Origin: Reyranella sp. CPCC 100927
GTDB lineage: Bacteria; Pseudomonadota; Alphaproteobacteria; Reyranellales; Reyranellaceae
Length of the DNA: 64,000 nt
Assembly (NCBI RefSeq): GCF_007859315.1
Contig: NZ_VOHA01000007.1
Location: 62,001 to 126,000, forward strand
Direction: 5' to 3'
Part shown: piece by piece, positions 1-64,000 of the stretch
Position numbering within the stretch: position 1 is the stretch's first letter
How the letters are laid out: each line of letters opens with the position of its first letter
Program-made: the position numbers and the translations under genes
Notes under the pieces: generated by a model
Database searches by the model: none
Told to the model about the DNA's origin: nothing
What the model saw: only the letters and a program-made list of their open reading frames with translations

Positions 1-35
1 CGGTGGAGCAGGAGGGCATCCGCCTCGTCGCGTGA
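1..35 (+). CDS. 3' end of an upstream gene (fragment)
   Basis: Frame 3 reads EQEGIRLVA and then stops with TGA at 33-35, as expected for the tail of a gene that begins before the window. It is too short to identify. The stop overlaps a GTG at 32-34, an arrangement typical of translationally coupled genes, so the next gene may belong to the same transcript. Confidence 0.35.
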   Translation, partial: VEQEGIRLVA

Positions 36-55
36 CGTCTCTCTGCCGGGCATCC

Positions 56-493
56 ATGGCGGACGATCGTTCAAGCCATCGCACCCCTGAGCGGCAGCGA
101 CAGGTGGATCTGGAACTGCGTGACCGGCTCGACCGCCGGCCGTTCGGCGCCGACTTGGCGACTGCGCTATGGTCGGCGCTGATGCGCCAGTCGCCGGGCA
201 AGGGTGTGATCGTCGATTTTCACCGCGACTTCTGCGGTCAGGGCCTGATCCGCACCAGCGACGGCGTCATGCTGTGCGATATCCAGGATGCCGGCGCATT
301 CACGGGGCCGGCCATCGCGGCCTGGCGGCAGCAGGAGACCTTCGTCGACTTCTTTGCCCGGCAGTCGGACTTCACCTGCAGCGGCTGGGATCCGGCTGAA
401 CCGGTGTTCGCCACTGACGATGCGTGGTACCGCAACAACCAGCGCCTGACACGCGCGGTCCTCGAGACGTTCCTGGGACGCCGCCGGCGCTGA
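56..493 (+). CDS. hypothetical protein
   Basis: A 145-residue soluble protein that I do not recognise. It has no signal peptide or membrane segment. The N-terminal third is rich in Arg and Asp, and the middle holds the most structured-looking stretch (GKGVIVDFHRDFCGQGL). The ATG at 56 was chosen as the first ATG. A GTG at 32 that overlaps the preceding stop would add eight residues and is a real alternative, because GTGA overlaps are common in operons. Codon use is GC3-rich like the neighbours. It lies on the same strand as the pyrophosphatase gene 106 bases downstream, but nothing links the two functionally. Confidence 0.5.
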   Translation: MADDRSSHRTPERQRQVDLELRDRLDRRPFGADLATALWSALMRQSPGKGVIVDFHRDFCGQGLIRTSDGVMLCDIQDAGAFTGPAIAAWRQQETFVDFFARQSDFTCSGWDPAEPVFATDDAWYRNNQRLTRAVLETFLGRRRR

Positions 494-599
494 CGGTCGG
501 CGGCCGCGCACCGTCCGTCCGCAAGCGTCCTACTGCGCTGACAGGGCCGATTTGCGCAATGACCGAGGAAGAATGCTACGGTCATGCCTGGAGGCTGTG

Positions 600-1133
600 A
601 TGGATATCAGCAAAATTCCGACCGGCAGGACGCCGCCCTGGGACGTCAATGCGGTCATCGAGGTGCCGCAAGGCGGGGAGCCGGTGAAGTACGAGATGGA
701 CAAGGTGTCGGGCGCGATGTTCGTCGATCGCTTCCTGCACACCGCCATGTTTTATCCCGGCAACTATGGCTTCATTCCGCACACCCTGTCGGGGGACGGC
801 GATCCGGTCGATGTGCTGGTGGTCGGGCAGGTGCCGGTGGTGCCCGGCGCCGTCATCCGTTGCCGGCCCATCGGCGGGCTGATGATGGAAGACGAGGCGG
901 GGCCGGATGAAAAACTGATCGCCGTGCCGGTCGACGTGTTGCACCCGTTCTACACCGGCGTCACCAGTCATGAGCAGCTGCCGCAGATCCTGCGCGACCA
1001 GGTCGCGCATTTCTTCCAGCACTACAAGGACCTGGAAAAAGGCAAGTGGGTGACCATCGCGCGCTGGGTCGATGCCGAGGCGGCCGCCAGGATGATCACC
1101 GACGGTATCGCCCGGGCACAGGCGGCGGGCTGA
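600..1133 (+). CDS. ppa: inorganic pyrophosphatase
   Basis: Family I soluble inorganic pyrophosphatase, 177 residues, the usual bacterial length. It hydrolyses pyrophosphate to two phosphates in the cytoplasm and pulls biosynthetic reactions forward. The signature with the metal-binding aspartates is DGDPVDV at residues 66-72, preceded by the conserved YEMDK and FVDRFLHTAMFYPGNYGF segments. An open frame runs 16 codons further upstream. The ATG at 600 is chosen because it has GGAGG a few bases before it and gives the canonical N-terminus MDISKIPTG. The sequence has the look of alphaproteobacterial enzymes. The gene is convergent with the uronate dehydrogenase gene, and a large palindrome lies between them. 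Confidence 0.95.
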   Translation: MDISKIPTGRTPPWDVNAVIEVPQGGEPVKYEMDKVSGAMFVDRFLHTAMFYPGNYGFIPHTLSGDGDPVDVLVVGQVPVVPGAVIRCRPIGGLMMEDEAGPDEKLIAVPVDVLHPFYTGVTSHEQLPQILRDQVAHFFQHYKDLEKGKWVTIARWVDAEAAARMITDGIARAQAAG

Positions 1134-1138
1134 GGATT

Positions 1139-1223
1139 GTCATCCCGAGCGCAGCGAGGGATCTCCCCCCGAGGACGCACGGTGCGTCAATCGAGGGAGA
1201 TCCCTCGCTGCGCTCGGGATGAC
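1139..1223. repeat. extragenic palindrome, family 1, copy A
   Basis: Two perfect 28-base inverted arms (1139-1166 and 1196-1223) are built on CCCGAGCGCAGCGAGGGATC and its complement. The 29-base loop contains a second small palindrome (GACGCA at 1174-1179 with TGCGTC at 1183-1188). The element fills the gap between convergent ppa and the uronate dehydrogenase gene, so it may also act as a bidirectional terminator. Related copies occur at 26416, 48661 and 53442. Confidence 0.9.
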
Positions 1224-1229
1224 GAGTTC

Positions 1230-2051
1230 CTAATACCTGAACTTCTCGATGCGGTCCGGGTCGCCGACATACTCTTCGTCGGCGAAGGCGCCGCCGATCA
1301 CGCGCGGGCCCACCTTGTCGGGATCCTCGGGCGCTTCCTTGGCCAGGACCTCGACCGCGTAGTCCTCCGCACGGTCCTGCGGCCGGTAGCCGAGCTGGTA
1401 GGCGGTGGCGTTGTCGAACCAGGAGCGCTCGTTGTCCGAGACGCCGTAGACGATCTCGAAATGGATCTCGGGATGATCCAGCCCGATGCGCACGAGTTGC
1501 GCCAGGTCGCGCCAGCTGATCCAGATGCTGAGGCGACGCTTGTCGATCGGTTTGTCGTTGGCGTTGCCGATGCGAATGCACAGCGAGCCGATGCCGTACT
1601 TGTCGGCGTACATCGCCGCCACCAGTTCGCCGAAGGCCTTGCTGATGCCGTAGCGTCCGTCGGGGCGGAAGACGGTACGCGCGCCGACACGCCGGTTGCG
1701 CGGATAGAAGCCGACGGCGTGGTTGCTGCTGGGATAGATGATGCGCTTTACGCCGGCGCTGCGGGCGGCCTCATAGAGGTTATAGAGCCCGACGATGTTC
1801 TGGCGGTGCACCGTGTCCCAGTCGGCCTCGATCGATTGCCCGGCCATGTGGATCACGCCGTCAACGCCCTTCATGGCCGCATTGATCGCGCCGGCATCGG
1901 CGATATCCAGCCGATGAAACGACTCGCCCGGCCCGACATCGTTGATCGCCTTGATATCGGCCAGCCGCAACTCGCCGTAGACGCCCTTCAGTTCACGGCG
2001 CAAGGCAGACCCGATCGACCCGGCGGCGCCGGTCAGCAGCACAGTCTTCAT
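1230..2051 (-). CDS. udh: NAD-dependent uronate dehydrogenase-like epimerase family protein
   Basis: Short-chain dehydrogenase/epimerase superfamily protein of 273 residues. Its whole layout resembles bacterial uronate dehydrogenases, which oxidise galacturonate or glucuronate to the aldarolactone. The N-terminus carries the NAD-binding TGAAGSIG. Further on are NIVGLYNLYEAARSAG, the SSNHAVGFYP segment and the catalytic Tyr-Lys pair in YGISKAFGE. The start at 2051 follows a good GGAGG site on the minus strand. A longer open frame to 2321 lacks a sensible start and is ignored. It faces ppa convergently. No other uronate pathway gene is present, so the substrate is inferred from family resemblance; a sugar epimerase is the main alternative. 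Confidence 0.8.
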   Translation of the reverse strand: MKTVLLTGAAGSIGSALRRELKGVYGELRLADIKAINDVGPGESFHRLDIADAGAINAAMKGVDGVIHMAGQSIEADWDTVHRQNIVGLYNLYEAARSAGVKRIIYPSSNHAVGFYPRNRRVGARTVFRPDGRYGISKAFGELVAAMYADKYGIGSLCIRIGNANDKPIDKRRLSIWISWRDLAQLVRIGLDHPEIHFEIVYGVSDNERSWFDNATAYQLGYRPQDRAEDYAVEVLAKEAPEDPDKVGPRVIGGAFADEEYVGDPDRIEKFRY

Positions 2052-2142
2052 GGATGACCTCCAAGGATGGGGACCATATTGCCAGTTCCCGGCGGGGGCG
2101 CGATAGTCACCCGACAGAATAAGCATTCGGGAGGAGGGCGCC

Positions 2143-2976
2143 ATGCCCTGTGTGCTCAGTCCGGCGCAGGTCGCCGAATACAATGAACGCAGTTTCGTGA
2201 TCGCGCGTGGCATGTTCAAGCCGGCGGAAATCGACCTGCTGGTGCGGGCGATGGAAGAGGACCCGGCGGTGCGCGGCCATGTTCTCGACCGGCTCGACGG
2301 CGAGGGGCGCTCCACGCGCATCGCGCTGTGGAATCGGGCCGGCGACAGCGTCTACGGGCTGGCAGCGCGCGCGGCGCGCATCGTCGACACCAGCGAGACG
2401 CTGTTGGGCGGCGCCGTCTATCACTACCAGTCCAAGCTCACGGCCAAGGATCCGGCGGTCGGTGGCGCCTGGGAATGGCACCAGGACTACGGCTACTGGT
2501 ACTACAACGGCTGCCTGCGGCCGGACATGCTGTCGTGCATGATTGCGCTCGATCGCACGACCAAGGAGAACGGTTGCCTGCAGATCGTCGAGGGCAGCCA
2601 CAAGCTGGGCCGCATCGATCATACGCCGTTGACCCAGGGTCAGAACGAGGTCGATCCCCAGCGGATGACCCATATCCTGGAACGCCATCCCGTCGTCCAT
2701 TGCGAACTCGAGGTGGGCGATGTGCTGATCTTCCATGCCAACGCGATCCATCGCAGCGACGCCAATCGCTCCGACAAGCGCCGCTGGACCCTGCTTGTCT
2801 GCTACAATCGCGTCGACAACGACACGATCACCAAGGACGACGATCGCTACTACGTGCCGCTCGACAAGGTCGACGACGGCGCCATCCTGCGGGCCGGCCT
2901 TGCCTTCTCGCAAAGCGACCAGGAGCATTTTGCGTCCCGGCCGTACGTGCCGAAGCTGCCGACGGCGGCGGAGTAG
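2143..2976 (+). CDS. phytanoyl-CoA dioxygenase (PhyH) family protein
   Basis: Non-heme Fe(II)/2-oxoglutarate-dependent oxygenase of 277 residues in the PhyH fold. The likely iron ligands are His113 and Asp115 (WHQD) and His203 (IHRSDAN). Arg213 or Arg214 would bind 2-oxoglutarate. The stretch KENGCLQIVEGSHKLG is typical of the family. These enzymes hydroxylate diverse small molecules, and the substrate cannot be read from sequence. The amine oxidase-like gene starts 24 bases downstream on the same strand. The pair probably forms a two-gene operon acting on the same compound (inference). Confidence 0.85.
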   Translation: MPCVLSPAQVAEYNERSFVIARGMFKPAEIDLLVRAMEEDPAVRGHVLDRLDGEGRSTRIALWNRAGDSVYGLAARAARIVDTSETLLGGAVYHYQSKLTAKDPAVGGAWEWHQDYGYWYYNGCLRPDMLSCMIALDRTTKENGCLQIVEGSHKLGRIDHTPLTQGQNEVDPQRMTHILERHPVVHCELEVGDVLIFHANAIHRSDANRSDKRRWTLLVCYNRVDNDTITKDDDRYYVPLDKVDDGAILRAGLAFSQSDQEHFASRPYVPKLPTAAE

Positions 2977-3000
2977 CGGGCCACGCGTCGAGGGCGCACC

Positions 3001-4332
3001 ATGCGTGCCGAGATCTTCCACCGCGACTTCAAGGCCACGCCGTGGTGGTGGGAGTGGTGGCATCCGTCCAACGACCTGTCGCAGGATCCTCCGCGCGCGA
3101 CCGATGTCTTGATCGTCGGTGCCGGCTACGGCGGGCTGTCGACGGCCCTTGAACTGCGGCGCGGCGGGATCGACGCCGTCGTGCTGGAAAAGGGCGATTT
3201 CGGCGTTGGTGCCAGTTCGCGCAACGGCGGCATGGTGAGCGGCGGGGTGAATCTCGGCAAGGGCATCTCGGGCAAGAACCGCGACTCCGAAGCCTGGCAG
3301 GCGCACAAGCGAGCCCTGCTGGCCAGCGGCGTCGAATCAATGACGGCGATCGAGGACATCATCGCCCGCGAAGGCCTGCAGGCCCACTACATCAAGCACG
3401 GGCGCTTCCTGGGCGCGTTCACGCCGGGACACTATGCCGACCTGGCCAGCAAGGTCGATGACTTCAATGTGCTGGCCGGGGCCGGCGCCGAGATGCTGCC
3501 GCGTGAACGCCAGCGCGAGGCGCTGGCGTCGGACTACTATCACGGCGGGATGCTGATCGAACGGGCAGGGCATCTGCATCCTGCCTGCTACTACGGCAGC
3601 CTGCTGGCGGCGGCGCACAAGGCCGGTGCTGTCCTCTGCGCCCAAACCGAAGCGCTGGCCTACGAGCGGGTGCAGGGCGGCGGATTCGTCGTCAAGACCA
3701 GCAAGGGCGATATCAAGGCCCGCGAGGTCGTGGTGGCGACCAACGGCTACACCGGTGACGTCACGCCCTACCTGAAGCGCCGGCTGGTGCCGGTGGCCAG
3801 CCACATCATCGCCACCGAAGAGCTGGCAGAGGGGCAGGCGGAGGCATTGATCCCGCGCAGCCGTGCCGTCGCCGATACCAAGCGTGTGCTCACATACTAC
3901 CGGCTGTCGCCGGACGGCAAGCGGCTGATCTTCGGCGGGCGGGCCCGCTTTACCCAGGCACCGCCTGAGGTCAGCGCGCCGGTGCTGTACCGCTACATGA
4001 CCGACCGCTTTCCCCAGCTCAAGGGCGTGAAGATCACGCACGCCTGGACTGGCAACGTCGCGTTTGCCTTCGACTGGCTGCCCCATATGGGGCGTACGCC
4101 CGACGGGTTGCGCTATCTGATGGCATGCAATGGCAACGGCGTGGCCATGATGACCTATCTGGGGCGTGAGACCGCGCGCAAGATCCGGGGCGGATCCAAT
4201 GCGCCGGCCAATGCCTTCGATACCGACGACTTCCCGACACGCCGCTTCTATGGCGGCGACCCAGCTTGGGCGTTGCCGTTCGTCGGTGCCTGGTACCGGT
4301 TCCGCGATTGGTGGGATCGCCGCGCCGCCTAG
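3001..4332 (+). CDS. FAD-dependent oxidoreductase, DAO family (gamma-glutamylputrescine oxidase-like)
   Basis: 443-residue FAD enzyme of the D-amino-acid oxidase/glycine oxidase superfamily. The dinucleotide-binding motif VGAGYGG lies near residues 38-44, followed by LEKGDFGVGASSRNGGM, the segment usual in PuuB/OrdL-type oxidases. It has the WWW-rich N-terminal extension seen in gamma-glutamylputrescine oxidases, and the C-terminal region (ACNGNGVAMMTYLG) closes the FAD site. It probably deaminates a secondary or primary amine with release of hydrogen peroxide. It is paired with the upstream PhyH gene and followed by a peptide transporter operon with its own promoter. The exact substrate is unknown. 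Confidence 0.85.
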   Translation: MRAEIFHRDFKATPWWWEWWHPSNDLSQDPPRATDVLIVGAGYGGLSTALELRRGGIDAVVLEKGDFGVGASSRNGGMVSGGVNLGKGISGKNRDSEAWQAHKRALLASGVESMTAIEDIIAREGLQAHYIKHGRFLGAFTPGHYADLASKVDDFNVLAGAGAEMLPRERQREALASDYYHGGMLIERAGHLHPACYYGSLLAAAHKAGAVLCAQTEALAYERVQGGGFVVKTSKGDIKAREVVVATNGYTGDVTPYLKRRLVPVASHIIATEELAEGQAEALIPRSRAVADTKRVLTYYRLSPDGKRLIFGGRARFTQAPPEVSAPVLYRYMTDRFPQLKGVKITHAWTGNVAFAFDWLPHMGRTPDGLRYLMACNGNGVAMMTYLGRETARKIRGGSNAPANAFDTDDFPTRRFYGGDPAWALPFVGAWYRFRDWWDRRAA

Positions 4333-4407
4333 GCGGCGGTGTGTTGCAGTGCTCCCGCCTGTCGTGTGCAGGGCAGCATGAGCGGTCGCTCCCGGCTCCC
4401 GTATAGC

Positions 4408-4422
4408 TGGCATCCAAATTGC
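4408..4422 (+). promoter_or_regulatory. sigma-54-type promoter candidate
   Basis: TGGCAT, five bases, then TTGC. The -24 GG (4409-4410) and -12 GC (4421-4422) are separated by the canonical 12 bases, which matches the RpoN consensus. The predicted start near 4434 leaves a leader of about 33 bases before the ATG at 4467. A TTGAC/GTCAA dyad (4424-4442) overlaps the start region and a TATACT lies at 4430-4435, so a sigma-70 promoter is an alternative. Confidence 0.45.
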
Positions 4423-4466
4423 GTTGACGTATACTTAGTCAAACGTGCTGCTGCAGGGGGGATGGT

Positions 4467-6257
4467 ATGAACGAAAAAGAACTACGTGGCCTGATCGACG
4501 ACGTGAAGATCGGCAAGCTGTCGCGTCGCTCGTTTGTCAGTCGCATGGTGGCGTTGGGGCTGACCGCGCCATTGGCAAGTCAGATGCTGACCTATGCTGG
4601 CGTTGCGCAGGCGCAGACCAAATCGACCTACAAGCCGACCAAACGCGGCGGCGGCGGTGCGCTGAAGGTGCTGTGGTGGCAGGGCGCGACCCTGCTCAAT
4701 CCGCATTTTGCCGTCGGCACCAAGGATCAGGAGGGCTCGCGCATCTTCTACGAGCCGCTGGCGGGATGGGATCCCAACGGCAACCTGGTGCCGATGCTGG
4801 CCGCCGAGATCCCCAACCTCGAGGACGGCACGCTGGCCAAGGACGGCATGTCGGTCACGTGGAAGCTCAAGAAGAACGTCGTGTGGCACGACGGCAAGCC
4901 CTTCACGGCCGACGACTGCGTCTTCACCTGGGAATACGCGCGCGATCCAGCGACGGCGACCTACACGATCTCGACGTACCAGGAAGTCACCGTCGAGAAG
5001 ATCGATTCGCATACCATCCGGGTGAAGTTCCAGAAGCCGACGCCGTTCTGGGCCGATGCTTTCGTCGGCACGCGCGGCATGATCATCCCCAAGCACCTCT
5101 TCGAGGCGTACAAAGGGGCCGCATCACGCGATGCGCCGACCAATCTCAAGCCGGTGGGCACTGGTCCCTACAAGTTCGTCGACTTCAAGCCCGGCGACAT
5201 GGTGCGCGGCGAACTCAACCCCAACTACCATGAGCCCAACCGTCCGTATTTCGACACCATCGAAATGAAGGGCGGCGGCGATGCCGTGTCGGCCGCGCGC
5301 GCGGTGATCCAGACCGGCGAATACGACTATGCCTGGAACATGCAGGTCGAGGACGAGATCCTTCTGCGCATGGAGAAAGGCGGCAAGGGTCGTGCCGAGA
5401 TCACGCAAGGCGGCAACATCGAATATATTGCGGTCAATTTCACCGACCCGTGGACCGAGGTCGATGGCGAGCGCGCCAGCATCAAGACCAAGCATCCGTC
5501 GCTGTCCGATCCCGCCGTGCGCCAGGCGCTGGCCCTGCTGGTCGACCGCAAGTCTGTGCAGGAGCACATCTACGGGCGCACCGGCGTCGCCACTGGCAAT
5601 TTCGTGAACGGACCGGAGCGCTTCCGGTCACCGAACACGAAGTGGGAGTTCAACATCGAGAAGGCGAACCAGGTCCTGGAGGAGGCGGGCTGGAAACGCG
5701 GCACCGACGGCATCCGGGCCAAGGACGGCAAGAAACTGAAGTTCGTGTACCAGACCTCGATCAACGCGCCGCGCCAGAAGACCCAGGCGATCGTTAAGCA
5801 GGCCTGCCAGAAGGCCGGCATCGATCTTGAACTGAAGTCGGTGACGGCCTCGGTGTTCTTCTCCTCCGATGTCGCCAACCCGGACACCTACACGAAGTTC
5901 TTCTGCGACATCGAGATGTACACCACCACCATGGTGCAGCCCGATCCCGAGCAGTTCATGCTGCAGTTCCTGACGGTCGAGGTCGCGACCAAGGAGAACA
6001 AGTGGCAGGGCCGCAACATCACGCGCTGGCGCAACGAGGAGTACGACAAGCTGCACCGCGCCGGCCAGGGTGAGCTCGACCCGGTCAAACGAGCTGCCCT
6101 GTTCATCAAGATGAACGACATGGTCTGCAACGACAACGCCGTCATCCCGGTGGTCTACCGTCCCCGCGTGGCGGCAATCTCCACCAAGCTGCAGGCCTCG
6201 ATCAGCGGTTGGGACAACGATCTCTGGAACCTGAGGGACTGGTACCGGGACGCCTGA
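4467..6257 (+). CDS. ABC transporter substrate-binding protein, peptide/opine type (SBP_bac_5)
   Basis: Periplasmic binding protein of 596 residues, the capture component of a dipeptide/oligopeptide/opine-type importer. The N-terminus has a Tat-like signal (SRRSFVSRMVALGL and an AQAQ cleavage region), so it is probably exported folded. Typical SBP_bac_5 features include LNPHFAVG near the start of the mature protein, WKLKKNVVWHDGKPFTADD, and PVGTGPYKFVDF. It is the first gene of a seven-gene operon that runs to the terminator at 11472. A purine-rich GGGGGGA precedes the ATG. The ligand class (peptide, opine or glutathione-like) cannot be fixed from sequence. Confidence 0.92.
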   Translation: MNEKELRGLIDDVKIGKLSRRSFVSRMVALGLTAPLASQMLTYAGVAQAQTKSTYKPTKRGGGGALKVLWWQGATLLNPHFAVGTKDQEGSRIFYEPLAGWDPNGNLVPMLAAEIPNLEDGTLAKDGMSVTWKLKKNVVWHDGKPFTADDCVFTWEYARDPATATYTISTYQEVTVEKIDSHTIRVKFQKPTPFWADAFVGTRGMIIPKHLFEAYKGAASRDAPTNLKPVGTGPYKFVDFKPGDMVRGELNPNYHEPNRPYFDTIEMKGGGDAVSAARAVIQTGEYDYAWNMQVEDEILLRMEKGGKGRAEITQGGNIEYIAVNFTDPWTEVDGERASIKTKHPSLSDPAVRQALALLVDRKSVQEHIYGRTGVATGNFVNGPERFRSPNTKWEFNIEKANQVLEEAGWKRGTDGIRAKDGKKLKFVYQTSINAPRQKTQAIVKQACQKAGIDLELKSVTASVFFSSDVANPDTYTKFFCDIEMYTTTMVQPDPEQFMLQFLTVEVATKENKWQGRNITRWRNEEYDKLHRAGQGELDPVKRAALFIKMNDMVCNDNAVIPVVYRPRVAAISTKLQASISGWDNDLWNLRDWYRDA

Positions 6258-6294
6258 AGCCGCTGCGCGGATAGCGATATAGACTGGGTGCTTC

Positions 6295-7251
6295 GTGACC
6301 CACTACCTGCTGCGGCGCCTCATCATTGCAATTCCGAGCCTGCTCGGAATCAGCATCGTGTTGTTCACCGTGCTGGCGTTGGCGCCCGGTGATCCGTTTG
6401 ACGAACTGGCGACCAATCCCGCGGTGCCACCGGAGGTACGGGCGGCGCTGCGTGCCAAGTTCGGGCTCGATGACCCGGTCTACCTGCGCTACCTGCATTG
6501 GCTCACGGCCATGCTGCAGGGCGACTGGGGTTTTTCCTTCGCCAGCCGCGTCGATGCCGATACGCTGATCCTGCAACGCCTGCCGACCACGCTGTTCGTG
6601 ATCGGCTCGGCCCAGATCCTGTCGCTGCTGATCGCCTTGCCGGTCGGCGTCTACGCCGCGACGCGGCCGTACTCGATCTTCGACCAGATCGCCAACACGC
6701 TGGCGTTCGTCGGCTTCTCGCTGCCAACGTTCTTCACTGGCCTGCTGTTCATCCTGGTGTTCAGTATCTATCTCGACTGGCTGCCGTTCGTGTACAGCGA
6801 CGTCACCGCCACCGGCTGGCGCTGGTACTGGGAGCATCTGCGCCAGGCGCTGATGCCGATCGCCGTGCTGGGCCTGTTTCAGGGTGCGTCCATGACGCGC
6901 TATGTCCGGTCCTCCGTGCTCGACATGATCCGCCTGGATCATGTCACCACGGCGCGGTCCAAGGGGCTGCCCGAAGGCACCGTGGTGGTGAAGCACGTCG
7001 TGCGCAATGCCATGATCCCGGTAGTGACCTTGGTCGCCCTGCAGATGCCGATCGTGTTCGGCGGCGCCATCGTCACCGAGCAGATCTTTCGCATTCCCGG
7101 CATCGGCTCGCTGCTGATCAGCGCGATCCTGGCCAACGATACGCCCGTGATCATGGCCGTGACGTTCGTGTTTGCGTGCCTGGTCATCTTCTTCAACCTG
7201 ATTGCCGACGTGCTCTATGGCTGGCTCGACCCTCGTATCGCCTACCGCTAG
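6295..7251 (+). CDS. ABC transporter permease, DppB/OppB type
   Basis: Inner-membrane permease of 318 residues starting with GTG. It opens with the classic MTHYLLRRL..IPSLLGIS segment and has about six membrane helices. The EAA loop that docks the ATPase is visible as ARSKGLPEGTVVVKHVVRNAMIP-like sequence near residues 220-240. It lies 37 bases after the binding-protein gene. Unlike the other binding-protein/permease junctions in this window, there is no palindrome here. It pairs with the next permease as a heterodimeric channel. Confidence 0.93.
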   Translation: MTHYLLRRLIIAIPSLLGISIVLFTVLALAPGDPFDELATNPAVPPEVRAALRAKFGLDDPVYLRYLHWLTAMLQGDWGFSFASRVDADTLILQRLPTTLFVIGSAQILSLLIALPVGVYAATRPYSIFDQIANTLAFVGFSLPTFFTGLLFILVFSIYLDWLPFVYSDVTATGWRWYWEHLRQALMPIAVLGLFQGASMTRYVRSSVLDMIRLDHVTTARSKGLPEGTVVVKHVVRNAMIPVVTLVALQMPIVFGGAIVTEQIFRIPGIGSLLISAILANDTPVIMAVTFVFACLVIFFNLIADVLYGWLDPRIAYR

Positions 7252-8155
7252 CGCCCAGGCGCGGGCGGCCGGTCGCAAGCACGTTTCGCCCTGGCGAGAG
7301 GCGTGGCGCCGCTTCCGTCGGCATCGGTTGGCCGTGGTGAGCGTCGTTGTCCTGGGCTTGATGGTCCTGCTGGTGCTGTTCGGGCCGCTGATCTGGCGCG
7401 TGCCGGTAAACGAGATCGACTTTTCGGCGAAGCTGCAGGGACCAAGCTGGCAGCATCCCTTGGGTACTGACGATCTGGGCCAGGATCTGCTGGCGCGCAT
7501 GCTCTATGGCGGTCGCATCTCGCTGGCGGTCGGTCTGGCGGCGATGACGGTCGCGATACTGGTCGGAGTCGTGATCGGCGCCATCGCCGGCATTTCCCGC
7601 GGTGGCGTCGATGCAGCGCTGATGTGGCTTACCGACCTGTTCCTGTCGCTGCCGCAATTGCCGCTTCTGCTGCTGGTGATCTACCTGTTCCGCGACAAGC
7701 TGAAGGATATCGCCGGACCGGAGTTCGGCATGTTCGTCCTGATCGTCATCGTCATCGGCGGCTTCCGCTGGATGCCGGTAGCGCGGCTGGTGCGGGCACA
7801 ATTCTTCTCGCTGCGCGAGAAGGAATTCGTCGAGGCGGCGCGCGCGCTGGGCGCCTCGACGCCGCGCCTGGTGGTACGCCACATCCTGCCCAACGCCCTG
7901 GGACCGGTGATCGTCGCCGGCACGATCGACGTCGCCGCCGCCATCATCGCCGAATCGACCCTGTCGTTTCTCGGTCTCGGTTTTCCGCCCGACATTCCGA
8001 CCTGGGGCCGCATCCTGTTCGATGCCAAGGACAATATCGACTTTGCGCCGCATTGGGTGCTGGCGCCCGGCATTGCGATCTTCCTGGCCGTGTTGACGAT
8101 CAACTTCATTGGCGACGGCCTGCGCGATGCGCTGGACCCTCGCAAGGTGATGTAG
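7217..8155 (+). CDS. ABC transporter permease, DppC/OppC type
   Basis: Second permease, 312 residues from the ATG at 7217, overlapping the end of the first permease by 35 bases. It shows the OppC_N segment (WREAWRRFRRHRLAVVS), the HPLGTDDLGQDLLARMLYGGR motif found in all DppC-type proteins, and an EAA loop around EAARALGASTPRLVVRHILPN. A start five codons earlier is possible. The overlap implies translational coupling. It forms the membrane channel with the DppB-like subunit. Confidence 0.93.
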   Translation: MAGSTLVSPTASAQARAAGRKHVSPWREAWRRFRRHRLAVVSVVVLGLMVLLVLFGPLIWRVPVNEIDFSAKLQGPSWQHPLGTDDLGQDLLARMLYGGRISLAVGLAAMTVAILVGVVIGAIAGISRGGVDAALMWLTDLFLSLPQLPLLLLVIYLFRDKLKDIAGPEFGMFVLIVIVIGGFRWMPVARLVRAQFFSLREKEFVEAARALGASTPRLVVRHILPNALGPVIVAGTIDVAAAIIAESTLSFLGLGFPPDIPTWGRILFDAKDNIDFAPHWVLAPGIAIFLAVLTINFIGDGLRDALDPRKVM

Positions 8156-8160
8156 AACGC

Positions 8161-8538
8161 ATGAATATGCTGGGCCACCTGTCCTTTGGTGTCGAAGACC
8201 TCGAGCGGGCGGCGCGCTTCTACGACCATATCCTGGCGCCCCTGGGCTTTGAGCGCGTCTGGAGCAATGAGCGCGGTGCTGGCTTCGGCGAGCGGGGCAA
8301 GGGCGACAAGCTGGCGTTGTTTGCCAAGCCCGGGCAGGTCGTGGCGCCCGGTGCGGGATTTCATCTGGCGTTCGACGCGCCCGATCGTGCCGCTGTCGAT
8401 GCTTTCCACGCCGCGGCTCTGGCAGCCGGTGGCCGGGATGCCGGTGCACCCGGCCTGCGGCCGCACTATGGCGCCAGCTATTATGCGGCGTTCGTGATCG
8501 ATCTCGACGGCTACAAGCTCGAAGCCGTTCACCAATAA
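8161..8538 (+). CDS. VOC (glyoxalase/dioxygenase superfamily) protein embedded in the transporter operon
   Basis: 125-residue vicinal-oxygen-chelate protein, the usual length of a single-module member. It has the beta-alpha-beta start MLGHLSFGVEDLERAARFYD and the closing AFVIDLDGYKLEAVHQ with the conserved metal-ligand glutamate. Such proteins include glyoxalases, dioxygenases and lactoylglutathione lyase-like enzymes; the reaction is unknown. It sits 5 bases after the second permease and 23 bases before the first ATPase, on the same strand, so it is cotranscribed with the importer. Its placement suggests a role in processing the imported compound (inference). Confidence 0.85.
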   Translation: MNMLGHLSFGVEDLERAARFYDHILAPLGFERVWSNERGAGFGERGKGDKLALFAKPGQVVAPGAGFHLAFDAPDRAAVDAFHAAALAAGGRDAGAPGLRPHYGASYYAAFVIDLDGYKLEAVHQ

Positions 8539-8561
8539 ACGACAATGATCAGGGTGGTTTC

Positions 8562-9533
8562 ATGGCCGAGCGTTTGCTCGAGATACGTGGGTTGAAAACG
8601 CACTTCGCCACCGATGACGGCATGGTGCACGCTGTCGATGGTGTCGATATCAGGATCGATCGCGGTGAGACGGTTGGCGTGGTGGGCGAGTCGGGATGCG
8701 GCAAGACGGTTACCGCGCTGTCGGCCCTGAAGCTGATTGCAATGCCGCCGGGCCGCATCGTCGACGGCCAAATCCTGTGGCAGGGGCGGGATCTGGTGCC
8801 GTTGCCCCCCGAGGAAATGCGCAAGATCCGGGCCAAGGAAATCGCCATCGTCTTTCAGGAGCCGATGACATCGCTCAATCCGGTCTACACCGTGGGTGAC
8901 CAGATCGCCGAGGTGATCCGCCTGCACGAAGGCCTGGGCCGCAAGGCGGCGCTCGACCGGGCCGCCGAGATGCTGCGCGTGGTCAATATTCCCAATCCGC
9001 AGCGCCGGGTCCGCGACTATCCGCACCAGTTTTCCGGCGGCATGCGCCAACGGGTCATGATCGCCATGGCGCTGTCATGCAATCCCAAGCTGCTGATCGC
9101 CGATGAGCCCACGACGGCGCTCGACGTCACCATCCAGGCCCAGATCCTGGAACTGCTGGCCGACATGAAGTCCAGGTTCGGCATGGCGGTGATGCTGATC
9201 ACCCACGCGATGGGCGTGGTGGCCGAAACCGCGCAGCGGGTCGTGGTGATGTATGCCGGCAAGGTGGTCGAGGAGGCCCCGGTCGGCGAGCTGTTCCGCG
9301 CACCGCGCCATCCCTATACGCAGGGGCTCATTCGTTCGATCCCGCGCATCGATACGGCATCCGTGAAGAAGACCCGCCTCGAAGCGATCGCCGGCGTGGT
9401 GCCGAGCCTGCTCAATCCGCCCGTCGGCTGCCGCTTTGCGCCGCGCTGCCGTCACGCCCAGCCGACCTGTGTCGAGGCCACCCCGCCGCTGCGCGAGGTC
9501 GGCCCCGGGCACAAGGTCGCCTGTATCCTCTGA
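8562..9533 (+). CDS. ABC transporter ATP-binding protein, DppD/OppD type
   Basis: 323-residue ATPase. Walker A is GESGCGKT, the signature is [15 protein letters not shown], Walker B is [12 protein letters not shown], and the switch histidine is in LITHAMG. The C-terminal oligopeptide-transporter extension with its conserved cysteines ([16 protein letters not shown]) is complete. It energises uptake together with the next ATPase. The signature and D-loop are intact, so the subunit should be active. Confidence 0.94.
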
Positions 9534-9555
9534 CGCTTCGCAAGGGAACGTGCCG

Positions 9556-10530
9556 ATGACCGAGCCGCTGCTGCGCGTCAAGGATCTGGTGAAACACTTC
9601 TCGGTCAAGGGTGGCCTGTTCGCCCGCGAGGTCGATCGCGTGCATGCCGTCGATGGCGTCAGCTTCGAGGTCGGGGCGGGCGAAACATTGGGCCTGGTGG
9701 GGGAGTCAGGCTGCGGCAAGTCGACCACCGGACGCTGCATCCTGCGCCTGATCGAGCCGACCTCGGGTGAGGTGTGGTTCGAGGGCAAGGACGTGCCGGC
9801 GCTGGACAGGAGCGCGCTGCGCGCACTGTGCCGCGACATGCAGATCATCTTCCAGGACCCGTACGCCTCGCTCAATCCGCGCATGACGGTGGGCGCCATC
9901 ATCGGCGAGGCGCTGACCATCCATAATCTGGCCAAGAACCAGCGCGAGTTCGAAGACCGTATCGTCCAGCTGCTGGAGACCGTGGGCCTGAACGCCGACC
10001 ACATGCGGCGCTATCCGCACGAATTCTCGGGCGGCCAGCGGCAGCGCATCGGCATCGCGCGGGCGCTCGCGGTATCGCCCAAGCTGATCGTGTGCGACGA
10101 GCCTGTGTCGGCACTGGACGTATCGATCCAGGCACAGGTGATCAACCTGCTCGAGGACCTGCAGCAGCAATTCAATCTGACGTACGTGTTCATCGCCCAC
10201 GACCTGTCGGTGGTTGAGCACATCAGCACGCGCGTTGCCGTCATGTATCTGGGGCGGATTGTCGAGATCGCATCGGCACGGGATCTCTATACGAGGCCGC
10301 TGCATCCCTATACCGAGGCCCTGCTGTCGGCGGTGCCGATTCCCGACCCATCGGTGAAACGCCAGCGCATCATGCTGCAGGGCGACGTGCCGAGCCCCCT
10401 GCGGCCGCCCTCGGGTTGCCATTTCCACACGCGCTGTCCGATCCGCCAGCTGCCTCTGTGCAGCACCGAAGTCCCCAAGCTCAAGGCTGGCCCCGACGGT
10501 CACCAGGTGGCCTGCCATTTGCGCGGATAG
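9556..10530 (+). CDS. ABC transporter ATP-binding protein, DppF/OppF type
   Basis: 324-residue ATPase starting [15 protein letters not shown]. Walker A is GESGCGKST, the signature is [15 protein letters not shown], Walker B is [14 protein letters not shown], and the C-terminal HPY region carries [11 protein letters not shown]. The ATG at 9556 is preferred: an AAGGGA site lies eight bases upstream, and the frame further upstream runs inside the preceding gene. A GTG at 9550 is possible. It is the last transporter subunit; the crotonase gene follows after 90 bases. Confidence 0.94.
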
Positions 10531-10620
10531 CTGCTCGACCGACGGCGCAGGACTGTCAGCCTTACGCAGTGGACCTCGTGCGCTACGCTCCGGACGATCA
10601 ATGGTTCGGAGGAGGAAGCG

Positions 10621-11460
10621 ATGTCCACGCACACCCATGTTCTCGTCGATGCGCCACGGGCTGGCGTCAGCCGGATCACTCTGAACCGGCCAGAGAAACG
10701 CAACGCGCTCAACAATCTCCTGCGAACCGAGATCTTCCAGACGCTCGAAGCCAATGATCGCGACCCGGACGTTCGTGTGACGGTCATCCGCGGCGCCGGT
10801 CCGGCATTCAGCGCCGGCTACGATCTGTCGGCGGACAACCGTGTCGACCAGCCGTTCCACACCGCTGGCGGGCTTGGACAGTGGCCACGGCATGTGGTCG
10901 ACGGCTGGTTTCGCGTGTGGGACCTCGCCAAGCCGGTGATCGCCCAGGTTCACGGCTATTGCCTGGCCGGTGGCACGGAACTCGCGACCGCCTGCGACCT
11001 GGTCTATGTCGCCGAGGACGCCCAGATCGGCTATCCGCCCGTTCGACTGATGAGCCCGCCTGACATGCAGTTCCACCCCTGGCTGATGGGCATGCGCCAG
11101 GCCATGGAGTCGATGCTGACCGGTGATTCGCTGAGCGGTGCCGAGGCTGCCGCGCGCGGGTGGGCCAACCGTGCCTGGGCTGCCGACCAGCTTGAAGCCG
11201 AGGTGCTGAAAGTCGCCGAGCGTATCGCCAAAATCCCAAGTGATATCCAGCAGATCAACAAGCGCAGCGTGCATCGTGCCATGGAGATCATGGGCATGCG
11301 TGCGGCTATCCGGGCTGGTACCGAGCTTCAGGCTCTGTGCTTCAACACCGAGTCGAGCCGGGCCTACATGAGCCGCTTCCGGCGCGATGGCGAAAGCGTG
11401 TCCAAGCTGCTGAGCGAACGCGACGCGATGTTCGGGGACTATCGGGAACGCCAGAAGTAG
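10621..11460 (+). CDS. enoyl-CoA hydratase/isomerase (crotonase) family protein
   Basis: 279-residue crotonase-fold protein. It has the CoA-binding and oxyanion region LNRPEKRNALNN and FSAGYDLSAD, and the HGYCLAGGTELATACD helix. The glutamate equivalent to rat Glu164 is present (Glu163, QAMESMLTG). The position of Glu144 appears to be Pro140 in IGYPPVRLM, and the usual GAGG after it is replaced by PPDM, so simple hydratase chemistry is doubtful. The strong GGAGGA site upstream supports the start. It lies last in the peptide-type transporter operon, before a terminator, which suggests a catabolic role for the transported substrate. Confidence 0.85.
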   Translation: MSTHTHVLVDAPRAGVSRITLNRPEKRNALNNLLRTEIFQTLEANDRDPDVRVTVIRGAGPAFSAGYDLSADNRVDQPFHTAGGLGQWPRHVVDGWFRVWDLAKPVIAQVHGYCLAGGTELATACDLVYVAEDAQIGYPPVRLMSPPDMQFHPWLMGMRQAMESMLTGDSLSGAEAAARGWANRAWAADQLEAEVLKVAERIAKIPSDIQQINKRSVHRAMEIMGMRAAIRAGTELQALCFNTESSRAYMSRFRRDGESVSKLLSERDAMFGDYRERQK

Positions 11461-11471
11461 GATTCCCGTAC

Positions 11472-11505
11472 CCGAGCGCGCCACCCCGCCGGGTGGCGCG
11501 CTCGG
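11472..11505 (+). terminator. Rho-independent-type terminator of the transporter operon
   Basis: A perfect 15-bp stem (11472-11486 with 11491-11505) and a 4-base loop lie 11 bases after the crotonase stop. TT and an A/T-rich stretch (AAACAATTTCTTA) follow. This is the clearest terminator-like hairpin in the window and fixes the end of the operon. Confidence 0.8.
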
Positions 11506-11616
11506 TTAAACAATTTCTTATCAAGCCTTAAGTTATTCTCGGTGGCGAACCGGGCGGGAAGGGCAGACATCTTGGGTCACGCTGCACTGTAACGTTGGTG
11601 CATGGAGGACCTGATC

Positions 11617-12480
11617 ATGCCCCTGGATGAGACCTCGCTGCTGGATCCTGGTGTTGTCGCCACGCTGCCGCACGTCGATGCCGATGTGCACTACCTGGCA
11701 CCCATCGCCGAGCGGCCTCGCAACTATACCTTCGATCCGCCCGGCGGTGCGCCGCGCAGCAACACCGAGCCTGACACGCACCGGGTCGCTATCCATGACC
11801 TGCGGCCGATCGCCGACTCGATCTCGCTCGACAGCAACGGCTTCGCGCTGGTCCAGCACCAGAGCGCCGTGAGCGACTTCTACGACGATGCGGAGGTGCG
11901 CCGCGTCTACTACCCGGAAGTCGAGCGGGTGATCAAGGAAGCCACCGGCGCCGATCGGGTGTACGTCTTCGACCATGTCGTGCGCCGGCATGTCCCCAAA
12001 GCCGAGGATCGCGCGGTTGATGCGCCGCGCCAGCCGGCCTGGCGCGTGCATATCGATCATACCGTGCGTTCCGGCCCCCAACGCGCCCGCGACCTGCTGC
12101 CCGATGATGCGGACGAACTGCTGCGCGGCCGGGTCCAGGTGATCAACCTGTGGCGGCCGATCCGCGGCCCCCTGCAGGATGCGCCGCTGGCCGTGTGCGA
12201 TGCGACCAGCATCAATGCCGAAGATCTGGTTCCCTCGGATCTTGTCTATCCGAGCCGGGTGGGCGAGACCTACTCGGTGAAGTACAACCCCTCGCATCGC
12301 TGGTTCTATGTGCCCCGGATGCAGCCCAGCGAGGCGCTGCTGTTGAAATGCACGGACTCCTCGACCAGCGTCGCTGCCCGGCATACACCGCACACGGCTT
12401 TCGTCGATCCGACGACCGCACCCGACGCGCCGCCGCGCGAGAGCATCGAAGTCAGGACCCTGGTGTTTCACAGCGCCTAG
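11617..12480 (+). CDS. CmcJ/NvfI-like oxidoreductase (AsaB-type)
   Basis: 287-residue protein resembling the family that includes the cephamycin protein CmcJ, fungal NvfI and AsaB-type hydroxylase/desaturases. Family hallmarks visible here are the RNYTFDPPGG start, HDLRPIADSISLDSNGFALV, YVFDHVVRR, VHIDHT (likely metal-binding His-x-Asp) and VINLWRPIRGPLQDAPLAVCDA, closing with an EVRTLVF motif. Members are thought to be iron-dependent oxygenases; the substrate is unknown. The ATG at 11617 is chosen because GGAGGA lies eight bases before it, inside a longer frame from 11602. It is followed on the same strand by an NtaA-type monooxygenase. Confidence 0.8.
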   Translation: MPLDETSLLDPGVVATLPHVDADVHYLAPIAERPRNYTFDPPGGAPRSNTEPDTHRVAIHDLRPIADSISLDSNGFALVQHQSAVSDFYDDAEVRRVYYPEVERVIKEATGADRVYVFDHVVRRHVPKAEDRAVDAPRQPAWRVHIDHTVRSGPQRARDLLPDDADELLRGRVQVINLWRPIRGPLQDAPLAVCDATSINAEDLVPSDLVYPSRVGETYSVKYNPSHRWFYVPRMQPSEALLLKCTDSSTSVAARHTPHTAFVDPTTAPDAPPRESIEVRTLVFHSA

Positions 12481-12503
12481 AAGCGGATCGACACGAGGAT
12501 GAT

Positions 12504-12537
12504 CGGACACCTTCCCTGCCGACGGGGAAGGTGTCCG
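12504..12537. terminator. 13-bp stem hairpin between the CmcJ-like and monooxygenase genes
   Basis: A perfect inverted repeat (12504-12516 with 12525-12537) around a 7-base loop lies 23 bases after the stop. No T-run follows, so it may be an RNA-stability hairpin or extragenic palindrome, not a true terminator. A smaller GGACA/TGTCC dyad follows at 12545-12559, before AAAAGA. Confidence 0.5.
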
Positions 12538-12614
12538 CGCATATGGACATCGGCTGTCCAAAAGACGAAGAATCGCCCGCGCCGAGATCGATCCGCGCCG
12601 ATAAGAGGTAAGAT

Positions 12615-13976
12615 ATGGCCAGCTCGCGTCAATTGCGTCTCGGCGCCTTCATGCGACCCGTCAGCATCCATACGGCTGCCTGGCGCTATCCCGGTGCCTA
12701 TCCGGATGCCAATTTCAACTTCGCACACCTGAAGCGTTTCGCGCAGACCCTGGAGCGCGGCCGGTTCGACGCGTTCTTCATGGCCGATCACCTGGCCGTG
12801 CTGAACATGCCGATGGACGCGCTGAAGCGCAGTGCGACCGTCACCTCGTTCGATCCGCCCACCCTGCTGCCGGCGCTGGCGGTGGTGACGGAGCATCTCG
12901 GGCTGATTGCCACCGGCTCGACGACATTCGATGCGCCGTATCATCTGGCGCGCCGCTTCGCCTCGCTCGACCACCTGAGCGGCGGCCGTGCCGGCTGGAA
13001 CATCGTGACCACGTCCAACCCGGATGCAGCGCTGAATTTCGGGCTCGATGATCATGTCGAGCATGACGAACGCTACAGACGCGCGCGCGAATTCTACGAC
13101 GTCGTGACTGGTCTCTGGGACAGTTGGGCGGACGATGCCTTCATCCGCGACGTCGAGAGCGGCACCTATTTCGACCCCGACAAGCTGCACGTGCTCGACC
13201 ACAAGGGTGAGCACTATTCCGTGCGCGGCCCGCTCAACGTGGCGCGCCCGGTCCAGGGCTGGCCGGTGATCGTACAGGCCGGTGCCTCCGAGGCCGGCCG
13301 CCAGCTGGCAGCCGAGACGGCCGAGGTGGTGTTCGCCGGCACCGGCAGCCTGGCCGACGGCCAGCGGCTCTATGCCGACATCAAGGGCCGCATGAAGAAG
13401 ATCGGCCGCGACCCCGACCACCTGAAAATTCTGCCCGGCTGTTTCGTCGTCGTCGGCGATACTGCGGAGGAGGCGCGCCGGAAGCGGCTGCATCTCGACA
13501 GCCTCGTGCATTACGACAGCGCCATCGCGTCGCTCTCGATCGCGCTGGGCACCGATGCGTCGAAGTTCGATCCCGACGGACCGTTGCCCGAGATTCCTGA
13601 GACCAACGCCAGCAAGAGCGGGCGCGAGCGCGCGATTGCACTGGCCGCGCGCGACAACCTGACGGTGCGGCAACTCGCGCAACGCCTGGGCGGCTTTTCC
13701 GGTACGGCGATGGTCGGCACGCCCACCATGATCGCCGACCAGATGGAGGAATGGCTGCTCAGCGAAGGCAGTGACGGGTTCAACGTGATGTTCCCCTATC
13801 TGCCCGAAGGGCTCGACGACTTCGTCAATCGCGTGGTGCCGGAGCTGCAACGCCGCGGCCTGTTGCGGCGCGAGTATGAGGGCAAGACCTTACGCGAAAA
13901 CCTCGGCCTGCCGCGGCCGGAGAACCGCTTCTTCCCCAAACAGGCTGATCGTCCCGCAGAGCGCGACGTCGCCTGA
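12615..13976 (+). CDS. LLM-class flavin-dependent monooxygenase, NtaA/SnaA/DszA family
   Basis: 453-residue bacterial luciferase-like monooxygenase that uses reduced FMN. The start RQLRLGAFMRPVSIHTAAWR, the FDAFFMADHLAV segment, the SLDHLSGGRAGWNIVT motif and a central ARPVQGWPVIVQAGASEAGR are the hallmarks of the NtaA (nitrilotriacetate) and DszA (sulfone) group. These enzymes cleave C-N or C-S bonds of small compounds with a separate flavin reductase, and none is obvious here. GAGG precedes the start. It probably works with the neighbouring oxygenase and quinone oxidoreductase in breakdown of a shared substrate (inference). Confidence 0.9.
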   Translation: MASSRQLRLGAFMRPVSIHTAAWRYPGAYPDANFNFAHLKRFAQTLERGRFDAFFMADHLAVLNMPMDALKRSATVTSFDPPTLLPALAVVTEHLGLIATGSTTFDAPYHLARRFASLDHLSGGRAGWNIVTTSNPDAALNFGLDDHVEHDERYRRAREFYDVVTGLWDSWADDAFIRDVESGTYFDPDKLHVLDHKGEHYSVRGPLNVARPVQGWPVIVQAGASEAGRQLAAETAEVVFAGTGSLADGQRLYADIKGRMKKIGRDPDHLKILPGCFVVVGDTAEEARRKRLHLDSLVHYDSAIASLSIALGTDASKFDPDGPLPEIPETNASKSGRERAIALAARDNLTVRQLAQRLGGFSGTAMVGTPTMIADQMEEWLLSEGSDGFNVMFPYLPEGLDDFVNRVVPELQRRGLLRREYEGKTLRENLGLPRPENRFFPKQADRPAERDVA

Positions 13977-14045
13977 ACCGTCACTGTCCCTGCCCAGGCG
14001 CGGGCGCGTATACAGTGCCTGGGTCTCGACAGGGATGACGTGACG

Positions 14046-15020
14046 ATGCGGGTGGTTCAAGCGGATCGGCTGGATTCATTGGAAGAGTATGCGGCCATCG
14101 AGGCGCCGACGCCGACGCCGTCGGCGACCGAGGTGCGCATCAAGGTGGCGGCGTGCGGCGTCGGCTACGTCGATGCGTTGGTGGCGCTGGGTCGCTATCA
14201 GGTCAAGCCACCCTTGCCGCATGTTCCGGGCGCTGAGGTCGCCGGCCATATCGACGCGGTCGGCGCCGATGTCCGTGATGTCGCCGTCGGCGATCGCGTC
14301 ATGGCACAGGTACGGGGTGGATTCGCCGAGTATGCGATCGCGCCGGCGGCTGCGGTGAATCGCATTCCCGACAACCTGACTTTCGAGCGCGCGGCGGGCT
14401 TTCGCACCAACTACCTGACCGCCCTGCATGGTCTGCGCGATCGGGCGCATCTGGCGGCGGGCGAGCGGTTGCTGGTGATCGGGGCTGCCGGCGGCGTCGG
14501 CCTTGCCGCCGTACAGATCGGCCGCCTGATGGGCGCCACGGTGATCGCGGTCGCCTCCAGCCCGGAAAAGCGCGCGCTGACCGTGCAGCATGGCGCGGAT
14601 ATCACCCTGGACCGCGAGGTCGACGGCTGGCGCGATCGGCTGAAGGCGGCGGCCGGCGGTGGTATCGATGTCGTCTTCGATCCGGTATGCGGTCCACTCT
14701 TCCAGCCTGCGTTCCGGTCGCTGAATTGGGGTGGCCGCCATCTCGTCGTCGGCTTTGTCGGTGGCCCCATCCCCGCATTGCCGGCCAACCTGCCCCTGAT
14801 GAAGGGCGCGGCCCTGGTGGGCGTCGACGTGCGCCAGTTCGCGCAGGTCTTCGAAGCCGACAAGGCGAAGGCACAGGTGCAGGAACTGCTGGGCTGGGTG
14901 CGCGATGATCGGCTCGCGCCGCCGGTGGGGCGCGTCTTTCCATTCGCGCAATACCGTGAGGCGCTGAGCTTTGCCTTCAGCGGCCAAGGCGTCGCCAAGA
15001 CGGTGCTTGCCGTCGGTTGA
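14046..15020 (+). CDS. zinc-free quinone oxidoreductase-like protein (MDR superfamily)
   Basis: 324-residue medium-chain dehydrogenase/reductase without structural zinc cysteines, similar to NADPH:quinone reductases. The catalytic domain carries HVPGAEVAGHIDAVG, and the Rossmann motif is IGAAGGVGLAAVQIG (AxxGGVG). The start at 14046 has AGGGATG upstream; a GTG two codons earlier is possible. It lies 69 bases after the flavin monooxygenase on the same strand and is convergent with a LysR gene whose stop is only eight bases away. Confidence 0.85.
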   Translation: MRVVQADRLDSLEEYAAIEAPTPTPSATEVRIKVAACGVGYVDALVALGRYQVKPPLPHVPGAEVAGHIDAVGADVRDVAVGDRVMAQVRGGFAEYAIAPAAAVNRIPDNLTFERAAGFRTNYLTALHGLRDRAHLAAGERLLVIGAAGGVGLAAVQIGRLMGATVIAVASSPEKRALTVQHGADITLDREVDGWRDRLKAAAGGGIDVVFDPVCGPLFQPAFRSLNWGGRHLVVGFVGGPIPALPANLPLMKGAALVGVDVRQFAQVFEADKAKAQVQELLGWVRDDRLAPPVGRVFPFAQYREALSFAFSGQGVAKTVLAVG

Positions 15021-15027
15021 TCCCGCT

Positions 15028-15921
15028 CTACAGGCCCTTGGTATCGAGCTGCGTCGCCAGGAAGTCGACGAAGAGACGCACCTTCGCCGATGGCAACCTG
15101 GTTGCCGGCCAGACCGCGTGGATCGGCACGGGAGGCGATTCGAAGGCGACCAGGATCGGTTCGACCACGCCCTGGTCGACCAGATCGCGGATCTGCCATA
15201 GCGGCGTGAAGCCGATACCCAACCCGCGCGCGACGGCGGCGTAGACGGCCGCCGTGTTGTCGGCTCGCAGGCGCCCGCTTACGCGGATGGTCTTGCGCTT
15301 GCCGCCGACGCGAAACGGCCATGTATCGGTATCGCCGTCGAAGGTCCGCACGACGCACTGATGCCGCACCAGGTCTTCGGGCCGTTGCGGCCGGCCGTGC
15401 TGCGCGAAGTAGGCGGGCGCGCCGAACACCACGCGCCGCAGCTTGCCCAGCCGCCTGGCCTTGAGCAGTGAGTCCGGCAAGTCACCGATGCGCACCGCCA
15501 GGTCGATGTTCTCGGTGATCAGATCGACGAAACGATCCGACAGCTTGAGTTCGACGTCGATGCGCGGGTAGCGCGCCATGAACGCGGCGACGGCTGGCAC
15601 CAGGTAGGGCGGTGCGAACAACACCGGGGCGCTGATGCGCAGCAGTCCCGAAGGCTCGGTGCGCTGGCTGGCGGCTTCGAGCCGGGCATCGGCTATTTCC
15701 TGCAAAGCCGGTTTGACGCGCCGATGGAAGGCGAGCCCGGCCTCGGTTGGAGTCGACTGGCGCGTCGTGCGGCGCACCAGTTCGATACCGACGCCACGTT
15801 CCAGCGCCGCCAACGATCGGCTGACCGACTGTAGCGACCGGCGCAGGTGGCGTGCCGCGGCCGTGAGCCCGCCATGATCGACGATCGCCAGGAAGGCTTC
15901 TACATCCTCGAATCGCTGCAC
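15028..15921 (-). CDS. LysR-type transcriptional regulator
   Basis: 297-residue LysR regulator starting at GTG. The N-terminal winged helix-turn-helix is GGLTAAARHLRRSLQSVSRSLAALE, followed by the substrate-binding core (LLRISAPVLFAPPYLVPAV). It is divergent from the NmrA-like oxidoreductase gene at 16022, with a dyad operator between them (15938-15957). By the usual LysR rule it probably controls that gene and itself. Confidence 0.92.
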   Translation of the reverse strand: MQRFEDVEAFLAIVDHGGLTAAARHLRRSLQSVSRSLAALERGVGIELVRRTTRQSTPTEAGLAFHRRVKPALQEIADARLEAASQRTEPSGLLRISAPVLFAPPYLVPAVAAFMARYPRIDVELKLSDRFVDLITENIDLAVRIGDLPDSLLKARRLGKLRRVVFGAPAYFAQHGRPQRPEDLVRHQCVVRTFDGDTDTWPFRVGGKRKTIRVSGRLRADNTAAVYAAVARGLGIGFTPLWQIRDLVDQGVVEPILVAFESPPVPIHAVWPATRLPSAKVRLFVDFLATQLDTKGL

Positions 15922-15937
15922 CGGTATTCTCCCGATA

Positions 15938-15957
15938 ATCGGAAGAATATATCCGAT
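15938..15957. promoter_or_regulatory. dyad operator between LysR and NmrA-like genes
   Basis: ATCGGA and TCCGAT flank an 8-base A/T-rich spacer in the 100-base gap between divergent genes. The position 17 bases upstream of the LysR start codon and the symmetric form fit an autoregulatory LysR site. Confidence 0.5.
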
Positions 15958-16021
15958 TTCGCCTTAATTATCACGACTGTCGATAGGACGCATGTTGCGG
16001 CTCTACCTTGGAGGAGATCGC

Positions 16022-16885
16022 ATGTCCCTATCGAATCCCGTCGTTTTGGTCGTGGGCGCCGCGGGCCGGGTTGCCGGTCTTGTCGTCCCGGAACTGGTGC
16101 GTCACGGCGCAGTCGTGCGTGGTTTTGTGCGTAGTGACACTAAGGTGGCTGCCGCACGCGACAGGGGCGCGAGTGACGTTGTCATCGGCGATCTGCGGGA
16201 CCGGCGCAGCGTGGAAGCCGCGGTTCGCGGGGTCGATGGCGTGTTTCACATCGGCCCGGCCTTTTTGGAGGACGAGGCTGAACTGGGCGTCGGCGTGGTG
16301 GCAGCGGCCCGCCGTGCCGGTGTACGCAAGATTGTGTTCTCCTCGGCGATCCATCCGACGAACACCGTGCTGCAGAACCACGCATCCAAGCTGCCGGTCG
16401 AGCAGGCGATCTTCCAGTCCGGAATCGACTACACCATCCTGCATCCAGCGACGTTCTTCCAGAACATCGCCGCCGGCTGGAATACGGTCCTCGACACCGG
16501 CGTGTTCGGCGAGCCTTTCCCGGCATCGACCCGTATCGCCCGCGTCGACTACCGCGACGTGGCGGAAGCCGCTGCGATCGCGTTCACCACGGATCGTCTG
16601 GCGTATGGCACGTTCGAACTCTGCGCCGGCATGACCAGCCGCGACGACATCGTGGCCATCATGAGCGACGTCCTGGGGCGACCGGTCACGGCTGCGGCGC
16701 CACCGTTCGAGGCCTGGAGCGCCAGGCTGCCGCTCGATGCACGCCAGAAGGCGTTGCTGGCGAAGGTCCATGCGTCCTATGCCGCGTACGGCTCGGGCGG
16801 CAACAGTCTGGCGCTGCGCGCCATCCTGCAACGCGAACCGCGGACGCTGCGCCAGTACATCGAACTTCTGGCGGGCAGGGCGTGA
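16022..16885 (+). CDS. NAD(P)-binding protein, NmrA-like atypical SDR family
   Basis: 287-residue Rossmann protein starting VVLVVGAAGRVAGLVV. It has the NmrA/HSCARG-type features IGDLRDRRSVEAAVRGVDGVF and IVFSSAIHP. The canonical catalytic Tyr-x3-Lys is not evident, so it may be an NADPH sensor or a quinone reductase of the QOR2 type and not a typical dehydrogenase. A strong GGAGGAG lies five bases upstream of the ATG, which excludes the longer frame from 15992. It is divergent from the LysR gene that likely regulates it and ends 3 bases before a convergent oxidoreductase gene. Confidence 0.8.
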   Translation: MSLSNPVVLVVGAAGRVAGLVVPELVRHGAVVRGFVRSDTKVAAARDRGASDVVIGDLRDRRSVEAAVRGVDGVFHIGPAFLEDEAELGVGVVAAARRAGVRKIVFSSAIHPTNTVLQNHASKLPVEQAIFQSGIDYTILHPATFFQNIAAGWNTVLDTGVFGEPFPASTRIARVDYRDVAEAAAIAFTTDRLAYGTFELCAGMTSRDDIVAIMSDVLGRPVTAAAPPFEAWSARLPLDARQKALLAKVHASYAAYGSGGNSLALRAILQREPRTLRQYIELLAGRA

Positions 16886-16888
16886 GCG

Positions 16889-17878
16889 TCAAACCGTCAC
16901 GACGATTTTGCCGAACTGTTCGTTCGACTCCAGGAAGCGATGCGCCTCGACGATCTGGTCGAACGGGAACGTTCTGGCAATGACGGGCCGCAGCGAGCCC
17001 GAGCCCAGTCCATCGAGCACGAACGCCACGGCCGCCGCGCGGCGCGTCGGATCACCGATGGTCTCGTGAACGACGTAGCCGCGCAGCGTCAGGCCCTTGC
17101 TGAGCACGGCAAACAGCGGGAAGGGAGTCACGTCGGCACTGAGGCCGCCATAGGCGACGAGGATGCCGCCGCGTGACATCGCGGCGGTCAGCGGCTCGAA
17201 GGATCGACCGCCGACCGGATCGAGGACGACGCGGACACCCGGTGCGCCGGCGATAGCCTTCAGCCGGGCTTCGAGATCTTCCTCGGCCGAGGCGATGACG
17301 TGCGTGGCGCCGGCTGCGAGCAGGGCCTGCTTCTTGCCGGATGTGCGTGTGACGGCGATGGGCGTTGCGCCGATCAGATTGGCGATCTGGATCACGGCCA
17401 GCCCGACACTGCTGGACGCTGCCGTGATGACAACGAAATCGTCCCGGCGAAGGCCGGCGATCTCGATCAACGCTCCGTAGGCGGTCAGGTACTGGACCCA
17501 GGTGGCCGCGGCTGCCTCCCAGTCCAGCGATGACGGGTGCTTGATGATGTGCTGGGCCGGAAAAAGAGCGAGTTCGCCGTAGGCGGGCCACCGGACCATC
17601 GACGGCAGCGGAATGACGCTGACGGCATCGCCGGGTACCAGGTCGGTCACGCCGTCGCCGATGGCGTCGACGATGCCGGCGGCTTCCAGGCCAAGACCGG
17701 ACGGCAATATCGGCGTCTCGATGTTGGTGTTCTGCCGCAGCAATGCTTCGGCGCGATTGAGGCCCAGTGCCTTGACGCGCAGCCGGACCTCGCCCGGACC
17801 TGGCCTGGGAACATCGACAGTATCGATGCGCAGGACCTCGGGGCCCCCGATCCGGTGAAAGCGAATCACGCGTGCCAT
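16889..17878 (-). CDS. zinc-dependent-type alcohol dehydrogenase/quinone oxidoreductase-like protein (MDR superfamily)
   Basis: 329-residue MDR protein (RFHRIGGPEVLRIDTVDVPRPGPGEV start). The nucleotide site is ITAASSSVGLAVIQIA; the usual Gly-rich motif is SSSVG, common in the quinone oxidoreductase-like clade. No zinc-cysteine cluster is seen. GGAG lies before the ATG on the minus strand. The gene is divergent from the next LysR gene (17969), suggesting that regulator controls it. Confidence 0.85.
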   Translation of the reverse strand: MARVIRFHRIGGPEVLRIDTVDVPRPGPGEVRLRVKALGLNRAEALLRQNTNIETPILPSGLGLEAAGIVDAIGDGVTDLVPGDAVSVIPLPSMVRWPAYGELALFPAQHIIKHPSSLDWEAAAATWVQYLTAYGALIEIAGLRRDDFVVITAASSSVGLAVIQIANLIGATPIAVTRTSGKKQALLAAGATHVIASAEEDLEARLKAIAGAPGVRVVLDPVGGRSFEPLTAAMSRGGILVAYGGLSADVTPFPLFAVLSKGLTLRGYVVHETIGDPTRRAAAVAFVLDGLGSGSLRPVIARTFPFDQIVEAHRFLESNEQFGKIVVTV

Positions 17879-17968
17879 CGCTCCAACTCCAAAACAAGTG
17901 AATTGAATGAGCTATGGCAGGAGGAAAAAGGCGGATAAATAGCGGCCTGGGAAGAACAGTGGAAACGA

Positions 17969-18877
17969 ATGGTTTCGAATATGGATCGTCTTACGAGCAT
18001 GGCCGTGTTCGTCAAAGCCGTCGACCTGGGGTCGTTCGCGGCCGCCGCCGCGGCGCTCGATCTGTCCGGGCCGATGGTCGGCAAGCACGTGCGGTTTCTC
18101 GAAGAGCGCCTGGGCGTGCGCCTCATCAACCGGACCACGCGCCGCCAGAGTCTCACCGACGTCGGTCGTGCCTATTATGAACGCTGTCGGGCGGTGCTGA
18201 CGGAAGCCGATGTTGCCGAGGCATTGGCGGCCGATCAACGCGCCGAACCCAGCGGCAGGCTGCGTGTCTCGATGCCCGTGCATTTCGGCCGCCGCTGCGT
18301 GAGCCCCGTCCTGTTGGCCCTGGCGCAGCGCTATCCCGCCCTGGAGCTGGATCTATCGTTCAACGACCGCATGGTCGATCTGGTGGAGGACGGCTTCGAT
18401 CTGGTCATCCGGAGCGGCGATCTGGAGGACAGGGCCGGGGTGATCGCGCGGCGCGTGGCGCGTCAGCGCATGGTCGTCTGCGCATCGCCATCCTACCTCA
18501 AGAAGCATGGCCGACCGCGACAGGTCGATGATCTCGCCCGGCATGACGGCGTGATCTACCGCCAGTCAGGCCGTATCCGCCCGTGGCTGTTCCCGAGTCC
18601 TGATCAGCCGGTCGCGGTCACGCCCGTCAATCGGCTGCGGCTCGACGACCTCGATGCCATCGCCGACGTGGCGAGCGCCGGCATGGGGGTCGCCTGGTTG
18701 CCGTACTGGCTGGTGCGCGACCGTGTCCAGGCCGGCGCGCTTGTCCTGCTGCTGCCGAAGCAACCGGAATTCCTCTACGACTGCCACGCGCTCTGGCTGC
18801 AGACGCCGCACCTGCCCACGAAGGTGCGCCTTGCCGTCGACGCGCTGGCCGCTCGACTGCCCACGTTCATGGCGTGA
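17969..18877 (+). CDS. LysR-type transcriptional regulator
   Basis: 302-residue LysR protein of the CrgA/AaeR-like subgroup. The helix-turn-helix is LGSFAAAAAALDLSGPMVGKHVRFLE, followed by RLINRTTRRQSLTDVG and a full effector domain. Two in-frame ATGs (17969, 17981) are possible. A GAAAC/GTTTC dyad (17962-17976) straddles the first and may be a self-regulatory site. It is divergent from the quinone oxidoreductase-like gene and ends 9 bases before a convergent LysR gene. Confidence 0.9.
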   Translation: MVSNMDRLTSMAVFVKAVDLGSFAAAAAALDLSGPMVGKHVRFLEERLGVRLINRTTRRQSLTDVGRAYYERCRAVLTEADVAEALAADQRAEPSGRLRVSMPVHFGRRCVSPVLLALAQRYPALELDLSFNDRMVDLVEDGFDLVIRSGDLEDRAGVIARRVARQRMVVCASPSYLKKHGRPRQVDDLARHDGVIYRQSGRIRPWLFPSPDQPVAVTPVNRLRLDDLDAIADVASAGMGVAWLPYWLVRDRVQAGALVLLLPKQPEFLYDCHALWLQTPHLPTKVRLAVDALAARLPTFMA

Positions 18878-18886
18878 CGTTCGGGG

Positions 18887-19813
18887 TTAAAGGGCCAGCG
18901 CGGTCCGCGTCGTCGGTTGAGCGCCCGGGTCTTTGCCGGCGATCGCCTCGCGCACGGTTTGGACAACGATGGTGGCCAGCCGGGCGGCCGGCGGAGCGAG
19001 ATCGGCGGTTGCCTGGTGCAGGGCCAGGGTGAGGCGGGGCAGGGGCGGCAGGCCCAACTCCCGCGGCGCCAGGGCGCGCACGCGTGGCGGCAACCCCAGC
19101 GGGGTGCGGATGCTGACTCCCAGCCCGGCCGCTGCGGCGGCCCACAACCCGCTGAGGTTGGGGCTGGTGAACGCCACCCGCCAGGGGATGCCGGCGCGAT
19201 CGAGGGCTGCGGTGGCGGCCGTGCGGAACAGGCAAGGTGCCTCGAACGCCAGCAGCGGCAGCGGCGCGCTCTGCGGCTCCGTCCATGCCAGCTCTTCATC
19301 AGCAGGGCCGATCCAGCGCAACGGCAGTTCCGTGACGGTCTCGCCGTGGCCACCGCCATCGCGGCCGCCCCAGGCGAGGGCCAGGTCAAGGCGGCCGGCG
19401 CTGACGCGCTCCAGCAGGTCGGCATTGCGGGCAACCCTGGCTTCGATCTTGACCTTGGGGTGGGCGCGGGCGAAGCGTCCGAGGACTGCCGGCAACAGGG
19501 TTTCGCCGAAATCCTCCTGCAGGCCGAGCCGGATCCAGCCTTCCAGGTCCACGCCGCGCACCGCGGCGGCGGCTTCATCGTTGAGGTCCAGCAGGCGACG
19601 GGCATAGGCCAGCATCGTTTCGCCGGCGTCGGTCAGCGCCAACCCGCGGCCCGCCTTGCGCAGCACCGGTGCGCCGACCTGCTCCTCGAGCTTGCGCAGT
19701 TGGGCACTGACCGCCGACGTGGACCGGCCCAGCCGGTCGGCGGCTTTGGCGAAACTGCCCAGCTCCACCCCCAGGGCGAAGCTGCGCAGGACGTCCAGAT
19801 CGAATGTGCGCAT
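18887..19813 (-). CDS. LysR-type transcriptional regulator
   Basis: 308-residue LysR regulator (FDLDVLRSFALGVELGSFAKA start, helix-turn-helix through STSAVSAQLRKLEE) with an intact effector-binding domain. The ATG at 19813 is used; a TTG one codon earlier is unlikely. It is divergent from the tautomerase gene at 19936, and the A/T-rich gap carries a dyad. The pair is the standard LysR/target arrangement. Confidence 0.9.
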   Translation of the reverse strand: MRTFDLDVLRSFALGVELGSFAKAADRLGRSTSAVSAQLRKLEEQVGAPVLRKAGRGLALTDAGETMLAYARRLLDLNDEAAAAVRGVDLEGWIRLGLQEDFGETLLPAVLGRFARAHPKVKIEARVARNADLLERVSAGRLDLALAWGGRDGGGHGETVTELPLRWIGPADEELAWTEPQSAPLPLLAFEAPCLFRTAATAALDRAGIPWRVAFTSPNLSGLWAAAAAGLGVSIRTPLGLPPRVRALAPRELGLPPLPRLTLALHQATADLAPPAARLATIVVQTVREAIAGKDPGAQPTTRTALAL

Positions 19814-19824
19814 CAAAAATAGTC

Positions 19825-19844
19825 CTGATTTTTCGAACTATCAG
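19825..19844. promoter_or_regulatory. dyad operator between LysR and tautomerase genes
   Basis: CTGAT and ATCAG flank a 10-base spacer in the A/T-rich divergent gap, and TCCTGATTTTCGGGATCA nearby (from 19854) repeats the TCCTGATTTT core. The LysR start is 11 bases away. The dual occurrence of the core suggests two binding half-sites. Confidence 0.4.
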
Positions 19845-19935
19845 TTTAATATTTCCTGATTTTCGGGATCATCATGCGCCCTTATATGAAGGCAGATCAA
19901 GGCCCGTACATCGGGCTCCACCAGAGGATCTCGCC

Positions 19936-20334
19936 ATGCCCTTCGCCCGCATTTCGCTCCTGAAAGGCAAGTCGCCCGAGTACATCCGGGCCCTCTCCAA
20001 CAGCGTCTATCAGGCCATGGTGGACGCGTTCGACGTGCCGGCCGACGACCGGTTCCAGGTCATCCACCAGCACGAGCCGGGTGAACTGGTGTTCGACCGT
20101 AACTACATGGGCGGTCCGCGCTCGGACGACTATGTCCTGATCTGCATCACGGCCGGCAAGCCGCGCAGCACCCCGGTCAAGCAGGCGTTCTACAAGCGCC
20201 TGGTCACGCTGCTGGAGCAGGCGCCGGGCATCCGGCCGCAGGACGTGATGGTGATCATCACCACGACCCAGTCCGAAGACTGGTCCTTCAGCGGCGGCGA
20301 CGCCTGGATCAGGAACGCGCCGGTCGCGGCATAA
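19936..20334 (+). CDS. tautomerase family protein
   Basis: 132-residue protein of the second tautomerase family. Pro2 directly follows the initiator Met (MPFARISLL), giving the catalytic N-terminal proline after Met removal. The DDRFQVIHQHEP and RSDDYVLICIT segments and the C-terminal DVMVIITTTQSEDWSF are characteristic. It probably performs a keto-enol tautomerisation or a dehalogenase/hydratase-like reaction on an unsaturated acid. AGAGGA lies before the start. The gene overlaps the convergent glycolipid-binding gene by 26 bases. Confidence 0.88.
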   Translation: MPFARISLLKGKSPEYIRALSNSVYQAMVDAFDVPADDRFQVIHQHEPGELVFDRNYMGGPRSDDYVLICITAGKPRSTPVKQAFYKRLVTLLEQAPGIRPQDVMVIITTTQSEDWSFSGGDAWIRNAPVAA

Positions 20335-20911
20335 GCGCCGGGCCGTCGGCGACACGACGCCAGACGCCGGCGTACTCGGTCGGCAGTCCGTCGGCATCGA
20401 CGTCCACCAGCGCTTCGAAGCCGCTGGTAAGGCTGCGATAGCGGTAGCGCGTCTCGGCGGTTCGTTCGTAGGACTGCCGCGCCGGAACGATCTGAAGGCT
20501 CGGGAAGCGCACCCAGGCGGCGCGGATGAGCTGCGCGCCGCCGATCGCCAGCCGCAGCCGGTTGACCGGCAGGGCGTTGGTGGACGGGCTGACACCGAGG
20601 TCGACATCGGTGCAGCCGTCGAGATCGGGTGCCGGCTGGCCGCCCACCGTCCAATGGCCGGCCCCATCGTGAGTCAGCCGCAGGGTCCGGCGTTCGCCCT
20701 GGTGTGCCTGCTCGACGTCCACCGACTCTGTCTGCCACGCCGAATCGCAGGTGATCCGGTAGTCGATCCGCAGCGGCGCGCCGGCTTCGGCGATCAGCAC
20801 GACTCCGCGCAATTCAGGGCCGGCGGCCGTGCGCTGCAACTGCGCGTGTTCGAAGCTCAGATCATCCATGATGCGCCGCCACATGATCTCGCGGCCTGAT
20901 AGATCGGTCAT
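20309..20911 (-). CDS. putative glycolipid-binding domain protein
   Basis: 200-residue protein matching the putative glycolipid-binding family seen in pseudomonads and many proteobacteria. Recognisable features are DLDGCTDVDLGVSPSTNALP and VWRRVADG at the C-terminus. The role is unknown; the family is predicted from structure to bind lipid or glycolipid. The start at 20911 (MTDLSGREIMW) is preferred over a longer frame from 20965. It overlaps the convergent tautomerase gene by 26 bases and lies just downstream of a LysR gene on the same strand. Confidence 0.7.
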   Translation of the reverse strand: MTDLSGREIMWRRIMDDLSFEHAQLQRTAAGPELRGVVLIAEAGAPLRIDYRITCDSAWQTESVDVEQAHQGERRTLRLTHDGAGHWTVGGQPAPDLDGCTDVDLGVSPSTNALPVNRLRLAIGGAQLIRAAWVRFPSLQIVPARQSYERTAETRYRYRSLTSGFEALVDVDADGLPTEYAGVWRRVADGPALMPRPARS

Positions 20912-20927
20912 CGTCGCACTCCGTCGG

Positions 20928-21767
20928 TTAGCGAAACGCCGCGAAACAACCGCGCAACCACGCAACGACGGCCTGCGCTGCCTGATCGCGCTTCAGATGG
21001 TTCTGCGCCAGGAGCCAGATCGGCCGCATCTCCCGCAGTCGCGTGGCGATGAGTGCCGGGTTGCTGCGCAGATCGGCACAGAGATACTCCGGCAGGATGC
21101 CCATGGCGTTGCCTGAGGCGACAAGGGCACGAATGATGCGGACGCGGTCGGTGACAAGGCGGGCCGTTCCCTGCAGGCCGGCGGCATCGAGGTGACGGCT
21201 CTCGGGGGTGAAGGCCAGGTCATCGGGGTAGGCGCACACGATCGGCGGGTTGCCATCGGCGCGATGGCTGGGCTTGAACGACCACAGCCGATACTCGCCG
21301 AGCTTGCTGATGGTGAAATCACCGCGTTGCGGTTGGCGCAGCCGCAACGCGAAGTCCGCCTCCCACCGGGAGAAATTGACGTTCTCACTCGCGGTGACCA
21401 CCTGCAGCCGGATGCCCGGATGCTGGCGCAGGAAATCCCCGGTTTGCGGCGCCAGGATCTCTTCGGCCAGCGATGCCGTGGCGGCGATGCGGAAATTACC
21501 GCCAAGACCTTCCTGCGTCTGGCCGATGCGCCGGATTTCACCGATCTGCCGGGCGACGGTCTCGATGCGGTTGACGATCGCGGCGCCCGCCGATGTCGGT
21601 CGCCGCCTGCCATCGACGGCCTCGAACAAGGTCACGCCCAGGGTCTTCTGGGCCCGGGCGATGCGGCGGGCCACCGTCGTCTCGTCGATGCGCAGGCTGC
21701 TGGCGGCGGCCGCATACGTGCCGCCGTCGCGAACCGCGAGGATGATCCGCAGGTCGTCCCAGTTCAT
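20928..21767 (-). CDS. LysR-type transcriptional regulator
   Basis: 279-residue LysR regulator from the ATG at 21767 (MNWDDLRIILAVRDGGTYAA; helix-turn-helix RIDETTVARRIARAQKTLGV). A longer frame to 21860 lacks a better start. It is divergent from the isochorismatase-like hydrolase gene at 21902, and a palindrome lies in the gap, so that gene is its likely target. Confidence 0.9.
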   Translation of the reverse strand: MNWDDLRIILAVRDGGTYAAAASSLRIDETTVARRIARAQKTLGVTLFEAVDGRRRPTSAGAAIVNRIETVARQIGEIRRIGQTQEGLGGNFRIAATASLAEEILAPQTGDFLRQHPGIRLQVVTASENVNFSRWEADFALRLRQPQRGDFTISKLGEYRLWSFKPSHRADGNPPIVCAYPDDLAFTPESRHLDAAGLQGTARLVTDRVRIIRALVASGNAMGILPEYLCADLRSNPALIATRLREMRPIWLLAQNHLKRDQAAQAVVAWLRGCFAAFR

Positions 21768-21798
21768 GGCCGTGATCCTAGGCGCGGCGCGGGTGGAC

Positions 21799-21812
21799 CT
21801 GCAAGAATGCAG
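21799..21812. promoter_or_regulatory. palindromic site between LysR and cysteine hydrolase genes
   Basis: CTGCA, AGAA, TGCAG forms a short dyad, with outer GTGG/CCAC bases extending the symmetry with small gaps. It lies 32 bases upstream of the LysR start codon in the divergent 134-base gap, where autoregulatory LysR sites usually occur. Confidence 0.4.
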
Positions 21813-21901
21813 CCCACCGCCGCGAAGTCTCGGCGTGAATGCAGGACCAGGATCAGGCATTGCCGGATGGGCGTTGTCCTTTCCAGCACGGGAGTTCCGA
21901 C

Positions 21902-22492
21902 ATGGCCAAGACCCTTCTGCAGCTCGCCAATGCCGACCTCACGCCCGCCAAGGTGGGTGAGGCAGCTATCGTGCTGATCGACATCCAGAACGAATATCTC
22001 GAAGGGCCGATCGCGCTGCCCGACGCCCAGCCGGCGGTCGCGGCGGCGCGCCGCCTGCTTGATCTTGCCCGTCGCGCCAACGCCCCGATCTTCCACATCG
22101 CCCATCGTGGCCGGCCCGGGAGTCTGTTCGACCGCGAGGGCAAACGCGGCCAGATCGTCGACGAACTCGCACCACTCGCAGGCGAAGCGATCGTGGAGAA
22201 GGGACTGCCCAACAGCTTCGCCGACACCAACCTGCATGCGCTGCTGAGCGCGAGCGGCCGCAAGAACCTGATCATGGCCGGCTTCATGACCCACATGTGC
22301 GTCAGCTCGACGGCCCGCGTGGCCGTCGATCTCGGCTATCGCGTCACCATCGACGCGAGCGCCTGTGCGACCCGCGATCTGCCTGGCCTCGGCGGCAAGA
22401 TCGTGCCTGCCCGGATCCTGCACGAGGTCGCGCTGACGGAATTGGCCGACCGCTTCGCCATCATCGCCAACGGCAGTCACGAATTGGCGTGA
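21902..22492 (+). CDS. isochorismatase-like cysteine hydrolase
   Basis: 196-residue isochorismatase superfamily hydrolase. The catalytic triad is visible: Asp in VLIDIQNEYL, Lys in EKGLPNSF, and Cys in GFMTHMCVSSTAR. The family cleaves C-N amide or vinyl-ether bonds (nicotinamidase, N-carbamoylsarcosine and similar). GGGAG lies before the ATG. It is divergent from a LysR gene and ends 3 bases before a convergent membrane-protein gene. The substrate is unknown. Confidence 0.9.
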   Translation: MAKTLLQLANADLTPAKVGEAAIVLIDIQNEYLEGPIALPDAQPAVAAARRLLDLARRANAPIFHIAHRGRPGSLFDREGKRGQIVDELAPLAGEAIVEKGLPNSFADTNLHALLSASGRKNLIMAGFMTHMCVSSTARVAVDLGYRVTIDASACATRDLPGLGGKIVPARILHEVALTELADRFAIIANGSHELA

Positions 22493-22495
22493 ACG

Positions 22496-23008
22496 CTAAT
22501 GTGCCCTGATCGCGACAGCGATGGTCAATGCGATCAGCCCAACCGCCGATAGACCCGCGCGCGCGACATGGGAATATTCCCAACGGTCGCGCAAACGGAT
22601 CCACAGGCGCGCTGGATCTGTGTCCGGCTGCACAGGCCCTCGCCGCGATCCGAAAAAGCGGGCGCCGAGTGCCGGCAAGTCCTGATCCTTCAGCCAGAAC
22701 CGGTTCACCGGATGCGTGACGATCCAGTACGTGGCGTGATTGGCGGCGAGCGCAGCAAGGCCGACCAGCGTCCATGCGAACGCAGGGACGTCGACCGGCG
22801 TTTGTAACAGAAGCGCGAGCGCGGCCATGATGCCCAGGCCTTCGGCCATGCCGCCAAATGTGAAGCCAGGGTAGTAGATCGGCTGCACGGCGCAGTAGGT
22901 CGCCTTGTCCAGCCGCAGCTTTCCGGGAAGCTCGAGCGCGTGTGCCAGGGCCAGCGACATGGTCACGGCCGCCAGGAAAATGCCGAGGACCTGCGTGATC
23001 AGCAACAT
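22496..23008 (-). CDS. DUF1772-like membrane protein
   Basis: 170-residue integral membrane protein with about four helices. The N-terminal ALAHALELPGKLRL and IYYPGFTFGG motifs resemble DUF1772/anthrone-oxygenase-like proteins. The start at 23008 is assumed, because no good ribosome site is evident and a longer frame to 23113 adds a basic stretch. Function is unknown. It is convergent with the isochorismatase-like gene. A second, different DUF1772-type protein lies at 48145. Confidence 0.6.
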   Translation of the reverse strand: MLLITQVLGIFLAAVTMSLALAHALELPGKLRLDKATYCAVQPIYYPGFTFGGMAEGLGIMAALALLLQTPVDVPAFAWTLVGLAALAANHATYWIVTHPVNRFWLKDQDLPALGARFFGSRRGPVQPDTDPARLWIRLRDRWEYSHVARAGLSAVGLIALTIAVAIRAH

Positions 23009-23742
23009 GGGATTTCCCGAACTTTCCGGGATCAACAATATGATCGGCGCAAAGTTCCGCGACTGCCGGTCACGACTTGGACGTACCATGGCGAGAGGGT
23101 CGCGTGCCTCCATGCTGTCGGTGCAACCCAGATCTCTCCAAATGTTTCGAGCAGAGGAGGCCGGCGTGGACCCTGAACAGGGTTACGTCCCGTGCGTTGA
23201 CAAAGCCGAAAGGAACAATCCGCCGTCTTTTGCGGGAGGATGAAGCGGCCGCTGACGTCCGCCGGTTGCGCCGCGTGGAGCCCTGCACTGATGCCAATGT
23301 CGATAGGGCGTCCTCGGCCGTGGATTTCCCGGAGCGTGTTCACGCGCGAGCCGGGGCGTGCCGAAGTATCTACTGACGGTTGTCCAAGGTGCCAGGGAGG
23401 TCTTGGCGGCGGCTGGCGCAGCGTCGCTGTCGTGGCCCAGGCCGCTTCTGTTCCTCCGTCACAACCGGAATGAACGAGATTGAGCGCTGGCGCTTTCAAT
23501 GTCGATTTCAAGACTGTAATAGAGAGGTTCCAACTCCACCCTGCAGTTCGAACAATGTGTGGTGGTCGGCTCGCCTGACTCCGAAGGAGGCGGTGCGGTC
23601 GAACCTCGCGTTGTTTGCTGCATGAATTCGGACGTCCCGGCCGAAGAACTGCTCGAACATTGCCGCCACACTCAAACGCACAACATTCGCCACAAGGCGT
23701 CGTGTTCAGCGACGTCCCGCGCGGGAACCGGGGCGGTGCCCC
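23009..23742. other. 734-base gap without a recognised gene
   Basis: No convincing gene on either strand. The open frames present look like GC-driven shadows, and part of the gap (about 23480-23700) is less GC-rich than its surroundings. A 14-base dyad, ACCCTG-AA-CAGGGT, lies at 23170-23183. The region must contain the promoter of the LIV operon and may hold gene remnants; a minus-strand frame near 23459-23671 reads like a degenerate zinc-ribbon (HCSNC), but this is weak. Confidence 0.5.
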
Positions 23743-24522
23743 ATGAGCGCCGCGGCGCCGTTGCTGGAGGTACGTAATGTGGCGCGCCGCTACGGCGGTG
23801 TGACGGCGATCGCCAACGTCGACATGACCGTGGATGTCGGCGAGATCACCGGCGTGATCGGCCCGAACGGCGCTGGCAAGACGACCCTGTTCAACGTCAT
23901 CAGCGGCTTCACGCCGCCGTCGGAAGGGCAGGTGTTCTGGAAGGGCAAGCCGATCGTGCGGCTGAGCACGCATCGTATCGCTCAGCTCGGCATCGGCCGC
24001 ACGTTCCAGAACCTGCGTGTCTTTCCCAACATGACCGTGTTCGACAACGTCTGCGTCGGCGCATTGGGGCGCGTCGGGTTCCCCGCCTGGCGCGCGCTGA
24101 TCCCGGGCGCAGGCCGGCCGCGCACGCAGGCGATCATCCGCAAGACGTGGGATGCGCTCGATACGGTCGGCCTTGCCGATCGCGCCGGCGAACTGGCGGC
24201 AAACCTGTCCTACGGTCGCCGGCGTTATCTCGAGATTGCGCGCGCGTTGGCGACGGCGCCCGAATTACTGATTCTCGATGAGCCTGCCGCCGGCCTCAAC
24301 GACTCGGAGACCGCCGAACTGGCCGACCTGATTCGCCGGCTGAACGGCAGTGGTGCCACCATCCTGCTGGTCGAGCATGACATGACGTTGGTGATGGGCG
24401 TCTGTCATCGCGTTGTCGTACTGGCGGCCGGCCGCAAGATCGCCGACGGGCCACCGGCCGTCGTCCAGGAAGACGCCACCGTTCGTCAGGCCTACCTGGG
24501 AGCCAGCGATGACGGCGCTTGA
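23743..24522 (+). CDS. livG: branched-chain amino acid-type ABC transporter ATPase, LivG
   Basis: 259-residue ATPase of the hydrophobic amino acid uptake family. Walker A is GPNGAGKTT, the signature is LSYGRRRYLEIARAL, and Walker B is LLILDEPAAGLND. The GIGRTFQNLRVFPNMTVFDNV segment is typical of LivG. It begins the operon livG-livF-livK-livH-livM and couples ATP hydrolysis to import of branched-chain amino acids or related ligands. It overlaps livF by 14 bases. Confidence 0.93.
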   Translation: MSAAAPLLEVRNVARRYGGVTAIANVDMTVDVGEITGVIGPNGAGKTTLFNVISGFTPPSEGQVFWKGKPIVRLSTHRIAQLGIGRTFQNLRVFPNMTVFDNVCVGALGRVGFPAWRALIPGAGRPRTQAIIRKTWDALDTVGLADRAGELAANLSYGRRRYLEIARALATAPELLILDEPAAGLNDSETAELADLIRRLNGSGATILLVEHDMTLVMGVCHRVVVLAAGRKIADGPPAVVQEDATVRQAYLGASDDGA

Positions 24523-25255
24523 GGTCCGCGATCTCCACCTGCCGATCGGCGGTCAGGAGATTCTCAAGGGCGTCAACGTGACGGTGGCGGCCGATGGTAT
24601 CGTCTGCATTCTCGGCAGCAACGGGGTGGGCAAGACCACGCTGATGCGCACCATCGGCGGCGTCTATCGCAATGCGCAGGGCAGCGTGCGTGTCGCCGGC
24701 GTGGATATTACCAACCGGCCGCCGCACGAGATCGTGCGCGCCGGCGTTTCGCAGGCGCCCGAGGGCCGCCACATCTTCGGCTCCATGACGGTCGAGGAGA
24801 ACCTGCGCATCGGCGCGCTCTCGCGCCCGGCAGGCGAGCTGCGTCAGAACGTCGATCGCGTCTGCAGCCTGTTTCCGATCCTGCGCGAGCGTCTGCGCCA
24901 GAAGGGCGGTTCGCTGTCGGGCGGCGAGCAGCAGATGCTGTGCATCGGCCGGGCGCTGATGGCGGGGCCGAAGCTCCTGATGCTCGACGAACCATCGCTG
25001 GGCCTGGCGCCCATGGTCGTGCGCACGATCTTCGCCCTGCTGGAGGAGATCAGGCGCAGCGGCACGGCGATCCTGCTGGTCGAGCAGAACGCCAACGCAG
25101 CCCTGCGCATCGCCGATTACGCCTACGTGATGGAAGGTGGGCGCATCCAGCTCGAAGGCGCGCCGGCCGATCTGAAGGCCGACGAAAGAATCGTCGCGGC
25201 CTATCTGGGAGGCCAGTCTCAGCGCACGCCAGCACCAGGCGATGCGCCGGCATAG
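24509..25255 (+). CDS. livF: branched-chain amino acid-type ABC transporter ATPase, LivF
   Basis: 248-residue second ATPase. Walker A is GSNGVGKTT, the APEGRHIFGSMTVEENL segment is typical of LivF, the signature is LSGGEQQMLCIGRAL, and Walker B is LLMLDEPSLGLAP. The ATG at 24509 overlaps the end of livG, implying coupled translation. Its stop is followed immediately by an AGGAGGA site for the binding-protein gene. Confidence 0.93.
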   Translation: MTALEVRDLHLPIGGQEILKGVNVTVAADGIVCILGSNGVGKTTLMRTIGGVYRNAQGSVRVAGVDITNRPPHEIVRAGVSQAPEGRHIFGSMTVEENLRIGALSRPAGELRQNVDRVCSLFPILRERLRQKGGSLSGGEQQMLCIGRALMAGPKLLMLDEPSLGLAPMVVRTIFALLEEIRRSGTAILLVEQNANAALRIADYAYVMEGGRIQLEGAPADLKADERIVAAYLGGQSQRTPAPGDAPA

Positions 25256-25265
25256 GAGGAGAGTG

Positions 25266-26408
25266 ATGCACTTGGGGAAGAAGATACTCGTGGCCGCCGG
25301 ACTGGTCCTGGCGACGATCGGGGCCGGCAATGCCGTAGCCCAGGACAAGACCTATACGATCGGCTGCTCGCTGCCGCTGTCGGGCCGGCTGGTCGGCTTC
25401 GGCGAGCCGATCAAGCGCGGCATGGACCTCGCCATCGAGCACTACAACGAGCGCAAGACGATCGCCGGTGCCCGCTTCGAACTCGCCTGCAACGACAGCA
25501 AGGGCGATGCGAAGGAGACCGTGAACATCGGCCAGAAACTGGCGGATAACGCCGCCGTGCTGGCCTCGATCAGCGATTTCAGCTCGACCGCCACCATGGC
25601 TGCGGCCGAGACCTACAGCAAGGCCGGCCTGGTGCAGATCACGCCGTCGGCGTCGCATCCCGAGCTCACGAAGGTGAACAAGTGGATGTTCCGCGCCAGC
25701 GAGACGGTGCCGGTCTATGTGCAGCCCATGGCCGACTTTGCCGTCAAGACCCTCGGCAAGAAGAAGGTCGCCGTCATCCAGGTGCAGACCGACTGGGGCG
25801 TCAGTGTCGGCAACACCTTCATTGCCCATCTGAAGAAGATCGGCGGCGAGCTCACCACGCATGAGATCTACAACGAGGGCACGACCGATTTCCGCGGCGT
25901 GCTCAACAAGCTGCGCCGCTCACCGCCGGATGCGATCTACATCGCCATGCTGGAAGAGGAGGCTGCCAACTTCATGAAGCAGCGCAAGCAGCTGGGCATG
26001 ACCGCCATCCCCGTCGTCGATTCTGGCGTCGGGTTGACCCAGCGCTCGCTGAAGCTTGCCGACGATGCCTTCGAGGGCATGTACTCCATGAGCATCTTCA
26101 ACCCGACGCGCGACACCGCCGAGGTGAAGGCCTTCGTGAAGGAGTTCGAGGCGAAGTACGGCAAGATCCCCGACGTCTGGTCGGCCTACGGCTACGACGC
26201 CGCGTCGCTGGTCATGAATGCCATCGGCAAAGCCGGCCCGTCACCGACTCGGGCGGCGGTGCGCGATGCACTGGCCGCGACCGGACGCTATTCGGGCGCC
26301 AACGGGCCGATGTCGATTGATCCCGAGACGCGCGAAGTCGTGCGCGACGAAGTCACCAAGGTCCAGGTCAAGGACGGCAAGGTGACGTTCCTGCCTGCCA
26401 AGCAGTAA
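25266..26408 (+). CDS. branched-chain amino acid-type ABC transporter substrate-binding protein
   Basis: 380-residue periplasmic binding protein with a classic signal peptide (cleavage after GNAVAQ). The mature start is KTYTIGCSLPLSGRLVGFGE, and the LivK/amide-binding fold continues with VYVQPMADFAVKTLGKKKVA. It captures branched-chain amino acids, amides or other ligands. An AGGAGGA site lies 5 bases before the ATG, and the frame upstream of it is discarded. A palindromic repeat starts 8 bases after its stop, before livH. Confidence 0.93.
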   Translation: MHLGKKILVAAGLVLATIGAGNAVAQDKTYTIGCSLPLSGRLVGFGEPIKRGMDLAIEHYNERKTIAGARFELACNDSKGDAKETVNIGQKLADNAAVLASISDFSSTATMAAAETYSKAGLVQITPSASHPELTKVNKWMFRASETVPVYVQPMADFAVKTLGKKKVAVIQVQTDWGVSVGNTFIAHLKKIGGELTTHEIYNEGTTDFRGVLNKLRRSPPDAIYIAMLEEEAANFMKQRKQLGMTAIPVVDSGVGLTQRSLKLADDAFEGMYSMSIFNPTRDTAEVKAFVKEFEAKYGKIPDVWSAYGYDAASLVMNAIGKAGPSPTRAAVRDALAATGRYSGANGPMSIDPETREVVRDEVTKVQVKDGKVTFLPAKQ

Positions 26409-26415
26409 CCGCTGC

Positions 26416-26485
26416 CTGTCAGCCCGAGCGCAGCGAGGGATCCAGGCCTTGCGTTGCCGGACCCTCGCATCACTCGGGATGACAG
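26416..26485. repeat. extragenic palindrome, family 1, copy B (imperfect)
   Basis: The left arm (26416-26443) repeats CCCGAGCGCAGCGAGGGATC and the right arm (26459-26485) is a diverged complement, with a short loop. It lies between the stop of the LIV binding-protein gene and livH, the same position as family 2 elements in the TRAP operons. It is less symmetric than copies A, C and D. Confidence 0.75.
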
Positions 26486-26531
26486 CGGCGCTGCGGTGAC
26501 ATCAACGTAGAACAATCGTGACGGGGTGATC

Positions 26532-27443
26532 ATGGATGCCGTCCTGCTGCAGGGCATCGTCAACGGCCTGAGCCTCGGCCTGTGCTATGCGCTGATCGCC
26601 ATCGGTTTCACGTTGATCTTCGGCGTGCTCAACGCCGTGAACTTCGCGCATTCCGAAGTCTACATGCTGGGCGCCTTCGCCGGGCTGGTCATCATCCAGG
26701 CCTTCGCCCCGCCGTTCCTGGCCGTGGTGTTCGCGGTCGCCGCGGTCGGTGCGCTGCTGGGCTTCGGCCTGGAGCGCATCGCGTTCCGGCCGTTGCGGCG
26801 CGCGCGCGACGAGGCGTCCCTGAAGTCGCGGGCGCTGCGCGAAGCCACGCTGATGTCGTCGCTGGCCGTTGGCATCCTGGTGCGCGAGTTCGCCGAACTG
26901 CGCTTCGGCGGCGATATGCAGCCCATTCCCTCGGGCGCCATGCTGAACACGCCGATCGCGCTGGGGCCCGTCATCCTGACCACGGGCGACTTCTACATCT
27001 TCGGCATGGCGGCGGCGATGTTGCTGCTGCTGCAGTTCCTGCTCTATCGCACCAAGATCGGCCTCTCGATCCGGGCGCTGTCGGACGATCTGATCGGGGC
27101 GCTCTATGTCGGCATCAACACCGACCGGGTGATCGTCTGGACCTTCATGATCGGCTCCTCGTTCGGCGCCCTGGCGGGCCTGATGGTGGGCCTGTACTAC
27201 GGAACGATCTTTCCCTACATGGGCTTCGCGCCGACCTTGAAGGCGTTCATCGCCATGCTGATGGGCGGCCTCAACAACATTCCCGGCGCCGTGCTGTGCG
27301 CGCTGCTGATCGGGCTCAGCGAAAGCTTGGCGCCGGAGATCATGCCGACGCGTTGGGTCGACCTGATCGCCTACGTGTTCCTGCTGGTGACCCTGATCTT
27401 CTTCCCGGCCGGTATCTTCGGCCGCAAGGCGGAGCGCGTCTGA
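26532..27443 (+). CDS. livH: branched-chain amino acid-type ABC transporter permease, LivH
   Basis: 303-residue permease with about eight membrane helices. The start MDAVLLQGIVNGLSLGLCYALIAIGFTLIFG and the conserved VNFAHSEVYMLGA segment are diagnostic of LivH. The ATG at 26532 is preferred to a GTG two codons earlier. The stop overlaps the livM start (TGATG). Confidence 0.92.
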   Translation: MDAVLLQGIVNGLSLGLCYALIAIGFTLIFGVLNAVNFAHSEVYMLGAFAGLVIIQAFAPPFLAVVFAVAAVGALLGFGLERIAFRPLRRARDEASLKSRALREATLMSSLAVGILVREFAELRFGGDMQPIPSGAMLNTPIALGPVILTTGDFYIFGMAAAMLLLLQFLLYRTKIGLSIRALSDDLIGALYVGINTDRVIVWTFMIGSSFGALAGLMVGLYYGTIFPYMGFAPTLKAFIAMLMGGLNNIPGAVLCALLIGLSESLAPEIMPTRWVDLIAYVFLLVTLIFFPAGIFGRKAERV

Positions 27444-28414
27444 TGGCCGCCATCCTCGCCCGCGCGCGACCCTACGGGGTTGTCATCCTGCTGGCGTTCG
27501 TGCTGGGCGTCGTGCCGGCGCTGCTGGCCGCGGTCAACCTCGGCTATCCTTTCCGCCTGGCCCAGCTGACGATGATCTTCATCATCCTCGCGGCCAGCCT
27601 CAACCTGGTCTCCGGCGTCGCCGGCCTGCTGTCGCTGGGCCACGCGGCATTCTACGGCGTGGGCGCCTATACGGCGGCACTGCTGTCGGCGCGCTTCGGT
27701 ACCGATCTGGTGGTCAACCTGGTAGCCAGCGCCGCCGTTGCCGGCGGTATCGGTTTCCTCGTCGCTATCCCCACGATCCGCCTGGTCAAGATCTTCTTCG
27801 CCGTCGCCACCTTAAGCGTCGGTGAGATCATCATCCTGGTGATCACCAACTGGTATGACCTGACACGCGGTCCGATGGGGGTGCGCGATATCCCCGGCTT
27901 CGTCGTGCTGGGCATGGATCTCGGCAGCCCGCTGCGGTCCTACTATGTCGTGGCGGTTGTCACCCTGGTATGCATCTGGATCGTGCACCGGCTCAGCCAC
28001 ACGGTGTATGGCAATGCGTTGCGCGCCCTGCGCGAGGACGATCAGGCCGCCGGCGCGATGGGCCTGAACGTCGGCATGATGAAACTGGTGATCTTCGCCA
28101 TCAGCACGGCACTGGCCGGTGTCGCCGGCGCGCTGTTGGCGCACAGCACCAACTTCATCAGCCCCGACATGTTCCGCCTGCCCGAGTCAATTCTGATCCT
28201 GACCATGGTGGTGGTGGGTGGCCTGGGCAGCCTGCCGGGCGCCGTCCTCGGCGCCATCGTCCTCATCATCCTGCCGGAACTGGGCCGTGACTTCGGCCAG
28301 CTGCGCATGGTGCTGGTCGGTGCCGTGCTGTTCCTGTCGATCCTGCTGATGCCGAAAGGCCTCATCGGCGAGGTCACCGCCTTCGACCTGCTGCGCGGCA
28401 AGCCAAGCCGCTGA
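27443..28414 (+). CDS. livM: branched-chain amino acid-type ABC transporter permease, LivM
   Basis: 323-residue permease with the LivM hallmarks LTMIFIILAASLNLVSGVAGLLSLGHAAFYGVGAYTAA and the ALREDDQAAGAMGLNV loop (both split over the central part). It forms the channel with LivH. The start overlaps the livH stop by one base, so translation is coupled. It is the last gene of the operon; no terminator hairpin was seen immediately after it. Confidence 0.92.
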   Translation: MAAILARARPYGVVILLAFVLGVVPALLAAVNLGYPFRLAQLTMIFIILAASLNLVSGVAGLLSLGHAAFYGVGAYTAALLSARFGTDLVVNLVASAAVAGGIGFLVAIPTIRLVKIFFAVATLSVGEIIILVITNWYDLTRGPMGVRDIPGFVVLGMDLGSPLRSYYVVAVVTLVCIWIVHRLSHTVYGNALRALREDDQAAGAMGLNVGMMKLVIFAISTALAGVAGALLAHSTNFISPDMFRLPESILILTMVVVGGLGSLPGAVLGAIVLIILPELGRDFGQLRMVLVGAVLFLSILLMPKGLIGEVTAFDLLRGKPSR

Positions 28415-28522
28415 AGCGGTCTAGGGCAGGGTTCACGCGGTAGCGACATGGGGGGCGCTGTGAGTGTACAATGCACCAGAAGGTCGCACATGCTGCCGTG
28501 AATGAGCATTGAGAGTGGAAGC

Positions 28523-28969
28523 ATGCGCCGCGCGATCGTTCGTTCGGTATCTGCCGTGCTCAGTCTGTTTGCTGGTGGGGCCAAGGCCATTGACCTTTCC
28601 ACGCCAGAAAAGGCCGTGGCGTCCTTCTACGGAGCCTATGCACGGCAAAATGTTGACGAGGTTGTTGCTGCTCGAGATTTTGAATTTGAGGCCCGCGAGC
28701 AGCTTGGTTCCGCGGCAGACGATGAAGTTGTAAGGCAAACGGCCCGTCGCCTGGAAGCTGATTTCAGGGAAGAAATTCGATCCAGGGGCTTCCCAAAGGG
28801 TTCGCCGTCCAACTGCCATGCTATCAGCCACCGGATGCTGCGGCATGATTTGGTGCAGGTCTTTTGGGAATGCCCGGGTCCGGGCAACGGCAGCGTCTTC
28901 GTCCCAATTTACGCAGCGAGGAACGAGACTGGGTGGCGTGTCGCGTTGTTGCGCCGGCCGCCAAGGTAG
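28523..28969 (+). CDS. small secreted protein, possibly NTF2-like
   Basis: 148-residue protein with an apparent signal peptide (ending near AGGAKA). The mature part starts IDLSTPEKAVASFYGAYARQ, a pattern often seen in secreted NTF2/SnoaL-like or DUF4878-type proteins. Cysteines in NCHAIS and FWECPG could pair. Base composition is slightly less GC-rich than the neighbours. An ATG seven codons upstream is possible; the chosen start gives the best signal peptide. Function unknown. Confidence 0.5.
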   Translation: MRRAIVRSVSAVLSLFAGGAKAIDLSTPEKAVASFYGAYARQNVDEVVAARDFEFEAREQLGSAADDEVVRQTARRLEADFREEIRSRGFPKGSPSNCHAISHRMLRHDLVQVFWECPGPGNGSVFVPIYAARNETGWRVALLRRPPR

Positions 28970-29041
28970 TTGCCGGGAAACCTTAGGGGACCGAAGCCGA
29001 CGGCACATCATTCGGCTGACTTCGGTCCGGTCAACGAGCGG

Positions 29042-29965
29042 CTACAGCCGGTCCAGGTACTGCTTCACGAAATCGCAGCCCACGGCGGCGATATAGGCGT
29101 CGGTCAGGCGCTGGGTGATGGGGCCGGGGACCTTGCCGTCGCCGACCTTCTGGCCGTTGAAGCTGCGCACCGGCAGGATGCACAGGCTGGTCGAGGTCAG
29201 GAAGATCTCATCGGCGTTGGCGGCATCGAACAGGTCGATGTCGCGCTCCTCGCAGGGAATGCTCAGCCGGGCGGCAAGGTCCATGGTCATCTGACGGCTG
29301 ACGCCGGGCAGAACGTACTTCTCGCGCGGCGTCTGCAGGCGGCCGTCGCGCACGACGAAGATGTTGCTGCCCAGTCCCTCGGCCAGGTTGCCGTTGACGT
29401 CCAACAGCACGGCCCAGGCATTGGGATTCGCGGTCTTCACCGGCTGCTCGGCCACGATCATGTTGAGGTAGTTGTGGGTCTTGGCGCGCGGGCTCAGCAT
29501 GTCGGGCGCCGTGCGGCGCACCGGCGGGATGACGACGTCGGCGCCGTCGCGGAAGTGGCGGGCGCGTTCCTTCAGCGGCAGCGGGATCACCTCGACGACG
29601 ACGTTCGGCCCGGTGTGTTCCCAGCCTTCGTCGCCCACGGCATCGACGCCGCGGCTGACGCGCTGGCCGACCCACCAGTCGCCGTGCTGCCCGCGCAGGT
29701 GCTCGTTGCGGGCCACGATCTCCTCGCTGACGGCCAGCATTTCCTTGGGCGACACGCCGGGATCGATCTGAAGATAGCGCAGCGAGCGATAGAAGCGGTC
29801 GATGTGCTCCTTCAGCCGGAACGGCTTGCCCTCGAAGGTACGGGTCATGTCGAAGGCGCCGTCGCCGTACTTCCAGCTGCGGTCGCGAAACGGGATCATG
29901 ACCTGGGCTTCGGGCATGAAGGTGCCGTTGAACCAGGCGACGCGTGTATTCGACAGGGCAGTCAT
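29042..29965 (-). CDS. class IV aminotransferase (branched-chain or D-amino-acid type)
   Basis: 307-residue PLP enzyme of fold type IV. The Schiff-base lysine is Lys162 (PRAKTHNYLNM) and the conserved glutamate is Glu196 (NLAEGLGSNIFVV); the start WFNGTFMPEAQVMIPFRDRS is typical. The family includes branched-chain aminotransferases, D-amino-acid transaminases, aminodeoxychorismate lyases and R-selective amine transaminases. The proximity to LIV and HMG-CoA lyase genes favours a branched-chain role, but sequence alone does not decide. It is divergent from the HMG-CoA lyase gene. Confidence 0.85.
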   Translation of the reverse strand: MTALSNTRVAWFNGTFMPEAQVMIPFRDRSWKYGDGAFDMTRTFEGKPFRLKEHIDRFYRSLRYLQIDPGVSPKEMLAVSEEIVARNEHLRGQHGDWWVGQRVSRGVDAVGDEGWEHTGPNVVVEVIPLPLKERARHFRDGADVVIPPVRRTAPDMLSPRAKTHNYLNMIVAEQPVKTANPNAWAVLLDVNGNLAEGLGSNIFVVRDGRLQTPREKYVLPGVSRQMTMDLAARLSIPCEERDIDLFDAANADEIFLTSTSLCILPVRSFNGQKVGDGKVPGPITQRLTDAYIAAVGCDFVKQYLDRL

Positions 29966-30081
29966 GATGCGCTCCGGGTGACTTCAGGCGTTTCCTGGGC
30001 CAAGCTAGCGCAGATCGGCCGGCACAGCTACGCGATGTGCCATGCGCTGTCGTCGTAGCCAGAATGCGGAGTACTTGAATC

Positions 30082-30990
30082 ATGAACCTGCCCAAGCGCG
30101 TGCGACTGGTCGAGGTGGGCCCGCGTGATGGCCTGCAGAACGAAGCCAAGCCGGTACCGGTCGAGGTCAAGGTCGCGCTGATCGACCGGCTGACGGCGGC
30201 GGGTCACACGGCCGTCGAATCCGGCAGCTTCGTGTCACCCAAATGGGTGCCGCAGATGGCCAGCACCGATGCGGTGATGGCGCAGATCAAGCGCAAGCCG
30301 GGCGTGTCCTATCCCGTGCTGGTGCCCAACAAGCAGGGCATGAACGGCGCCATCGAGGCCAAGTGCGAGGAGGTGGCGGTCTTCACGGCCGCGTCCGAGG
30401 CCTTCTGCCGCAAGAACACCAACTGCTCGATCGACGAGAGTTTCGAGCGCTTCGCGCCGGTGATCGAGGCGGCGCAGAAACACGGCATGCGGGTGCGCGG
30501 CTACATCTCGACCGTGATCGCCTGTCCGTATGACGGTGACGTCGCGCCGGCGACGGTGGCGGACCTGGCCGAACGGCTGTTGCGCATGGGTTGCTACGAG
30601 ATCTCGCTGGGGGACACGATCGGCGTCGCCACGCCGGCCAAGTGCGTGGCCATGGTCGATGCGGTGGCCCAGCGCGTGCCGCGCGAGAAGCTCGCGGCGC
30701 ACTTCCACGACACCTACGGCCAGTCGCTGGCCAACATCCTGGCGGTGATGGAGCGCGGCATCACTGTGTTCGATACCGCCGTCGCCGGCCTGGGCGGCTG
30801 TCCCTACGCCAAGGGCGCGTCCGGCAATGTCGGCACCGAGGACGTGATCTACATGCTGAACGGACTGGACGTCACGCACGGCGTCGATCTCGACGCCATT
30901 GCCGACACCGGCCGCTTCATCTGCGCCGCCCTGGGGCGTGAGCCGGCCTCCAAGGTGGCCCAGGCGCTGAAGGCCAAGTGCGCGGCGTGA
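30082..30990 (+). CDS. hydroxymethylglutaryl-CoA lyase
   Basis: 302-residue TIM-barrel lyase that splits HMG-CoA into acetyl-CoA and acetoacetate, the last step of leucine degradation. Active-site features are Arg15-Asp16 in VGPRDGLQNE, the metal-binding HFHDTYGQ, and the catalytic cysteine in GLGGCPYAKGASGN. The start MNLPKRVRLVEVG matches the family. It is divergent from the aminotransferase gene. A carboxylase beta subunit of the same pathway lies 5 kb downstream. Convergent with the TRAP operon. Confidence 0.93.
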   Translation: MNLPKRVRLVEVGPRDGLQNEAKPVPVEVKVALIDRLTAAGHTAVESGSFVSPKWVPQMASTDAVMAQIKRKPGVSYPVLVPNKQGMNGAIEAKCEEVAVFTAASEAFCRKNTNCSIDESFERFAPVIEAAQKHGMRVRGYISTVIACPYDGDVAPATVADLAERLLRMGCYEISLGDTIGVATPAKCVAMVDAVAQRVPREKLAAHFHDTYGQSLANILAVMERGITVFDTAVAGLGGCPYAKGASGNVGTEDVIYMLNGLDVTHGVDLDAIADTGRFICAALGREPASKVAQALKAKCAA

Positions 30991-30994
30991 TGTG

Positions 30995-31017
30995 ACCTCT
31001 CCCCACCGGGAAGAGGT
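30995..31017. terminator. hairpin between convergent HMG-CoA lyase and TRAP genes
   Basis: A 10-bp stem with one mismatch (30995-31004 with 31008-31017) and a 3-base loop sits in the 34-base convergent gap. Its position fits a bidirectional terminator, although there is no clear T-run. Confidence 0.55.
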
Positions 31018-31024
31018 GAATACC

Positions 31025-32323
31025 TCACTGGCCGAACATGGTGCCGGGCAGCCAGGTGGCGATGCCCGGCACGGCGATGATCAGCAGCATGAACAGGCCC
31101 ATCATCACCATGTAGGGGATCGCGGCGCGGTCGATGTCCTTGAGCGGCGCGCCGGTGATCGACTTGATGACGACCAGGTTCATCGCCACCGGCGGCGAGA
31201 TCAGCGCCAGCTCCAGGTTGATGGTCAGCAGCACCCCGTACCACACCGGCTCGATGCCCAGCGCCTTTAGCACCGGCAGCACGATCGGCGTGGTGATCAG
31301 AATGATGGAGATCGACTCCAGCACCAGCCCCAGCACGAAGATCAGGGCCATCATGGCGATCAGGAACGGGTATTTGCCGATATCGTGCCGGACGACCAGC
31401 TCGACCAGCTCCTGGGGGATGCGCAGCTTGGTCAGCATGTAGCCGAACAGGGCGGCGCCGATGATGATCATGAACAGCATCGCCGTGGTGCGGGCGGCTT
31501 CCTGGGCGCCGGCCCACAGGTCACGCCAGCCCAGGGTCTTGTAGATGACGGCCGCGATCAGCAAGGCCCACAGCGCCCCGGTACCGGCCGCCTCGGTAGC
31601 GGTGAAGACGCCGAAATAAATGCCCAACAGCACGAAAGGCGGCAGGGTCAGAGCCCAGAACGAGCGGCGCAGCGCAGTGCCCATCTCGGGACCGCTGGCG
31701 CGCGCCGGCCGGACGTAGGCCGGGCCCAGTCGGCGCTCGCGGCGCCCTTCGGTCACCATGCAGTACACGGCGAAGATCGCCGCCAGCAGCAAGCCGGGCA
31801 CGACACCGGCCATGAACAAGGCGCCGATCGAGGTGTCGGACACGAAGCCGTAGAGCACCATGGGCGCCGAGGGCGGGATCAGGATCCCCAGGGTGCCGCC
31901 GCCGGCGACGACACCATAGGCGCCCAGCCGGTCGTAGTTGTAGCGCAGCATCTGCGGGATCGCGACCTTGCCGACGGTCAGCGCGGTGGCGACGCTGGAG
32001 CCCGAGATGGCGGCGAAGACGGCGCAGGCGAACACCGTGGCAATGCCCAGGCCGCCCGGCAGGTGGCGCACCAGGGTATGGGCGGTGTCGTACAGGTCGT
32101 CGACGACCTTGCCGCGCACCATGAAGTGCGCCATCAGCATGAACAGCGGGATGGCGACCAGCAGGTAGACGTTGAGCTTCTCGAAGACGAACTCGCCCAG
32201 CGTGCCGACATTGCCGAAGAAGTAGAGCAGGACGGCGCCGGAAAACAGGAACATGCCCGAAAACATCGGGATTCCCGTGTAGAGCAGCGCCAGCAGGAGC
32301 AGCAGGACGATGACGAAGGTCAC
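31025..32323 (-). CDS. TRAP transporter large permease, DctM type
   Basis: 432-residue large permease of a tripartite ATP-independent periplasmic transporter, about 12 membrane segments. Recognisable elements are LFMLMAHFMVRGKVVDDLYDTA, GTLGILIPPSAPMVLYG and the GLVLESISIILITTPIVLPV region. It starts with GTG overlapping the dctQ stop (GTGA), implying coupled translation. It imports an organic acid or similar solute with sodium, working with DctQ and the DctP protein upstream. Confidence 0.93.
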   Translation of the reverse strand: MTFVIVLLLLLALLYTGIPMFSGMFLFSGAVLLYFFGNVGTLGEFVFEKLNVYLLVAIPLFMLMAHFMVRGKVVDDLYDTAHTLVRHLPGGLGIATVFACAVFAAISGSSVATALTVGKVAIPQMLRYNYDRLGAYGVVAGGGTLGILIPPSAPMVLYGFVSDTSIGALFMAGVVPGLLLAAIFAVYCMVTEGRRERRLGPAYVRPARASGPEMGTALRRSFWALTLPPFVLLGIYFGVFTATEAAGTGALWALLIAAVIYKTLGWRDLWAGAQEAARTTAMLFMIIIGAALFGYMLTKLRIPQELVELVVRHDIGKYPFLIAMMALIFVLGLVLESISIILITTPIVLPVLKALGIEPVWYGVLLTINLELALISPPVAMNLVVIKSITGAPLKDIDRAAIPYMVMMGLFMLLIIAVPGIATWLPGTMFGQ

Positions 32324-32856
32324 TCGTGCCGTCCCGGTCCGCCGGCTTCCGTTTCGACCGGGGGCAGTCCCGCCGCCCAGCGCAGGAGCTGGGCCAGCGC
32401 CACCACCAGCATCAGGCCGGCGCCGATCGGCACCAGGGCCTGGATCGCCCACAGCGGCACGTCGGGCAGGGCATTCGATTTCACCCCCATCATGACCGTG
32501 AAGCGGACAGTCTCGACGCCCTCGTAGATCAAGACCGCGCAGACGACCGCCACCGACAGGGCGCCCAGGCCCAGCACGGCGTTGCGCCGGGCGCCCGTCC
32601 AGCGGTCGACCAGCCAGTCGACGCCGATATGCTCGCCGCGACGCTGGGCTTCGGCCACCGCGAACATCACGGTGGCCACGACCAGCCAGCCGACGACTTC
32701 ATCGCTCCACGCCTGGGGCCGGTCGAAGAAGTACCGGGCGGCCACGGCGACGCTCACCAGCGCCAGGCAGCCCAGGCAGGCCGCGGCCGCCAATCCCTGC
32801 GCCAGGCGCGCAATCACCGCCGCCAGCCGGTCCACCGCCAACACGAACCGGCGCAT
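32320..32856 (-). CDS. TRAP transporter small permease, DctQ type
   Basis: 178-residue four-helix protein of the DctQ family. The central WSDEVVGWLVVATVMFAVAEAQRRGEHIGVDW is the conserved segment. The mRNA upstream of its ATG (32857-32888) is almost entirely the arm of a palindrome and contains no clear Shine-Dalgarno sequence, so translation may depend on the hairpin state. It overlaps the following dctM start by 4 bases. Confidence 0.9.
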   Translation of the reverse strand: MRRFVLAVDRLAAVIARLAQGLAAAACLGCLALVSVAVAARYFFDRPQAWSDEVVGWLVVATVMFAVAEAQRRGEHIGVDWLVDRWTGARRNAVLGLGALSVAVVCAVLIYEGVETVRFTVMMGVKSNALPDVPLWAIQALVPIGAGLMLVVALAQLLRWAAGLPPVETEAGGPGRHE

Positions 32857-32863
32857 GTCAGCG

Positions 32864-32968
32864 GGGAGCGCGGGCGTCCCGCCCGCATTCGCCTGTAGCG
32901 CGACCAGAGGGCGACGCGTTCATCCCTCGGCGCTGACGCGCCGATGCGGGCAGGATGCCCGCGCTCCC
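32864..32968. repeat. extragenic palindrome, family 2, copy 1
   Basis: Arms at 32864-32888 and 32944-32968 contain GGGAGCGCGGGC and its complement; the match over 25 bases has two mismatches. The loop is 55 bases. It lies between the dctP stop (33010) and dctQ start (32856) in the first TRAP operon and approaches within 7 bases of the dctQ ATG. The same element sits at the same junction of the second TRAP operon (52207). Confidence 0.85.
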
Positions 32969-33009
32969 AGGTGAGGCGGTGTGTTGCCGCCACAGGGCCA
33001 GCGGTCGGC

Positions 33010-34035
33010 TCACAGCTTGCCCAGCAGGTCGATCAGCGCCGGCCCACCCTCCGGGGCCGCCTTGATGAAGGCATCCATCACCGGCTTCTGCATCGCCGCT
33101 TTCCAGGTCTCGATCTGGCCGGGGCCATGGACGGTGAGCTGCATGCCCTTGTCCTGCAGCTGTTTGAGCGCCTCGGCCGCGGTCGCCTCGGTGATGGTGA
33201 TCGCATCCTGCTCGGCCTTGCGGGCGGCCGTCTCGAGGATGGTTCGATGCTCCGGCTTCAGCCCAGCCCACCAGCGCGGATTGACATAGAGGTGGAAGTA
33301 GACGGTCAGCGACGGCGTCACCGTGCCGTACTTCTGTACCTCGTAAAAGCGCCTGGAGTAGGCGGCCGACAGGTCGGTCAGGCCGGCATCGAGCACACCG
33401 GTCTGCAGGGCGTTGTAGACCTCGGGCCCGGGCATGGCCGAGGGTGCGGCGCCCAGCGCCTCCAGGGCGGCATCGGCGATCCGGTTGAAGCCGCGGATCT
33501 TCAGGCCTTTGAAGTCGGCAGGCTCCAGGATCGCCTTCTTCTGCGACGTGTAGATGGCCTGGCGGGTGATGTAGAACCAGGCGAGGTGCTTGACGCCTTT
33601 CTCCTCGATCTTCTTTTCGAGCCGATGGGCGGCCTCGGAGCCGACGAATTTCCGGATCTTGTCGAGCTCGCCGAACAGGTAGGGGATCACCACCACCTGC
33701 ATTTCCGGAATGGTATTGCCCCATTGCTGATTGACCGACAGGGCGGCCTCGACGACACCGCGGGCCACCGCGGGATGGTTCTCGCCGGCCTTGTGCAATT
33801 GCTCGGCCGGGAAGAGCTGGACGTCGATGTCGCCCTTCGCCGTGTCCTTCACGTATTGCTGGAAATTGAGCAGCATCTTGTGCAGGTGGTGCGCCGTCGG
33901 GACCTGATGGCTGATGCGCATGGTCACGGTTTGCGCCATGGCCGGCAGGGTCCATGCCATGGTGCCCATCGTCGTGGCGCCCACCGTCAGGGCACTCATC
34001 GCCAGTGCCGCCAGAGCAGCCCGTCGCAGCCTCAT
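33010..34035 (-). CDS. TRAP transporter substrate-binding protein, DctP type
   Basis: 341-residue periplasmic receptor with a signal peptide (ending near PAMAQ). The DctP features are MRISHQVPTAHHLHKML, the conserved arginine in FKGLKIRGFNRIAD and the PGPEVYNALQTGVLDAG segment. The substrate is not known; DctP proteins bind C4-dicarboxylates, keto acids, uronates and others. It is the first gene of the dctP-dctQ-dctM operon, with a palindrome between this gene and dctQ. Divergent from the isocitrate-lyase-like gene. Confidence 0.92.
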   Translation of the reverse strand: MRLRRAALAALAMSALTVGATTMGTMAWTLPAMAQTVTMRISHQVPTAHHLHKMLLNFQQYVKDTAKGDIDVQLFPAEQLHKAGENHPAVARGVVEAALSVNQQWGNTIPEMQVVVIPYLFGELDKIRKFVGSEAAHRLEKKIEEKGVKHLAWFYITRQAIYTSQKKAILEPADFKGLKIRGFNRIADAALEALGAAPSAMPGPEVYNALQTGVLDAGLTDLSAAYSRRFYEVQKYGTVTPSLTVYFHLYVNPRWWAGLKPEHRTILETAARKAEQDAITITEATAAEALKQLQDKGMQLTVHGPGQIETWKAAMQKPVMDAFIKAAPEGGPALIDLLGKL

Positions 34036-34166
34036 CCGTTCCCCCCGCCCAAGCCTTGTTGGTGCGCAGGATCATGGTCACGCTGCGTCGCGTCAAGCAT
34101 TGCCGGGCCTGTCGCGTTCCGCGCATCGCGGGCTATGGTGCCGGCCGCAATCGATCGGGAGGAATG

Positions 34167-35039
34167 ATGACCACTGCCACTGCTGTCGCCCCACGGCCGA
34201 CCTGGCGCGAACTGCTGGCGCGCGAGCGGCCGCTGGTACTGCCGGGTGCCTACGATGCGCTGTCGGCGCGGCTGATCCAGCGCGCCGGTTTTCCGGCCTA
34301 CATCATCGGTGGCTACCCCGTGGTGGGCGCACGCTACGGCCTGCCCGATGTCGGTCTCTGCGGCCTGGGCGAGATCTCGGCCGGTATCCGCGACATCATG
34401 GATGCCTGCACCTTGCCGGTGCTGATCGATGCCGACGACGGCTACGGCGACGTCAAGAACGTGACGCGCACCATCCGCACCTATGAGCGCATGGGCGCCG
34501 CCGCCATCTTCATCGAGGACCAGGTCTCGCCCAAGCGCTGCGGCCATATGGAAGGCAAGGACGTGGTGCCGGCCGAGGTGATGGAGCGCAAGATCCGGGC
34601 GGCGGCGGCAGCCCGCGAGAACAAGGAGACCTTCCTGATCGCGCGTACCGATGCCCGCGCCATCGAGGGCCTTGATGGTGCGCTGCGGCGGGCCGAGCGC
34701 TATGTGCGGGCCGGGGCCGACGGCATTTTCGTCGAGGCGCCGCTGAGCGTGGCGGAACTGGAGCGTATCGGCCGCGAGATCGACGTACCCCAGTTCTGCA
34801 ACATGCTCGACGGCGGCAAGACGCCGATCCTCAGCAACCGCGAGCTCTACGAGATGGGCTTCGAGATGGTGGTGCTGGGGACCACGCTGATCATGCGGGT
34901 GGCACGACTGCTGCGCGATACCCTGGCCGATCTGCGCCAGGATCAGCTGTCATGGACAGGAACCTCGGTCACCTTCGACGAGTACAAGGACATGGTCGGC
35001 TTTCCGGCGTGGACGGATATCGAGACCCGCTTCAGCTGA
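34167..35039 (+). CDS. isocitrate lyase/PEP mutase superfamily enzyme (methylisocitrate lyase- or CPEP mutase-like)
   Basis: 290-residue TIM-barrel enzyme. The start LVLPGAYDALSARLIQRAGFPAYIIGGY and the VLIDADDGYGD metal-binding loop define the superfamily, and SPKRCGHMEGKDVV has the catalytic KRCGH motif of methylisocitrate lyases. Substrates in the family include 2-methylisocitrate, carboxyphosphonoenolpyruvate and oxaloacetate. The start at 34167 has GGGAGG a suitable distance upstream; an ATG three bases earlier also exists. It is divergent from the TRAP dctP gene, and the two may share a regulated promoter region. Confidence 0.85.
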   Translation: MTTATAVAPRPTWRELLARERPLVLPGAYDALSARLIQRAGFPAYIIGGYPVVGARYGLPDVGLCGLGEISAGIRDIMDACTLPVLIDADDGYGDVKNVTRTIRTYERMGAAAIFIEDQVSPKRCGHMEGKDVVPAEVMERKIRAAAAARENKETFLIARTDARAIEGLDGALRRAERYVRAGADGIFVEAPLSVAELERIGREIDVPQFCNMLDGGKTPILSNRELYEMGFEMVVLGTTLIMRVARLLRDTLADLRQDQLSWTGTSVTFDEYKDMVGFPAWTDIETRFS

Positions 35040-35522
35040 TACAGCGATCCTTGCCTGTGCATTGTCGTGCAATGCCATCGATGTTGTGTGAGTCGCGGGA
35101 TGTCGCGCGATGAATCGCGAGTAGTGAACAGTCTTCGATGCGCACGCGAGTTGACTTCCCAACGCGGCGCGATACTCTGCTTTCAAATGAGAACGAGAAC
35201 GAATGCGATGCGGGGAGTTCGGTGACGGCGCATGCTGCTGTTGATCGGGTGACGGCATCGTCTCTCCCGGCCAATCAGCGGATCAATGACCGGCACCGAA
35301 GAATGTCTGTAGCAGAGAGCCGTGCCGATGTATTTGCAGCGGTCCGGTCCTTGCTAACTCCCCTTGGGCCAGTGGGCCGGCGGTCAGGGATGCCATCGGC
35401 TTGATTGGATCGGCCCGGCACCTCCGATGATGGTCATCGGTTGCCGTGGCTGAAGCGGGTAGGGCGCCGGCCCGACTCTCGGCGCAGCGGTGGTGGCTTC
35501 GGCTCCCAGTAGGGAGGAGTGG
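35040..35522. other. 483-base gap without a recognised gene
   Basis: I see no supported gene. There is a TCGCG/CGCGA dyad near 35110-35130 and a weak sigma-70-like signal (TTGACT at about 35150 with TACTCT 16 bases later). The sequence is less GC-rich than most of the window. It probably carries the promoter of the histone H1-like gene. Confidence 0.45.
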
Positions 35523-35870
35523 ATGATTGTGGAATCAGGCAATCTCGACGACAGCGGCGGCCCTAATCCTTACACCCCGGCAATCGGCGCAGACCCCGAT
35601 TCGCCCATGGAGTTGCCCGGCGTGCCGGTCGCGGCCCCGCCACCTGCTGTGCCTCGCCCCCGGCGGGCGGCCGCCAAGAAGAAGGCGGTGAAGAAGGCGA
35701 CAAAGAAGGCCGTGAAGAAAGCCGCGAAGAAGGCTGCCAAGAAGGTCGCGAAAAAGGCCGTCAGGAAGGTCGCTAAAAAGGCGGGCAAGAAAGCGGCCAA
35801 GAAGAAAGTCGCGAAGAAAAAGGCAGGCAAGAAGGCAGCCAAAAAGAAGGCGGCCAAGAAGAAGAGCTAG
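35523..35870 (+). CDS. histone H1-like lysine/alanine-rich protein
   Basis: 115-residue protein with an acidic, proline-rich N-terminal half (residues 1-47) and a C-terminal half built of tandem KKA/AKK units: about half of residues 51-115 are lysine and nearly all the rest alanine, valine or glycine. This is the bacterial histone H1-like or AlgP-type tail, which binds DNA without sequence specificity and may condense the nucleoid. GGGAGGAG precedes the ATG. It is isolated, and the repeats are too regular to align safely. A weak terminator follows. Confidence 0.8.
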   Translation: MIVESGNLDDSGGPNPYTPAIGADPDSPMELPGVPVAAPPPAVPRPRRAAAKKKAVKKATKKAVKKAAKKAAKKVAKKAVRKVAKKAGKKAAKKKVAKKKAGKKAAKKKAAKKKS

Positions 35871-35883
35871 ATCGTCATTCGCG

Positions 35884-35908
35884 ACGCCCACCCGCCGCGG
35901 CTGGGCGT
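35884..35908 (+). terminator. weak terminator after the H1-like gene
   Basis: A 7-base stem (35884-35890 with 35902-35908) has an 11-base loop and is followed by TTTC. It lies 13 bases after the stop. Confidence 0.4.
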
Positions 35909-36149
35909 TTCATACGGCATACGGACGGGACGTCTCCATCGTCCTGCGTGACGCAAAGGCTCTGCGGTCGCTGGCTGCGGGTGGTGCCGATGATCGGCGC
36001 CACGGTTGCTCGCCATGGCAGGGCCTTTCGCCGCGCAAGAGTGGCGTGGGACGAGACCGTGTAGCAGCCCGATCCGCGCTGCGGAGCAAGCCTCTTGCCT
36101 TGCGATTGCAGATGGTTACGGTGCGATAGCATCCACTTGCCGAGCGCCC

Positions 36150-37757
36150 ATGTCCGTTTTCAGGTCCTCCCTCGACACCCGTTCCACCGCCTTCAAGGAT
36201 AACGTCGCCGCCATGCAGGGGCGCGTCGACGAACTTCGGGCCAAGGTGGAGGAGGTGCGGCGTGGCGGCGGTGAGGCGGCCCGCGAGCGCCATATCAAGC
36301 GTGGCAAGCTGCTGCCGCGCGAGCGCGTACGGACGCTGCTCGACCCGGGCGCGCCGTTTCTCGAGCTTTCCCAGCTCGCCGCCTATGAGATGTACGACAA
36401 CGCCGCGCCGTCGGCGGGGGTGATCACCGGCGTCGGCCGGGTGTCCGGCGTCGAATGCGTCATCGTGTGCAACGATGCCACGGTGAAGGGCGGCACCTAT
36501 TACGCGATGACGGTCAAAAAGCACCTGCGGGCGCAGGAGATTGCGCTGCAGAATCGCCTGCCGTGCATCTATCTGGTCGACTCCGGCGGCGCCAACCTGC
36601 CGGAATGGCCCGACGTCTTCCCGGACCGGGACCATTTCGGCCGCATCTTCTACAACCAGGCCAACCTCAGCGCGCAGGGCATCCCGCAGATCGCAGTGGT
36701 GATGGGCAGCTGCACCGCGGGCGGCGCCTACGTGCCGGCCATGAGCGACGAGACCGTGATCGTGCGCCGCCAGGGGACGATCTTCCTGGGCGGTCCGCCG
36801 CTGGTGAAGGCGGCCACCGGCGAAGTGGTGAGCGCCGAGGATCTCGGCGGCGCCGACGTGCACGCCCGGACCTCAGGCGTGGCCGACCACTATGCGCTGG
36901 ACGACACCCACGCGCTGGGCATCGCGCGTCGCATCGTGGCCAACCTCAACTGGCGCAAGCAGCCGACCCTGCTGGTGCAGGCGCCGCGCGCGCCGCTCTA
37001 TCCGACCGAGGAGCTCTACGGCATCATCCCGACCGATCCGCGCATTCCCTATGATGTGCGCGAGGTCATCGCGCGTCTGGTCGACGGCAGCGAACTCGAC
37101 GAGTTCAAGCAGCTCTACGGCACCACCCTGGTGTGCGGCTTCGCCCACATCCATGGCTATCCCGTCGGCATCGTGGCCAACAACGGCATCCTCTTCAGCG
37201 AGTCGGCGCTGAAGGCGGCGCATTTCATCGAGCTGTGCGGCCAGCGCGGCATTCCGCTTCTGTTCCTGCAGAACATCACCGGCTTCATGGTCGGGCGTAA
37301 ATACGAGGCCGGCGGCATCGCCAAGGATGGCGCCAAGATGGTGACCGCCGTGGCGACCGTGCAGGTGCCGAAATTCACGGTCGTGATCGGCGGCAGCTAC
37401 GGGGCCGGCAACTATGGCATGTGCGGCCGTGCCTACAGCCCGCGCTTCCTGTGGATGTGGCCGACCGGCAAGGTGGCCTTGATGGGCAGCGAGCAGGCGG
37501 CCAGCGTGCTGGCCACCGTGCGCCGCGACAATATCGAGGCCAAGGGCGGCGCCTGGCCGGCCGACGAGGAAGAGGCTTTCAAGAAGCCGATCCGCGATCA
37601 GTTCGACGACCAGAGCCGGCCGTATTTCGCCACCGCCCGCCTGTGGGACGACGGCATCCTCGACCCGCTCGATACCCGCATGACCCTGGGACTGGCCATG
37701 TCGGCCACGCTCAACCAGCCGATCGGCCCGACCCGGTTCGGCGTGTTCCGCATGTAG
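36150..37757 (+). CDS. acyl-CoA carboxylase beta subunit, methylcrotonyl-CoA carboxylase type
   Basis: 535-residue carboxyltransferase subunit, the usual length of MccB. Diagnostic features are the [13 protein letters not shown] and [16 protein letters not shown] segments, [14 protein letters not shown], and the C-terminal [22 protein letters not shown] (shortened). It transfers carboxyl groups from biotin to 3-methylcrotonyl-CoA in leucine catabolism, or to geranyl-CoA or a similar substrate. The ATG at 36150 gives the canonical N-terminus and length. The biotin carboxylase alpha subunit is not in the window. HMG-CoA lyase of the same pathway lies 5 kb upstream. Confidence 0.92.
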
Positions 37758-37759
37758 TA

Positions 37760-37780
37760 CCTCCCCGCGCCGTGGGGAGG
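37760..37780. terminator. 7-bp hairpin after the carboxylase gene
   Basis: CCTCCCC and GGGGAGG surround a 7-base loop immediately after the stop. The right arm also supplies the purine-rich ribosome site for the next gene, so the hairpin may regulate its translation and not terminate transcription. Confidence 0.4.
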
Positions 37781-37792
37781 AAGGCAACTGAA

Positions 37793-38341
37793 ATGCCCAA
37801 GCCGCGAACACTAAAAGCCGCGACGCCCGCCGTCACGATCAAGGTCCAGCGCAAGGCGGCCCGCAAGGACCTGCAGTTCGTGTGGCGGGGGCTGCGTCGC
37901 TTCAATCGCCAGGCCCTCGGCGGCAACCAGCGATACGCCCACTTCCTGGTCGAGGCGCGTTCGCCGCGCGGTGCGCTGCTGGGTGGGCTGCAGGGCATGG
38001 TCTATTACGAGTGGCTGTTCATCGCCAACTTCTTCCTGTCCGAGCGCATCCGCGGCGGCGGCGTCGGGGCCAGGCTGATCGCTGAAGCCGAGCGGCATGC
38101 CCTGAGCCTGGGGTGCCACGGTGTCTGGCTCGATACCTTCGGCTGGCAGGCGCGGCCATTCTACGAGAAGCAGGGCTACCGCGCGTTCGGCGGCCTGCCC
38201 GATTATCCCACCGGCCATAGCCGGTGGTTCATGATGAAGCGACTGCGTCCAACCCCGGCGAAGGCTACAAATCCGCCCCGACGGCCTGCGACACCGACGA
38301 AAACCCGTCGCGCTTCAGCAGGGCGGCCAGCTCGGTCTTGA
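37793..38341 (+). CDS. GNAT family acetyltransferase
   Basis: 182-residue acetyltransferase-fold protein. The acetyl-CoA loop is FFLSERIRGGGVGARLIAEAE (Q/RxxGxG/A variant), and YEKQGYRAFGG is the usual final strand. It follows the carboxylase gene by 35 bases, with GGAGGAAGG upstream. The last 30 residues are a basic Pro/Thr/Lys/Arg-rich tail that overlaps the 3' end of convergent pyrD by 77 bases; this tail looks like read-through beyond the original stop. The acetylated substrate is unknown. Confidence 0.75.
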   Translation: MPKPRTLKAATPAVTIKVQRKAARKDLQFVWRGLRRFNRQALGGNQRYAHFLVEARSPRGALLGGLQGMVYYEWLFIANFFLSERIRGGGVGARLIAEAERHALSLGCHGVWLDTFGWQARPFYEKQGYRAFGGLPDYPTGHSRWFMMKRLRPTPAKATNPPRRPATPTKTRRASAGRPARS

Positions 38342-39311
38342 TCGAGCGCACGAGGCCGGGGCCGTCGAACACCAGCGCCGAGTAGAGTTGCACGAGGGTG
38401 GCGCCGGCACGGATCTTGGCATAGGCATCGGCGCCGGTGGCGACACCGCCACAACCGATCAGCATCAGGCGGCCGCGCACCGTGCGGGCGGCGCGGCGCA
38501 GCACCGTCGTGGACAGGTCGAGCAAAGGCAGGCCGCTCAGCCCGCCGCCTTCGGTCCGGCGCGGGCTGCGCAGATCCGGCGGCCGCGACACCGTGGTGTT
38601 GCCCACGATCATGCCATCGACACCGGCTTCGAGCGCGGCGCCAGCTACGTCCTCGACATCGCCCTCCGACAGGTCGGGCGCGATCTTCACCAGCAGCGGC
38701 ACGTCGCTGTGCTGGCCGCGCGCCGCCAGGGCATCCTGCAGCAATCGCAATAGCTCCGCCCGGCCCTGCAGGTCGCGCAGGCCCGGCGTGTTGGGCGACG
38801 AGACATTGCACACCAGGTAGTCGGCCCACGGCGCCATGGCGGCGACGCAGGTCGCGTAGTCGGCCGCCCGGTCGGCACTGTCCTTGTTGGCCCCGACATT
38901 GACGCCGACCAACCCCACGCGCGGCCGTGCCTTCAGGCGTCGCAGCACGGCCTCCAGGCCCTCGCCGGGGAACCCCATCCGGTTGATCACGCCGCGGTCC
39001 TCGGCCAGGCGGAACAACCGCGGCCGCTCGTTGCCGGTCTGCGGGCGCGGCGTCACCGTGCCGATCTCAACGAAGCCGAAGCCGGTGCGCAGCATGGCAT
39101 CCGGCACCTCGGCATTCTTGTCGAAGCCGGCGGCCAGGCCGACCGGGTTGGGGAAGGGATGGCCCCACGCCGTCGTGGCCAGCACCGGGTCGTCGACGCC
39201 ACGGTCGGCCGGCACCAGGCCGATACGCAGGGCATTGATGGCAAGCCGGTGCGCGCTTTCTGCATCGACGCGCGCCAGCAGGGGATCAACAAGACGATAC
39301 CAACCGCTCAT
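38265..39311 (-). CDS. pyrD: dihydroorotate dehydrogenase (quinone), class 2
   Basis: 348-residue FMN enzyme that oxidises dihydroorotate to orotate in pyrimidine synthesis and passes electrons to the membrane quinone. The class 2 N-terminal extension (LVDPLLARVDAESAHRLAI) and the catalytic serine in CNVSSPNTPGLR are clear, as are NPVGLAAGFDKN and the FMN-binding IGCGGVATG. Housekeeping gene. The C-terminal end overlaps the tail of the convergent GNAT gene. Confidence 0.95.
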   Translation of the reverse strand: MSGWYRLVDPLLARVDAESAHRLAINALRIGLVPADRGVDDPVLATTAWGHPFPNPVGLAAGFDKNAEVPDAMLRTGFGFVEIGTVTPRPQTGNERPRLFRLAEDRGVINRMGFPGEGLEAVLRRLKARPRVGLVGVNVGANKDSADRAADYATCVAAMAPWADYLVCNVSSPNTPGLRDLQGRAELLRLLQDALAARGQHSDVPLLVKIAPDLSEGDVEDVAGAALEAGVDGMIVGNTTVSRPPDLRSPRRTEGGGLSGLPLLDLSTTVLRRAARTVRGRLMLIGCGGVATGADAYAKIRAGATLVQLYSALVFDGPGLVRSIKTELAALLKRDGFSSVSQAVGADL

Positions 39312-39368
39312 GTCGATTGGTTAGCAGACGGCTTATGCGGGCGTCACGCGTTCTCTGCCGCTCCCGCG

Positions 39369-39944
39369 TCAGCGCCGGCGGCCGCGACGGTTATCACCGT
39401 CGTGCAGCGGGTTGCGCAGCGGAAAGAGTACCGGGAACAACTCGGTGAACATCTGGCGGAAGGCCGGATCATCGATGCTTGTTGCGCTGGTGCGCGCAAT
39501 GGCGCGGCTCATCAGGTCGTCCTTGCGGCAGAACGTGGCCGACACTTTCACCTCGCCGACCGCGACGGGCTCGAAGCGCGCCTTCTCGACGCCGCGGCAC
39601 TGGGTCTCGAACGCCAGGTTCCGTGCCGGCCCGAATACCAGCACCAGCCGATACGCGGGATCGGCATTGGCGCTCAGCGGCCCGGTGGTGAACTGCGCTG
39701 CCGGATGGGACGGACGCGCGCGCATCAGCACGGCCATCAGCGCCTGGTTGAACGCCTCCTGGCTCATCCCGGCGAACGGCACGCCACGCACCTCGACCAG
39801 GAACTCCCGTCCATCGGCGGCGGCGGAATACTCGCTGTGATAGTAGGGGCCCTCGACACCTTCGGATGTGATGACCGCGGCCGACGCGGGAAGCGTCGGC
39901 AGAGCGGACAACGCCAGTGCCAGGCCAATCGCAGTGCGCTTCAT
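39369..39944 (-). CDS. secreted protein, paralogue 1 of a tandem pair
   Basis: 191-residue protein with a cleavable signal peptide (TLPASAA). The mature part has AADGREFLVEVRGVPFAGM, FTTGPLSANADPAYRLVLVFGP, FCRKDDLMSRAIARTSATS and DDPAFRQMFTELFPVLFPLRNP. The same segments occur in the gene directly upstream (40053), so the two arose by tandem duplication. The pair of conserved cysteines (ETQCRG, TFCRKD) probably forms a disulfide. Function unknown. Confidence 0.75.
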   Translation of the reverse strand: MKRTAIGLALALSALPTLPASAAVITSEGVEGPYYHSEYSAAADGREFLVEVRGVPFAGMSQEAFNQALMAVLMRARPSHPAAQFTTGPLSANADPAYRLVLVFGPARNLAFETQCRGVEKARFEPVAVGEVKVSATFCRKDDLMSRAIARTSATSIDDPAFRQMFTELFPVLFPLRNPLHDGDNRRGRRR

Positions 39945-40052
39945 CGTGGTCTCCTCACCGACGTGCCATCGGCATGGACACGCCGCCGCCTATGGATATT
40001 CCGCGCCCGCCTGTTTGGTTTTACGTCGCCTGATCACAAATTGGGGACGTCG

Positions 40053-40616
40053 CTAGTCCCAGCTCTGCATCGGTCCTTCGATGAATGGATTGCGCGGCGG
40101 GAACATCACGGGGAACAGCTCGACGAACATCTGACGGAACGCCGGATCATCCACGCTCGTCGCGCCGGTACGGGCCACGGCCTTGCTCATCAGGTCGTCC
40201 TTGCGACAGAACGCGATCGAGACGCGGACCTGTCCTGCGGACGCCGGACCGGGCTGCACCGAGTCGAGTGCGCGGCATTGCGTTTCGTGCGCCAGGTTGC
40301 GCGGCGGATTGAACACCACCACCAGCCGATAGGCTGGCACCATGCCGGGTCCGCCGCGGCGGGTCGTGAAGTTGGCGGCCGGTCGCACGGGGCGGGCCGA
40401 GCGCATGACCGCCATCAGCGCCGGATCGAAGGTTTCCTGCGACATGCCGGCGAATGGCAGACCGCGCACTTCGACCAGGAAGTCGCGGCCGTCGGCGGCG
40501 GCCACGTATTCCTGGTAGCTGTAGGGCGACTCAGCACCGTCCGACGTGATGGTCGTGCCCTGCAGGGTGCACGCCGTCAGGATCGAGAAGGCGAGGGCGC
40601 CGATGAGCGGCCGCAT
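40053..40616 (-). CDS. lipoprotein, paralogue 2 of a tandem pair
   Basis: 187-residue homologue of the protein at 39369, with the same order of blocks (AADGRDFLVEVRGLPFAGM, FCRKDDLMSKAVARTGATS, DDPAFRQMFVELFPVMFPPRNP). It differs by having a lipobox, LTAC at residues 13-16, so it should be lipid-anchored at Cys16, while its neighbour is soluble. The start at 40616 is chosen to give this signal. The two genes are 108 bases apart. Function unknown. Confidence 0.75.
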   Translation of the reverse strand: MRPLIGALAFSILTACTLQGTTITSDGAESPYSYQEYVAAADGRDFLVEVRGLPFAGMSQETFDPALMAVMRSARPVRPAANFTTRRGGPGMVPAYRLVVVFNPPRNLAHETQCRALDSVQPGPASAGQVRVSIAFCRKDDLMSKAVARTGATSVDDPAFRQMFVELFPVMFPPRNPFIEGPMQSWD

Positions 40617-40717
40617 CGTGGACGCCCCCGCGCGAAGGTGCCGAGGTCTCACGCACTACGCTCCAGGTTAGAGCGGCATTCTGAGCGCAAACGCGGGCAT
40701 TGTCAAAATAAAAGCGA

Positions 40718-40740
40718 GCATTCATTCACAATATGAATGC
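40718..40740. promoter_or_regulatory. inverted repeat between divergent genes
   Basis: GCATTCAT and ATGAATGC flank a 7-base spacer. It lies in the 236-base gap between the divergent lipoprotein gene and the DUF6973-like gene and could be an operator or small hairpin. The gap is relatively A/T-rich around it. Confidence 0.4.
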
Positions 40741-40852
40741 CGTCCCGTGCTCGTTCGGTCCAGCCGCGCAGGCCATCTCATCCGTTTGGCGGAAGCACAG
40801 GCTCCGATCGCCCGGCAGAGTCCATTCGTAGACGCTACGAAGGGAGGCGGCC

Positions 40853-41377
40853 TTGGGTTTACCTGCAGCAGTCATCATCGGTATCGCGGGCGGATACGGC
40901 GCCCTGCAGATCCTGGAACGGATGTCAGGCCATTCGCTCACGTTGGCTGAGGAAGCCTACTACGCGACCCATCCGATGATCTTCCGTGACGTCGTCAACA
41001 CGGCCAAAACAGCGTACGCGCAGGAGGCGGAGTTCTTCGGAGAGAACAGCGACGACGACGAGGGGGACGCTTTCCGGCACTGCTATTGGAGCACGCTTCT
41101 CACCGGCAAGATCGGCGCGAAGGACTCGGGTTTCGTGACCTCTTTGCATGAAGAGATCGATGGAAATCCACCCGCACGCAAGGAGATGGACCTCTGGAAC
41201 AACGCCATCGGGCGCAACCAGATCAAGTGGTACATGAGTAACCAGTACAAGGTCGTTCAAACCTTGAAACACCTGGTCGAGGGCAGACTGAAAGTGATTC
41301 GACCCAACTCCGCCAAGCTCGCGCGGGCGAAGGAGGAGTTCGCTGCCCAGGGCCAGCGTTACTCTACGGACGCGTAA
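40853..41377 (+). CDS. DUF6973-like protein
   Basis: 174-residue protein whose central block DEGDAFRHCYWSTLLTGKIGAKDSGFVTSLHEEI and the following MDLWNNAIGR resemble the DUF6973 pattern (conserved DAFRH and MDLxNN), found in bacterial effector-like proteins. His in DAFRHCYW and HEE could bind metal. The TTG start is supported by GGGAGGCGG five bases upstream; the N-terminus LPAAVIIGIAGGYGALQ is hydrophobic and could be a signal or membrane anchor. It is isolated between unrelated genes, with no immunity gene evident. Confidence 0.55.
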   Translation: MGLPAAVIIGIAGGYGALQILERMSGHSLTLAEEAYYATHPMIFRDVVNTAKTAYAQEAEFFGENSDDDEGDAFRHCYWSTLLTGKIGAKDSGFVTSLHEEIDGNPPARKEMDLWNNAIGRNQIKWYMSNQYKVVQTLKHLVEGRLKVIRPNSAKLARAKEEFAAQGQRYSTDA

Positions 41378-41419
41378 GGCCACAGCGACCGGACGTCGGC
41401 CGAACAGGCCGCACAGTTG

Positions 41420-42847
41420 CTATCCAGGCCGCGCTTCCGCCTCAGCAGCCTGACGGATGGTTTCCCAGACCGTGGCAACATGCTCCGCCTCGGTCGCCAG
41501 GGCACCAATGGACACCCGTACCATCCAGCGTCCATCGATCACCGCCGGCGTCAGGTAGGCAGCACCGGACCGGTTGATCCGCTCGGCCCAGCCCAGCGTG
41601 TGGCGATCCAGGGCATCGCCGGTGACACCAGCCGGCTCATGGCGCAGGCAGACCGTCTGCAGGTGCACCGGGGCCAGGACGCGCCAGCCTGGCGTCGCGG
41701 AGACCTTGTCCGCCAGCCAGGCGGCATTGGCCATGTCGCGGCGCAGCCGCGCCTGCAGGCCCGCAACACCCTGCTCGCGGATGACGAACCATAGCTTCAG
41801 GGCGCGGAAGCGACGGCCCAGCGGGATACCCCAATCGCGCAGGCTCTTGACCTGCCCGTCCACCGACGTCTGCAGGAAGCTGGGGTTGGTCGACATCACC
41901 CGAATGAGGTGTTCGGGATCGCGCACGTAGTACAGCGAGCAGTCGAAGGGAACGCCCAGCCATTTGTGGGTATTGATCACCAGCGAGTCGGCGCCCTCGA
42001 TGCCGTCCCACATCCAGCGGCACTCGGGCAGGATCATCGCGCTGCCGGCCATCGCGGCGTCCACGTGCAGCCAGAGGCCATGCCGGCGCGTCACGTCGGC
42101 GATGCCGCGGATCGGGTCGATCGCGGTGGTGGCCGTGGTCCCGACGGTGGCCACGACGGCGCAGGGGCGGATGCCGGCGGCTAGATCCTCGCGGATGAGC
42201 GCCTCCAGCGCGTCGGGCCGCATGGCGTACGCATCGTCGATCGGCACCAGGCGCAGGTTGGCGCGCCCGAAGCCGGCCAGCAGCGCCGCCTTGTCGACCG
42301 AACTGTGGCTGTGGGCCGAGACGTAGATGGCCAGCGGCGCGGCTTCCGCCTGCAACCCGCCGCGCGAGAGCGCATAGCCGGTGGTCCGCTCACGCGCCGA
42401 GATCAGCGCCACCAGCGTACTGCTGGAGGCCGTGTCCTGGATGACGCCGCTCCAGTCCTCACCCAGGCCGACCATGCGGCGGACCCAGTCGGTCACCACT
42501 TCCTCGACCTCAGTCACGGCCGGGCTCGACTGCCACGCCAGGCCCAGGACACCCAGCCCGGTGCTGGCGAAGTCGCCCAGCACGCCGGCAAGCTCGGCGT
42601 TGCTGGGGAAGTAGCCGAAGAAGTGGGGATGCTGCCAATGCGACAGGCCGGGCAGCACGATGCGCTCCAGGTCGCCCAGCATGGCGTCCATCGGCTCGCC
42701 GTGATCCGGCGGCGCTGCCGGCAGCTGCTTCTTGATGTCGCCGGGCTGCACCGGCGACATCACGGGGCGCTGCTTCAGGCCGGTGTGATAGTCGGCGAGC
42801 CAGTCGATCAGCTGATGGCCGAAGCGGCGGAATTCCTCGGGTGTCAT
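41420..42847 (-). CDS. PLP-dependent amino acid decarboxylase (aromatic-L-amino-acid decarboxylase type)
   Basis: 475-residue group II decarboxylase. The PLP lysine is Lys295 (NTHKWLG), the aspartate binding the pyridine nitrogen is Asp263 (HVDAAMAGSA), and the stacking histidine is His181 (SHSSVDKA). The N-terminal FRRFGHQLIDWLADY and HPHFFGYFPSNAEL are typical of DOPA/tryptophan decarboxylases. It makes aromatic amines such as tryptamine or tyramine; specificity is unknown. It lies 50 bases upstream of parE on the map but downstream in transcription. Confidence 0.9.
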   Translation of the reverse strand: MTPEEFRRFGHQLIDWLADYHTGLKQRPVMSPVQPGDIKKQLPAAPPDHGEPMDAMLGDLERIVLPGLSHWQHPHFFGYFPSNAELAGVLGDFASTGLGVLGLAWQSSPAVTEVEEVVTDWVRRMVGLGEDWSGVIQDTASSSTLVALISARERTTGYALSRGGLQAEAAPLAIYVSAHSHSSVDKAALLAGFGRANLRLVPIDDAYAMRPDALEALIREDLAAGIRPCAVVATVGTTATTAIDPIRGIADVTRRHGLWLHVDAAMAGSAMILPECRWMWDGIEGADSLVINTHKWLGVPFDCSLYYVRDPEHLIRVMSTNPSFLQTSVDGQVKSLRDWGIPLGRRFRALKLWFVIREQGVAGLQARLRRDMANAAWLADKVSATPGWRVLAPVHLQTVCLRHEPAGVTGDALDRHTLGWAERINRSGAAYLTPAVIDGRWMVRVSIGALATEAEHVATVWETIRQAAEAEARPG

Positions 42848-42897
42848 TGCGTCGTCCCTCCGGGGCCCCGCGGCGCGGGCGGCGAGGGGCGTTCAGC

Positions 42898-44907
42898 TCA
42901 GACGTCCAGGTCCTGTGCGAACTTGGCGTTTTCCTGGATGAAAGCGAAGCGCTTCTCGGGCTTGCGGCCCATCAAATCCTCGACCAGGGTCGACGTGCGC
43001 ATGGCATCGCGGCGATCGTCTTCGGTGGCCGCCATCGGCACCGTCACGCGCAGCAGCGTACGGCGCTTGGGATCCATGGTCGTTTCTTTAAGTTGGACCG
43101 CAGGCATTTCGCCTAACCCCTTGAAGCGGCTGATTTCCACTTTGCCGTTGCCGGTGAAGGCCGTGCGCATCAGCTCGTCGCGATGGGCATCGTCGCGGGC
43201 ATACTCGATGCGGCCCCCACGCGAGAGCCGGTACAACGGGGGTTGAGAGAGAAAAAGATGACCATTTTCAATAAGTTGTGGCATTTCTCTATAGAAAAAT
43301 GTCATCAACAGGGAGGCGATGTGGGCACCGTCGACGTCGGCGTCGGTCATGATGATGACGCGCTCGTAGCGCAGCCGATCCTCGCTGTAGTGGCTGTTGG
43401 TGCCGCAGCCCAGCGCCTGGATCAGGTCTGAAATTTCCTGGTTTTCCCGCAGCTTGTCGGCCGAAGCGCTGGCGACGTTGAGGATCTTGCCGCGCAGCGG
43501 CAGGATGGCCTGGGTCTCGCGGTTGCGCGCCGATTTGGCCGAGCCGCCGGCCGAATCGCCCTCGACCAGGAAGATTTCGCTGTCGTCGCGCTTGGACGAA
43601 GCGCAGTCGGCGAGCTTGCCGGGCAGGCGCAGCTTGCGCGTGGCGGTCTTGCGCTGCTGCTCCTTGTCCTGCTTGCGCCGCGCGCGCTCCTCGGCGCGGG
43701 CGATGAAGTGCTCGAGCAGGACGTTGGCCGACTCCTTGTCGCCCGTCAGCCAATGGTCGAAGTTGTCGCCAACCAGTGACTCGACCAGGCGTGTCGCCTC
43801 GACGGTGACCAGCTTTTCCTTGGTCTGCCCCTGGAACTGCGGTTCGTGAATGAAGACGGAGACCAGTCCGGCCGATCCGTCCATGACGTCCTCGGCCGTG
43901 ACCTGCGCCGCCTTGCGGTTGTTCACCAGCTCGCCATAGCGCTTGAGCGAACGCACCAAAGAGCTGCGGAAACCGCTCTCGTGCGTGCCGCCCTCAGGGG
44001 TCGGCACGGTGTTGCAGTAGGATCGCAGGAAACCTTCCTCGTCCTGCGGCCACCAGATTGCCCACTCGACACGCGCTTCGTGGCCGTTGAGCTCGGTCTT
44101 GGCGGTGCCGGCGAACGGCGCTGGCGTCAGCGTCCCGCGCTGGCCGATCTCGGACTCCAGGTACTCGCGCAGGCCGCCGGCGAAGTGGAACGTATCCTCG
44201 GCAGGAACCGAGCCGTCCTTGGGCAACAGCGTCGGATCGCATTTCCAGCGAATCTCGACGCCGCCATAGAGATAGGATTTCGACCGCGCCGCGCGGTAGA
44301 GGCGTTCGGCCGAGAACTTGGCCGCGCCGAAGATCTGCGGGTCGGGACGGAACGTGATGGTCGTGCCGCGCCGGTTGGGGGCGGCGCCCAATGACTTCAG
44401 CTTGGTCGTCGGCTTGCCGCGCGAATAGCTCTGCGTCCAGGCCTCGCGGTCGCGCGCCACCTCGACGACCAACTCGTCCGACAGGGCATTCACGACCGAC
44501 GCACCGACACCATGCAGACCACCGGCAGTGGCGTAGCTCTTGCCGCTGAATTTGCCGCCCGAATGCAGCATCGTAAGGATCACCTCGAGCGCCGACAACT
44601 TGGGAAATTTGGGATGCGCATCGATCGGCATGCCGCGACCATTGTCGCGGATCAGGATCCGGTTGTCCGCCATCAGCTCGACGGTGATGGTATCGGCATG
44701 GCCTTCGACGGCCTCGTCCATGGCGTTATCCAGCACCTCGGCCACCAGATGGTGCATGGCCCGCTCGTCGGTGCCGCCGATATACATGCCGGGGCGCTTG
44801 CGGACGGGCTCGAGGCCTTCGAGGATCTCGATGTCCTTGGCCGAGTAGCCGTTGCTCTTGCCGTTGCGGTTGCCCGAGCGGTCGAACAGATCGTCGTTTT
44901 TTGCCAT
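42898..44907 (-). CDS. parE: DNA topoisomerase IV subunit B
   Basis: 669-residue ATPase subunit of topoisomerase IV, which unlinks daughter chromosomes. The GHKL site is AEVLDNAMDEAVEGH (Glu58, Asn61). The TOPRIM elements are LVEGDSAGGSAKSARNRETQ (shortened) and MTDADVDGAHI in the C-terminal half. It has the length and N-terminus (SAKDIEILEGLEPVRKRPGM) usual for alphaproteobacteria, distinguishing it from GyrB. The partner parC is outside the window. It is divergent from the thioesterase gene. Confidence 0.93.
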   Translation of the reverse strand: MAKNDDLFDRSGNRNGKSNGYSAKDIEILEGLEPVRKRPGMYIGGTDERAMHHLVAEVLDNAMDEAVEGHADTITVELMADNRILIRDNGRGMPIDAHPKFPKLSALEVILTMLHSGGKFSGKSYATAGGLHGVGASVVNALSDELVVEVARDREAWTQSYSRGKPTTKLKSLGAAPNRRGTTITFRPDPQIFGAAKFSAERLYRAARSKSYLYGGVEIRWKCDPTLLPKDGSVPAEDTFHFAGGLREYLESEIGQRGTLTPAPFAGTAKTELNGHEARVEWAIWWPQDEEGFLRSYCNTVPTPEGGTHESGFRSSLVRSLKRYGELVNNRKAAQVTAEDVMDGSAGLVSVFIHEPQFQGQTKEKLVTVEATRLVESLVGDNFDHWLTGDKESANVLLEHFIARAEERARRKQDKEQQRKTATRKLRLPGKLADCASSKRDDSEIFLVEGDSAGGSAKSARNRETQAILPLRGKILNVASASADKLRENQEISDLIQALGCGTNSHYSEDRLRYERVIIMTDADVDGAHIASLLMTFFYREMPQLIENGHLFLSQPPLYRLSRGGRIEYARDDAHRDELMRTAFTGNGKVEISRFKGLGEMPAVQLKETTMDPKRRTLLRVTVPMAATEDDRRDAMRTSTLVEDLMGRKPEKRFAFIQENAKFAQDLDV

Positions 44908-45024
44908 GTTCTTGTCCGAATCATTGCAACGACCGCCGAGGAGGGGACCCGGGTGGCCGCACAGTCATTGGTATGGTAGGAAACCCCGATAAAAGCAACC
45001 ACATCAGGGTCAGGCTTCCCCCCA

Positions 45025-45438
45025 ATGGCAGAGACCGACGCGGCGTCGTCCAAGCCCTCCCGTTCGCCCGATTTCGCGCGGGAACCCATCCTGCGCACCG
45101 TGCCGCAGCCTGCCGACATGAACGGCAATGGCGACATCTTCGGTGGCTGGGTGCTGGCACAAATGGACATCGCCGGCGGGGTGCTGGCATCGCGCAGCGC
45201 CCAGGGACGAACTGCGACCGTCGCCATCACGGCGATGGAATTCGTGCAGCCGATCAAGATCGGCGATCTGGTGAGCGTCTATGGCGAGGTCACGCGCATC
45301 GGCAACACGTCCATTACCGTGAAGATGGAGACGGTCGTGCAGCGCCGGCTCGACCCCACCCCGATCCGGGTCACCGAGGGCACGTTCGTCTACGTTGCCA
45401 TCGACGACAACGGCAAGCCGCGCCAGGTGCCGAAATGA
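45025..45438 (+). CDS. acyl-CoA thioesterase, YciA type
   Basis: 137-residue single hot-dog domain protein. The acyl-CoA thioesterase signature is NGNGDIFGGWVLAQMDIAGGV, with conserved Asn and Asp, followed by MEFVQPIKIGDLVSVYGEV. It hydrolyses acyl-CoAs and is thought to act in lipid turnover. Its TGA overlaps the start of the next gene (ATGA), implying coupled translation with the DUF1007 protein, although the functional connection is not evident. Confidence 0.88.
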   Translation: MAETDAASSKPSRSPDFAREPILRTVPQPADMNGNGDIFGGWVLAQMDIAGGVLASRSAQGRTATVAITAMEFVQPIKIGDLVSVYGEVTRIGNTSITVKMETVVQRRLDPTPIRVTEGTFVYVAIDDNGKPRQVPK

Positions 45439-46124
45439 GGGCGGCAGTGCTGCTGGGCGGACTGCTGTTGCTGTCGCCGCCTGCTCTGGCTCATCCGCAC
45501 GTGCTGATCGACCAGGTCGTGCGCTTCGTCGAGAGCGACGGCGCGTTCACCTATGTCGAAGTCGAATGGCGCTTCGATCCGATGGCAAGCGAACTGGAGA
45601 TCGCGGCCGCCGATGAGAATCGCGACGGCCACCTGTCGCCGAAGGAGGTCAAGGCGCTGTCCGAACTGGCGCTGTCCGAGCTCAAGGAGCTCGGCTACCT
45701 GACCTGGGTCAACACCGGCGACAAGGATTTCCGGCCCAAGGCGCCCACGTTCAATGCGCGCATCGCCGATCCGGCCATCTTCATGCCGCAGGACTGGGCG
45801 CCGACACCGGATGCGCCGGGCGGTCCGACGCCGGCGCCGGGCAATGCCGCGAAGAAGCCGACGGACAAGAACGCCAAGCCCAAGCAGGGGCCGCGCAACC
45901 TGGTCTATACGTTCCGCTACGCGCTGCCCAAGCCGGTCAAGACCGTGGCCGTGAGCGCGGTCGATCCCGAGGACTTCGTACGCATCGAGCTCGACAAGAA
46001 GGCGCCATGGGAAATCGTCGGCGGCAACGCAACCTGTGCCGTCGACAAGAACAACAGCGTGAAATCCGAATACTGGCCCGGCAATCCGTTCTTTGCCGAC
46101 CGGGTGACGTGCAAGCTGCCGTGA
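45435..46124 (+). CDS. DUF1007 family periplasmic protein with EF-hand loop
   Basis: 229-residue secreted protein (signal peptide ending ALAHP). Its DUF1007 pattern is HPHVLIDQVVRFV, EWRFDPMAS, and a canonical calcium-type EF-hand loop DENRDGHLSPKE at residues 55-66. A low-complexity Pro/Ala/Lys-rich insert follows (about 118-155). Such proteins are commonly adjacent to NicO-type Ni/Co transporters, as here (26 bases before the next gene), suggesting a periplasmic metal-associated role (inference). Confidence 0.75.
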   Translation: MRAAVLLGGLLLLSPPALAHPHVLIDQVVRFVESDGAFTYVEVEWRFDPMASELEIAAADENRDGHLSPKEVKALSELALSELKELGYLTWVNTGDKDFRPKAPTFNARIADPAIFMPQDWAPTPDAPGGPTPAPGNAAKKPTDKNAKPKQGPRNLVYTFRYALPKPVKTVAVSAVDPEDFVRIELDKKAPWEIVGGNATCAVDKNNSVKSEYWPGNPFFADRVTCKLP

Positions 46125-46149
46125 TGGCGTTGGGACAGGAGTTGTTGGC

Positions 46150-47133
46150 GTGATGTCCGTGATGTCCAAACGTATGTCCGGCCGCGCCGCGTGGCTGTGG
46201 ATCGGCGCCACCGTCGTGGTGCTGACCCTGCTGGCGCTGGCGTTCGGCGACCTCAGCGCCCAGGTCGGCCGCATTGCCGCCGAGTGGCAGGCGCGGCTGA
46301 ACCGCGAAGTCACGCAGCAGCTGCGGTCGTTGGGCGGCGAGGGCGGTACCGCGGCGCTGTGGGCCCTGATCGCAACAGGCTTCCTCTATGGCATCGTCCA
46401 CACGCTGGGACCGGGCCATGGCAAGGCGGTCGTGGTGGCATACTTCCTCGACGGCACACGCAAGCGCGGCTGGATCGACGGCATCTTCGCCGGTGCCTGG
46501 ATCGCCATCACGCATACGGCCGCGGCGCTGGTGCTGGCCGGCATCCTCGCCGCCATGGGCCGCATGCGGCCGCTCAGCGCCCAGAGCCAGGTTCGTACCG
46601 TCGAGCTGATATCGTATGGGCTGATTGTCGCCATTGGCCTGTGGCGCCTGCACGCCGGCCTGACCGGGCGGCTGCACAACCATGACCACGATCATCACGA
46701 TCATGATCACGGCCATGCCGGGCATGCACACCATCACCACCACGGTGACGACTGTCAGCATCATCATCACGACGGACACGCGGCCACACCGCCGGCACGC
46801 TGGCGGCAGTTCCTGCGGCTCGATGCCGGGCTTGGCCTGCTGACCGCCGCTGGTGTGGCGCCCTGCGCCGGTGCGGTGGTGATGGTGCTGATCGCCTCGG
46901 TGTTCGGCGTCCTGTGGGCCGGCCTGCTGGGCGTGCTGGCCATTGCCGTCGGCATGGCCGGAACCCTGGCCGTGGTGGGCATCGCGTCGATGGCGGCGCA
47001 TCGGTTGCTGATCGGGGATCGCGCGTCGGACACGATCGGTCGGCTGACCACGATCGCGGCGGCGCTGATCGTGATCCTCACCGCCGGCTTCCTGCTGTTG
47101 GGTGCCGTTTACCGGATGGTTGCCGCCGGCTGA
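46150..47133 (+). CDS. NicO-type nickel/cobalt transporter (RcnA/HoxN-like)
   Basis: 327-residue membrane protein of the NicO family. The GIVHTLGPGHGKAVVVAY signature lies in the second segment, and a 33-residue His/Asp-rich cytoplasmic loop (about 177-210, with HHDHDHGHAGHAHHHHHG) could bind metals. The last part has the PCAGAVVMVLIA helix typical of the family. It probably exports Ni or Co. GTG at 46150 or ATG at 46153; AGGAG lies 8 bases before the GTG. The 3' end overlaps the convergent MarR gene by 25 bases. Confidence 0.88.
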   Translation: MMSVMSKRMSGRAAWLWIGATVVVLTLLALAFGDLSAQVGRIAAEWQARLNREVTQQLRSLGGEGGTAALWALIATGFLYGIVHTLGPGHGKAVVVAYFLDGTRKRGWIDGIFAGAWIAITHTAAALVLAGILAAMGRMRPLSAQSQVRTVELISYGLIVAIGLWRLHAGLTGRLHNHDHDHHDHDHGHAGHAHHHHHGDDCQHHHHDGHAATPPARWRQFLRLDAGLGLLTAAGVAPCAGAVVMVLIASVFGVLWAGLLGVLAIAVGMAGTLAVVGIASMAAHRLLIGDRASDTIGRLTTIAAALIVILTAGFLLLGAVYRMVAAG

Positions 47134-47579
47134 GCTTCCTCCTCTCGCAGCGCCGTCTCCAGCGGCTGGCGCAGGTCGCCTTTCAGGCCGGCCTGGCGCC
47201 AGCGCCGTAGCCATTTGTCCTCGATCGCCGTGATCTCGCGTAACGCCGTCTTCACGACCTGGCGGCCCGCCGGGGTGAGGCGGACCAGGCGGGCGCGACC
47301 GTCGGACGGATCGGCGATGCGCTCGACATAGCCGCGCCGCTCCAACTCGGCCACGACTTCGCCCATCGACTGGTGGGTGAGGTGGGCGCGTGCGGCCAGC
47401 ACCGTAAGTCGTGTACCGGCCGGATCGATGTTCTCGAAGATCGGATGGTAGGCCGGCGGCAGGTTGGCGAAGCCCGCGGCCTCCAGGCGTTCGGTGATCT
47501 CGTCGACCATCAGCTGTGACGTCCGCCGGAGCAGGGAAATCAACGTGACGATCCGTTGCGGTTGCTGGGACATGCGCAT
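47109..47579 (-). CDS. MarR family transcriptional regulator
   Basis: 156-residue winged-helix regulator. The recognition region is LTVLAARAHLTHQSMGEVVAELERRGYVERIADPSDGRARLVRLT, with the DGRARLV wing typical of MarR (given in parts). ATG at 47579 or 47573. It is divergent from the PNPOx-like gene, and the 89-base gap contains two matched 13-base palindromes that make a likely double operator. It is convergent with the NicO gene, overlapping by 25 bases. Confidence 0.9.
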   Translation of the reverse strand: MRMSQQPQRIVTLISLLRRTSQLMVDEITERLEAAGFANLPPAYHPIFENIDPAGTRLTVLAARAHLTHQSMGEVVAELERRGYVERIADPSDGRARLVRLTPAGRQVVKTALREITAIEDKWLRRWRQAGLKGDLRQPLETALREEEAQPAATIR

Positions 47580-47581
47580 TC

Positions 47582-47627
47582 TTGACTTATGCAGGTTGCC
47601 TGCCTATATTAGGCAGGTAACCTGCAT
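47582..47627 (+). promoter_or_regulatory. MarR double operator overlapping a sigma-70 promoter
   Basis: A 39-base near-perfect dyad (47589-47606 with 47610-47627; one mismatch) contains two 13-base palindromes, GCAGG-TTG-CCTGC (47591-47603) and GCAGG-TAA-CCTGC (47613-47625), centred 22 bases apart. The plus-strand promoter TTGACT (47582-47587), 17 bases, TATATT (47605-47610) is covered by both sites, so the MarR protein bound here should repress the PNPOx-like gene and itself. Confidence 0.8.
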
Positions 47628-47668
47628 AATAGCACGTTGATCCGCCAAGGGATACAGGAGGAGGCGAA

Positions 47669-48148
47669 ATGTCGGAAACGGAACAGCTGCGCCAGGCTGT
47701 GCGGGCGGCGATCGCGGACAACACGTTCTGCACGCTGGCGACGTCGTCGGCCGCGAACCGACCGCATGTCGTGGGCGTTCTCTACGTGGCGGTGGATGGC
47801 GTGCTCTATGTCAGCACATCGGACACCAGCATCAAGGCGCGCAACATCGGGCAGAATCCGCATGTGGCCGTGTGCATTCCGCTACCGCCGCAGCCCGGGC
47901 TGCCGCCGCTGTGCGTTCAGTTCCAGGGCACGGCCGAAGTCTGCGCCCTGCAGGATCCGCGCATGGTTGCCTTGCTGGGCACGGGGCAGCTGGATGCGAT
48001 CACCGGTCATGGTGCGCTCGATGTGCCGGGCAGCTGTCTGCTGCGCATCACCCCGGGCCGCCGCGTGGCGACCTATGGTGTTGGCGTGCCGTTGGACGAA
48101 CTGATGCGCGATCCCATGCACGCCGACCGCAGCGTGGTGCTGTCATGA
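47669..48148 (+). CDS. PNPOx-like flavin-binding family protein
   Basis: 159-residue split-barrel protein of the pyridoxamine-5'-phosphate-oxidase-like group. Features are NTFCTLATSSAANRPHVVGVLYVAVDGVLYVST and the NIGQNPHVAVCIPLPPQPG segment (given in parts). Relatives bind FMN, F420 or heme; function is unknown. Its stop overlaps the next start (ATGA). MarR-controlled by inference from the double operator upstream; such arrangements often respond to phenolic or quinone stress. Confidence 0.7.
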   Translation: MSETEQLRQAVRAAIADNTFCTLATSSAANRPHVVGVLYVAVDGVLYVSTSDTSIKARNIGQNPHVAVCIPLPPQPGLPPLCVQFQGTAEVCALQDPRMVALLGTGQLDAITGHGALDVPGSCLLRITPGRRVATYGVGVPLDELMRDPMHADRSVVLS

Positions 48149-48654
48149 TCAGTGGCGGCGTGCTGTTCACGTTGACGCTCGTCACGGCGCTGGGCTGCGG
48201 GCTGGTGGCGGGAATCTTCTATGCGTTCTCGACCTTCGTGATGGGTGCGCTCGCGCGGCTGGTGCCGGCGCAGGGCATCGCGGCCATGAATTCGATCAAT
48301 GTCGTGGTGATCAATCCGTGGTTCGGCGGCGTCTTCTTCGGCACGGCGGCGGCATGCGCGGTCCTCGCCGTGGCGGCGCTGCTGATGTGGCACAAGCCGG
48401 GAAGTACCTACGTGATCATCGCCGCGCTGCTTTATATCGTCGGCGCTCTGGGGATCACCATGGCGTTCAATGTGCCGCGCAACAATGCGCTCGCGGCCGT
48501 CGACCCGGCGAGCGCCGATGGCGCCCGCCTGTGGGCCGACTACGTCGTCACCTGGACCTTCTGGAACCACGTGCGCACAATCGCGCCGTTGCTGGCAACG
48601 GCGCTGCTGATCCTGGCGATCTGGGTGGGGCGCGACAGCCAGGTCGCGCCCTGA
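48145..48654 (+). CDS. DUF1772-type membrane protein (anthrone-oxygenase-like)
   Basis: 169-residue membrane protein with about four helices, resembling DUF1772. The start LVTALGCGLVAGIFYAFSTFVMGALARL and the central TMAFNVPRNNALAAVDP are typical. Some members are called anthrone-oxygenase-like; the reaction here is unknown. It is translationally coupled to the PNPOx-like gene and ends a MarR-regulated operon. A palindromic repeat follows 6 bases after the stop, before the convergent amidase gene. Confidence 0.7.
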   Translation: MISGGVLFTLTLVTALGCGLVAGIFYAFSTFVMGALARLVPAQGIAAMNSINVVVINPWFGGVFFGTAAACAVLAVAALLMWHKPGSTYVIIAALLYIVGALGITMAFNVPRNNALAAVDPASADGARLWADYVVTWTFWNHVRTIAPLLATALLILAIWVGRDSQVAP

Positions 48655-48660
48655 GTGCAG

Positions 48661-48764
48661 GACCCAGCCGTCATCCCGAGCGCAGCGAGGGATCTTTCGA
48701 TGCAGGCACACCTGTGCGTTACCGGCAGAAGATCCCTCGCTGCGCTCGGGATGACGGCTGGGTC
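48661..48764. repeat. extragenic palindrome, family 1, copy C
   Basis: Perfect 36-base arms (48661-48696 and 48729-48764) contain the same CCCGAGCGCAGCGAGGGATC core, and the loop again holds a small palindrome (GCACA-CC-TGTGC). It separates convergent genes. TGACGCGTGATTCC follows (48767-48780), as after copy D. Confidence 0.9.
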
Positions 48765-48795
48765 AGTGACGCGTGATTCCGGTTACTGGTCCGAA

Positions 48796-50214
48796 CTACA
48801 AGCCGATGGTCCCGAGATTGGGCTTGGCCTTGTGGAAGCCGGTGGCATCCTGGAACGCCTTGCCCAGCTTGAGCACGGCCGCCTCGTCATAAGGCTTGCC
48901 GAGGATCTGCACCGAGACGGGCAGTCCGCCGGACAGGCCGGCCGGCATGGCGAGGCCGCACAGGCCCAGATAGTTGCCCACGCGCGTATAGAGTGGCGGG
49001 ATCGGCGCCTGTTCGTCGATCTCCGCCAGCGGCGCGGCAGGGATCGGCACGGTCGGCAACAGGACCGCATCGTGATAGCGGAACTGCTCCGCGAACGCGC
49101 GCCGCCGCTGGGCCATCAGGCGCAGTTCGGCGGCGTAGGCGCCGGGTTCGATCGTGCGGCCATTCTGGACGCGGGCGCGCACCGCCGGCCCGATCGGCAG
49201 CTTGGCATCGTCGATGTAGTCCTTGTGCAGCGCGAACGCTTCCGAACCGCTGATCGCCGTCGTGCTCGACATGACGTTGAAGAACCATTCCGGCATGCGC
49301 ACGATCTCGACCTGGGCGCCCAGGCCCTCGAATGTCTTCGCGGCCTGCTGCCAGGCGGCCTTGACGTCGGCGTGCGTGTTGGGCGTGTCGGGCAGCGAGG
49401 CCGGGTCAGGCAGCGCGATGCGCATGCCGCGTACATCGGTGCCCGACCGTACGGCGGCCGTGAAATCCTCCAGCGGTTGTTCCAACGTTATCGGGTCGCG
49501 CGGATCGGGGCCGGCCAGCGCATTGAGCAGCAGGGCGCAATCCTCGACGCTGCGCGCCATCGGGCCGATCGAATCCAGGGTCCAACTCAGCAGCAGGGTT
49601 CCGTGGAGGCTGATGCGGCCGAAGGTGACCTTCAGTCCGACGATGCCGTTGAAGGCGCTGGGAATGCGCACCGAGCCGCCGGTGTCGCTGCCGATGCCGG
49701 CCGGCACCAGCCGCGCGGCCACCGCCACGCCGGTGCCGCTCGACGAGCCGCCCGGTGCGCGCTGCGTCTTGAGGTCCCAGGGATTCCACGGCGCGCCCAT
49801 GTGCGGATTGGTGCCCCAGCCGCCATAGGCCCATTCGACCATGTGCAGCTTGCCCATGGGAATCATGCCGGCGGCCAGCAGGCGTTCGGCGGTCGCCGAC
49901 GTCTGGGTGGCGACGCGCTTCTCCCACACCTTGGAGCCGCCGGTGCCGACGCGTCCGGCGACATCGCACAGATCCTTCAGCGCGATCGGCAGGCCGTGCA
50001 GGGGACCGACCGGCAGGCCGGTGGCGCGCACCGCGTCGGCTGCATCGGCCAACGCGCGGGCCTCGTTGCGGTAGACCTCGACGAAGCTGTGCAGCTTGCC
50101 GTCGCCCTTGTCGATGCGGTCCAGGAACACATCGATGATCTGGCGACTGGAGAATCTCTTGGCGGCCAGGCCGGCGGACAGCTCGGCCAGGGTCAACTCG
50201 GCGATATCGGACAT
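48796..50214 (-). CDS. amidase signature family hydrolase
   Basis: 472-residue serine hydrolase of the amidase signature family. The catalytic triad is Lys80 (ALKDL), the cis-serine in RAPGGSSSG (about 157-159), and Ser181 in SDTGGSVRIP. It hydrolyses amides; the specificity cannot be inferred, and GatA is excluded by the lack of GatB/C nearby. Its start lies 11 bases downstream of the TRAP dctM stop, so it may be cotranscribed with that operon and act on the imported compound (inference). Confidence 0.9.
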   Translation of the reverse strand: MSDIAELTLAELSAGLAAKRFSSRQIIDVFLDRIDKGDGKLHSFVEVYRNEARALADAADAVRATGLPVGPLHGLPIALKDLCDVAGRVGTGGSKVWEKRVATQTSATAERLLAAGMIPMGKLHMVEWAYGGWGTNPHMGAPWNPWDLKTQRAPGGSSSGTGVAVAARLVPAGIGSDTGGSVRIPSAFNGIVGLKVTFGRISLHGTLLLSWTLDSIGPMARSVEDCALLLNALAGPDPRDPITLEQPLEDFTAAVRSGTDVRGMRIALPDPASLPDTPNTHADVKAAWQQAAKTFEGLGAQVEIVRMPEWFFNVMSSTTAISGSEAFALHKDYIDDAKLPIGPAVRARVQNGRTIEPGAYAAELRLMAQRRRAFAEQFRYHDAVLLPTVPIPAAPLAEIDEQAPIPPLYTRVGNYLGLCGLAMPAGLSGGLPVSVQILGKPYDEAAVLKLGKAFQDATGFHKAKPNLGTIGL

Positions 50215-50224
50215 CACACTTCCC

Positions 50225-51520
50225 TCAATCAGCGACGATGAAAGTCACCAGCTGAGGGTAAGCCGTGAGCAGGGCGACGGTCAAAATATCGGCGAGCACA
50301 AAAGGCCAGATCCCGCGGAATACGTCACCCAGCGGGATGTCGGGTCGCACGCCATTGACAACATAGCAGGCCAGCCCCACCGGCGGCGTCAGCAGGCCGA
50401 TGCCGCACAGCTTCACCACCATGATGCCGAACCAGATCGGGTCGTAGCCCAGCGCCATCACCACCGGATAGAACACCGGCAGGGTCAGCAGCATCATGCC
50501 GATGGCATCCATGAACATGCCGAGGATGAAGTACACGAGGTAGATGGCGATGATCACCATCACCGGCGGCAGGGCGAGATCGACGACCCAGCTCGCGAAG
50601 GCATCCGGCAGGCGCGCGAAGCCCAGGAAGCGCACGAAGATCAGCACGCCCCAGATGATCGTGAAGATCATCACCGTGAGCTTGGCCGAGTCGAGCAGGG
50701 CGCCTTTCAGATCGCCCCATTTCATGCCGTACCACAGCGCGAAGCAGAACACCGAGAAGGCGCCCAGCGCGCCGGCCTCGGTGGGCGTTGCCCAGCCCCA
50801 CAGCATGCTGGTGAAGATCAGCCCGATGACGATCCAGATCGGCGCCGTGCCGGGCAGGGACTCGAAGCGCTGCGCCCAGCTGTAGCCGGTGATGCGCGGA
50901 CCGATGTCGGGATTGCGGGCACAGCGGATGTAGACGATCGCCGAGTACACCAGCGCCGAGATGAAGCCCGGCACGAAGCCGGCGACCAGCAGCTTGCCGA
51001 TCGAGACCTCGACCAGGATGCCGTAGATCACCAGCAGGGCCGAGGGCGGGATCAGCGAGTCGAGCGTCGAGCCGGCGGCCACCACGCCGGCCGCCAGGCG
51101 ACGATCGTACTTCGCCTTCAGCATCTCGGGGATGGCGACGCGCGAGAAGACGGCGGCCGCCGCGGTGCTGGCGCCCGAGACCGCGGAGAATGCCGCCACG
51201 GCGAAGATGGTGCCGATCGCCAGCCCACCCGGCAGCCAGCCGAACCAGCGTCGCGCCGCCTCGAAGCTGGTCTCGGTCATGCGTGCGTAGTAGGCGAGGT
51301 AGCCGATCAGGATGAACATCGGCAGTACCGACAGCGTGTACTTCACCGATTTGTCGAAGGGTATCGTGCCGGCGGTCATCAGGCCGGCGATGGGATTGGG
51401 CAGCATCACCATCAGTCCGACGGTGCCCACCAGCGCCGCCGCGAAGGCGATGCGTACACCGATGATCGCCAGCCCGACGAGACAGGCAGCGCCGATCATG
51501 CCGATCGTCAGCGGTTCCAT
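50225..51520 (-). CDS. TRAP transporter large permease, DctM type
   Basis: 431-residue DctM permease of a second TRAP system (VGLAIIGVRIAFAAALVG start, AGSTLDSLIPPSALLVIYGI, LGMFMDAIGMMLLTLPVFYPV). It is 3 bases after the dctQ stop and 10 bases before the amidase gene, implying one transcript with a possible processing enzyme. Its substrate is unknown. Confidence 0.93.
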   Translation of the reverse strand: MEPLTIGMIGAACLVGLAIIGVRIAFAAALVGTVGLMVMLPNPIAGLMTAGTIPFDKSVKYTLSVLPMFILIGYLAYYARMTETSFEAARRWFGWLPGGLAIGTIFAVAAFSAVSGASTAAAAVFSRVAIPEMLKAKYDRRLAAGVVAAGSTLDSLIPPSALLVIYGILVEVSIGKLLVAGFVPGFISALVYSAIVYIRCARNPDIGPRITGYSWAQRFESLPGTAPIWIVIGLIFTSMLWGWATPTEAGALGAFSVFCFALWYGMKWGDLKGALLDSAKLTVMIFTIIWGVLIFVRFLGFARLPDAFASWVVDLALPPVMVIIAIYLVYFILGMFMDAIGMMLLTLPVFYPVVMALGYDPIWFGIMVVKLCGIGLLTPPVGLACYVVNGVRPDIPLGDVFRGIWPFVLADILTVALLTAYPQLVTFIVAD

Positions 51521-51523
51521 GTG

Positions 51524-52186
51524 TCAGCCCCGTTTTCTTTGCCGCTGTTCGATCTCGAGCGCGCGCATGGCGTCGTCGATCTCCTTGCGCGCCGCCTCGG
51601 CCATGCTCTGTGCGACCGGCACTGCCACCGGCGTGCGCGTCGGGTCCAGGAACAGGCGCAGATAGCCCGCCAGCTGCAGCAGCAGCCGCAGCCAGAGCGT
51701 GGCAAGCGCCACCGGCACGACCAGCTTGGCGGGCCACAGCGGCAGCTTGATATCCATGCTCGAGTCGCCGATGCGCCAGGCGCGCTCGAAATTCTGCCAG
51801 GTGCTGTAGACCAGCAGCCCGATGACCACGAGCCCGATGACCACGGCGAGTGACTCGAAGAACCACAGCCGCCGCCCGCGCAGGGTGCCCAGCACGATCT
51901 CCATGCGGATATGGCCGCCCTGGCTCTGGCAGTAGGAGATGCCGGCGATGGCATAGAGGATGGCGAAGAACTCGATCCAGTCGATATAGCCGTCGATCGG
52001 GAAGTCGAAGACCGTGCGGCCCAGGATCTGGATCATGCCCACGATCATCAGCACGAAGATCGAGAGCGCGGCGAGCAGGTTCAGCCCTTCCTCGAGCCGG
52101 CCATACCAGTAGTCGAGCCGCGCGATCAGCGGCGCGTCAGCCGGCGGCCGGCCGGCGCTGGGCGAAGTGCCATGTGCGGCGGCCAC
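51524..52186 (-). CDS. TRAP transporter small permease, DctQ type
   Basis: 220-residue DctQ protein. The conserved YIDWIEFFAILYAIAGISYCQSQGGHIRMEI segment and four helices are visible. The start is GTG at 52186, supported by AGGAGG 4 bases upstream on the minus strand. It has a longer C-terminus than the first copy. A palindromic repeat separates it from the binding-protein gene. Confidence 0.88.
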   Translation of the reverse strand: MAAAHGTSPSAGRPPADAPLIARLDYWYGRLEEGLNLLAALSIFVLMIVGMIQILGRTVFDFPIDGYIDWIEFFAILYAIAGISYCQSQGGHIRMEIVLGTLRGRRLWFFESLAVVIGLVVIGLLVYSTWQNFERAWRIGDSSMDIKLPLWPAKLVVPVALATLWLRLLLQLAGYLRLFLDPTRTPVAVPVAQSMAEAARKEIDDAMRALEIEQRQRKRG

Positions 52187-52206
52187 GAAGCCTCCTGATG
52201 TGTTGT

Positions 52207-52290
52207 CCGGGAGCGCGGGCGTCCCGCCCGCTCATGTCAGATGAAAGCAAGGCTTTTGTCCGGATGCGGGCGAGATGCCCGCGCTCCCGG
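52207..52290. repeat. extragenic palindrome, family 2, copy 2
   Basis: 25-base arms (52207-52231 and 52266-52290; two mismatches) contain CCGGGAGCGCGGGCGTCCCG and its complement, as in copy 1. The right arm ends 3 bases from the dctP stop (52294), and the left arm lies 20 bases before the dctQ start. It fills the dctP-dctQ junction of the second TRAP operon. Confidence 0.85.
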
Positions 52291-52293
52291 GGC

Positions 52294-53337
52294 TCAGCTC
52301 TTCTTGGCGGCGTCGCTCGCCGACTTGAGGATCAGGTCGAGCAGTTCCTGGGCAGGAATGCCCTTGGCCGACATGTCCTTCACCCACTTTTCCCACACCG
52401 GCTTGCCGCCGACCTCGCGGAAGGCCTCGAGGTCCTTGTCGCTATAGGTGACGAACTCGATCCCGCTCTTCTTGAACAGCGGCAGGTATTTCGCGTCCGC
52501 TTCGCTGTAGCCCTTGATCAGGTTGTCCTTGATGTGCGGCCGTGCTTCGTCGAACAGCGCCTTGTAGGCCGCCGGCAGCTTGGCCCAGGCGTCCTTGTTG
52601 ATCAGGATCGGGCAGGCCTGCGTGCCGGGCGCCATGTTGGTGGTGAACCACTTGCTGATCTCGTACGTCTTGTACGAGCCGTGCGCGTAGGTGCTGGGAA
52701 ACGACACGGCATCGACCGCGCCACGCTCCAGGGCCGTGTAGACCTCGGTCGCGTCGACCGAGGTCGGCACGGCGCCAAGATTGCGCATGGCCTCGCCGAT
52801 GCCGCCGATGGCGCGGACCCGCAGGCCCTTGAAGTCGGCCAGTGTCTTGGGTGGCTTGCCACGGCCCATGAACTCGTACTGCGGCAGCAGGCTGGAGACG
52901 TAGAACGTGGCGTTCCACTTGCCCATTTCCTGCTGGATATAGGGATGCTTGTGGTAGGCGTCGTGCACCTTCCACTGCGTTTCGAAGTCGGGCAGCGGCA
53001 GGAAGGGCAGGTCGAGCCCCGTGTAGGCCGGCTGCTTGTCGGGGTGATACGACGAGCAGATCATCGTCATGTCGAGGCCGCCGACCGACAGGATGTCGAG
53101 CAGCTCCTTGGGACCGCCGAAGCTCTCATAGCCGATGGCGATCGCGAACTTGCCGCCGGTGCGCTCCTTGACGTGCTTGGCCAGCGTCTCGACACCGGCC
53201 GTGGCGGCGCGCGGCTTGCCCCATGTCGCCAGCTTCCAGTTGAGCTTGGGCCCATCGACGGTCTGCGCGCCGGCATTCGACACGGCGGCCAGCAGGAGCG
53301 CAACAGCGCCCGCCGCGATCTTCCACGGATACGTCAT
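52294..53337 (-). CDS. TRAP transporter substrate-binding protein, DctP type
   Basis: 347-residue periplasmic receptor with a signal peptide (SNAGAQ). The features are LNWKLATWGKPRAATAGVETLAKHV, the conserved arginine in FKGLRVRAIGGIGEAM and VYTALERGAVDAVSFPSTYA. It resembles DctP proteins of the aromatic/keto-acid subgroup more than classic dicarboxylate binders, but this is uncertain. First gene of the second TRAP operon; GGGAGG lies before the ATG, and a 10-base dyad lies upstream. Confidence 0.92.
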   Translation of the reverse strand: MTYPWKIAAGAVALLLAAVSNAGAQTVDGPKLNWKLATWGKPRAATAGVETLAKHVKERTGGKFAIAIGYESFGGPKELLDILSVGGLDMTMICSSYHPDKQPAYTGLDLPFLPLPDFETQWKVHDAYHKHPYIQQEMGKWNATFYVSSLLPQYEFMGRGKPPKTLADFKGLRVRAIGGIGEAMRNLGAVPTSVDATEVYTALERGAVDAVSFPSTYAHGSYKTYEISKWFTTNMAPGTQACPILINKDAWAKLPAAYKALFDEARPHIKDNLIKGYSEADAKYLPLFKKSGIEFVTYSDKDLEAFREVGGKPVWEKWVKDMSAKGIPAQELLDLILKSASDAAKKS

Positions 53338-53405
53338 GACGTCCTCCCGACAAACAATGGGCGGCGTTGTCCGCCGCTCCGTGCTCTGATGTTAGACCGT
53401 GTCCT

Positions 53406-53439
53406 CGCAGGCTGGCAAACGATCATGTACCAGCCTGCG
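53406..53439. promoter_or_regulatory. 10-base dyad upstream of the second TRAP operon
   Basis: CGCAGGCTGG and CCAGCCTGCG are perfect complements separated by 14 bases, 69-102 bases upstream of the dctP ATG. It is a candidate operator; alternatively, an RNA hairpin in the leader if transcription starts in or beyond it. Confidence 0.45.
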
Positions 53440-53441
53440 TC

Positions 53442-53528
53442 TGTCATCCCGAGCGCAGCGAGGGATCTTTCGATGTAGGCGCACCGCGCTTCACTTTCAG
53501 AAGATCCCTCGCTGCGCTCGGAATGACA
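53442..53528. repeat. extragenic palindrome, family 1, copy D
   Basis: Arms at 53442-53469 and 53501-53528 match except for one base. The loop shares GATCTTTCGATG with copy C and contains GCGC-ACC-GCGC. The TGACGCGTGATTCC found after copy C follows at 53537-53550. It lies between the small monooxygenase gene and the TRAP operon. Confidence 0.9.
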
Positions 53529-53555
53529 ACTGTATCTGACGCGTGATTCCCGATC

Positions 53556-53861
53556 CTACGCCGGCGACAGCACGTGGATCGCGCGGCTGGCGATCATGTC
53601 GCGTGTCTTGGCGGCGTAGCTCGCCATGTGTGGCGCCGCGGCATGGGCCTTCAGCGCCTCCATGCTTTCCCACTTCTCGATCACGACGAACGTGTCGGAC
53701 CCCAGCTTGGCGCCGGCCGCGAAGCCGTCAGCATCCGTCGCCGGGCCATATTCGATGCAGCCTTTCTCGGCGTGCACGTTGGGGACGTTGGCACGGAACT
53801 CCTTGAGGACCGCCTCGCGTTGGCCGGGCTTGGTGGTGATGATGGCAAGAACATGGATCAT
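53556..53861 (-). CDS. antibiotic biosynthesis monooxygenase (ABM)-type quinol monooxygenase-like protein
   Basis: 101-residue ferredoxin-like alpha/beta barrel protein. It has the ABM start IHVLAIITTKPGQREAVLKEF and the FVVIEKWESMEALKAHAAAPHM segment with the conserved W-x(6)-H. The group includes YgiN-like quinol monooxygenases and heme-degrading enzymes. The ATG at 53861 is preferred over a longer frame to 53900. It lies on the minus strand after the hydrolase gene at 53921 (59 bases). Confidence 0.8.
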   Translation of the reverse strand: MIHVLAIITTKPGQREAVLKEFRANVPNVHAEKGCIEYGPATDADGFAAGAKLGSDTFVVIEKWESMEALKAHAAAPHMASYAAKTRDMIASRAIHVLSPA

Positions 53862-53920
53862 GCGGTCTCCTCCGTCGTTGGGGGTGCCTACAATAGACAC
53901 CCACGGAGGTCTTGTCGTGC

Positions 53921-55174
53921 TCAGAGCCGTTGCAGCATGTCGAGGACGCGTTGCTCCCAGAGGATGGCATGACTCAACAGGTCGTGGCCCTCGCGCGGGA
54001 CGCCGGAATAGATCAACAGCTCGCCGGTGCCGCCGGCAGCGCGGTAGGCGTCGAAACCGCGTCGGATGAAGGGCACGCTGAAACAGCTGTCATTGTCGCC
54101 ATAGAGCCACAGGGTGGGCTTGCGAACCGAAGCACCGGCCTTGGCGAAGCGGTCGACCGTATAGCGGCCCTTCAGGAAAGTCTGCTCGTCGCGTTCGCAC
54201 CAGCCGCCGCCGGAGAAGTTGATGGCGCCGATCGCCGCATCGGGGCGCGCCGCGAGGTATTCGATCGCGATCATTCCGCCACGCGAATGGCCGCCCAGCA
54301 TGATGCGACTGGCGTCGATATCGGGCCATGTGCGCACCGCTGCCACCACGGCATCGACGTCGGCGATATCGGCGGCAATGCGGCGATCGCCATAGGCTGC
54401 CGTCGGTGGACTGTCGGGGCGGAATTCCGGCAGCAGCGTGCCGCCGGAACCGCCGGTGCCGCGGCGCATCATCTCGAGGACGGCCCAGCCCTGGCTGACG
54501 AACAGGCGGGCCAGATCGCCGTGGCGTTTCACCAGGTATTCGTAACCGGGCGTGACGTCGCCGTGTCCCATCAACAGCAACGGCGCCGGCCCCCGACGGG
54601 ATGACGGATAGTAGGTCGCCTTCAGCGTAATGGGCCGTCCTGTGTCGGGATCCGTCATCGGGATGTCGACCATGTGCCAGGGGCGTGCATCGGTGTTGGT
54701 CAGCGCGGTGCGGTGCGGTATCGCGGGCAGCCGATCGAACACGACGTAGCGCACGTCGTGCCATGTCCCGCGCCGCTCAAGGCGGCCGAACAAGCGACCG
54801 TCGGGCAAGATCCGATAGCGCGCGGAAACGTTCGGTGAGAGTTCCGCCCGCAACTCACCGTCGACGACGCGGCCAGGGCTGTCGGTGAAGCCGGCGGGGA
54901 AGGGGCGTCCCTTATCCCGATCGTATGCGAGTGTTACACGCAGGAGGCCCGCCGACGCGCCGCTCTGCACGACGAGTGCCGCCGGTCGTTCCTCGTTCCA
55001 GGCATCGTGCGCCCACACGCCGAGGAAGGCACGTTCGGCGCTGCCGGTGGACGCCGTCGGTGCAACAGTGATGTCGGCTGGCAGTGGAATCTCGGCGCGC
55101 GCGATTGTCGCGGTCCCGATGATCGCGCATGTCAACCAGACGCTTGCCAGGCAAGCCCGAACGATCGAGCGCAT
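53921..55174 (-). CDS. secreted alpha/beta hydrolase
   Basis: 417-residue secreted hydrolase with a signal peptide (IARAE). A beta-rich N-terminal part (residues 30-180) precedes an alpha/beta hydrolase domain: nucleophile Ser in LGGHSRGGMIA, Asp in LYGDNDSCFS and His in EGHDLLS. Likely esterase or dienelactone-type hydrolase. The start sits next to GGAGG with unusually little spacing. The 47-base gap from the D-aminoacylase-type gene upstream makes cotranscription likely; substrate unknown. Confidence 0.8.
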   Translation of the reverse strand: MRSIVRACLASVWLTCAIIGTATIARAEIPLPADITVAPTASTGSAERAFLGVWAHDAWNEERPAALVVQSGASAGLLRVTLAYDRDKGRPFPAGFTDSPGRVVDGELRAELSPNVSARYRILPDGRLFGRLERRGTWHDVRYVVFDRLPAIPHRTALTNTDARPWHMVDIPMTDPDTGRPITLKATYYPSSRRGPAPLLLMGHGDVTPGYEYLVKRHGDLARLFVSQGWAVLEMMRRGTGGSGGTLLPEFRPDSPPTAAYGDRRIAADIADVDAVVAAVRTWPDIDASRIMLGGHSRGGMIAIEYLAARPDAAIGAINFSGGGWCERDEQTFLKGRYTVDRFAKAGASVRKPTLWLYGDNDSCFSVPFIRRGFDAYRAAGGTGELLIYSGVPREGHDLLSHAILWEQRVLDMLQRL

Positions 55175-55220
55175 CCTCCGATCATATAGCCGATCGGTTG
55201 CTGATGCGCGTCCCCGGCGG

Positions 55221-56906
55221 TCAGCTCGCGCGACCGTGACGCAGCAATCGGCCGGGCAGGTTGCCGTCAGCCGCCGCGACGTCCTGGCCATTACGGCGGA
55301 TCACGGCGCCGTTCACGATCACCGCGTCGATACCGTGGGCATCGGCGATCAGCCGGTCGGCACCGGCCGGCATGTCGTAGACGCGCCGCAGCTTGCTGGG
55401 CCCGACGGTGGCGGGATCGAAGACGACGACATCGGCCGGCCGTCCCGCCGCCAGCAGGCCGCGGTCGCTGATGCCGAACATCTCGGCCGGCCGCTGCGTC
55501 AGGTGATGCACCGCCTGCTCCAGCGACAGGGTCTTCTTCTCGCGCACCCAGTGGCCCAGCAGATAGGTGGAATAACAGGCGTCGCACAGCTGGCTGGCGT
55601 GCGCGCCGGCGTCCGACAGCGCGATCACCGTATGGGGGTCGGTGATCAGGTCGGCGACCTCGTTCTCGTCGAAGTTCAGCACGGCCATGCGGAAGCGCGC
55701 GCCCAGCGCATTGTCGAGGCTGAGGTCGAACGCCAGGTCGACGGGATCGATGCCGCGCTGGCGGGCGGCAACGCTCAGCGGCAATTCCTCCAGCTCGCGT
55801 GCCGTCGGCGCCCAGGCGATCACCGTGCGGTCCCACCAGTTGCGGAACACCGGCGTGAGTTCGGCCGTGAAGCGCTGGCGCCACGCCTTGTCGCGATAAG
55901 CGCGTTCGCGCGCGCCGGGCGAGCGCGCGTCCTCGGCGGCAAGCTCATTCATCATCTTCATGACATCGAAGATGAATGGTTCGGCGAACGTGAACTCGAA
56001 ATTGAGCGGCCGGCAGCTGACCTGCGGGATCACGAGCGCGCCGCTCTTGCGTTGCTCGGCGGCGAGGTCGAGCTGGCGGCGATGGCCGCCCGGTCCGTAC
56101 ATGTAGGACAGCAGCGCCGTCCACGTCACCGGCACGCCATGCTTGCGGCTGACCTCGGCCATCTCCTTGGTCGAGAACGACTTGCCGATGGTGATCTGCA
56201 TCAGGCCGCGCTTGAGCGAGCCCATCACCGACACCAGCTCATCCATCTCCTCGACAGTCGCCTGGCGGCTGGGCACCGGCTTGCCGCCGAAGCCGTTGTG
56301 GGTGATCGACGCCGAGGTGCCGAAGCCGATGGCGCCGGCTTCCATGGCCTCGCTCACCAGGCCTTTCATCGCCTTGACTTCGTCGGCGGTCGCGGCGCGC
56401 TCGGTGGCGTCCTCGCCCATCACGTAGAGACGCAGCGGCGTATGGCCGAACAGGGCCGCGATGTTGATCGCCGAGCCGCGCTTTTCCACGGCGTCGAGAT
56501 ACTGTGGAAAGGTCTCGAACGGCCAGTCGTCGCCCAGGCCCGCCTGGAGTGCATCCAGGCTCATGCCTTCGACCTTCTCCAGCGTCTGCAGGATCAGCTT
56601 GCGGTGCGCCGCCCGCGTCGGCGCGACGCCGAAGCCGCAGTTGCCGATCACGGTCGTCGTCACGCCGTGCCACGGCGAGATGCTGAGCATGCGATCCCAC
56701 AGGATCTGCGCGTCGTAGTGCGTATGCACGTCGACGAAACCTGGCGCCACGACCCGGCCCTTGGCGTCGATGGTGGTGCGCGCATCACCCTGGGCCTTGC
56801 CCAGCGCGACGACCTTGCCGTCCTTGATGCCGACGTCGCCGGCGTAGCCCGCCTTGCCGCTGCCGTCGATGATGGTGCCGCCGGTGATCTTGAGGTCGAA
56901 TGCCAT
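55221..56906 (-). CDS. N-acyl-D-amino-acid deacylase family amidohydrolase
   Basis: 561-residue amidohydrolase of the D-aminoacylase family. Metal-binding His61 and His63 (DVHTHYD), the ligand Cys90 (GNCGFG), and the late Asp in ALSDAGAHASQ are clear. It cleaves N-acyl-D-amino acids or related D-amino acid derivatives in the cytoplasm; some members act on other cyclic or acylated compounds. GGAGGC precedes the ATG. It probably works with the amidase and hydrolase nearby in degradation of acylated compounds (inference). Confidence 0.9.
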   Translation of the reverse strand: MAFDLKITGGTIIDGSGKAGYAGDVGIKDGKVVALGKAQGDARTTIDAKGRVVAPGFVDVHTHYDAQILWDRMLSISPWHGVTTTVIGNCGFGVAPTRAAHRKLILQTLEKVEGMSLDALQAGLGDDWPFETFPQYLDAVEKRGSAINIAALFGHTPLRLYVMGEDATERAATADEVKAMKGLVSEAMEAGAIGFGTSASITHNGFGGKPVPSRQATVEEMDELVSVMGSLKRGLMQITIGKSFSTKEMAEVSRKHGVPVTWTALLSYMYGPGGHRRQLDLAAEQRKSGALVIPQVSCRPLNFEFTFAEPFIFDVMKMMNELAAEDARSPGARERAYRDKAWRQRFTAELTPVFRNWWDRTVIAWAPTARELEELPLSVAARQRGIDPVDLAFDLSLDNALGARFRMAVLNFDENEVADLITDPHTVIALSDAGAHASQLCDACYSTYLLGHWVREKKTLSLEQAVHHLTQRPAEMFGISDRGLLAAGRPADVVVFDPATVGPSKLRRVYDMPAGADRLIADAHGIDAVIVNGAVIRRNGQDVAAADGNLPGRLLRHGRAS

Positions 56907-57087
56907 GGCGGCCTCCCTGGGGTCCGTGTCCGATGTGAATGGTTGTTTACCGGCCGCATTGTGCCGACGGCAAATGCCGTCGGCAATGTCGCCGATGCAT
57001 GGCTGGGGTAGCCGATAGGGGGAGCGGATGCCACCATTTGGGTTGGTACCGGCGATGTAGTAGAGTCCCGAGCCGGAGGCGTGACGG

Positions 57088-57375
57088 ATGAAGCGGTTCG
57101 AAAAGCTAAGCGTGACATTGCCCGCTGAACTGGCCGAGATGGTCCGCGGCCGGGTTGAAGCTGGGGACTTCGCTTCTGACAGCGAGTTGGTTGGCGAAGC
57201 GCTGCGTATCTGGAAGGAGCGAGATGCCAGCTTGGAACAGGCGCTCCTGCGGGTACGCGCTAAGATCGAGGAAGCATTGAACGATCCACGGCCCTCGGTC
57301 TCGGATCACGATGTGGGTCAGCATCTTGAAGAACTGCATGCCGCGACGGTGAAAGCACGCGGCAATGCCGCGTGA
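57088..57375 (+). CDS. ribbon-helix-helix antitoxin, ParD type
   Basis: 95-residue protein. An N-terminal ribbon-helix-helix (KLSVTLPAELAEMVRGRVEAGDFASDSELVGEALRIW) is followed by a C-terminal helical tail that would wrap the toxin. It overlaps the toxin gene by 11 bases, the usual antitoxin-first arrangement. It neutralises the RelE/ParE toxin and represses its own operon. The pair lies between two catabolic gene groups. Confidence 0.9.
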   Translation: MKRFEKLSVTLPAELAEMVRGRVEAGDFASDSELVGEALRIWKERDASLEQALLRVRAKIEEALNDPRPSVSDHDVGQHLEELHAATVKARGNAA

Positions 57376-57670
57376 GCTTATTTACCGGCCATTGGCTGAA
57401 GAAGATCTTCAGGACATTTATCTCTATATCGCCGCAGATAATCCGCAGCGCGCCTTCGACTTTGTGAGTGATATCCGTAGTCGGTGCGTGCTGCTGTGTG
57501 ACACGCCTGCGTTGGGACCGTCCCGTCCGCGATTGGGTGCCGGTTTACGCATCTACCCCATCCGTCGTCGCGTTGTCGTGATCTACCGTGTCTTGGAGAC
57601 CGCGATCGAAGTCGTGCGCGTCTTCTATGGTGGCCGCGACATTGAAACGCTATTGGCAGACAGCGAGTAA
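57365..57670 (+). CDS. RelE/ParE-type toxin
   Basis: 101-residue toxin of the RelE/ParE superfamily. The start LIYRPLAEEDLQDIYLYIAADNP and the C-terminal YPIRRRVVVIYRVLETAIEVVRVFYGGRD (in parts) are typical of ParE toxins, which poison gyrase. It overlaps the antitoxin by 11 bases and ends 28 bases before the tartrate dehydrogenase-like gene on the same strand, so the pair may be transcribed into it. Confidence 0.9.
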   Translation: MPRELIYRPLAEEDLQDIYLYIAADNPQRAFDFVSDIRSRCVLLCDTPALGPSRPRLGAGLRIYPIRRRVVVIYRVLETAIEVVRVFYGGRDIETLLADSE

Positions 57671-57698
57671 AACCTTTCGGCTCAAGCGGAGTAGAACG

Positions 57699-58766
57699 AT
57701 GGCCACGCATAAGATCGCAGTGATTGCCGGGGACGGGATCGGCATGGAGGTGGTGCCGGCCGGCATCGAGGTGATCGAAGCGGCAGGGCGGCGCTTCGGC
57801 GTCGAGTTCCAGTGGACCGAATTCGACTGGAGTTGCGAGCGCTATGCCAAGACCGGCGAGATGATGCCCAAGGATGGGCTCGACCAGCTGCGGGCGTTCG
57901 AGTCGATCTTCCTGGGGGCGGTCGGCTGGCCCGGTGTGCCCGACCACGTGTCGCTGTGGGGGTTGCTGATTCCCATCCGGCGCGGCTTCGACCAGTACGC
58001 CAACGTGCGGCCGGTGCGGCTCTTCGAGGGCGTGCAGTGCCCGTTGGCCGGCCGCAAGCCCGGCGAGATCGACTTCTACGTCGTGCGCGAGAATACCGAG
58101 GGCGAGTATTCGTCGAGCGGCGGCCGCATGTTCGAGGGCACCGAGCGCGAGTTCGCCGTCCAGGAAGCGATCTTCACCCGCCACGGCGTCGATCGCATTC
58201 TGAAGTACGCCTTCGACATGGCGCGCACGCGCCAGAAGAAGCACGTGACGTCGGCCACCAAGTCCAACGGCATCATCCACACCATGCCGTTCTGGGACGA
58301 ACGCTTCGCGGCCGTGAAGGAGCGCTACCCCGACGTCACGACCGACCAGTTCCACATCGACATCCTGACGGCGCACTTCGTGCGCAACCCGCACTGGTTC
58401 GACGTGGTGGTGGGCAGCAACCTGTTCGGCGACATCCTCTCCGACCTCGGCCCGGCGGTGGTGGGCTCGATCGGGATCGCGCCCAGCGGCAACATCAATC
58501 CGGAGCGGGCGCATCCCTCGATGTTCGAGCCGGTGCACGGCTCGGCCCCGGATATCGCCGGCAAGGGGATCGCCAACCCCATCGGCCAGGTGTGGTCGGG
58601 GGCCATGATGCTGGAGCATCTGGGCCACAAGGACGCCGCCGATGCCGTCGTGCGCGCCATTGAGATCGTGCTGGCGGGCGGGGGGCCCAAGACGCCTGAC
58701 CTGGGCGGCAACGGCGGCACGCGCGACCTCACCCGCGCCATCGTCGAGGCGGTGAAGGTGGCCTGA
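57699..58766 (+). CDS. tartrate dehydrogenase/decarboxylase-like (isopropylmalate dehydrogenase family)
   Basis: 355-residue NAD-dependent beta-decarboxylating dehydrogenase. The start KIAVIAGDGIGMEVVPAGIEV, the substrate loop VRENTEGEYSSSGGRM and the metal-binding VVGSNLFGDILSDLGP are clear. The SSSGGR substrate loop and overall layout resemble tartrate/D-malate dehydrogenases more than LeuB or Icd. It oxidises tartrate, D-malate or related acids. The Bug/TctC gene downstream may deliver a matching tricarboxylate or dicarboxylate (inference). Confidence 0.85.
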   Translation: MATHKIAVIAGDGIGMEVVPAGIEVIEAAGRRFGVEFQWTEFDWSCERYAKTGEMMPKDGLDQLRAFESIFLGAVGWPGVPDHVSLWGLLIPIRRGFDQYANVRPVRLFEGVQCPLAGRKPGEIDFYVVRENTEGEYSSSGGRMFEGTEREFAVQEAIFTRHGVDRILKYAFDMARTRQKKHVTSATKSNGIIHTMPFWDERFAAVKERYPDVTTDQFHIDILTAHFVRNPHWFDVVVGSNLFGDILSDLGPAVVGSIGIAPSGNINPERAHPSMFEPVHGSAPDIAGKGIANPIGQVWSGAMMLEHLGHKDAADAVVRAIEIVLAGGGPKTPDLGGNGGTRDLTRAIVEAVKVA

Positions 58767-58895
58767 CCCGCCCGGTGGCGACTTTCCTCAGTCACCGATG
58801 TTGACGCCGATCACGATCCGATGCTGAGTCACCGCATCGGACGACGCACATTCGCATCGTCGATGAAATAAAGAGAACTCCGCAGGGGGTGTACA

Positions 58896-59879
58896 ATGTC
58901 TAGACGTCTCTTCATCGGCCTGATGGGGGCCGCCGCCGTCGTGGCGCTGACCGGCCCGGCCGTAGCGCAGAACTACCCGACCAAGCCGATCACCATGATC
59001 GTGCCGTTCGCCGCCGGCGGTCCGACCGACGCTCTGGCCCGCGTGATCGGCCAGAAGATGAGCGAGAAGCTCGGCCAGCAAATCGTGGTCGACAATGCCG
59101 CCGGCGCCGGCGGCACCATCGGCGTCGCCAAGGCGGCGCGCGGCGCGCCCGACGGGTACACCGTGCTGTTCACCCATATGGGGACGCTGGCCGTCAACAT
59201 CGCGCTCTACAAGTCGCTGCCCTATGACAGCCAGAAGGACCTCGTGCCGGTCGGGCTCGCGGGCACCAATCCGATGGTGCTGGTGACCAAGAAAGGCTTC
59301 CCGGCCAAGGACTTCAAGGAGTTCAAGGACTACGTGGCGGCCAACCAGAAGAAGGTGCAGTACGGGATGGCCGGCATCGGCGCCGCGTCGCACCTGGGTG
59401 GCCTGATGCTCAACAGCATGATGAAAGTCGAAGTGCTGGAGATCCCCTACAAGGGTACCGGCCCGGCGCTCAACGATCTCGTCGCCGGCCAGTTCGACTA
59501 CATGGTCGACCAGGCTGTGAACGTGCTGGCGCAGATCCAGGCCGGCAACATCAAGCCGCTGGGTGTCAGCACCAAGAAGCGTCTGGCGCAGCTGCCCGAC
59601 GTGCCGACCATCGACGAGTCCGGCCTGCCGGGCTACGAGGTGACGATCTGGAACGGCCTGTTCGCACCCAAGGGCACGCCGGAGGCGATCGTCACCAAGC
59701 TGAATGCCGTCCTGGGCGAGGTGCTGGCCGACGAGGCCGTGCGCAAGCGGCTGATGGATCTCGCCGTCGACCTGCCGACGAAGGAAGAGGCGACGCCGGC
59801 GGCGCTGGGTGCCCAGCTCAAAGCCTCGATCGACAAGTGGGTCCCGGCCGTCAAGGCCGCCGGCGTGCAGCCGGAGTAA
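58896..59879 (+). CDS. Bug family substrate-binding protein (TctC-like)
   Basis: 327-residue periplasmic binding protein. A signal peptide ending in AVAQ precedes YPTKPITMIVPFAAGGPTDALAR, the hallmark of Bug/TctC proteins, and SKDLVPVGLAGTNPMVL. TctA and TctB permease genes are absent, so it is an orphan receptor, as is common in this family. It probably binds a carboxylate. It follows the tartrate dehydrogenase-like gene, separated by 129 bases, and has a strong terminator after it. Confidence 0.92.
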   Translation: MSRRLFIGLMGAAAVVALTGPAVAQNYPTKPITMIVPFAAGGPTDALARVIGQKMSEKLGQQIVVDNAAGAGGTIGVAKAARGAPDGYTVLFTHMGTLAVNIALYKSLPYDSQKDLVPVGLAGTNPMVLVTKKGFPAKDFKEFKDYVAANQKKVQYGMAGIGAASHLGGLMLNSMMKVEVLEIPYKGTGPALNDLVAGQFDYMVDQAVNVLAQIQAGNIKPLGVSTKKRLAQLPDVPTIDESGLPGYEVTIWNGLFAPKGTPEAIVTKLNAVLGEVLADEAVRKRLMDLAVDLPTKEEATPAALGAQLKASIDKWVPAVKAAGVQPE

Positions 59880-59906
59880 CCACCGAGCGTTCCAGAGCCT
59901 GTATTG

Positions 59907-59936
59907 AACTGGCGGCTGCCGACGCAGCCGCCAGTT
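59907..59936 (+). terminator. terminator after the Bug receptor gene
   Basis: A perfect 13-base stem (59907-59919 with 59924-59936) and a 4-base loop begin 27 bases after the stop. The stem ends with TTT and leads into CCG. Confidence 0.7.
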
Positions 59937-60227
59937 TCCGCATGCTGCATCGAATGTGAAGATCGCAACGGTTGCTTCGCGTCCCGGTTTGCGATATGAA
60001 CGCCGCCCTTGGCGATACCATTGAGCGCGGGAGGCGTGCATGTTGATCATCATCAGCCCGTTCGTCTATCGCGATCGTCCCGGTCTTCGGACCGGCCATT
60101 AGGTCGCCCTCGGGTGGCTCGGCCAGCGCAGCGGCCACACCCGTCTAACCCCGTCTTCTAAACGACAGCGCCTTGTGTCGGCGCCGCGATGCGGCGCCAG
60201 CGCGGCTTTGTCTCCAGCAAGGATCGG

Positions 60228-62063
60228 ATGGTGCCCGCGCGCCATCCGTATGCGGCCATGACTCTGCGTTCCATTGAAAAAGCCGGTGATCCGTTCCGGC
60301 GAACCCTGCGCTTCGTCTTCGCGCAATGGCGGCGTCAGCCCAGACTGGCGCTGACGATCATCGCCTGTGTCGTCGTCTTGACCTTGGTCGAGCTGTTGAT
60401 CCCGCTGCTCGCCGGCAAGCTGATCGACGTGGTGGCCGATCGACTCGCCGATCGCCGGACGTCGCTCGATGCGGCGATCGAAATCTTCATCGGCCTCGCC
60501 GGCATGGGTGCTGCCATGGTGGCGCTGCGCTTCGGCCTGTTCCGCGGCATCGTGCGCTTCACCTTGCACATGATGAAGCAGGTGGCGGAGGAGGCATTCT
60601 GGCGCGTGCAGCGCTTCTCGACCGACTGGCACGCCAACAACTTCGCGGGCTCGACGGTGCGCAAGGTCAGCCGCGGCATGTGGGCGTTCGACCAGCTCAA
60701 CGACACGCTGATGCTGGCGCTGCTGCCCGCGGTCTCGGTGCTGGTGCTGGCCACGATATCGTTCGGCGCCCGCTGGCCCGTCATGGGCCTGGTGATCGGC
60801 GTCGGCAGCTCGGCCTATATCGTGTTCGCCTCGTTGATGGCGCTGCGCTACGTGGCGCCGATCGCACAGCTGTCGAACCGCTGGGATACGCGCCTGGGCG
60901 GCACGCTGGCGGACGCCATCACCTGCAACCCTGTGGTCAAGGCATTCGGCGCCGAGGACCGCGAGGATGTGCGGTTGGGGCGCGTGTTGAAGCGCTGGCA
61001 GTCGCGCACGCGGATGACGTGGAGCCGCGCGGTCATCAACGGCACTGTGCAACAGGTCGTGCTGCTGTCGATCCGCCTGTCGGTGACGGGCGGCGTGATC
61101 GTGCTGTGGTGGCAAGGGAACGCCACGGCCGGTGACGTCGCCTATGTGCTGACGACCTACGGCGTCATCAACGGCTACCTGCACAACATCGGTGATCACG
61201 TCACCAACGTGCAGCGCGCGGTGAACGAGCTGGAGGAACTGGTCGGCTTCCATGACGAGCCGCTGGGCGTCGACGATCAGGCTGGCGCCGTGCCGCTGCA
61301 GGTGAAGGAGGGGCGCATTGCCTTCGACAAGGTGATCTTCCGCTATCCCGGGCAGACACGGTCGGTCTACACCGACTTCTCGGTGGCGATCGCGGCGGGC
61401 GAGCGTGTCGGCCTGGTCGGTCACTCCGGCTCCGGCAAGACGACGTTCGTCAAGCTGGTGCAGCGCCTGTACGACCTCGATGCTGGCCGCGTGCTGATCG
61501 ACGGCCAGGACATCGCCGGCGTGACCCAGACCAGCCTGCGCCGGCAGATCGCCATCGTTCAGCAGGAGCCGGTGTTGTTCCACCGGTCGCTGGCCGAGAA
61601 CATCGCCTACGCGCGGCCTGATGCCAGCCTGGCGGCGATCCAGGAGGCGGCGACGCTGGCGCACGCGCACGACTTCATCGCGCGCCTGCCCAAGGGCTAC
61701 GACACCCTGGTCGGCGAGCGCGGCGTGAAGCTGTCAGGCGGCGAGCGTCAGCGGGTGGCGCTGGCCCGTGCGTTCCTGGCCAATGCGCCGATCCTGATTC
61801 TCGACGAGGCGACATCGAGCCTCGACAGTGAATCGGAGGCGCTGATCCAGCTGGCGATGCAGAAGCTGATGCGCGGCCGCACCACGCTGGTGATTGCGCA
61901 CCGCCTGTCGACGGTGCGCCAGCTCGACCGCATCCTGGTGTTCGACGAGGGCCGCATCGTCGAACAGGGCGACCACGAGGCGCTGGTCGCCCGGCCGGAC
62001 GGCCTCTACCGCCGCCTGGTCGAGCGCCAGATGGACGGACCGGCATCGCGCCTGGTGGCGTAG
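60228..62063 (+). CDS. ABC exporter, fused permease and ATP-binding domains
   Basis: 611-residue half-transporter that works as a dimer. The N-terminal half has six membrane helices (starting near residue 30) and the ATPase has GHSGSGKT (Walker A), LSGGERQRVALARAF, and ILILDEATSSLD. Members export lipids, drugs or peptides. The start at 60228 is chosen because AAGGA lies 4 bases upstream; an ATG at 60189 lies in the loop of a strong hairpin (60180-60198) and is unlikely, and 60258 lacks a ribosome site. A palindromic element follows the gene. Confidence 0.88.
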   Translation: MVPARHPYAAMTLRSIEKAGDPFRRTLRFVFAQWRRQPRLALTIIACVVVLTLVELLIPLLAGKLIDVVADRLADRRTSLDAAIEIFIGLAGMGAAMVALRFGLFRGIVRFTLHMMKQVAEEAFWRVQRFSTDWHANNFAGSTVRKVSRGMWAFDQLNDTLMLALLPAVSVLVLATISFGARWPVMGLVIGVGSSAYIVFASLMALRYVAPIAQLSNRWDTRLGGTLADAITCNPVVKAFGAEDREDVRLGRVLKRWQSRTRMTWSRAVINGTVQQVVLLSIRLSVTGGVIVLWWQGNATAGDVAYVLTTYGVINGYLHNIGDHVTNVQRAVNELEELVGFHDEPLGVDDQAGAVPLQVKEGRIAFDKVIFRYPGQTRSVYTDFSVAIAAGERVGLVGHSGSGKTTFVKLVQRLYDLDAGRVLIDGQDIAGVTQTSLRRQIAIVQQEPVLFHRSLAENIAYARPDASLAAIQEAATLAHAHDFIARLPKGYDTLVGERGVKLSGGERQRVALARAFLANAPILILDEATSSLDSESEALIQLAMQKLMRGRTTLVIAHRLSTVRQLDRILVFDEGRIVEQGDHEALVARPDGLYRRLVERQMDGPASRLVA

Positions 62064-62080
62064 ATGCCTGTGACACCGGT

Positions 62081-62128
62081 GTAGCGAAGGATCTCCGCGG
62101 ACTTCAGGGCCGAGCGATTCTTCGCTAC
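62081..62128. repeat. small extragenic palindrome, possible family 1 relative
   Basis: GTAGCGAAGGATC (62081-62093) and its complement GATTCTTCGCTAC (62116-62128) differ by one base; a 22-base loop lies between. The left arm plus TCC matches family 1 at 14 of 16 bases. It separates the exporter gene from the secreted DUF2259 gene on the same strand. Confidence 0.7.
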
Positions 62129-62161
62129 AGTTCGAGACCAAAGCAACGGGCACGGGCGCAC

Positions 62162-62923
62162 ATGCTTCGATGTTTCTTCCTCGGCCTGGTGACGGCCATC
62201 CACCTGGGGCTGTCGGCGGCTGGTGCCCGGGCCGGTGACGGGGCTGCCCTGAACGTGCTGGGCTTCTCCGACGATGGCCGTTATTTCGCGTTTGAACAGT
62301 ACGGCACACAGGATGGTTCGGCGTTTCCGTTCGCCGAGATCGCCCTTGTCGACACGCAAGCGGCGACCAGCCACGACCGGCCTTTCATGGTCATTCGCGA
62401 GGTGATCCAGAGCGAGAATGCCGGGCAGGAAACCGTCCGCGCCAACGTCCTTGCGCGGGCGCGACCCCATCTCGCCGCCATGAAGATCCAGCGGCAGGGC
62501 ATGGTCGTCGCCATCGACCCCGTGGCGCGTCCGTTCGAGGCGCTGCTGCCGATGGATGTGCCTGTCGTACGCCGGCTGGAGGCCAGCGAGCTGCGGCTGT
62601 CAGATCCCACGCGCGGCGGTGCCCTGGTGCTAGGCCTCAAGCAATGGAAGATGTCCAGCCCGCACTGCTCAACCGTGGCGCCCGGGGAGACCTGGGCCTT
62701 TGCGGTCACGGTGTCGAAGGACGGCTCGCCGGCCCGGGACATTCATGTCGACGCCGAACTACCCGATGCGCGGCGCTGTCCGCATACCTACGGCCTGGTC
62801 GGGGCATACATGCAGGCTCGCAAAAGTGGCGGCGCCGTGATCGCCGTGGTCGTCAGCTACTACCCGGTTGGATTCGAGGGGCTCGATCGCCGCTTTCTGG
62901 TCGTCACCGCCGATCTCAAGTGA
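62162..62923 (+). CDS. DUF2259 family secreted protein
   Basis: 253-residue secreted protein with a signal peptide (AGARAG). The mature start LNVLGFSDDGRYFAFEQYGTQDGSAFPFAEI is the conserved part of DUF2259. Function is unknown. It is separated from the exporter gene by a palindrome and is convergent with the next minus-strand gene. Confidence 0.75.
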   Translation: MLRCFFLGLVTAIHLGLSAAGARAGDGAALNVLGFSDDGRYFAFEQYGTQDGSAFPFAEIALVDTQAATSHDRPFMVIREVIQSENAGQETVRANVLARARPHLAAMKIQRQGMVVAIDPVARPFEALLPMDVPVVRRLEASELRLSDPTRGGALVLGLKQWKMSSPHCSTVAPGETWAFAVTVSKDGSPARDIHVDAELPDARRCPHTYGLVGAYMQARKSGGAVIAVVVSYYPVGFEGLDRRFLVVTADLK

Positions 62924-62933
62924 CCTAGGAGCG

Positions 62934-62948
62934 CGGACCGCTGGTCCG
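62934..62948. terminator. small hairpin between convergent genes
   Basis: CGGACC and GGTCCG flank a 3-base loop in the 32-base gap between the DUF2259 gene and the Tat-like secreted protein gene. Confidence 0.35.
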
Positions 62949-62955
62949 TCCGTGT

Positions 62956-63453
62956 TCAGACTTTCCGAGGGCGGAGATCGGTGCCGACCGTCACGTCCAG
63001 CTCGAACTTCACTTCATACGGCTTGCCTTCGAACATTGAGACGGTGCCATTCGTCTTGAACCGTCCCTCGACGCGGTTGCCGGCGAGCTTCACGTCGGAC
63101 CCTTTGACGGGGCCGATGGCCGTTATGGGGCTCTGCGGAAAGCTGGGGTGGATGAGCTGGGCTTCGAAGAGCTCGCCACCGGGGCTGTGGAGCGAGATCG
63201 TTACCGCGCTGCCGAGTTCGCCGAACTCCGCGTCCGACCGGGGATTTTTCGAGGCTGCCTGGTCCTTCTCGGAAAGAACGATCACGACGGCATCCTTGCC
63301 CGACTGACCGTCGCGCTTGTAGGCGCCGGCAAAGCGCAACTTGGCTTCCTTGCCGTTGCCGACGAAACGGCCGGTGACGGTATCGGCAGCGAACACCGCA
63401 CCAGGCACCAGCGGGATGAACGCACTGCCCGCCATGAAAAATCGCCGATTCAT
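62956..63453 (-). CDS. secreted protein with Tat-like signal, unknown family
   Basis: 165-residue protein. The N-terminus NRRFFMAGSAFIPLVPGAVFAAD has twin arginines followed by Phe (RRFFMAG), which could be a Tat signal or simply a Sec signal. The mature part is beta-rich, without a motif I recognise. The start at 63453 is supported by GGGGGGA upstream. It is convergent with the DUF2259 gene and lies just downstream of the PhoD-like gene on the same strand. Confidence 0.55.
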   Translation of the reverse strand: MNRRFFMAGSAFIPLVPGAVFAADTVTGRFVGNGKEAKLRFAGAYKRDGQSGKDAVVIVLSEKDQAASKNPRSDAEFGELGSAVTISLHSPGGELFEAQLIHPSFPQSPITAIGPVKGSDVKLAGNRVEGRFKTNGTVSMFEGKPYEVKFELDVTVGTDLRPRKV

Positions 63454-63548
63454 ATAATCCCCCCATTGTCCATTGGGGTCGATCATACCAGCCCAGGGCA
63501 CCGTTATCTGACCAGCCGGGGATCCGCGCCGCCGTTACCTGATGGAGG

Positions 63549-64000
63549 TCATGCTGGTTTGAGGCCGTCCAGGTGCACCTCGGCCCGGCGCACGGCTTGG
63601 CCCGCTTCGTCGCGGATGGCCAGGGCGACCTTGCCCTCCCACCAGTCGACGTCAATGGTGCCGAAATTGGGCGCGCCGTAGACGCCGCCCAGCCGGTTGG
63701 GGCCGGCTTCGCGCGGGTTGGGGAAGAACTTGTTCAGCCCGCTCGAGGTGGCCTCCAGCAGCGGATAGGGTGTCCCGTTGGTCTCGCGATAGAGCGCACC
63801 CAGATGCCGATCGCCCGAGATCAGCACCACGCCGTTGGCGCCGGTATCGCGGATGGTGTCGTAGAGCTTCTGCCGCTCGCGCGGGAAGTTGCCCCAGCGC
63901 TCCCAGCCGTGGCCGTCGGCCACCATCTGGATGCCGGAGCCGATGATCCGCAGATCCGCCGGCACGCGCAGCTGCTCGGCCAGCCACGCCCATTGCGCTT
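63549..64000 (-). CDS. PhoD-like alkaline phosphatase, C-terminal part (runs off the window)
   Basis: At least 149 residues of a PhoD-type metallophosphatase whose start lies beyond the window. GIQMVADGHGWERWGNFPRER and the metal-binding GVVLISGDRHLGALY are the typical C-terminal features, and SSGLNKFFPNPREAG follows. These enzymes release phosphate from phosphodiesters or monoesters in the periplasm; the cofactor is iron and calcium in characterised members. The C-terminus (HLDGLKPA) is complete. Confidence 0.88.
   Translation of the reverse strand, partial: AQWAWLAEQLRVPADLRIIGSGIQMVADGHGWERWGNFPRERQKLYDTIRDTGANGVVLISGDRHLGALYRETNGTPYPLLEATSSGLNKFFPNPREAGPNRLGGVYGAPNFGTIDVDWWEGKVALAIRDEAGQAVRRAEVHLDGLKPA

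Follow-up and report, generated by a model that had tools for sequence, protein, structure and literature searches.

A putative double operator of a MarR-family regulator at two divergent promoters in Vineibacter

A 43-bp dyad lies in the intergenic region (47574-47668) between marR and the divergent gene of a PNPOx-like protein, within the 64-kb stretch of DNA analyzed here (the window). It very probably serves the adjacent MarR repressor as a double operator common to the two divergent promoters. The most likely interpretation is that of an ordinary autoregulated MarR repressor module with a real, well-formed putative operator. The coordinates of the features are shown in Table 1.

Table 1. 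Features of the marR-PNPOx-like region, in window coordinates
Feature	Position	Strand	Remarks
marR gene, 154 aa	47109-47573	-	start picked by V. terrae alignment
PNPOx-like gene promoter, TTGACT-17-TATATT	47582-47610	+	sigma-70-like, 10/12 matches; V. terrae TTGATT-17-TATATG
Whole dyad	47587-47629	.	20-nt arms, 3-nt centre, joins both sites
Putative operator site 1, GCAGGTTGCCTGC	47591-47603	.	centre 47597; V. terrae counterpart GCAGGTTTCCTGC
Putative operator site 2, GCAGGTAACCTGC	47613-47625	.	centre 47619; V. terrae counterpart GCAGGCAGCCTGC
Putative marR extended -10, TGCTATTAT	47626-47634	-	abuts site 2; identical in V. terrae
Shine-Dalgarno AGGAGG of PNPOx-like gene	47656-47661	+	
PNPOx-like gene, 159 aa	47669-48148	+	PF01243 48.1 bits, cut-off 28.1
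DUF1772/anthrone-oxygenase-like membrane protein gene, 169 aa	48145-48654	+	PF08592 70.9 bits, cut-off 27.3

Both sites are 13-mers of the form GCAGGNNNCCTGC, which occurs in the window at these two places only, and their centers are 22 bp apart. As an inverted repeat, the dyad has arms of 20 nt each at 47587-47606 and 47610-47629, which are 95% complementary and have 3 nt between them. A scan for such structures (20-nt arms, at most one mismatch, loop of up to 7 nt) showed that this near-perfect dyad is unique in the window, and the same scan found none in 40 dinucleotide shuffles of it. Two 13-base palindromes with centers 22 bases apart inside a larger dyad had been reported in the preliminary description, and the coordinates, the uniqueness, and the shuffles confirm them. 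The double site was also looked for elsewhere: among 385 genomes of the class, a sample that does not include Vineibacter terrae, the twin pattern was present in one, the window genome, and a backwards control pattern in none.

The forward promoter was the sole sigma-70-like site found in 47400-47800, where the shuffle mean was 0.2. Site 1 is inside the 17-nt spacer (47588-47604) between its -35 and -10 elements; site 2 starts two bases past the -10 hexamer and lies over the predicted forward transcription start. The overlap of dyad and promoter is borne out by the promoter scan and the coordinates. The claim that the palindromes cover the -35 to -10 region holds for the whole dyad and for site 1, but not for site 2, which is downstream of that -10. 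On the other strand, TGCTATTAT may be the promoter element of marR; it stands without a good -35, and the promoter scan did not pick it up.

The neighboring regulator had been taken for a MarR protein, and its Pfam matches are above cut-off (PF12802, 40.3 bits vs. 27; PF01047, 31 vs. 24.6). The modeled structure is a winged helix (mean pLDDT 75) whose best Foldseek matches are MarR-family structures (lowest E, 2.4e-7). Structures with benzoic and salicylic acid bound are found among many others in these matches, and the model itself carries no ligand information. As expected of the MarR family, a palindromic site is located at its own predicted promoter. The named MarR equivalogs (Rv0880, Saro_0803, HpaR, BilQ, and others) scored at best 36 bits against an NCBIfam cut-off of 220. 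A further ATG lies upstream of marR at 47579 and would give two extra residues.

The 154-aa protein has no Cys and three His. Sensing of a quinone through a Cys thiol is excluded because MarR lacks Cys, and thiol-based sensing of either kind (quinone, or a redox switch of the EstR/OhrR type) was ruled out on the same ground. A gene for a NicO-family metal transporter with a His-rich stretch (46150-47133) overlaps the end of marR by 25 bp. With regard to the idea of nickel sensing, nicO is convergent with marR and is not downstream of the dyad.

V. terrae (G001) and the window genome belong to the same genus in the grouping used, Vineibacter, of the Alphaproteobacteria. V. terrae has the same layout of nicO, marR (with 79-82% identity), and the PNPOx-like gene (with 74%). 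In the alignment, a block consisting of TTGAnT, both palindromes, TATAnn, and ATAATAGCA is retained, and much of the flanking sequence has diverged. Both -10 elements are thus conserved alongside the twin sites, which in V. terrae are 21 bp apart, with one base fewer between the palindromes. In another genome of the genus (G003), nicO is followed 12 bp on by the PNPOx-like gene (68% identity), with no marR between them; no MarR match at E <= 1e-15 and no twin site were found in that genome. The operator and marR thus occur as a pair in the window genome and in V. terrae, and both are missing from G003. The exact module was found only in the former two genomes, so that the case for its conservation comes from one close relative. 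In a further genome of the genus (G002, 87% complete), none of the three genes was matched at the limits used.

A search of the whole 9.08-Mb genome (81 contigs) with a 19-bp motif returned only the two window sites at up to two mismatches. At up to three mismatches there were 13 places per strand, window sites included, against 16 for the control. A single GCAGGTNNCCTGC occurred at nine places outside the window, and all eight of those examined were within called open frames of at least 100 aa. A wider regulon was considered and found unsupported, as no place in the genome beyond the window matches the motif better than chance. From these counts, MarR is probably a local regulator whose regulon consists of this single intergenic region.

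We analyzed 26 marR upstream regions of 130 bp (those of the window and V. terrae included) for two similar palindromes, each against 500 shuffles. A region passed when at most 10 of 500 shuffles reached its observed score, a limit at which about half a region of the 26 is expected by chance. Twin palindromes passed in 11 of the 26 regions, that is, in 10 of the 25 besides the window. The score was reached by none of the 500 shuffles in nine of them, by six in V. terrae, and by seven in L061. The spacings were 21, 21, 22, 22, 23, 25, 27, 29, 35, 37, and 37 bp, which corresponds to 2.0 to 3.5 turns; five of the 11 were at 21-23 bp. All 11 came from the class of the window or from plasmids of Alphaproteobacteria. 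Of the 15 regions that failed, eight belonged to the class or to plasmids of Alphaproteobacteria; the other seven (L011, L012, L014, L015, L016, L071, L073) were all the regions of other origin. The failing regions closest to the limit were those of Streptomyces (L071, reached by 19 of the 500 shuffles) and Nocardia (L012, by 30), and Parafrankia (L014) had one strong palindrome, TAGGCAAGTACCTTGCCTA, as a single copy.

The count of 11 in 26 is an estimate and partly post hoc, because the limits of some regions were adjusted after a first look. The first run comprised 21 regions of 110 bp with 200 shuffles, and it lost the second sites near the start codons of L062, L069, and L070; the window, V. 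terrae, G019, G038, Roseibium, and L059 were already at three or fewer of 200 shuffles. For the second run, limits were shifted for these three loci and for L012, L014, and L067, spacings of up to 41 bp were allowed, and similarity was given more weight. L015, L016, L068, L074, and L078 were added; for L074, the start used lies downstream of the annotated start. Left out of the 26 were near-copies (L013 of L012, L072 of L071), a 44-residue match (L017), loci that coincide in position with the window and L021 (L057, L058), and two of the same genus as L066 (L064, L065). A MarR match was present in 91 plasmid records, and the plasmid homologues were taken from eight of these.

Half-sites like those of the window were found at Rhizobium L074, where the sites begin TAGGCAGG and TAGACAGG, and at Roseibium L075. 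L062, L069, and L070 have twin palindromes of the GTCAAGNNNCTTGAC type, 35-37 bp apart, close to the marR start. At L071 and L072, the divergent or adjacent genes code for an FAD-binding oxidoreductase and a type III polyketide synthase; at L073 they code for an NAD(P)H-binding protein, and at L076-L078 for FAD-dependent oxidoreductases. Such neighbors agree with control of metabolic enzymes in general in response to small molecules, and no single ligand is indicated. As one joint evolutionary reading, which we offer tentatively and lean somewhat against, the nicO-PNPOx pair of Vineibacter may have gained or lost marR together with the twin-operator block as one cassette, and the two-site layout may persist in a clade of alphaproteobacterial MarR repressors in which half-sites and spacing (21-37 bp) drift, with two independently placed dimers, and not a phased pair, as the selected unit.

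For the double operator, we infer binding, repression, and release by a ligand. One MarR dimer on site 1 would occupy the -35/-10 spacer of the PNPOx-like promoter, and a second dimer on site 2 would cover the forward start region and the start region beside the marR -10. With both sites filled, RNA polymerase would be shut out of both promoters, and MarR would repress both its own gene and the PNPOx-like(-DUF1772) transcript until a small-molecule ligand releases it from the DNA.

Whether the two dimers would cooperate is, in our judgment, about evenly balanced, and a two-turn geometry is no rule. In Vineibacter, where the sites are about two turns apart, the dimers could touch on one face of the DNA. 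The varying distance among relatives argues against such contact as a general feature. Cooperative binding on one face had been predicted from the regularity of the sites; the 22 bp found here agrees with it, and the prediction is weakened by the 21 bp of V. terrae and by the range of the passing regions. Among related regulators, two sites seem to be in use with no set phase between them.

The rival to the cooperative version, and to that version only, is that the dimers bind independently, each mainly serving one promoter, as proposed for EstR; we consider this a shade short of evenly balanced. It agrees with the spread from 2.0 to 3.5 turns across the 11 passing regions, and EstR is said to bind its two operators separately (PMC5201249). 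Against it, the two Vineibacter spacings are close to two turns, as are those of the five regions at 21-23 bp, and both sites are within reach of the forward promoter.

The other alternatives concern the double operator as such. Very improbably, the sites serve another regulator encoded elsewhere: the adjacent MarR is tied to them by sequence, but they occur nowhere else in the genome, they are absent from G003 as is marR, and related half-sites stand at some homologous marR genes. Activation of the PNPOx-like promoter by MarR is, if anything, slightly more improbable. Some MarR-like proteins can activate, such as WggR (PMC10458429); however, MarR bound at these positions, within the spacer and across the start, would obstruct polymerase, and no activator is needed because the -35 and -10 elements are near consensus (10 of 12). 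Least credible of all is a role of the large dyad as a nucleic-acid structure (hairpin, attenuator, or terminator). Its 20-nt arms and 3-nt loop could fold, but it would not be transcribed as a whole from the forward promoter because site 1 is upstream of the predicted start, there is no terminator-like site in 47400-47800 and no Rfam family at the gathering threshold in 46000-50000, and a hairpin has no need of internal symmetry in each half.

The PNPOx-like gene is presumably the main target of the double operator. At E <= 1e-20, its relatives amounted to two matches in 289 genomes of the class, both of the same genus, and to one in 299 genomes of the phylum, the window's own; at E <= 1e-8, none was found outside the genus in 61 related genomes, and none in plasmids. 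The fold model of the protein was poor (mean pLDDT 46, from an alignment of two sequences) and was left out of use. The score for the Rv1155-type F420-dependent oxidoreductases (TIGR03618) was 45.2, below the cut-off of 79.05. F420 is used by PNPOx-like proteins of some families. The window's own genome has a strong F420 ligase match (L089, C17:33791-34444, 253 bits), so the bacterium may make coenzyme F420, and given this ligase F420 is a possible cofactor of the PNPOx-like protein.

The start of the DUF1772 gene overlaps the stop of the PNPOx-like gene, and the two are presumably co-transcribed. The preliminary description had treated them as a target pair. Of the two, the PNPOx-like gene keeps its place and is the one conserved along with the module; the DUF1772 gene is less secure, as no relative was found in the V. 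terrae genome at E <= 1e-8 and the gene is not within the 0.24 kb that follows the PNPOx-like gene in G003. The contigs stop soon after that gene (0.15 kb in V. terrae, 0.24 kb in G003), and the comparison of neighbors there extends this far. G003 has one DUF1772 relative (34%) on a different contig, and the closest relatives are those of G015 (57%) and G019 (54%), of another genus of the family.

The best NCBIfam match of the DUF1772 protein, ChrI (a chryseobasin maturation helper; NF050162), fails with 80.9 against a cut-off of 275. ChrI is described in PMC10214503 as a DUF1772 membrane protein that partners the peptide-modifying enzyme ChrH. The surroundings of four DUF1772 relatives (L027, L028, L032, L034) were listed, and they include a DJ-1/PfpI gene at L027 and an NmrA-like gene at L032. 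The DUF1772 gene at L028 is divergent from an HxlR-family regulator (1016-1357, PF01638 113 bits). Different regulator families may control DUF1772 genes. Just past the DUF1772 stop of the window there is a perfect 36-nt inverted repeat with a 32-nt loop (48661-48696 and 48729-48764); it resembles an interspersed palindromic repeat, could terminate the transcript, and is unrelated to the twin operator.

The open-licence literature held no report of MarR, DUF1772, and an operator together. Judging by titles and the beginnings of abstracts, its papers that join the MarR family and DUF1772 concern antibiotic biosynthesis. By title, the only entry on a MarR repressor divergent from a pyridoxamine 5-phosphate oxidase was on Neisseria anaerobiosis, and no title on Vineibacter concerned regulation. 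The double operator would give an uncharacterised PNPOx-like enzyme of Vineibacter a specific and testable regulator, and the 11 twin-site regions (window included), with their differing spacing, are a small set for asking if paired MarR dimers need phasing. Otherwise, this is routine local gene regulation.

The arrangement can be compared with systems already described. The estC and estR promoters of Agrobacterium tumefaciens are each overlapped by a palindrome to which EstR binds (PMC5201249). The likeness consists in an alphaproteobacterial MarR protein with a divergent target, two palindromic operators that each overlap one promoter, and autoregulation. According to the same paper, EstR differs in its GTTATCGCGATAAC-type operators, whose footprints are separate (+16 to -18 and -46 to -82 of estC), and it senses organic hydroperoxide through Cys16 and has an esterase as target, whereas the MarR described here has no Cys. 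ZitR of Lactococcus lactis (PMC6372160) is a MarR-superfamily dimer with two palindromes at one promoter, Pzit, where they cover the -35 and -10 boxes. It is a zinc repressor with TTAACYRGTTAA sites; in contrast, the motif found here differs, no metal role is indicated, and of the two sites the first lies within the spacer and the second across the start.

The marR homologues of Rhizobium leguminosarum (L074) and Roseibium (L075) share with the window twin palindromes, related half-sites, and a divergent enzyme gene. They differ in their spacing (27 and 29 bp) and in the divergent gene, an unrelated target annotated as haloalkane dehalogenase (alpha/beta hydrolase). By analogy with EstR and ZitR, the double operator proposed here would follow an established design, that of MarR proteins at double sites.
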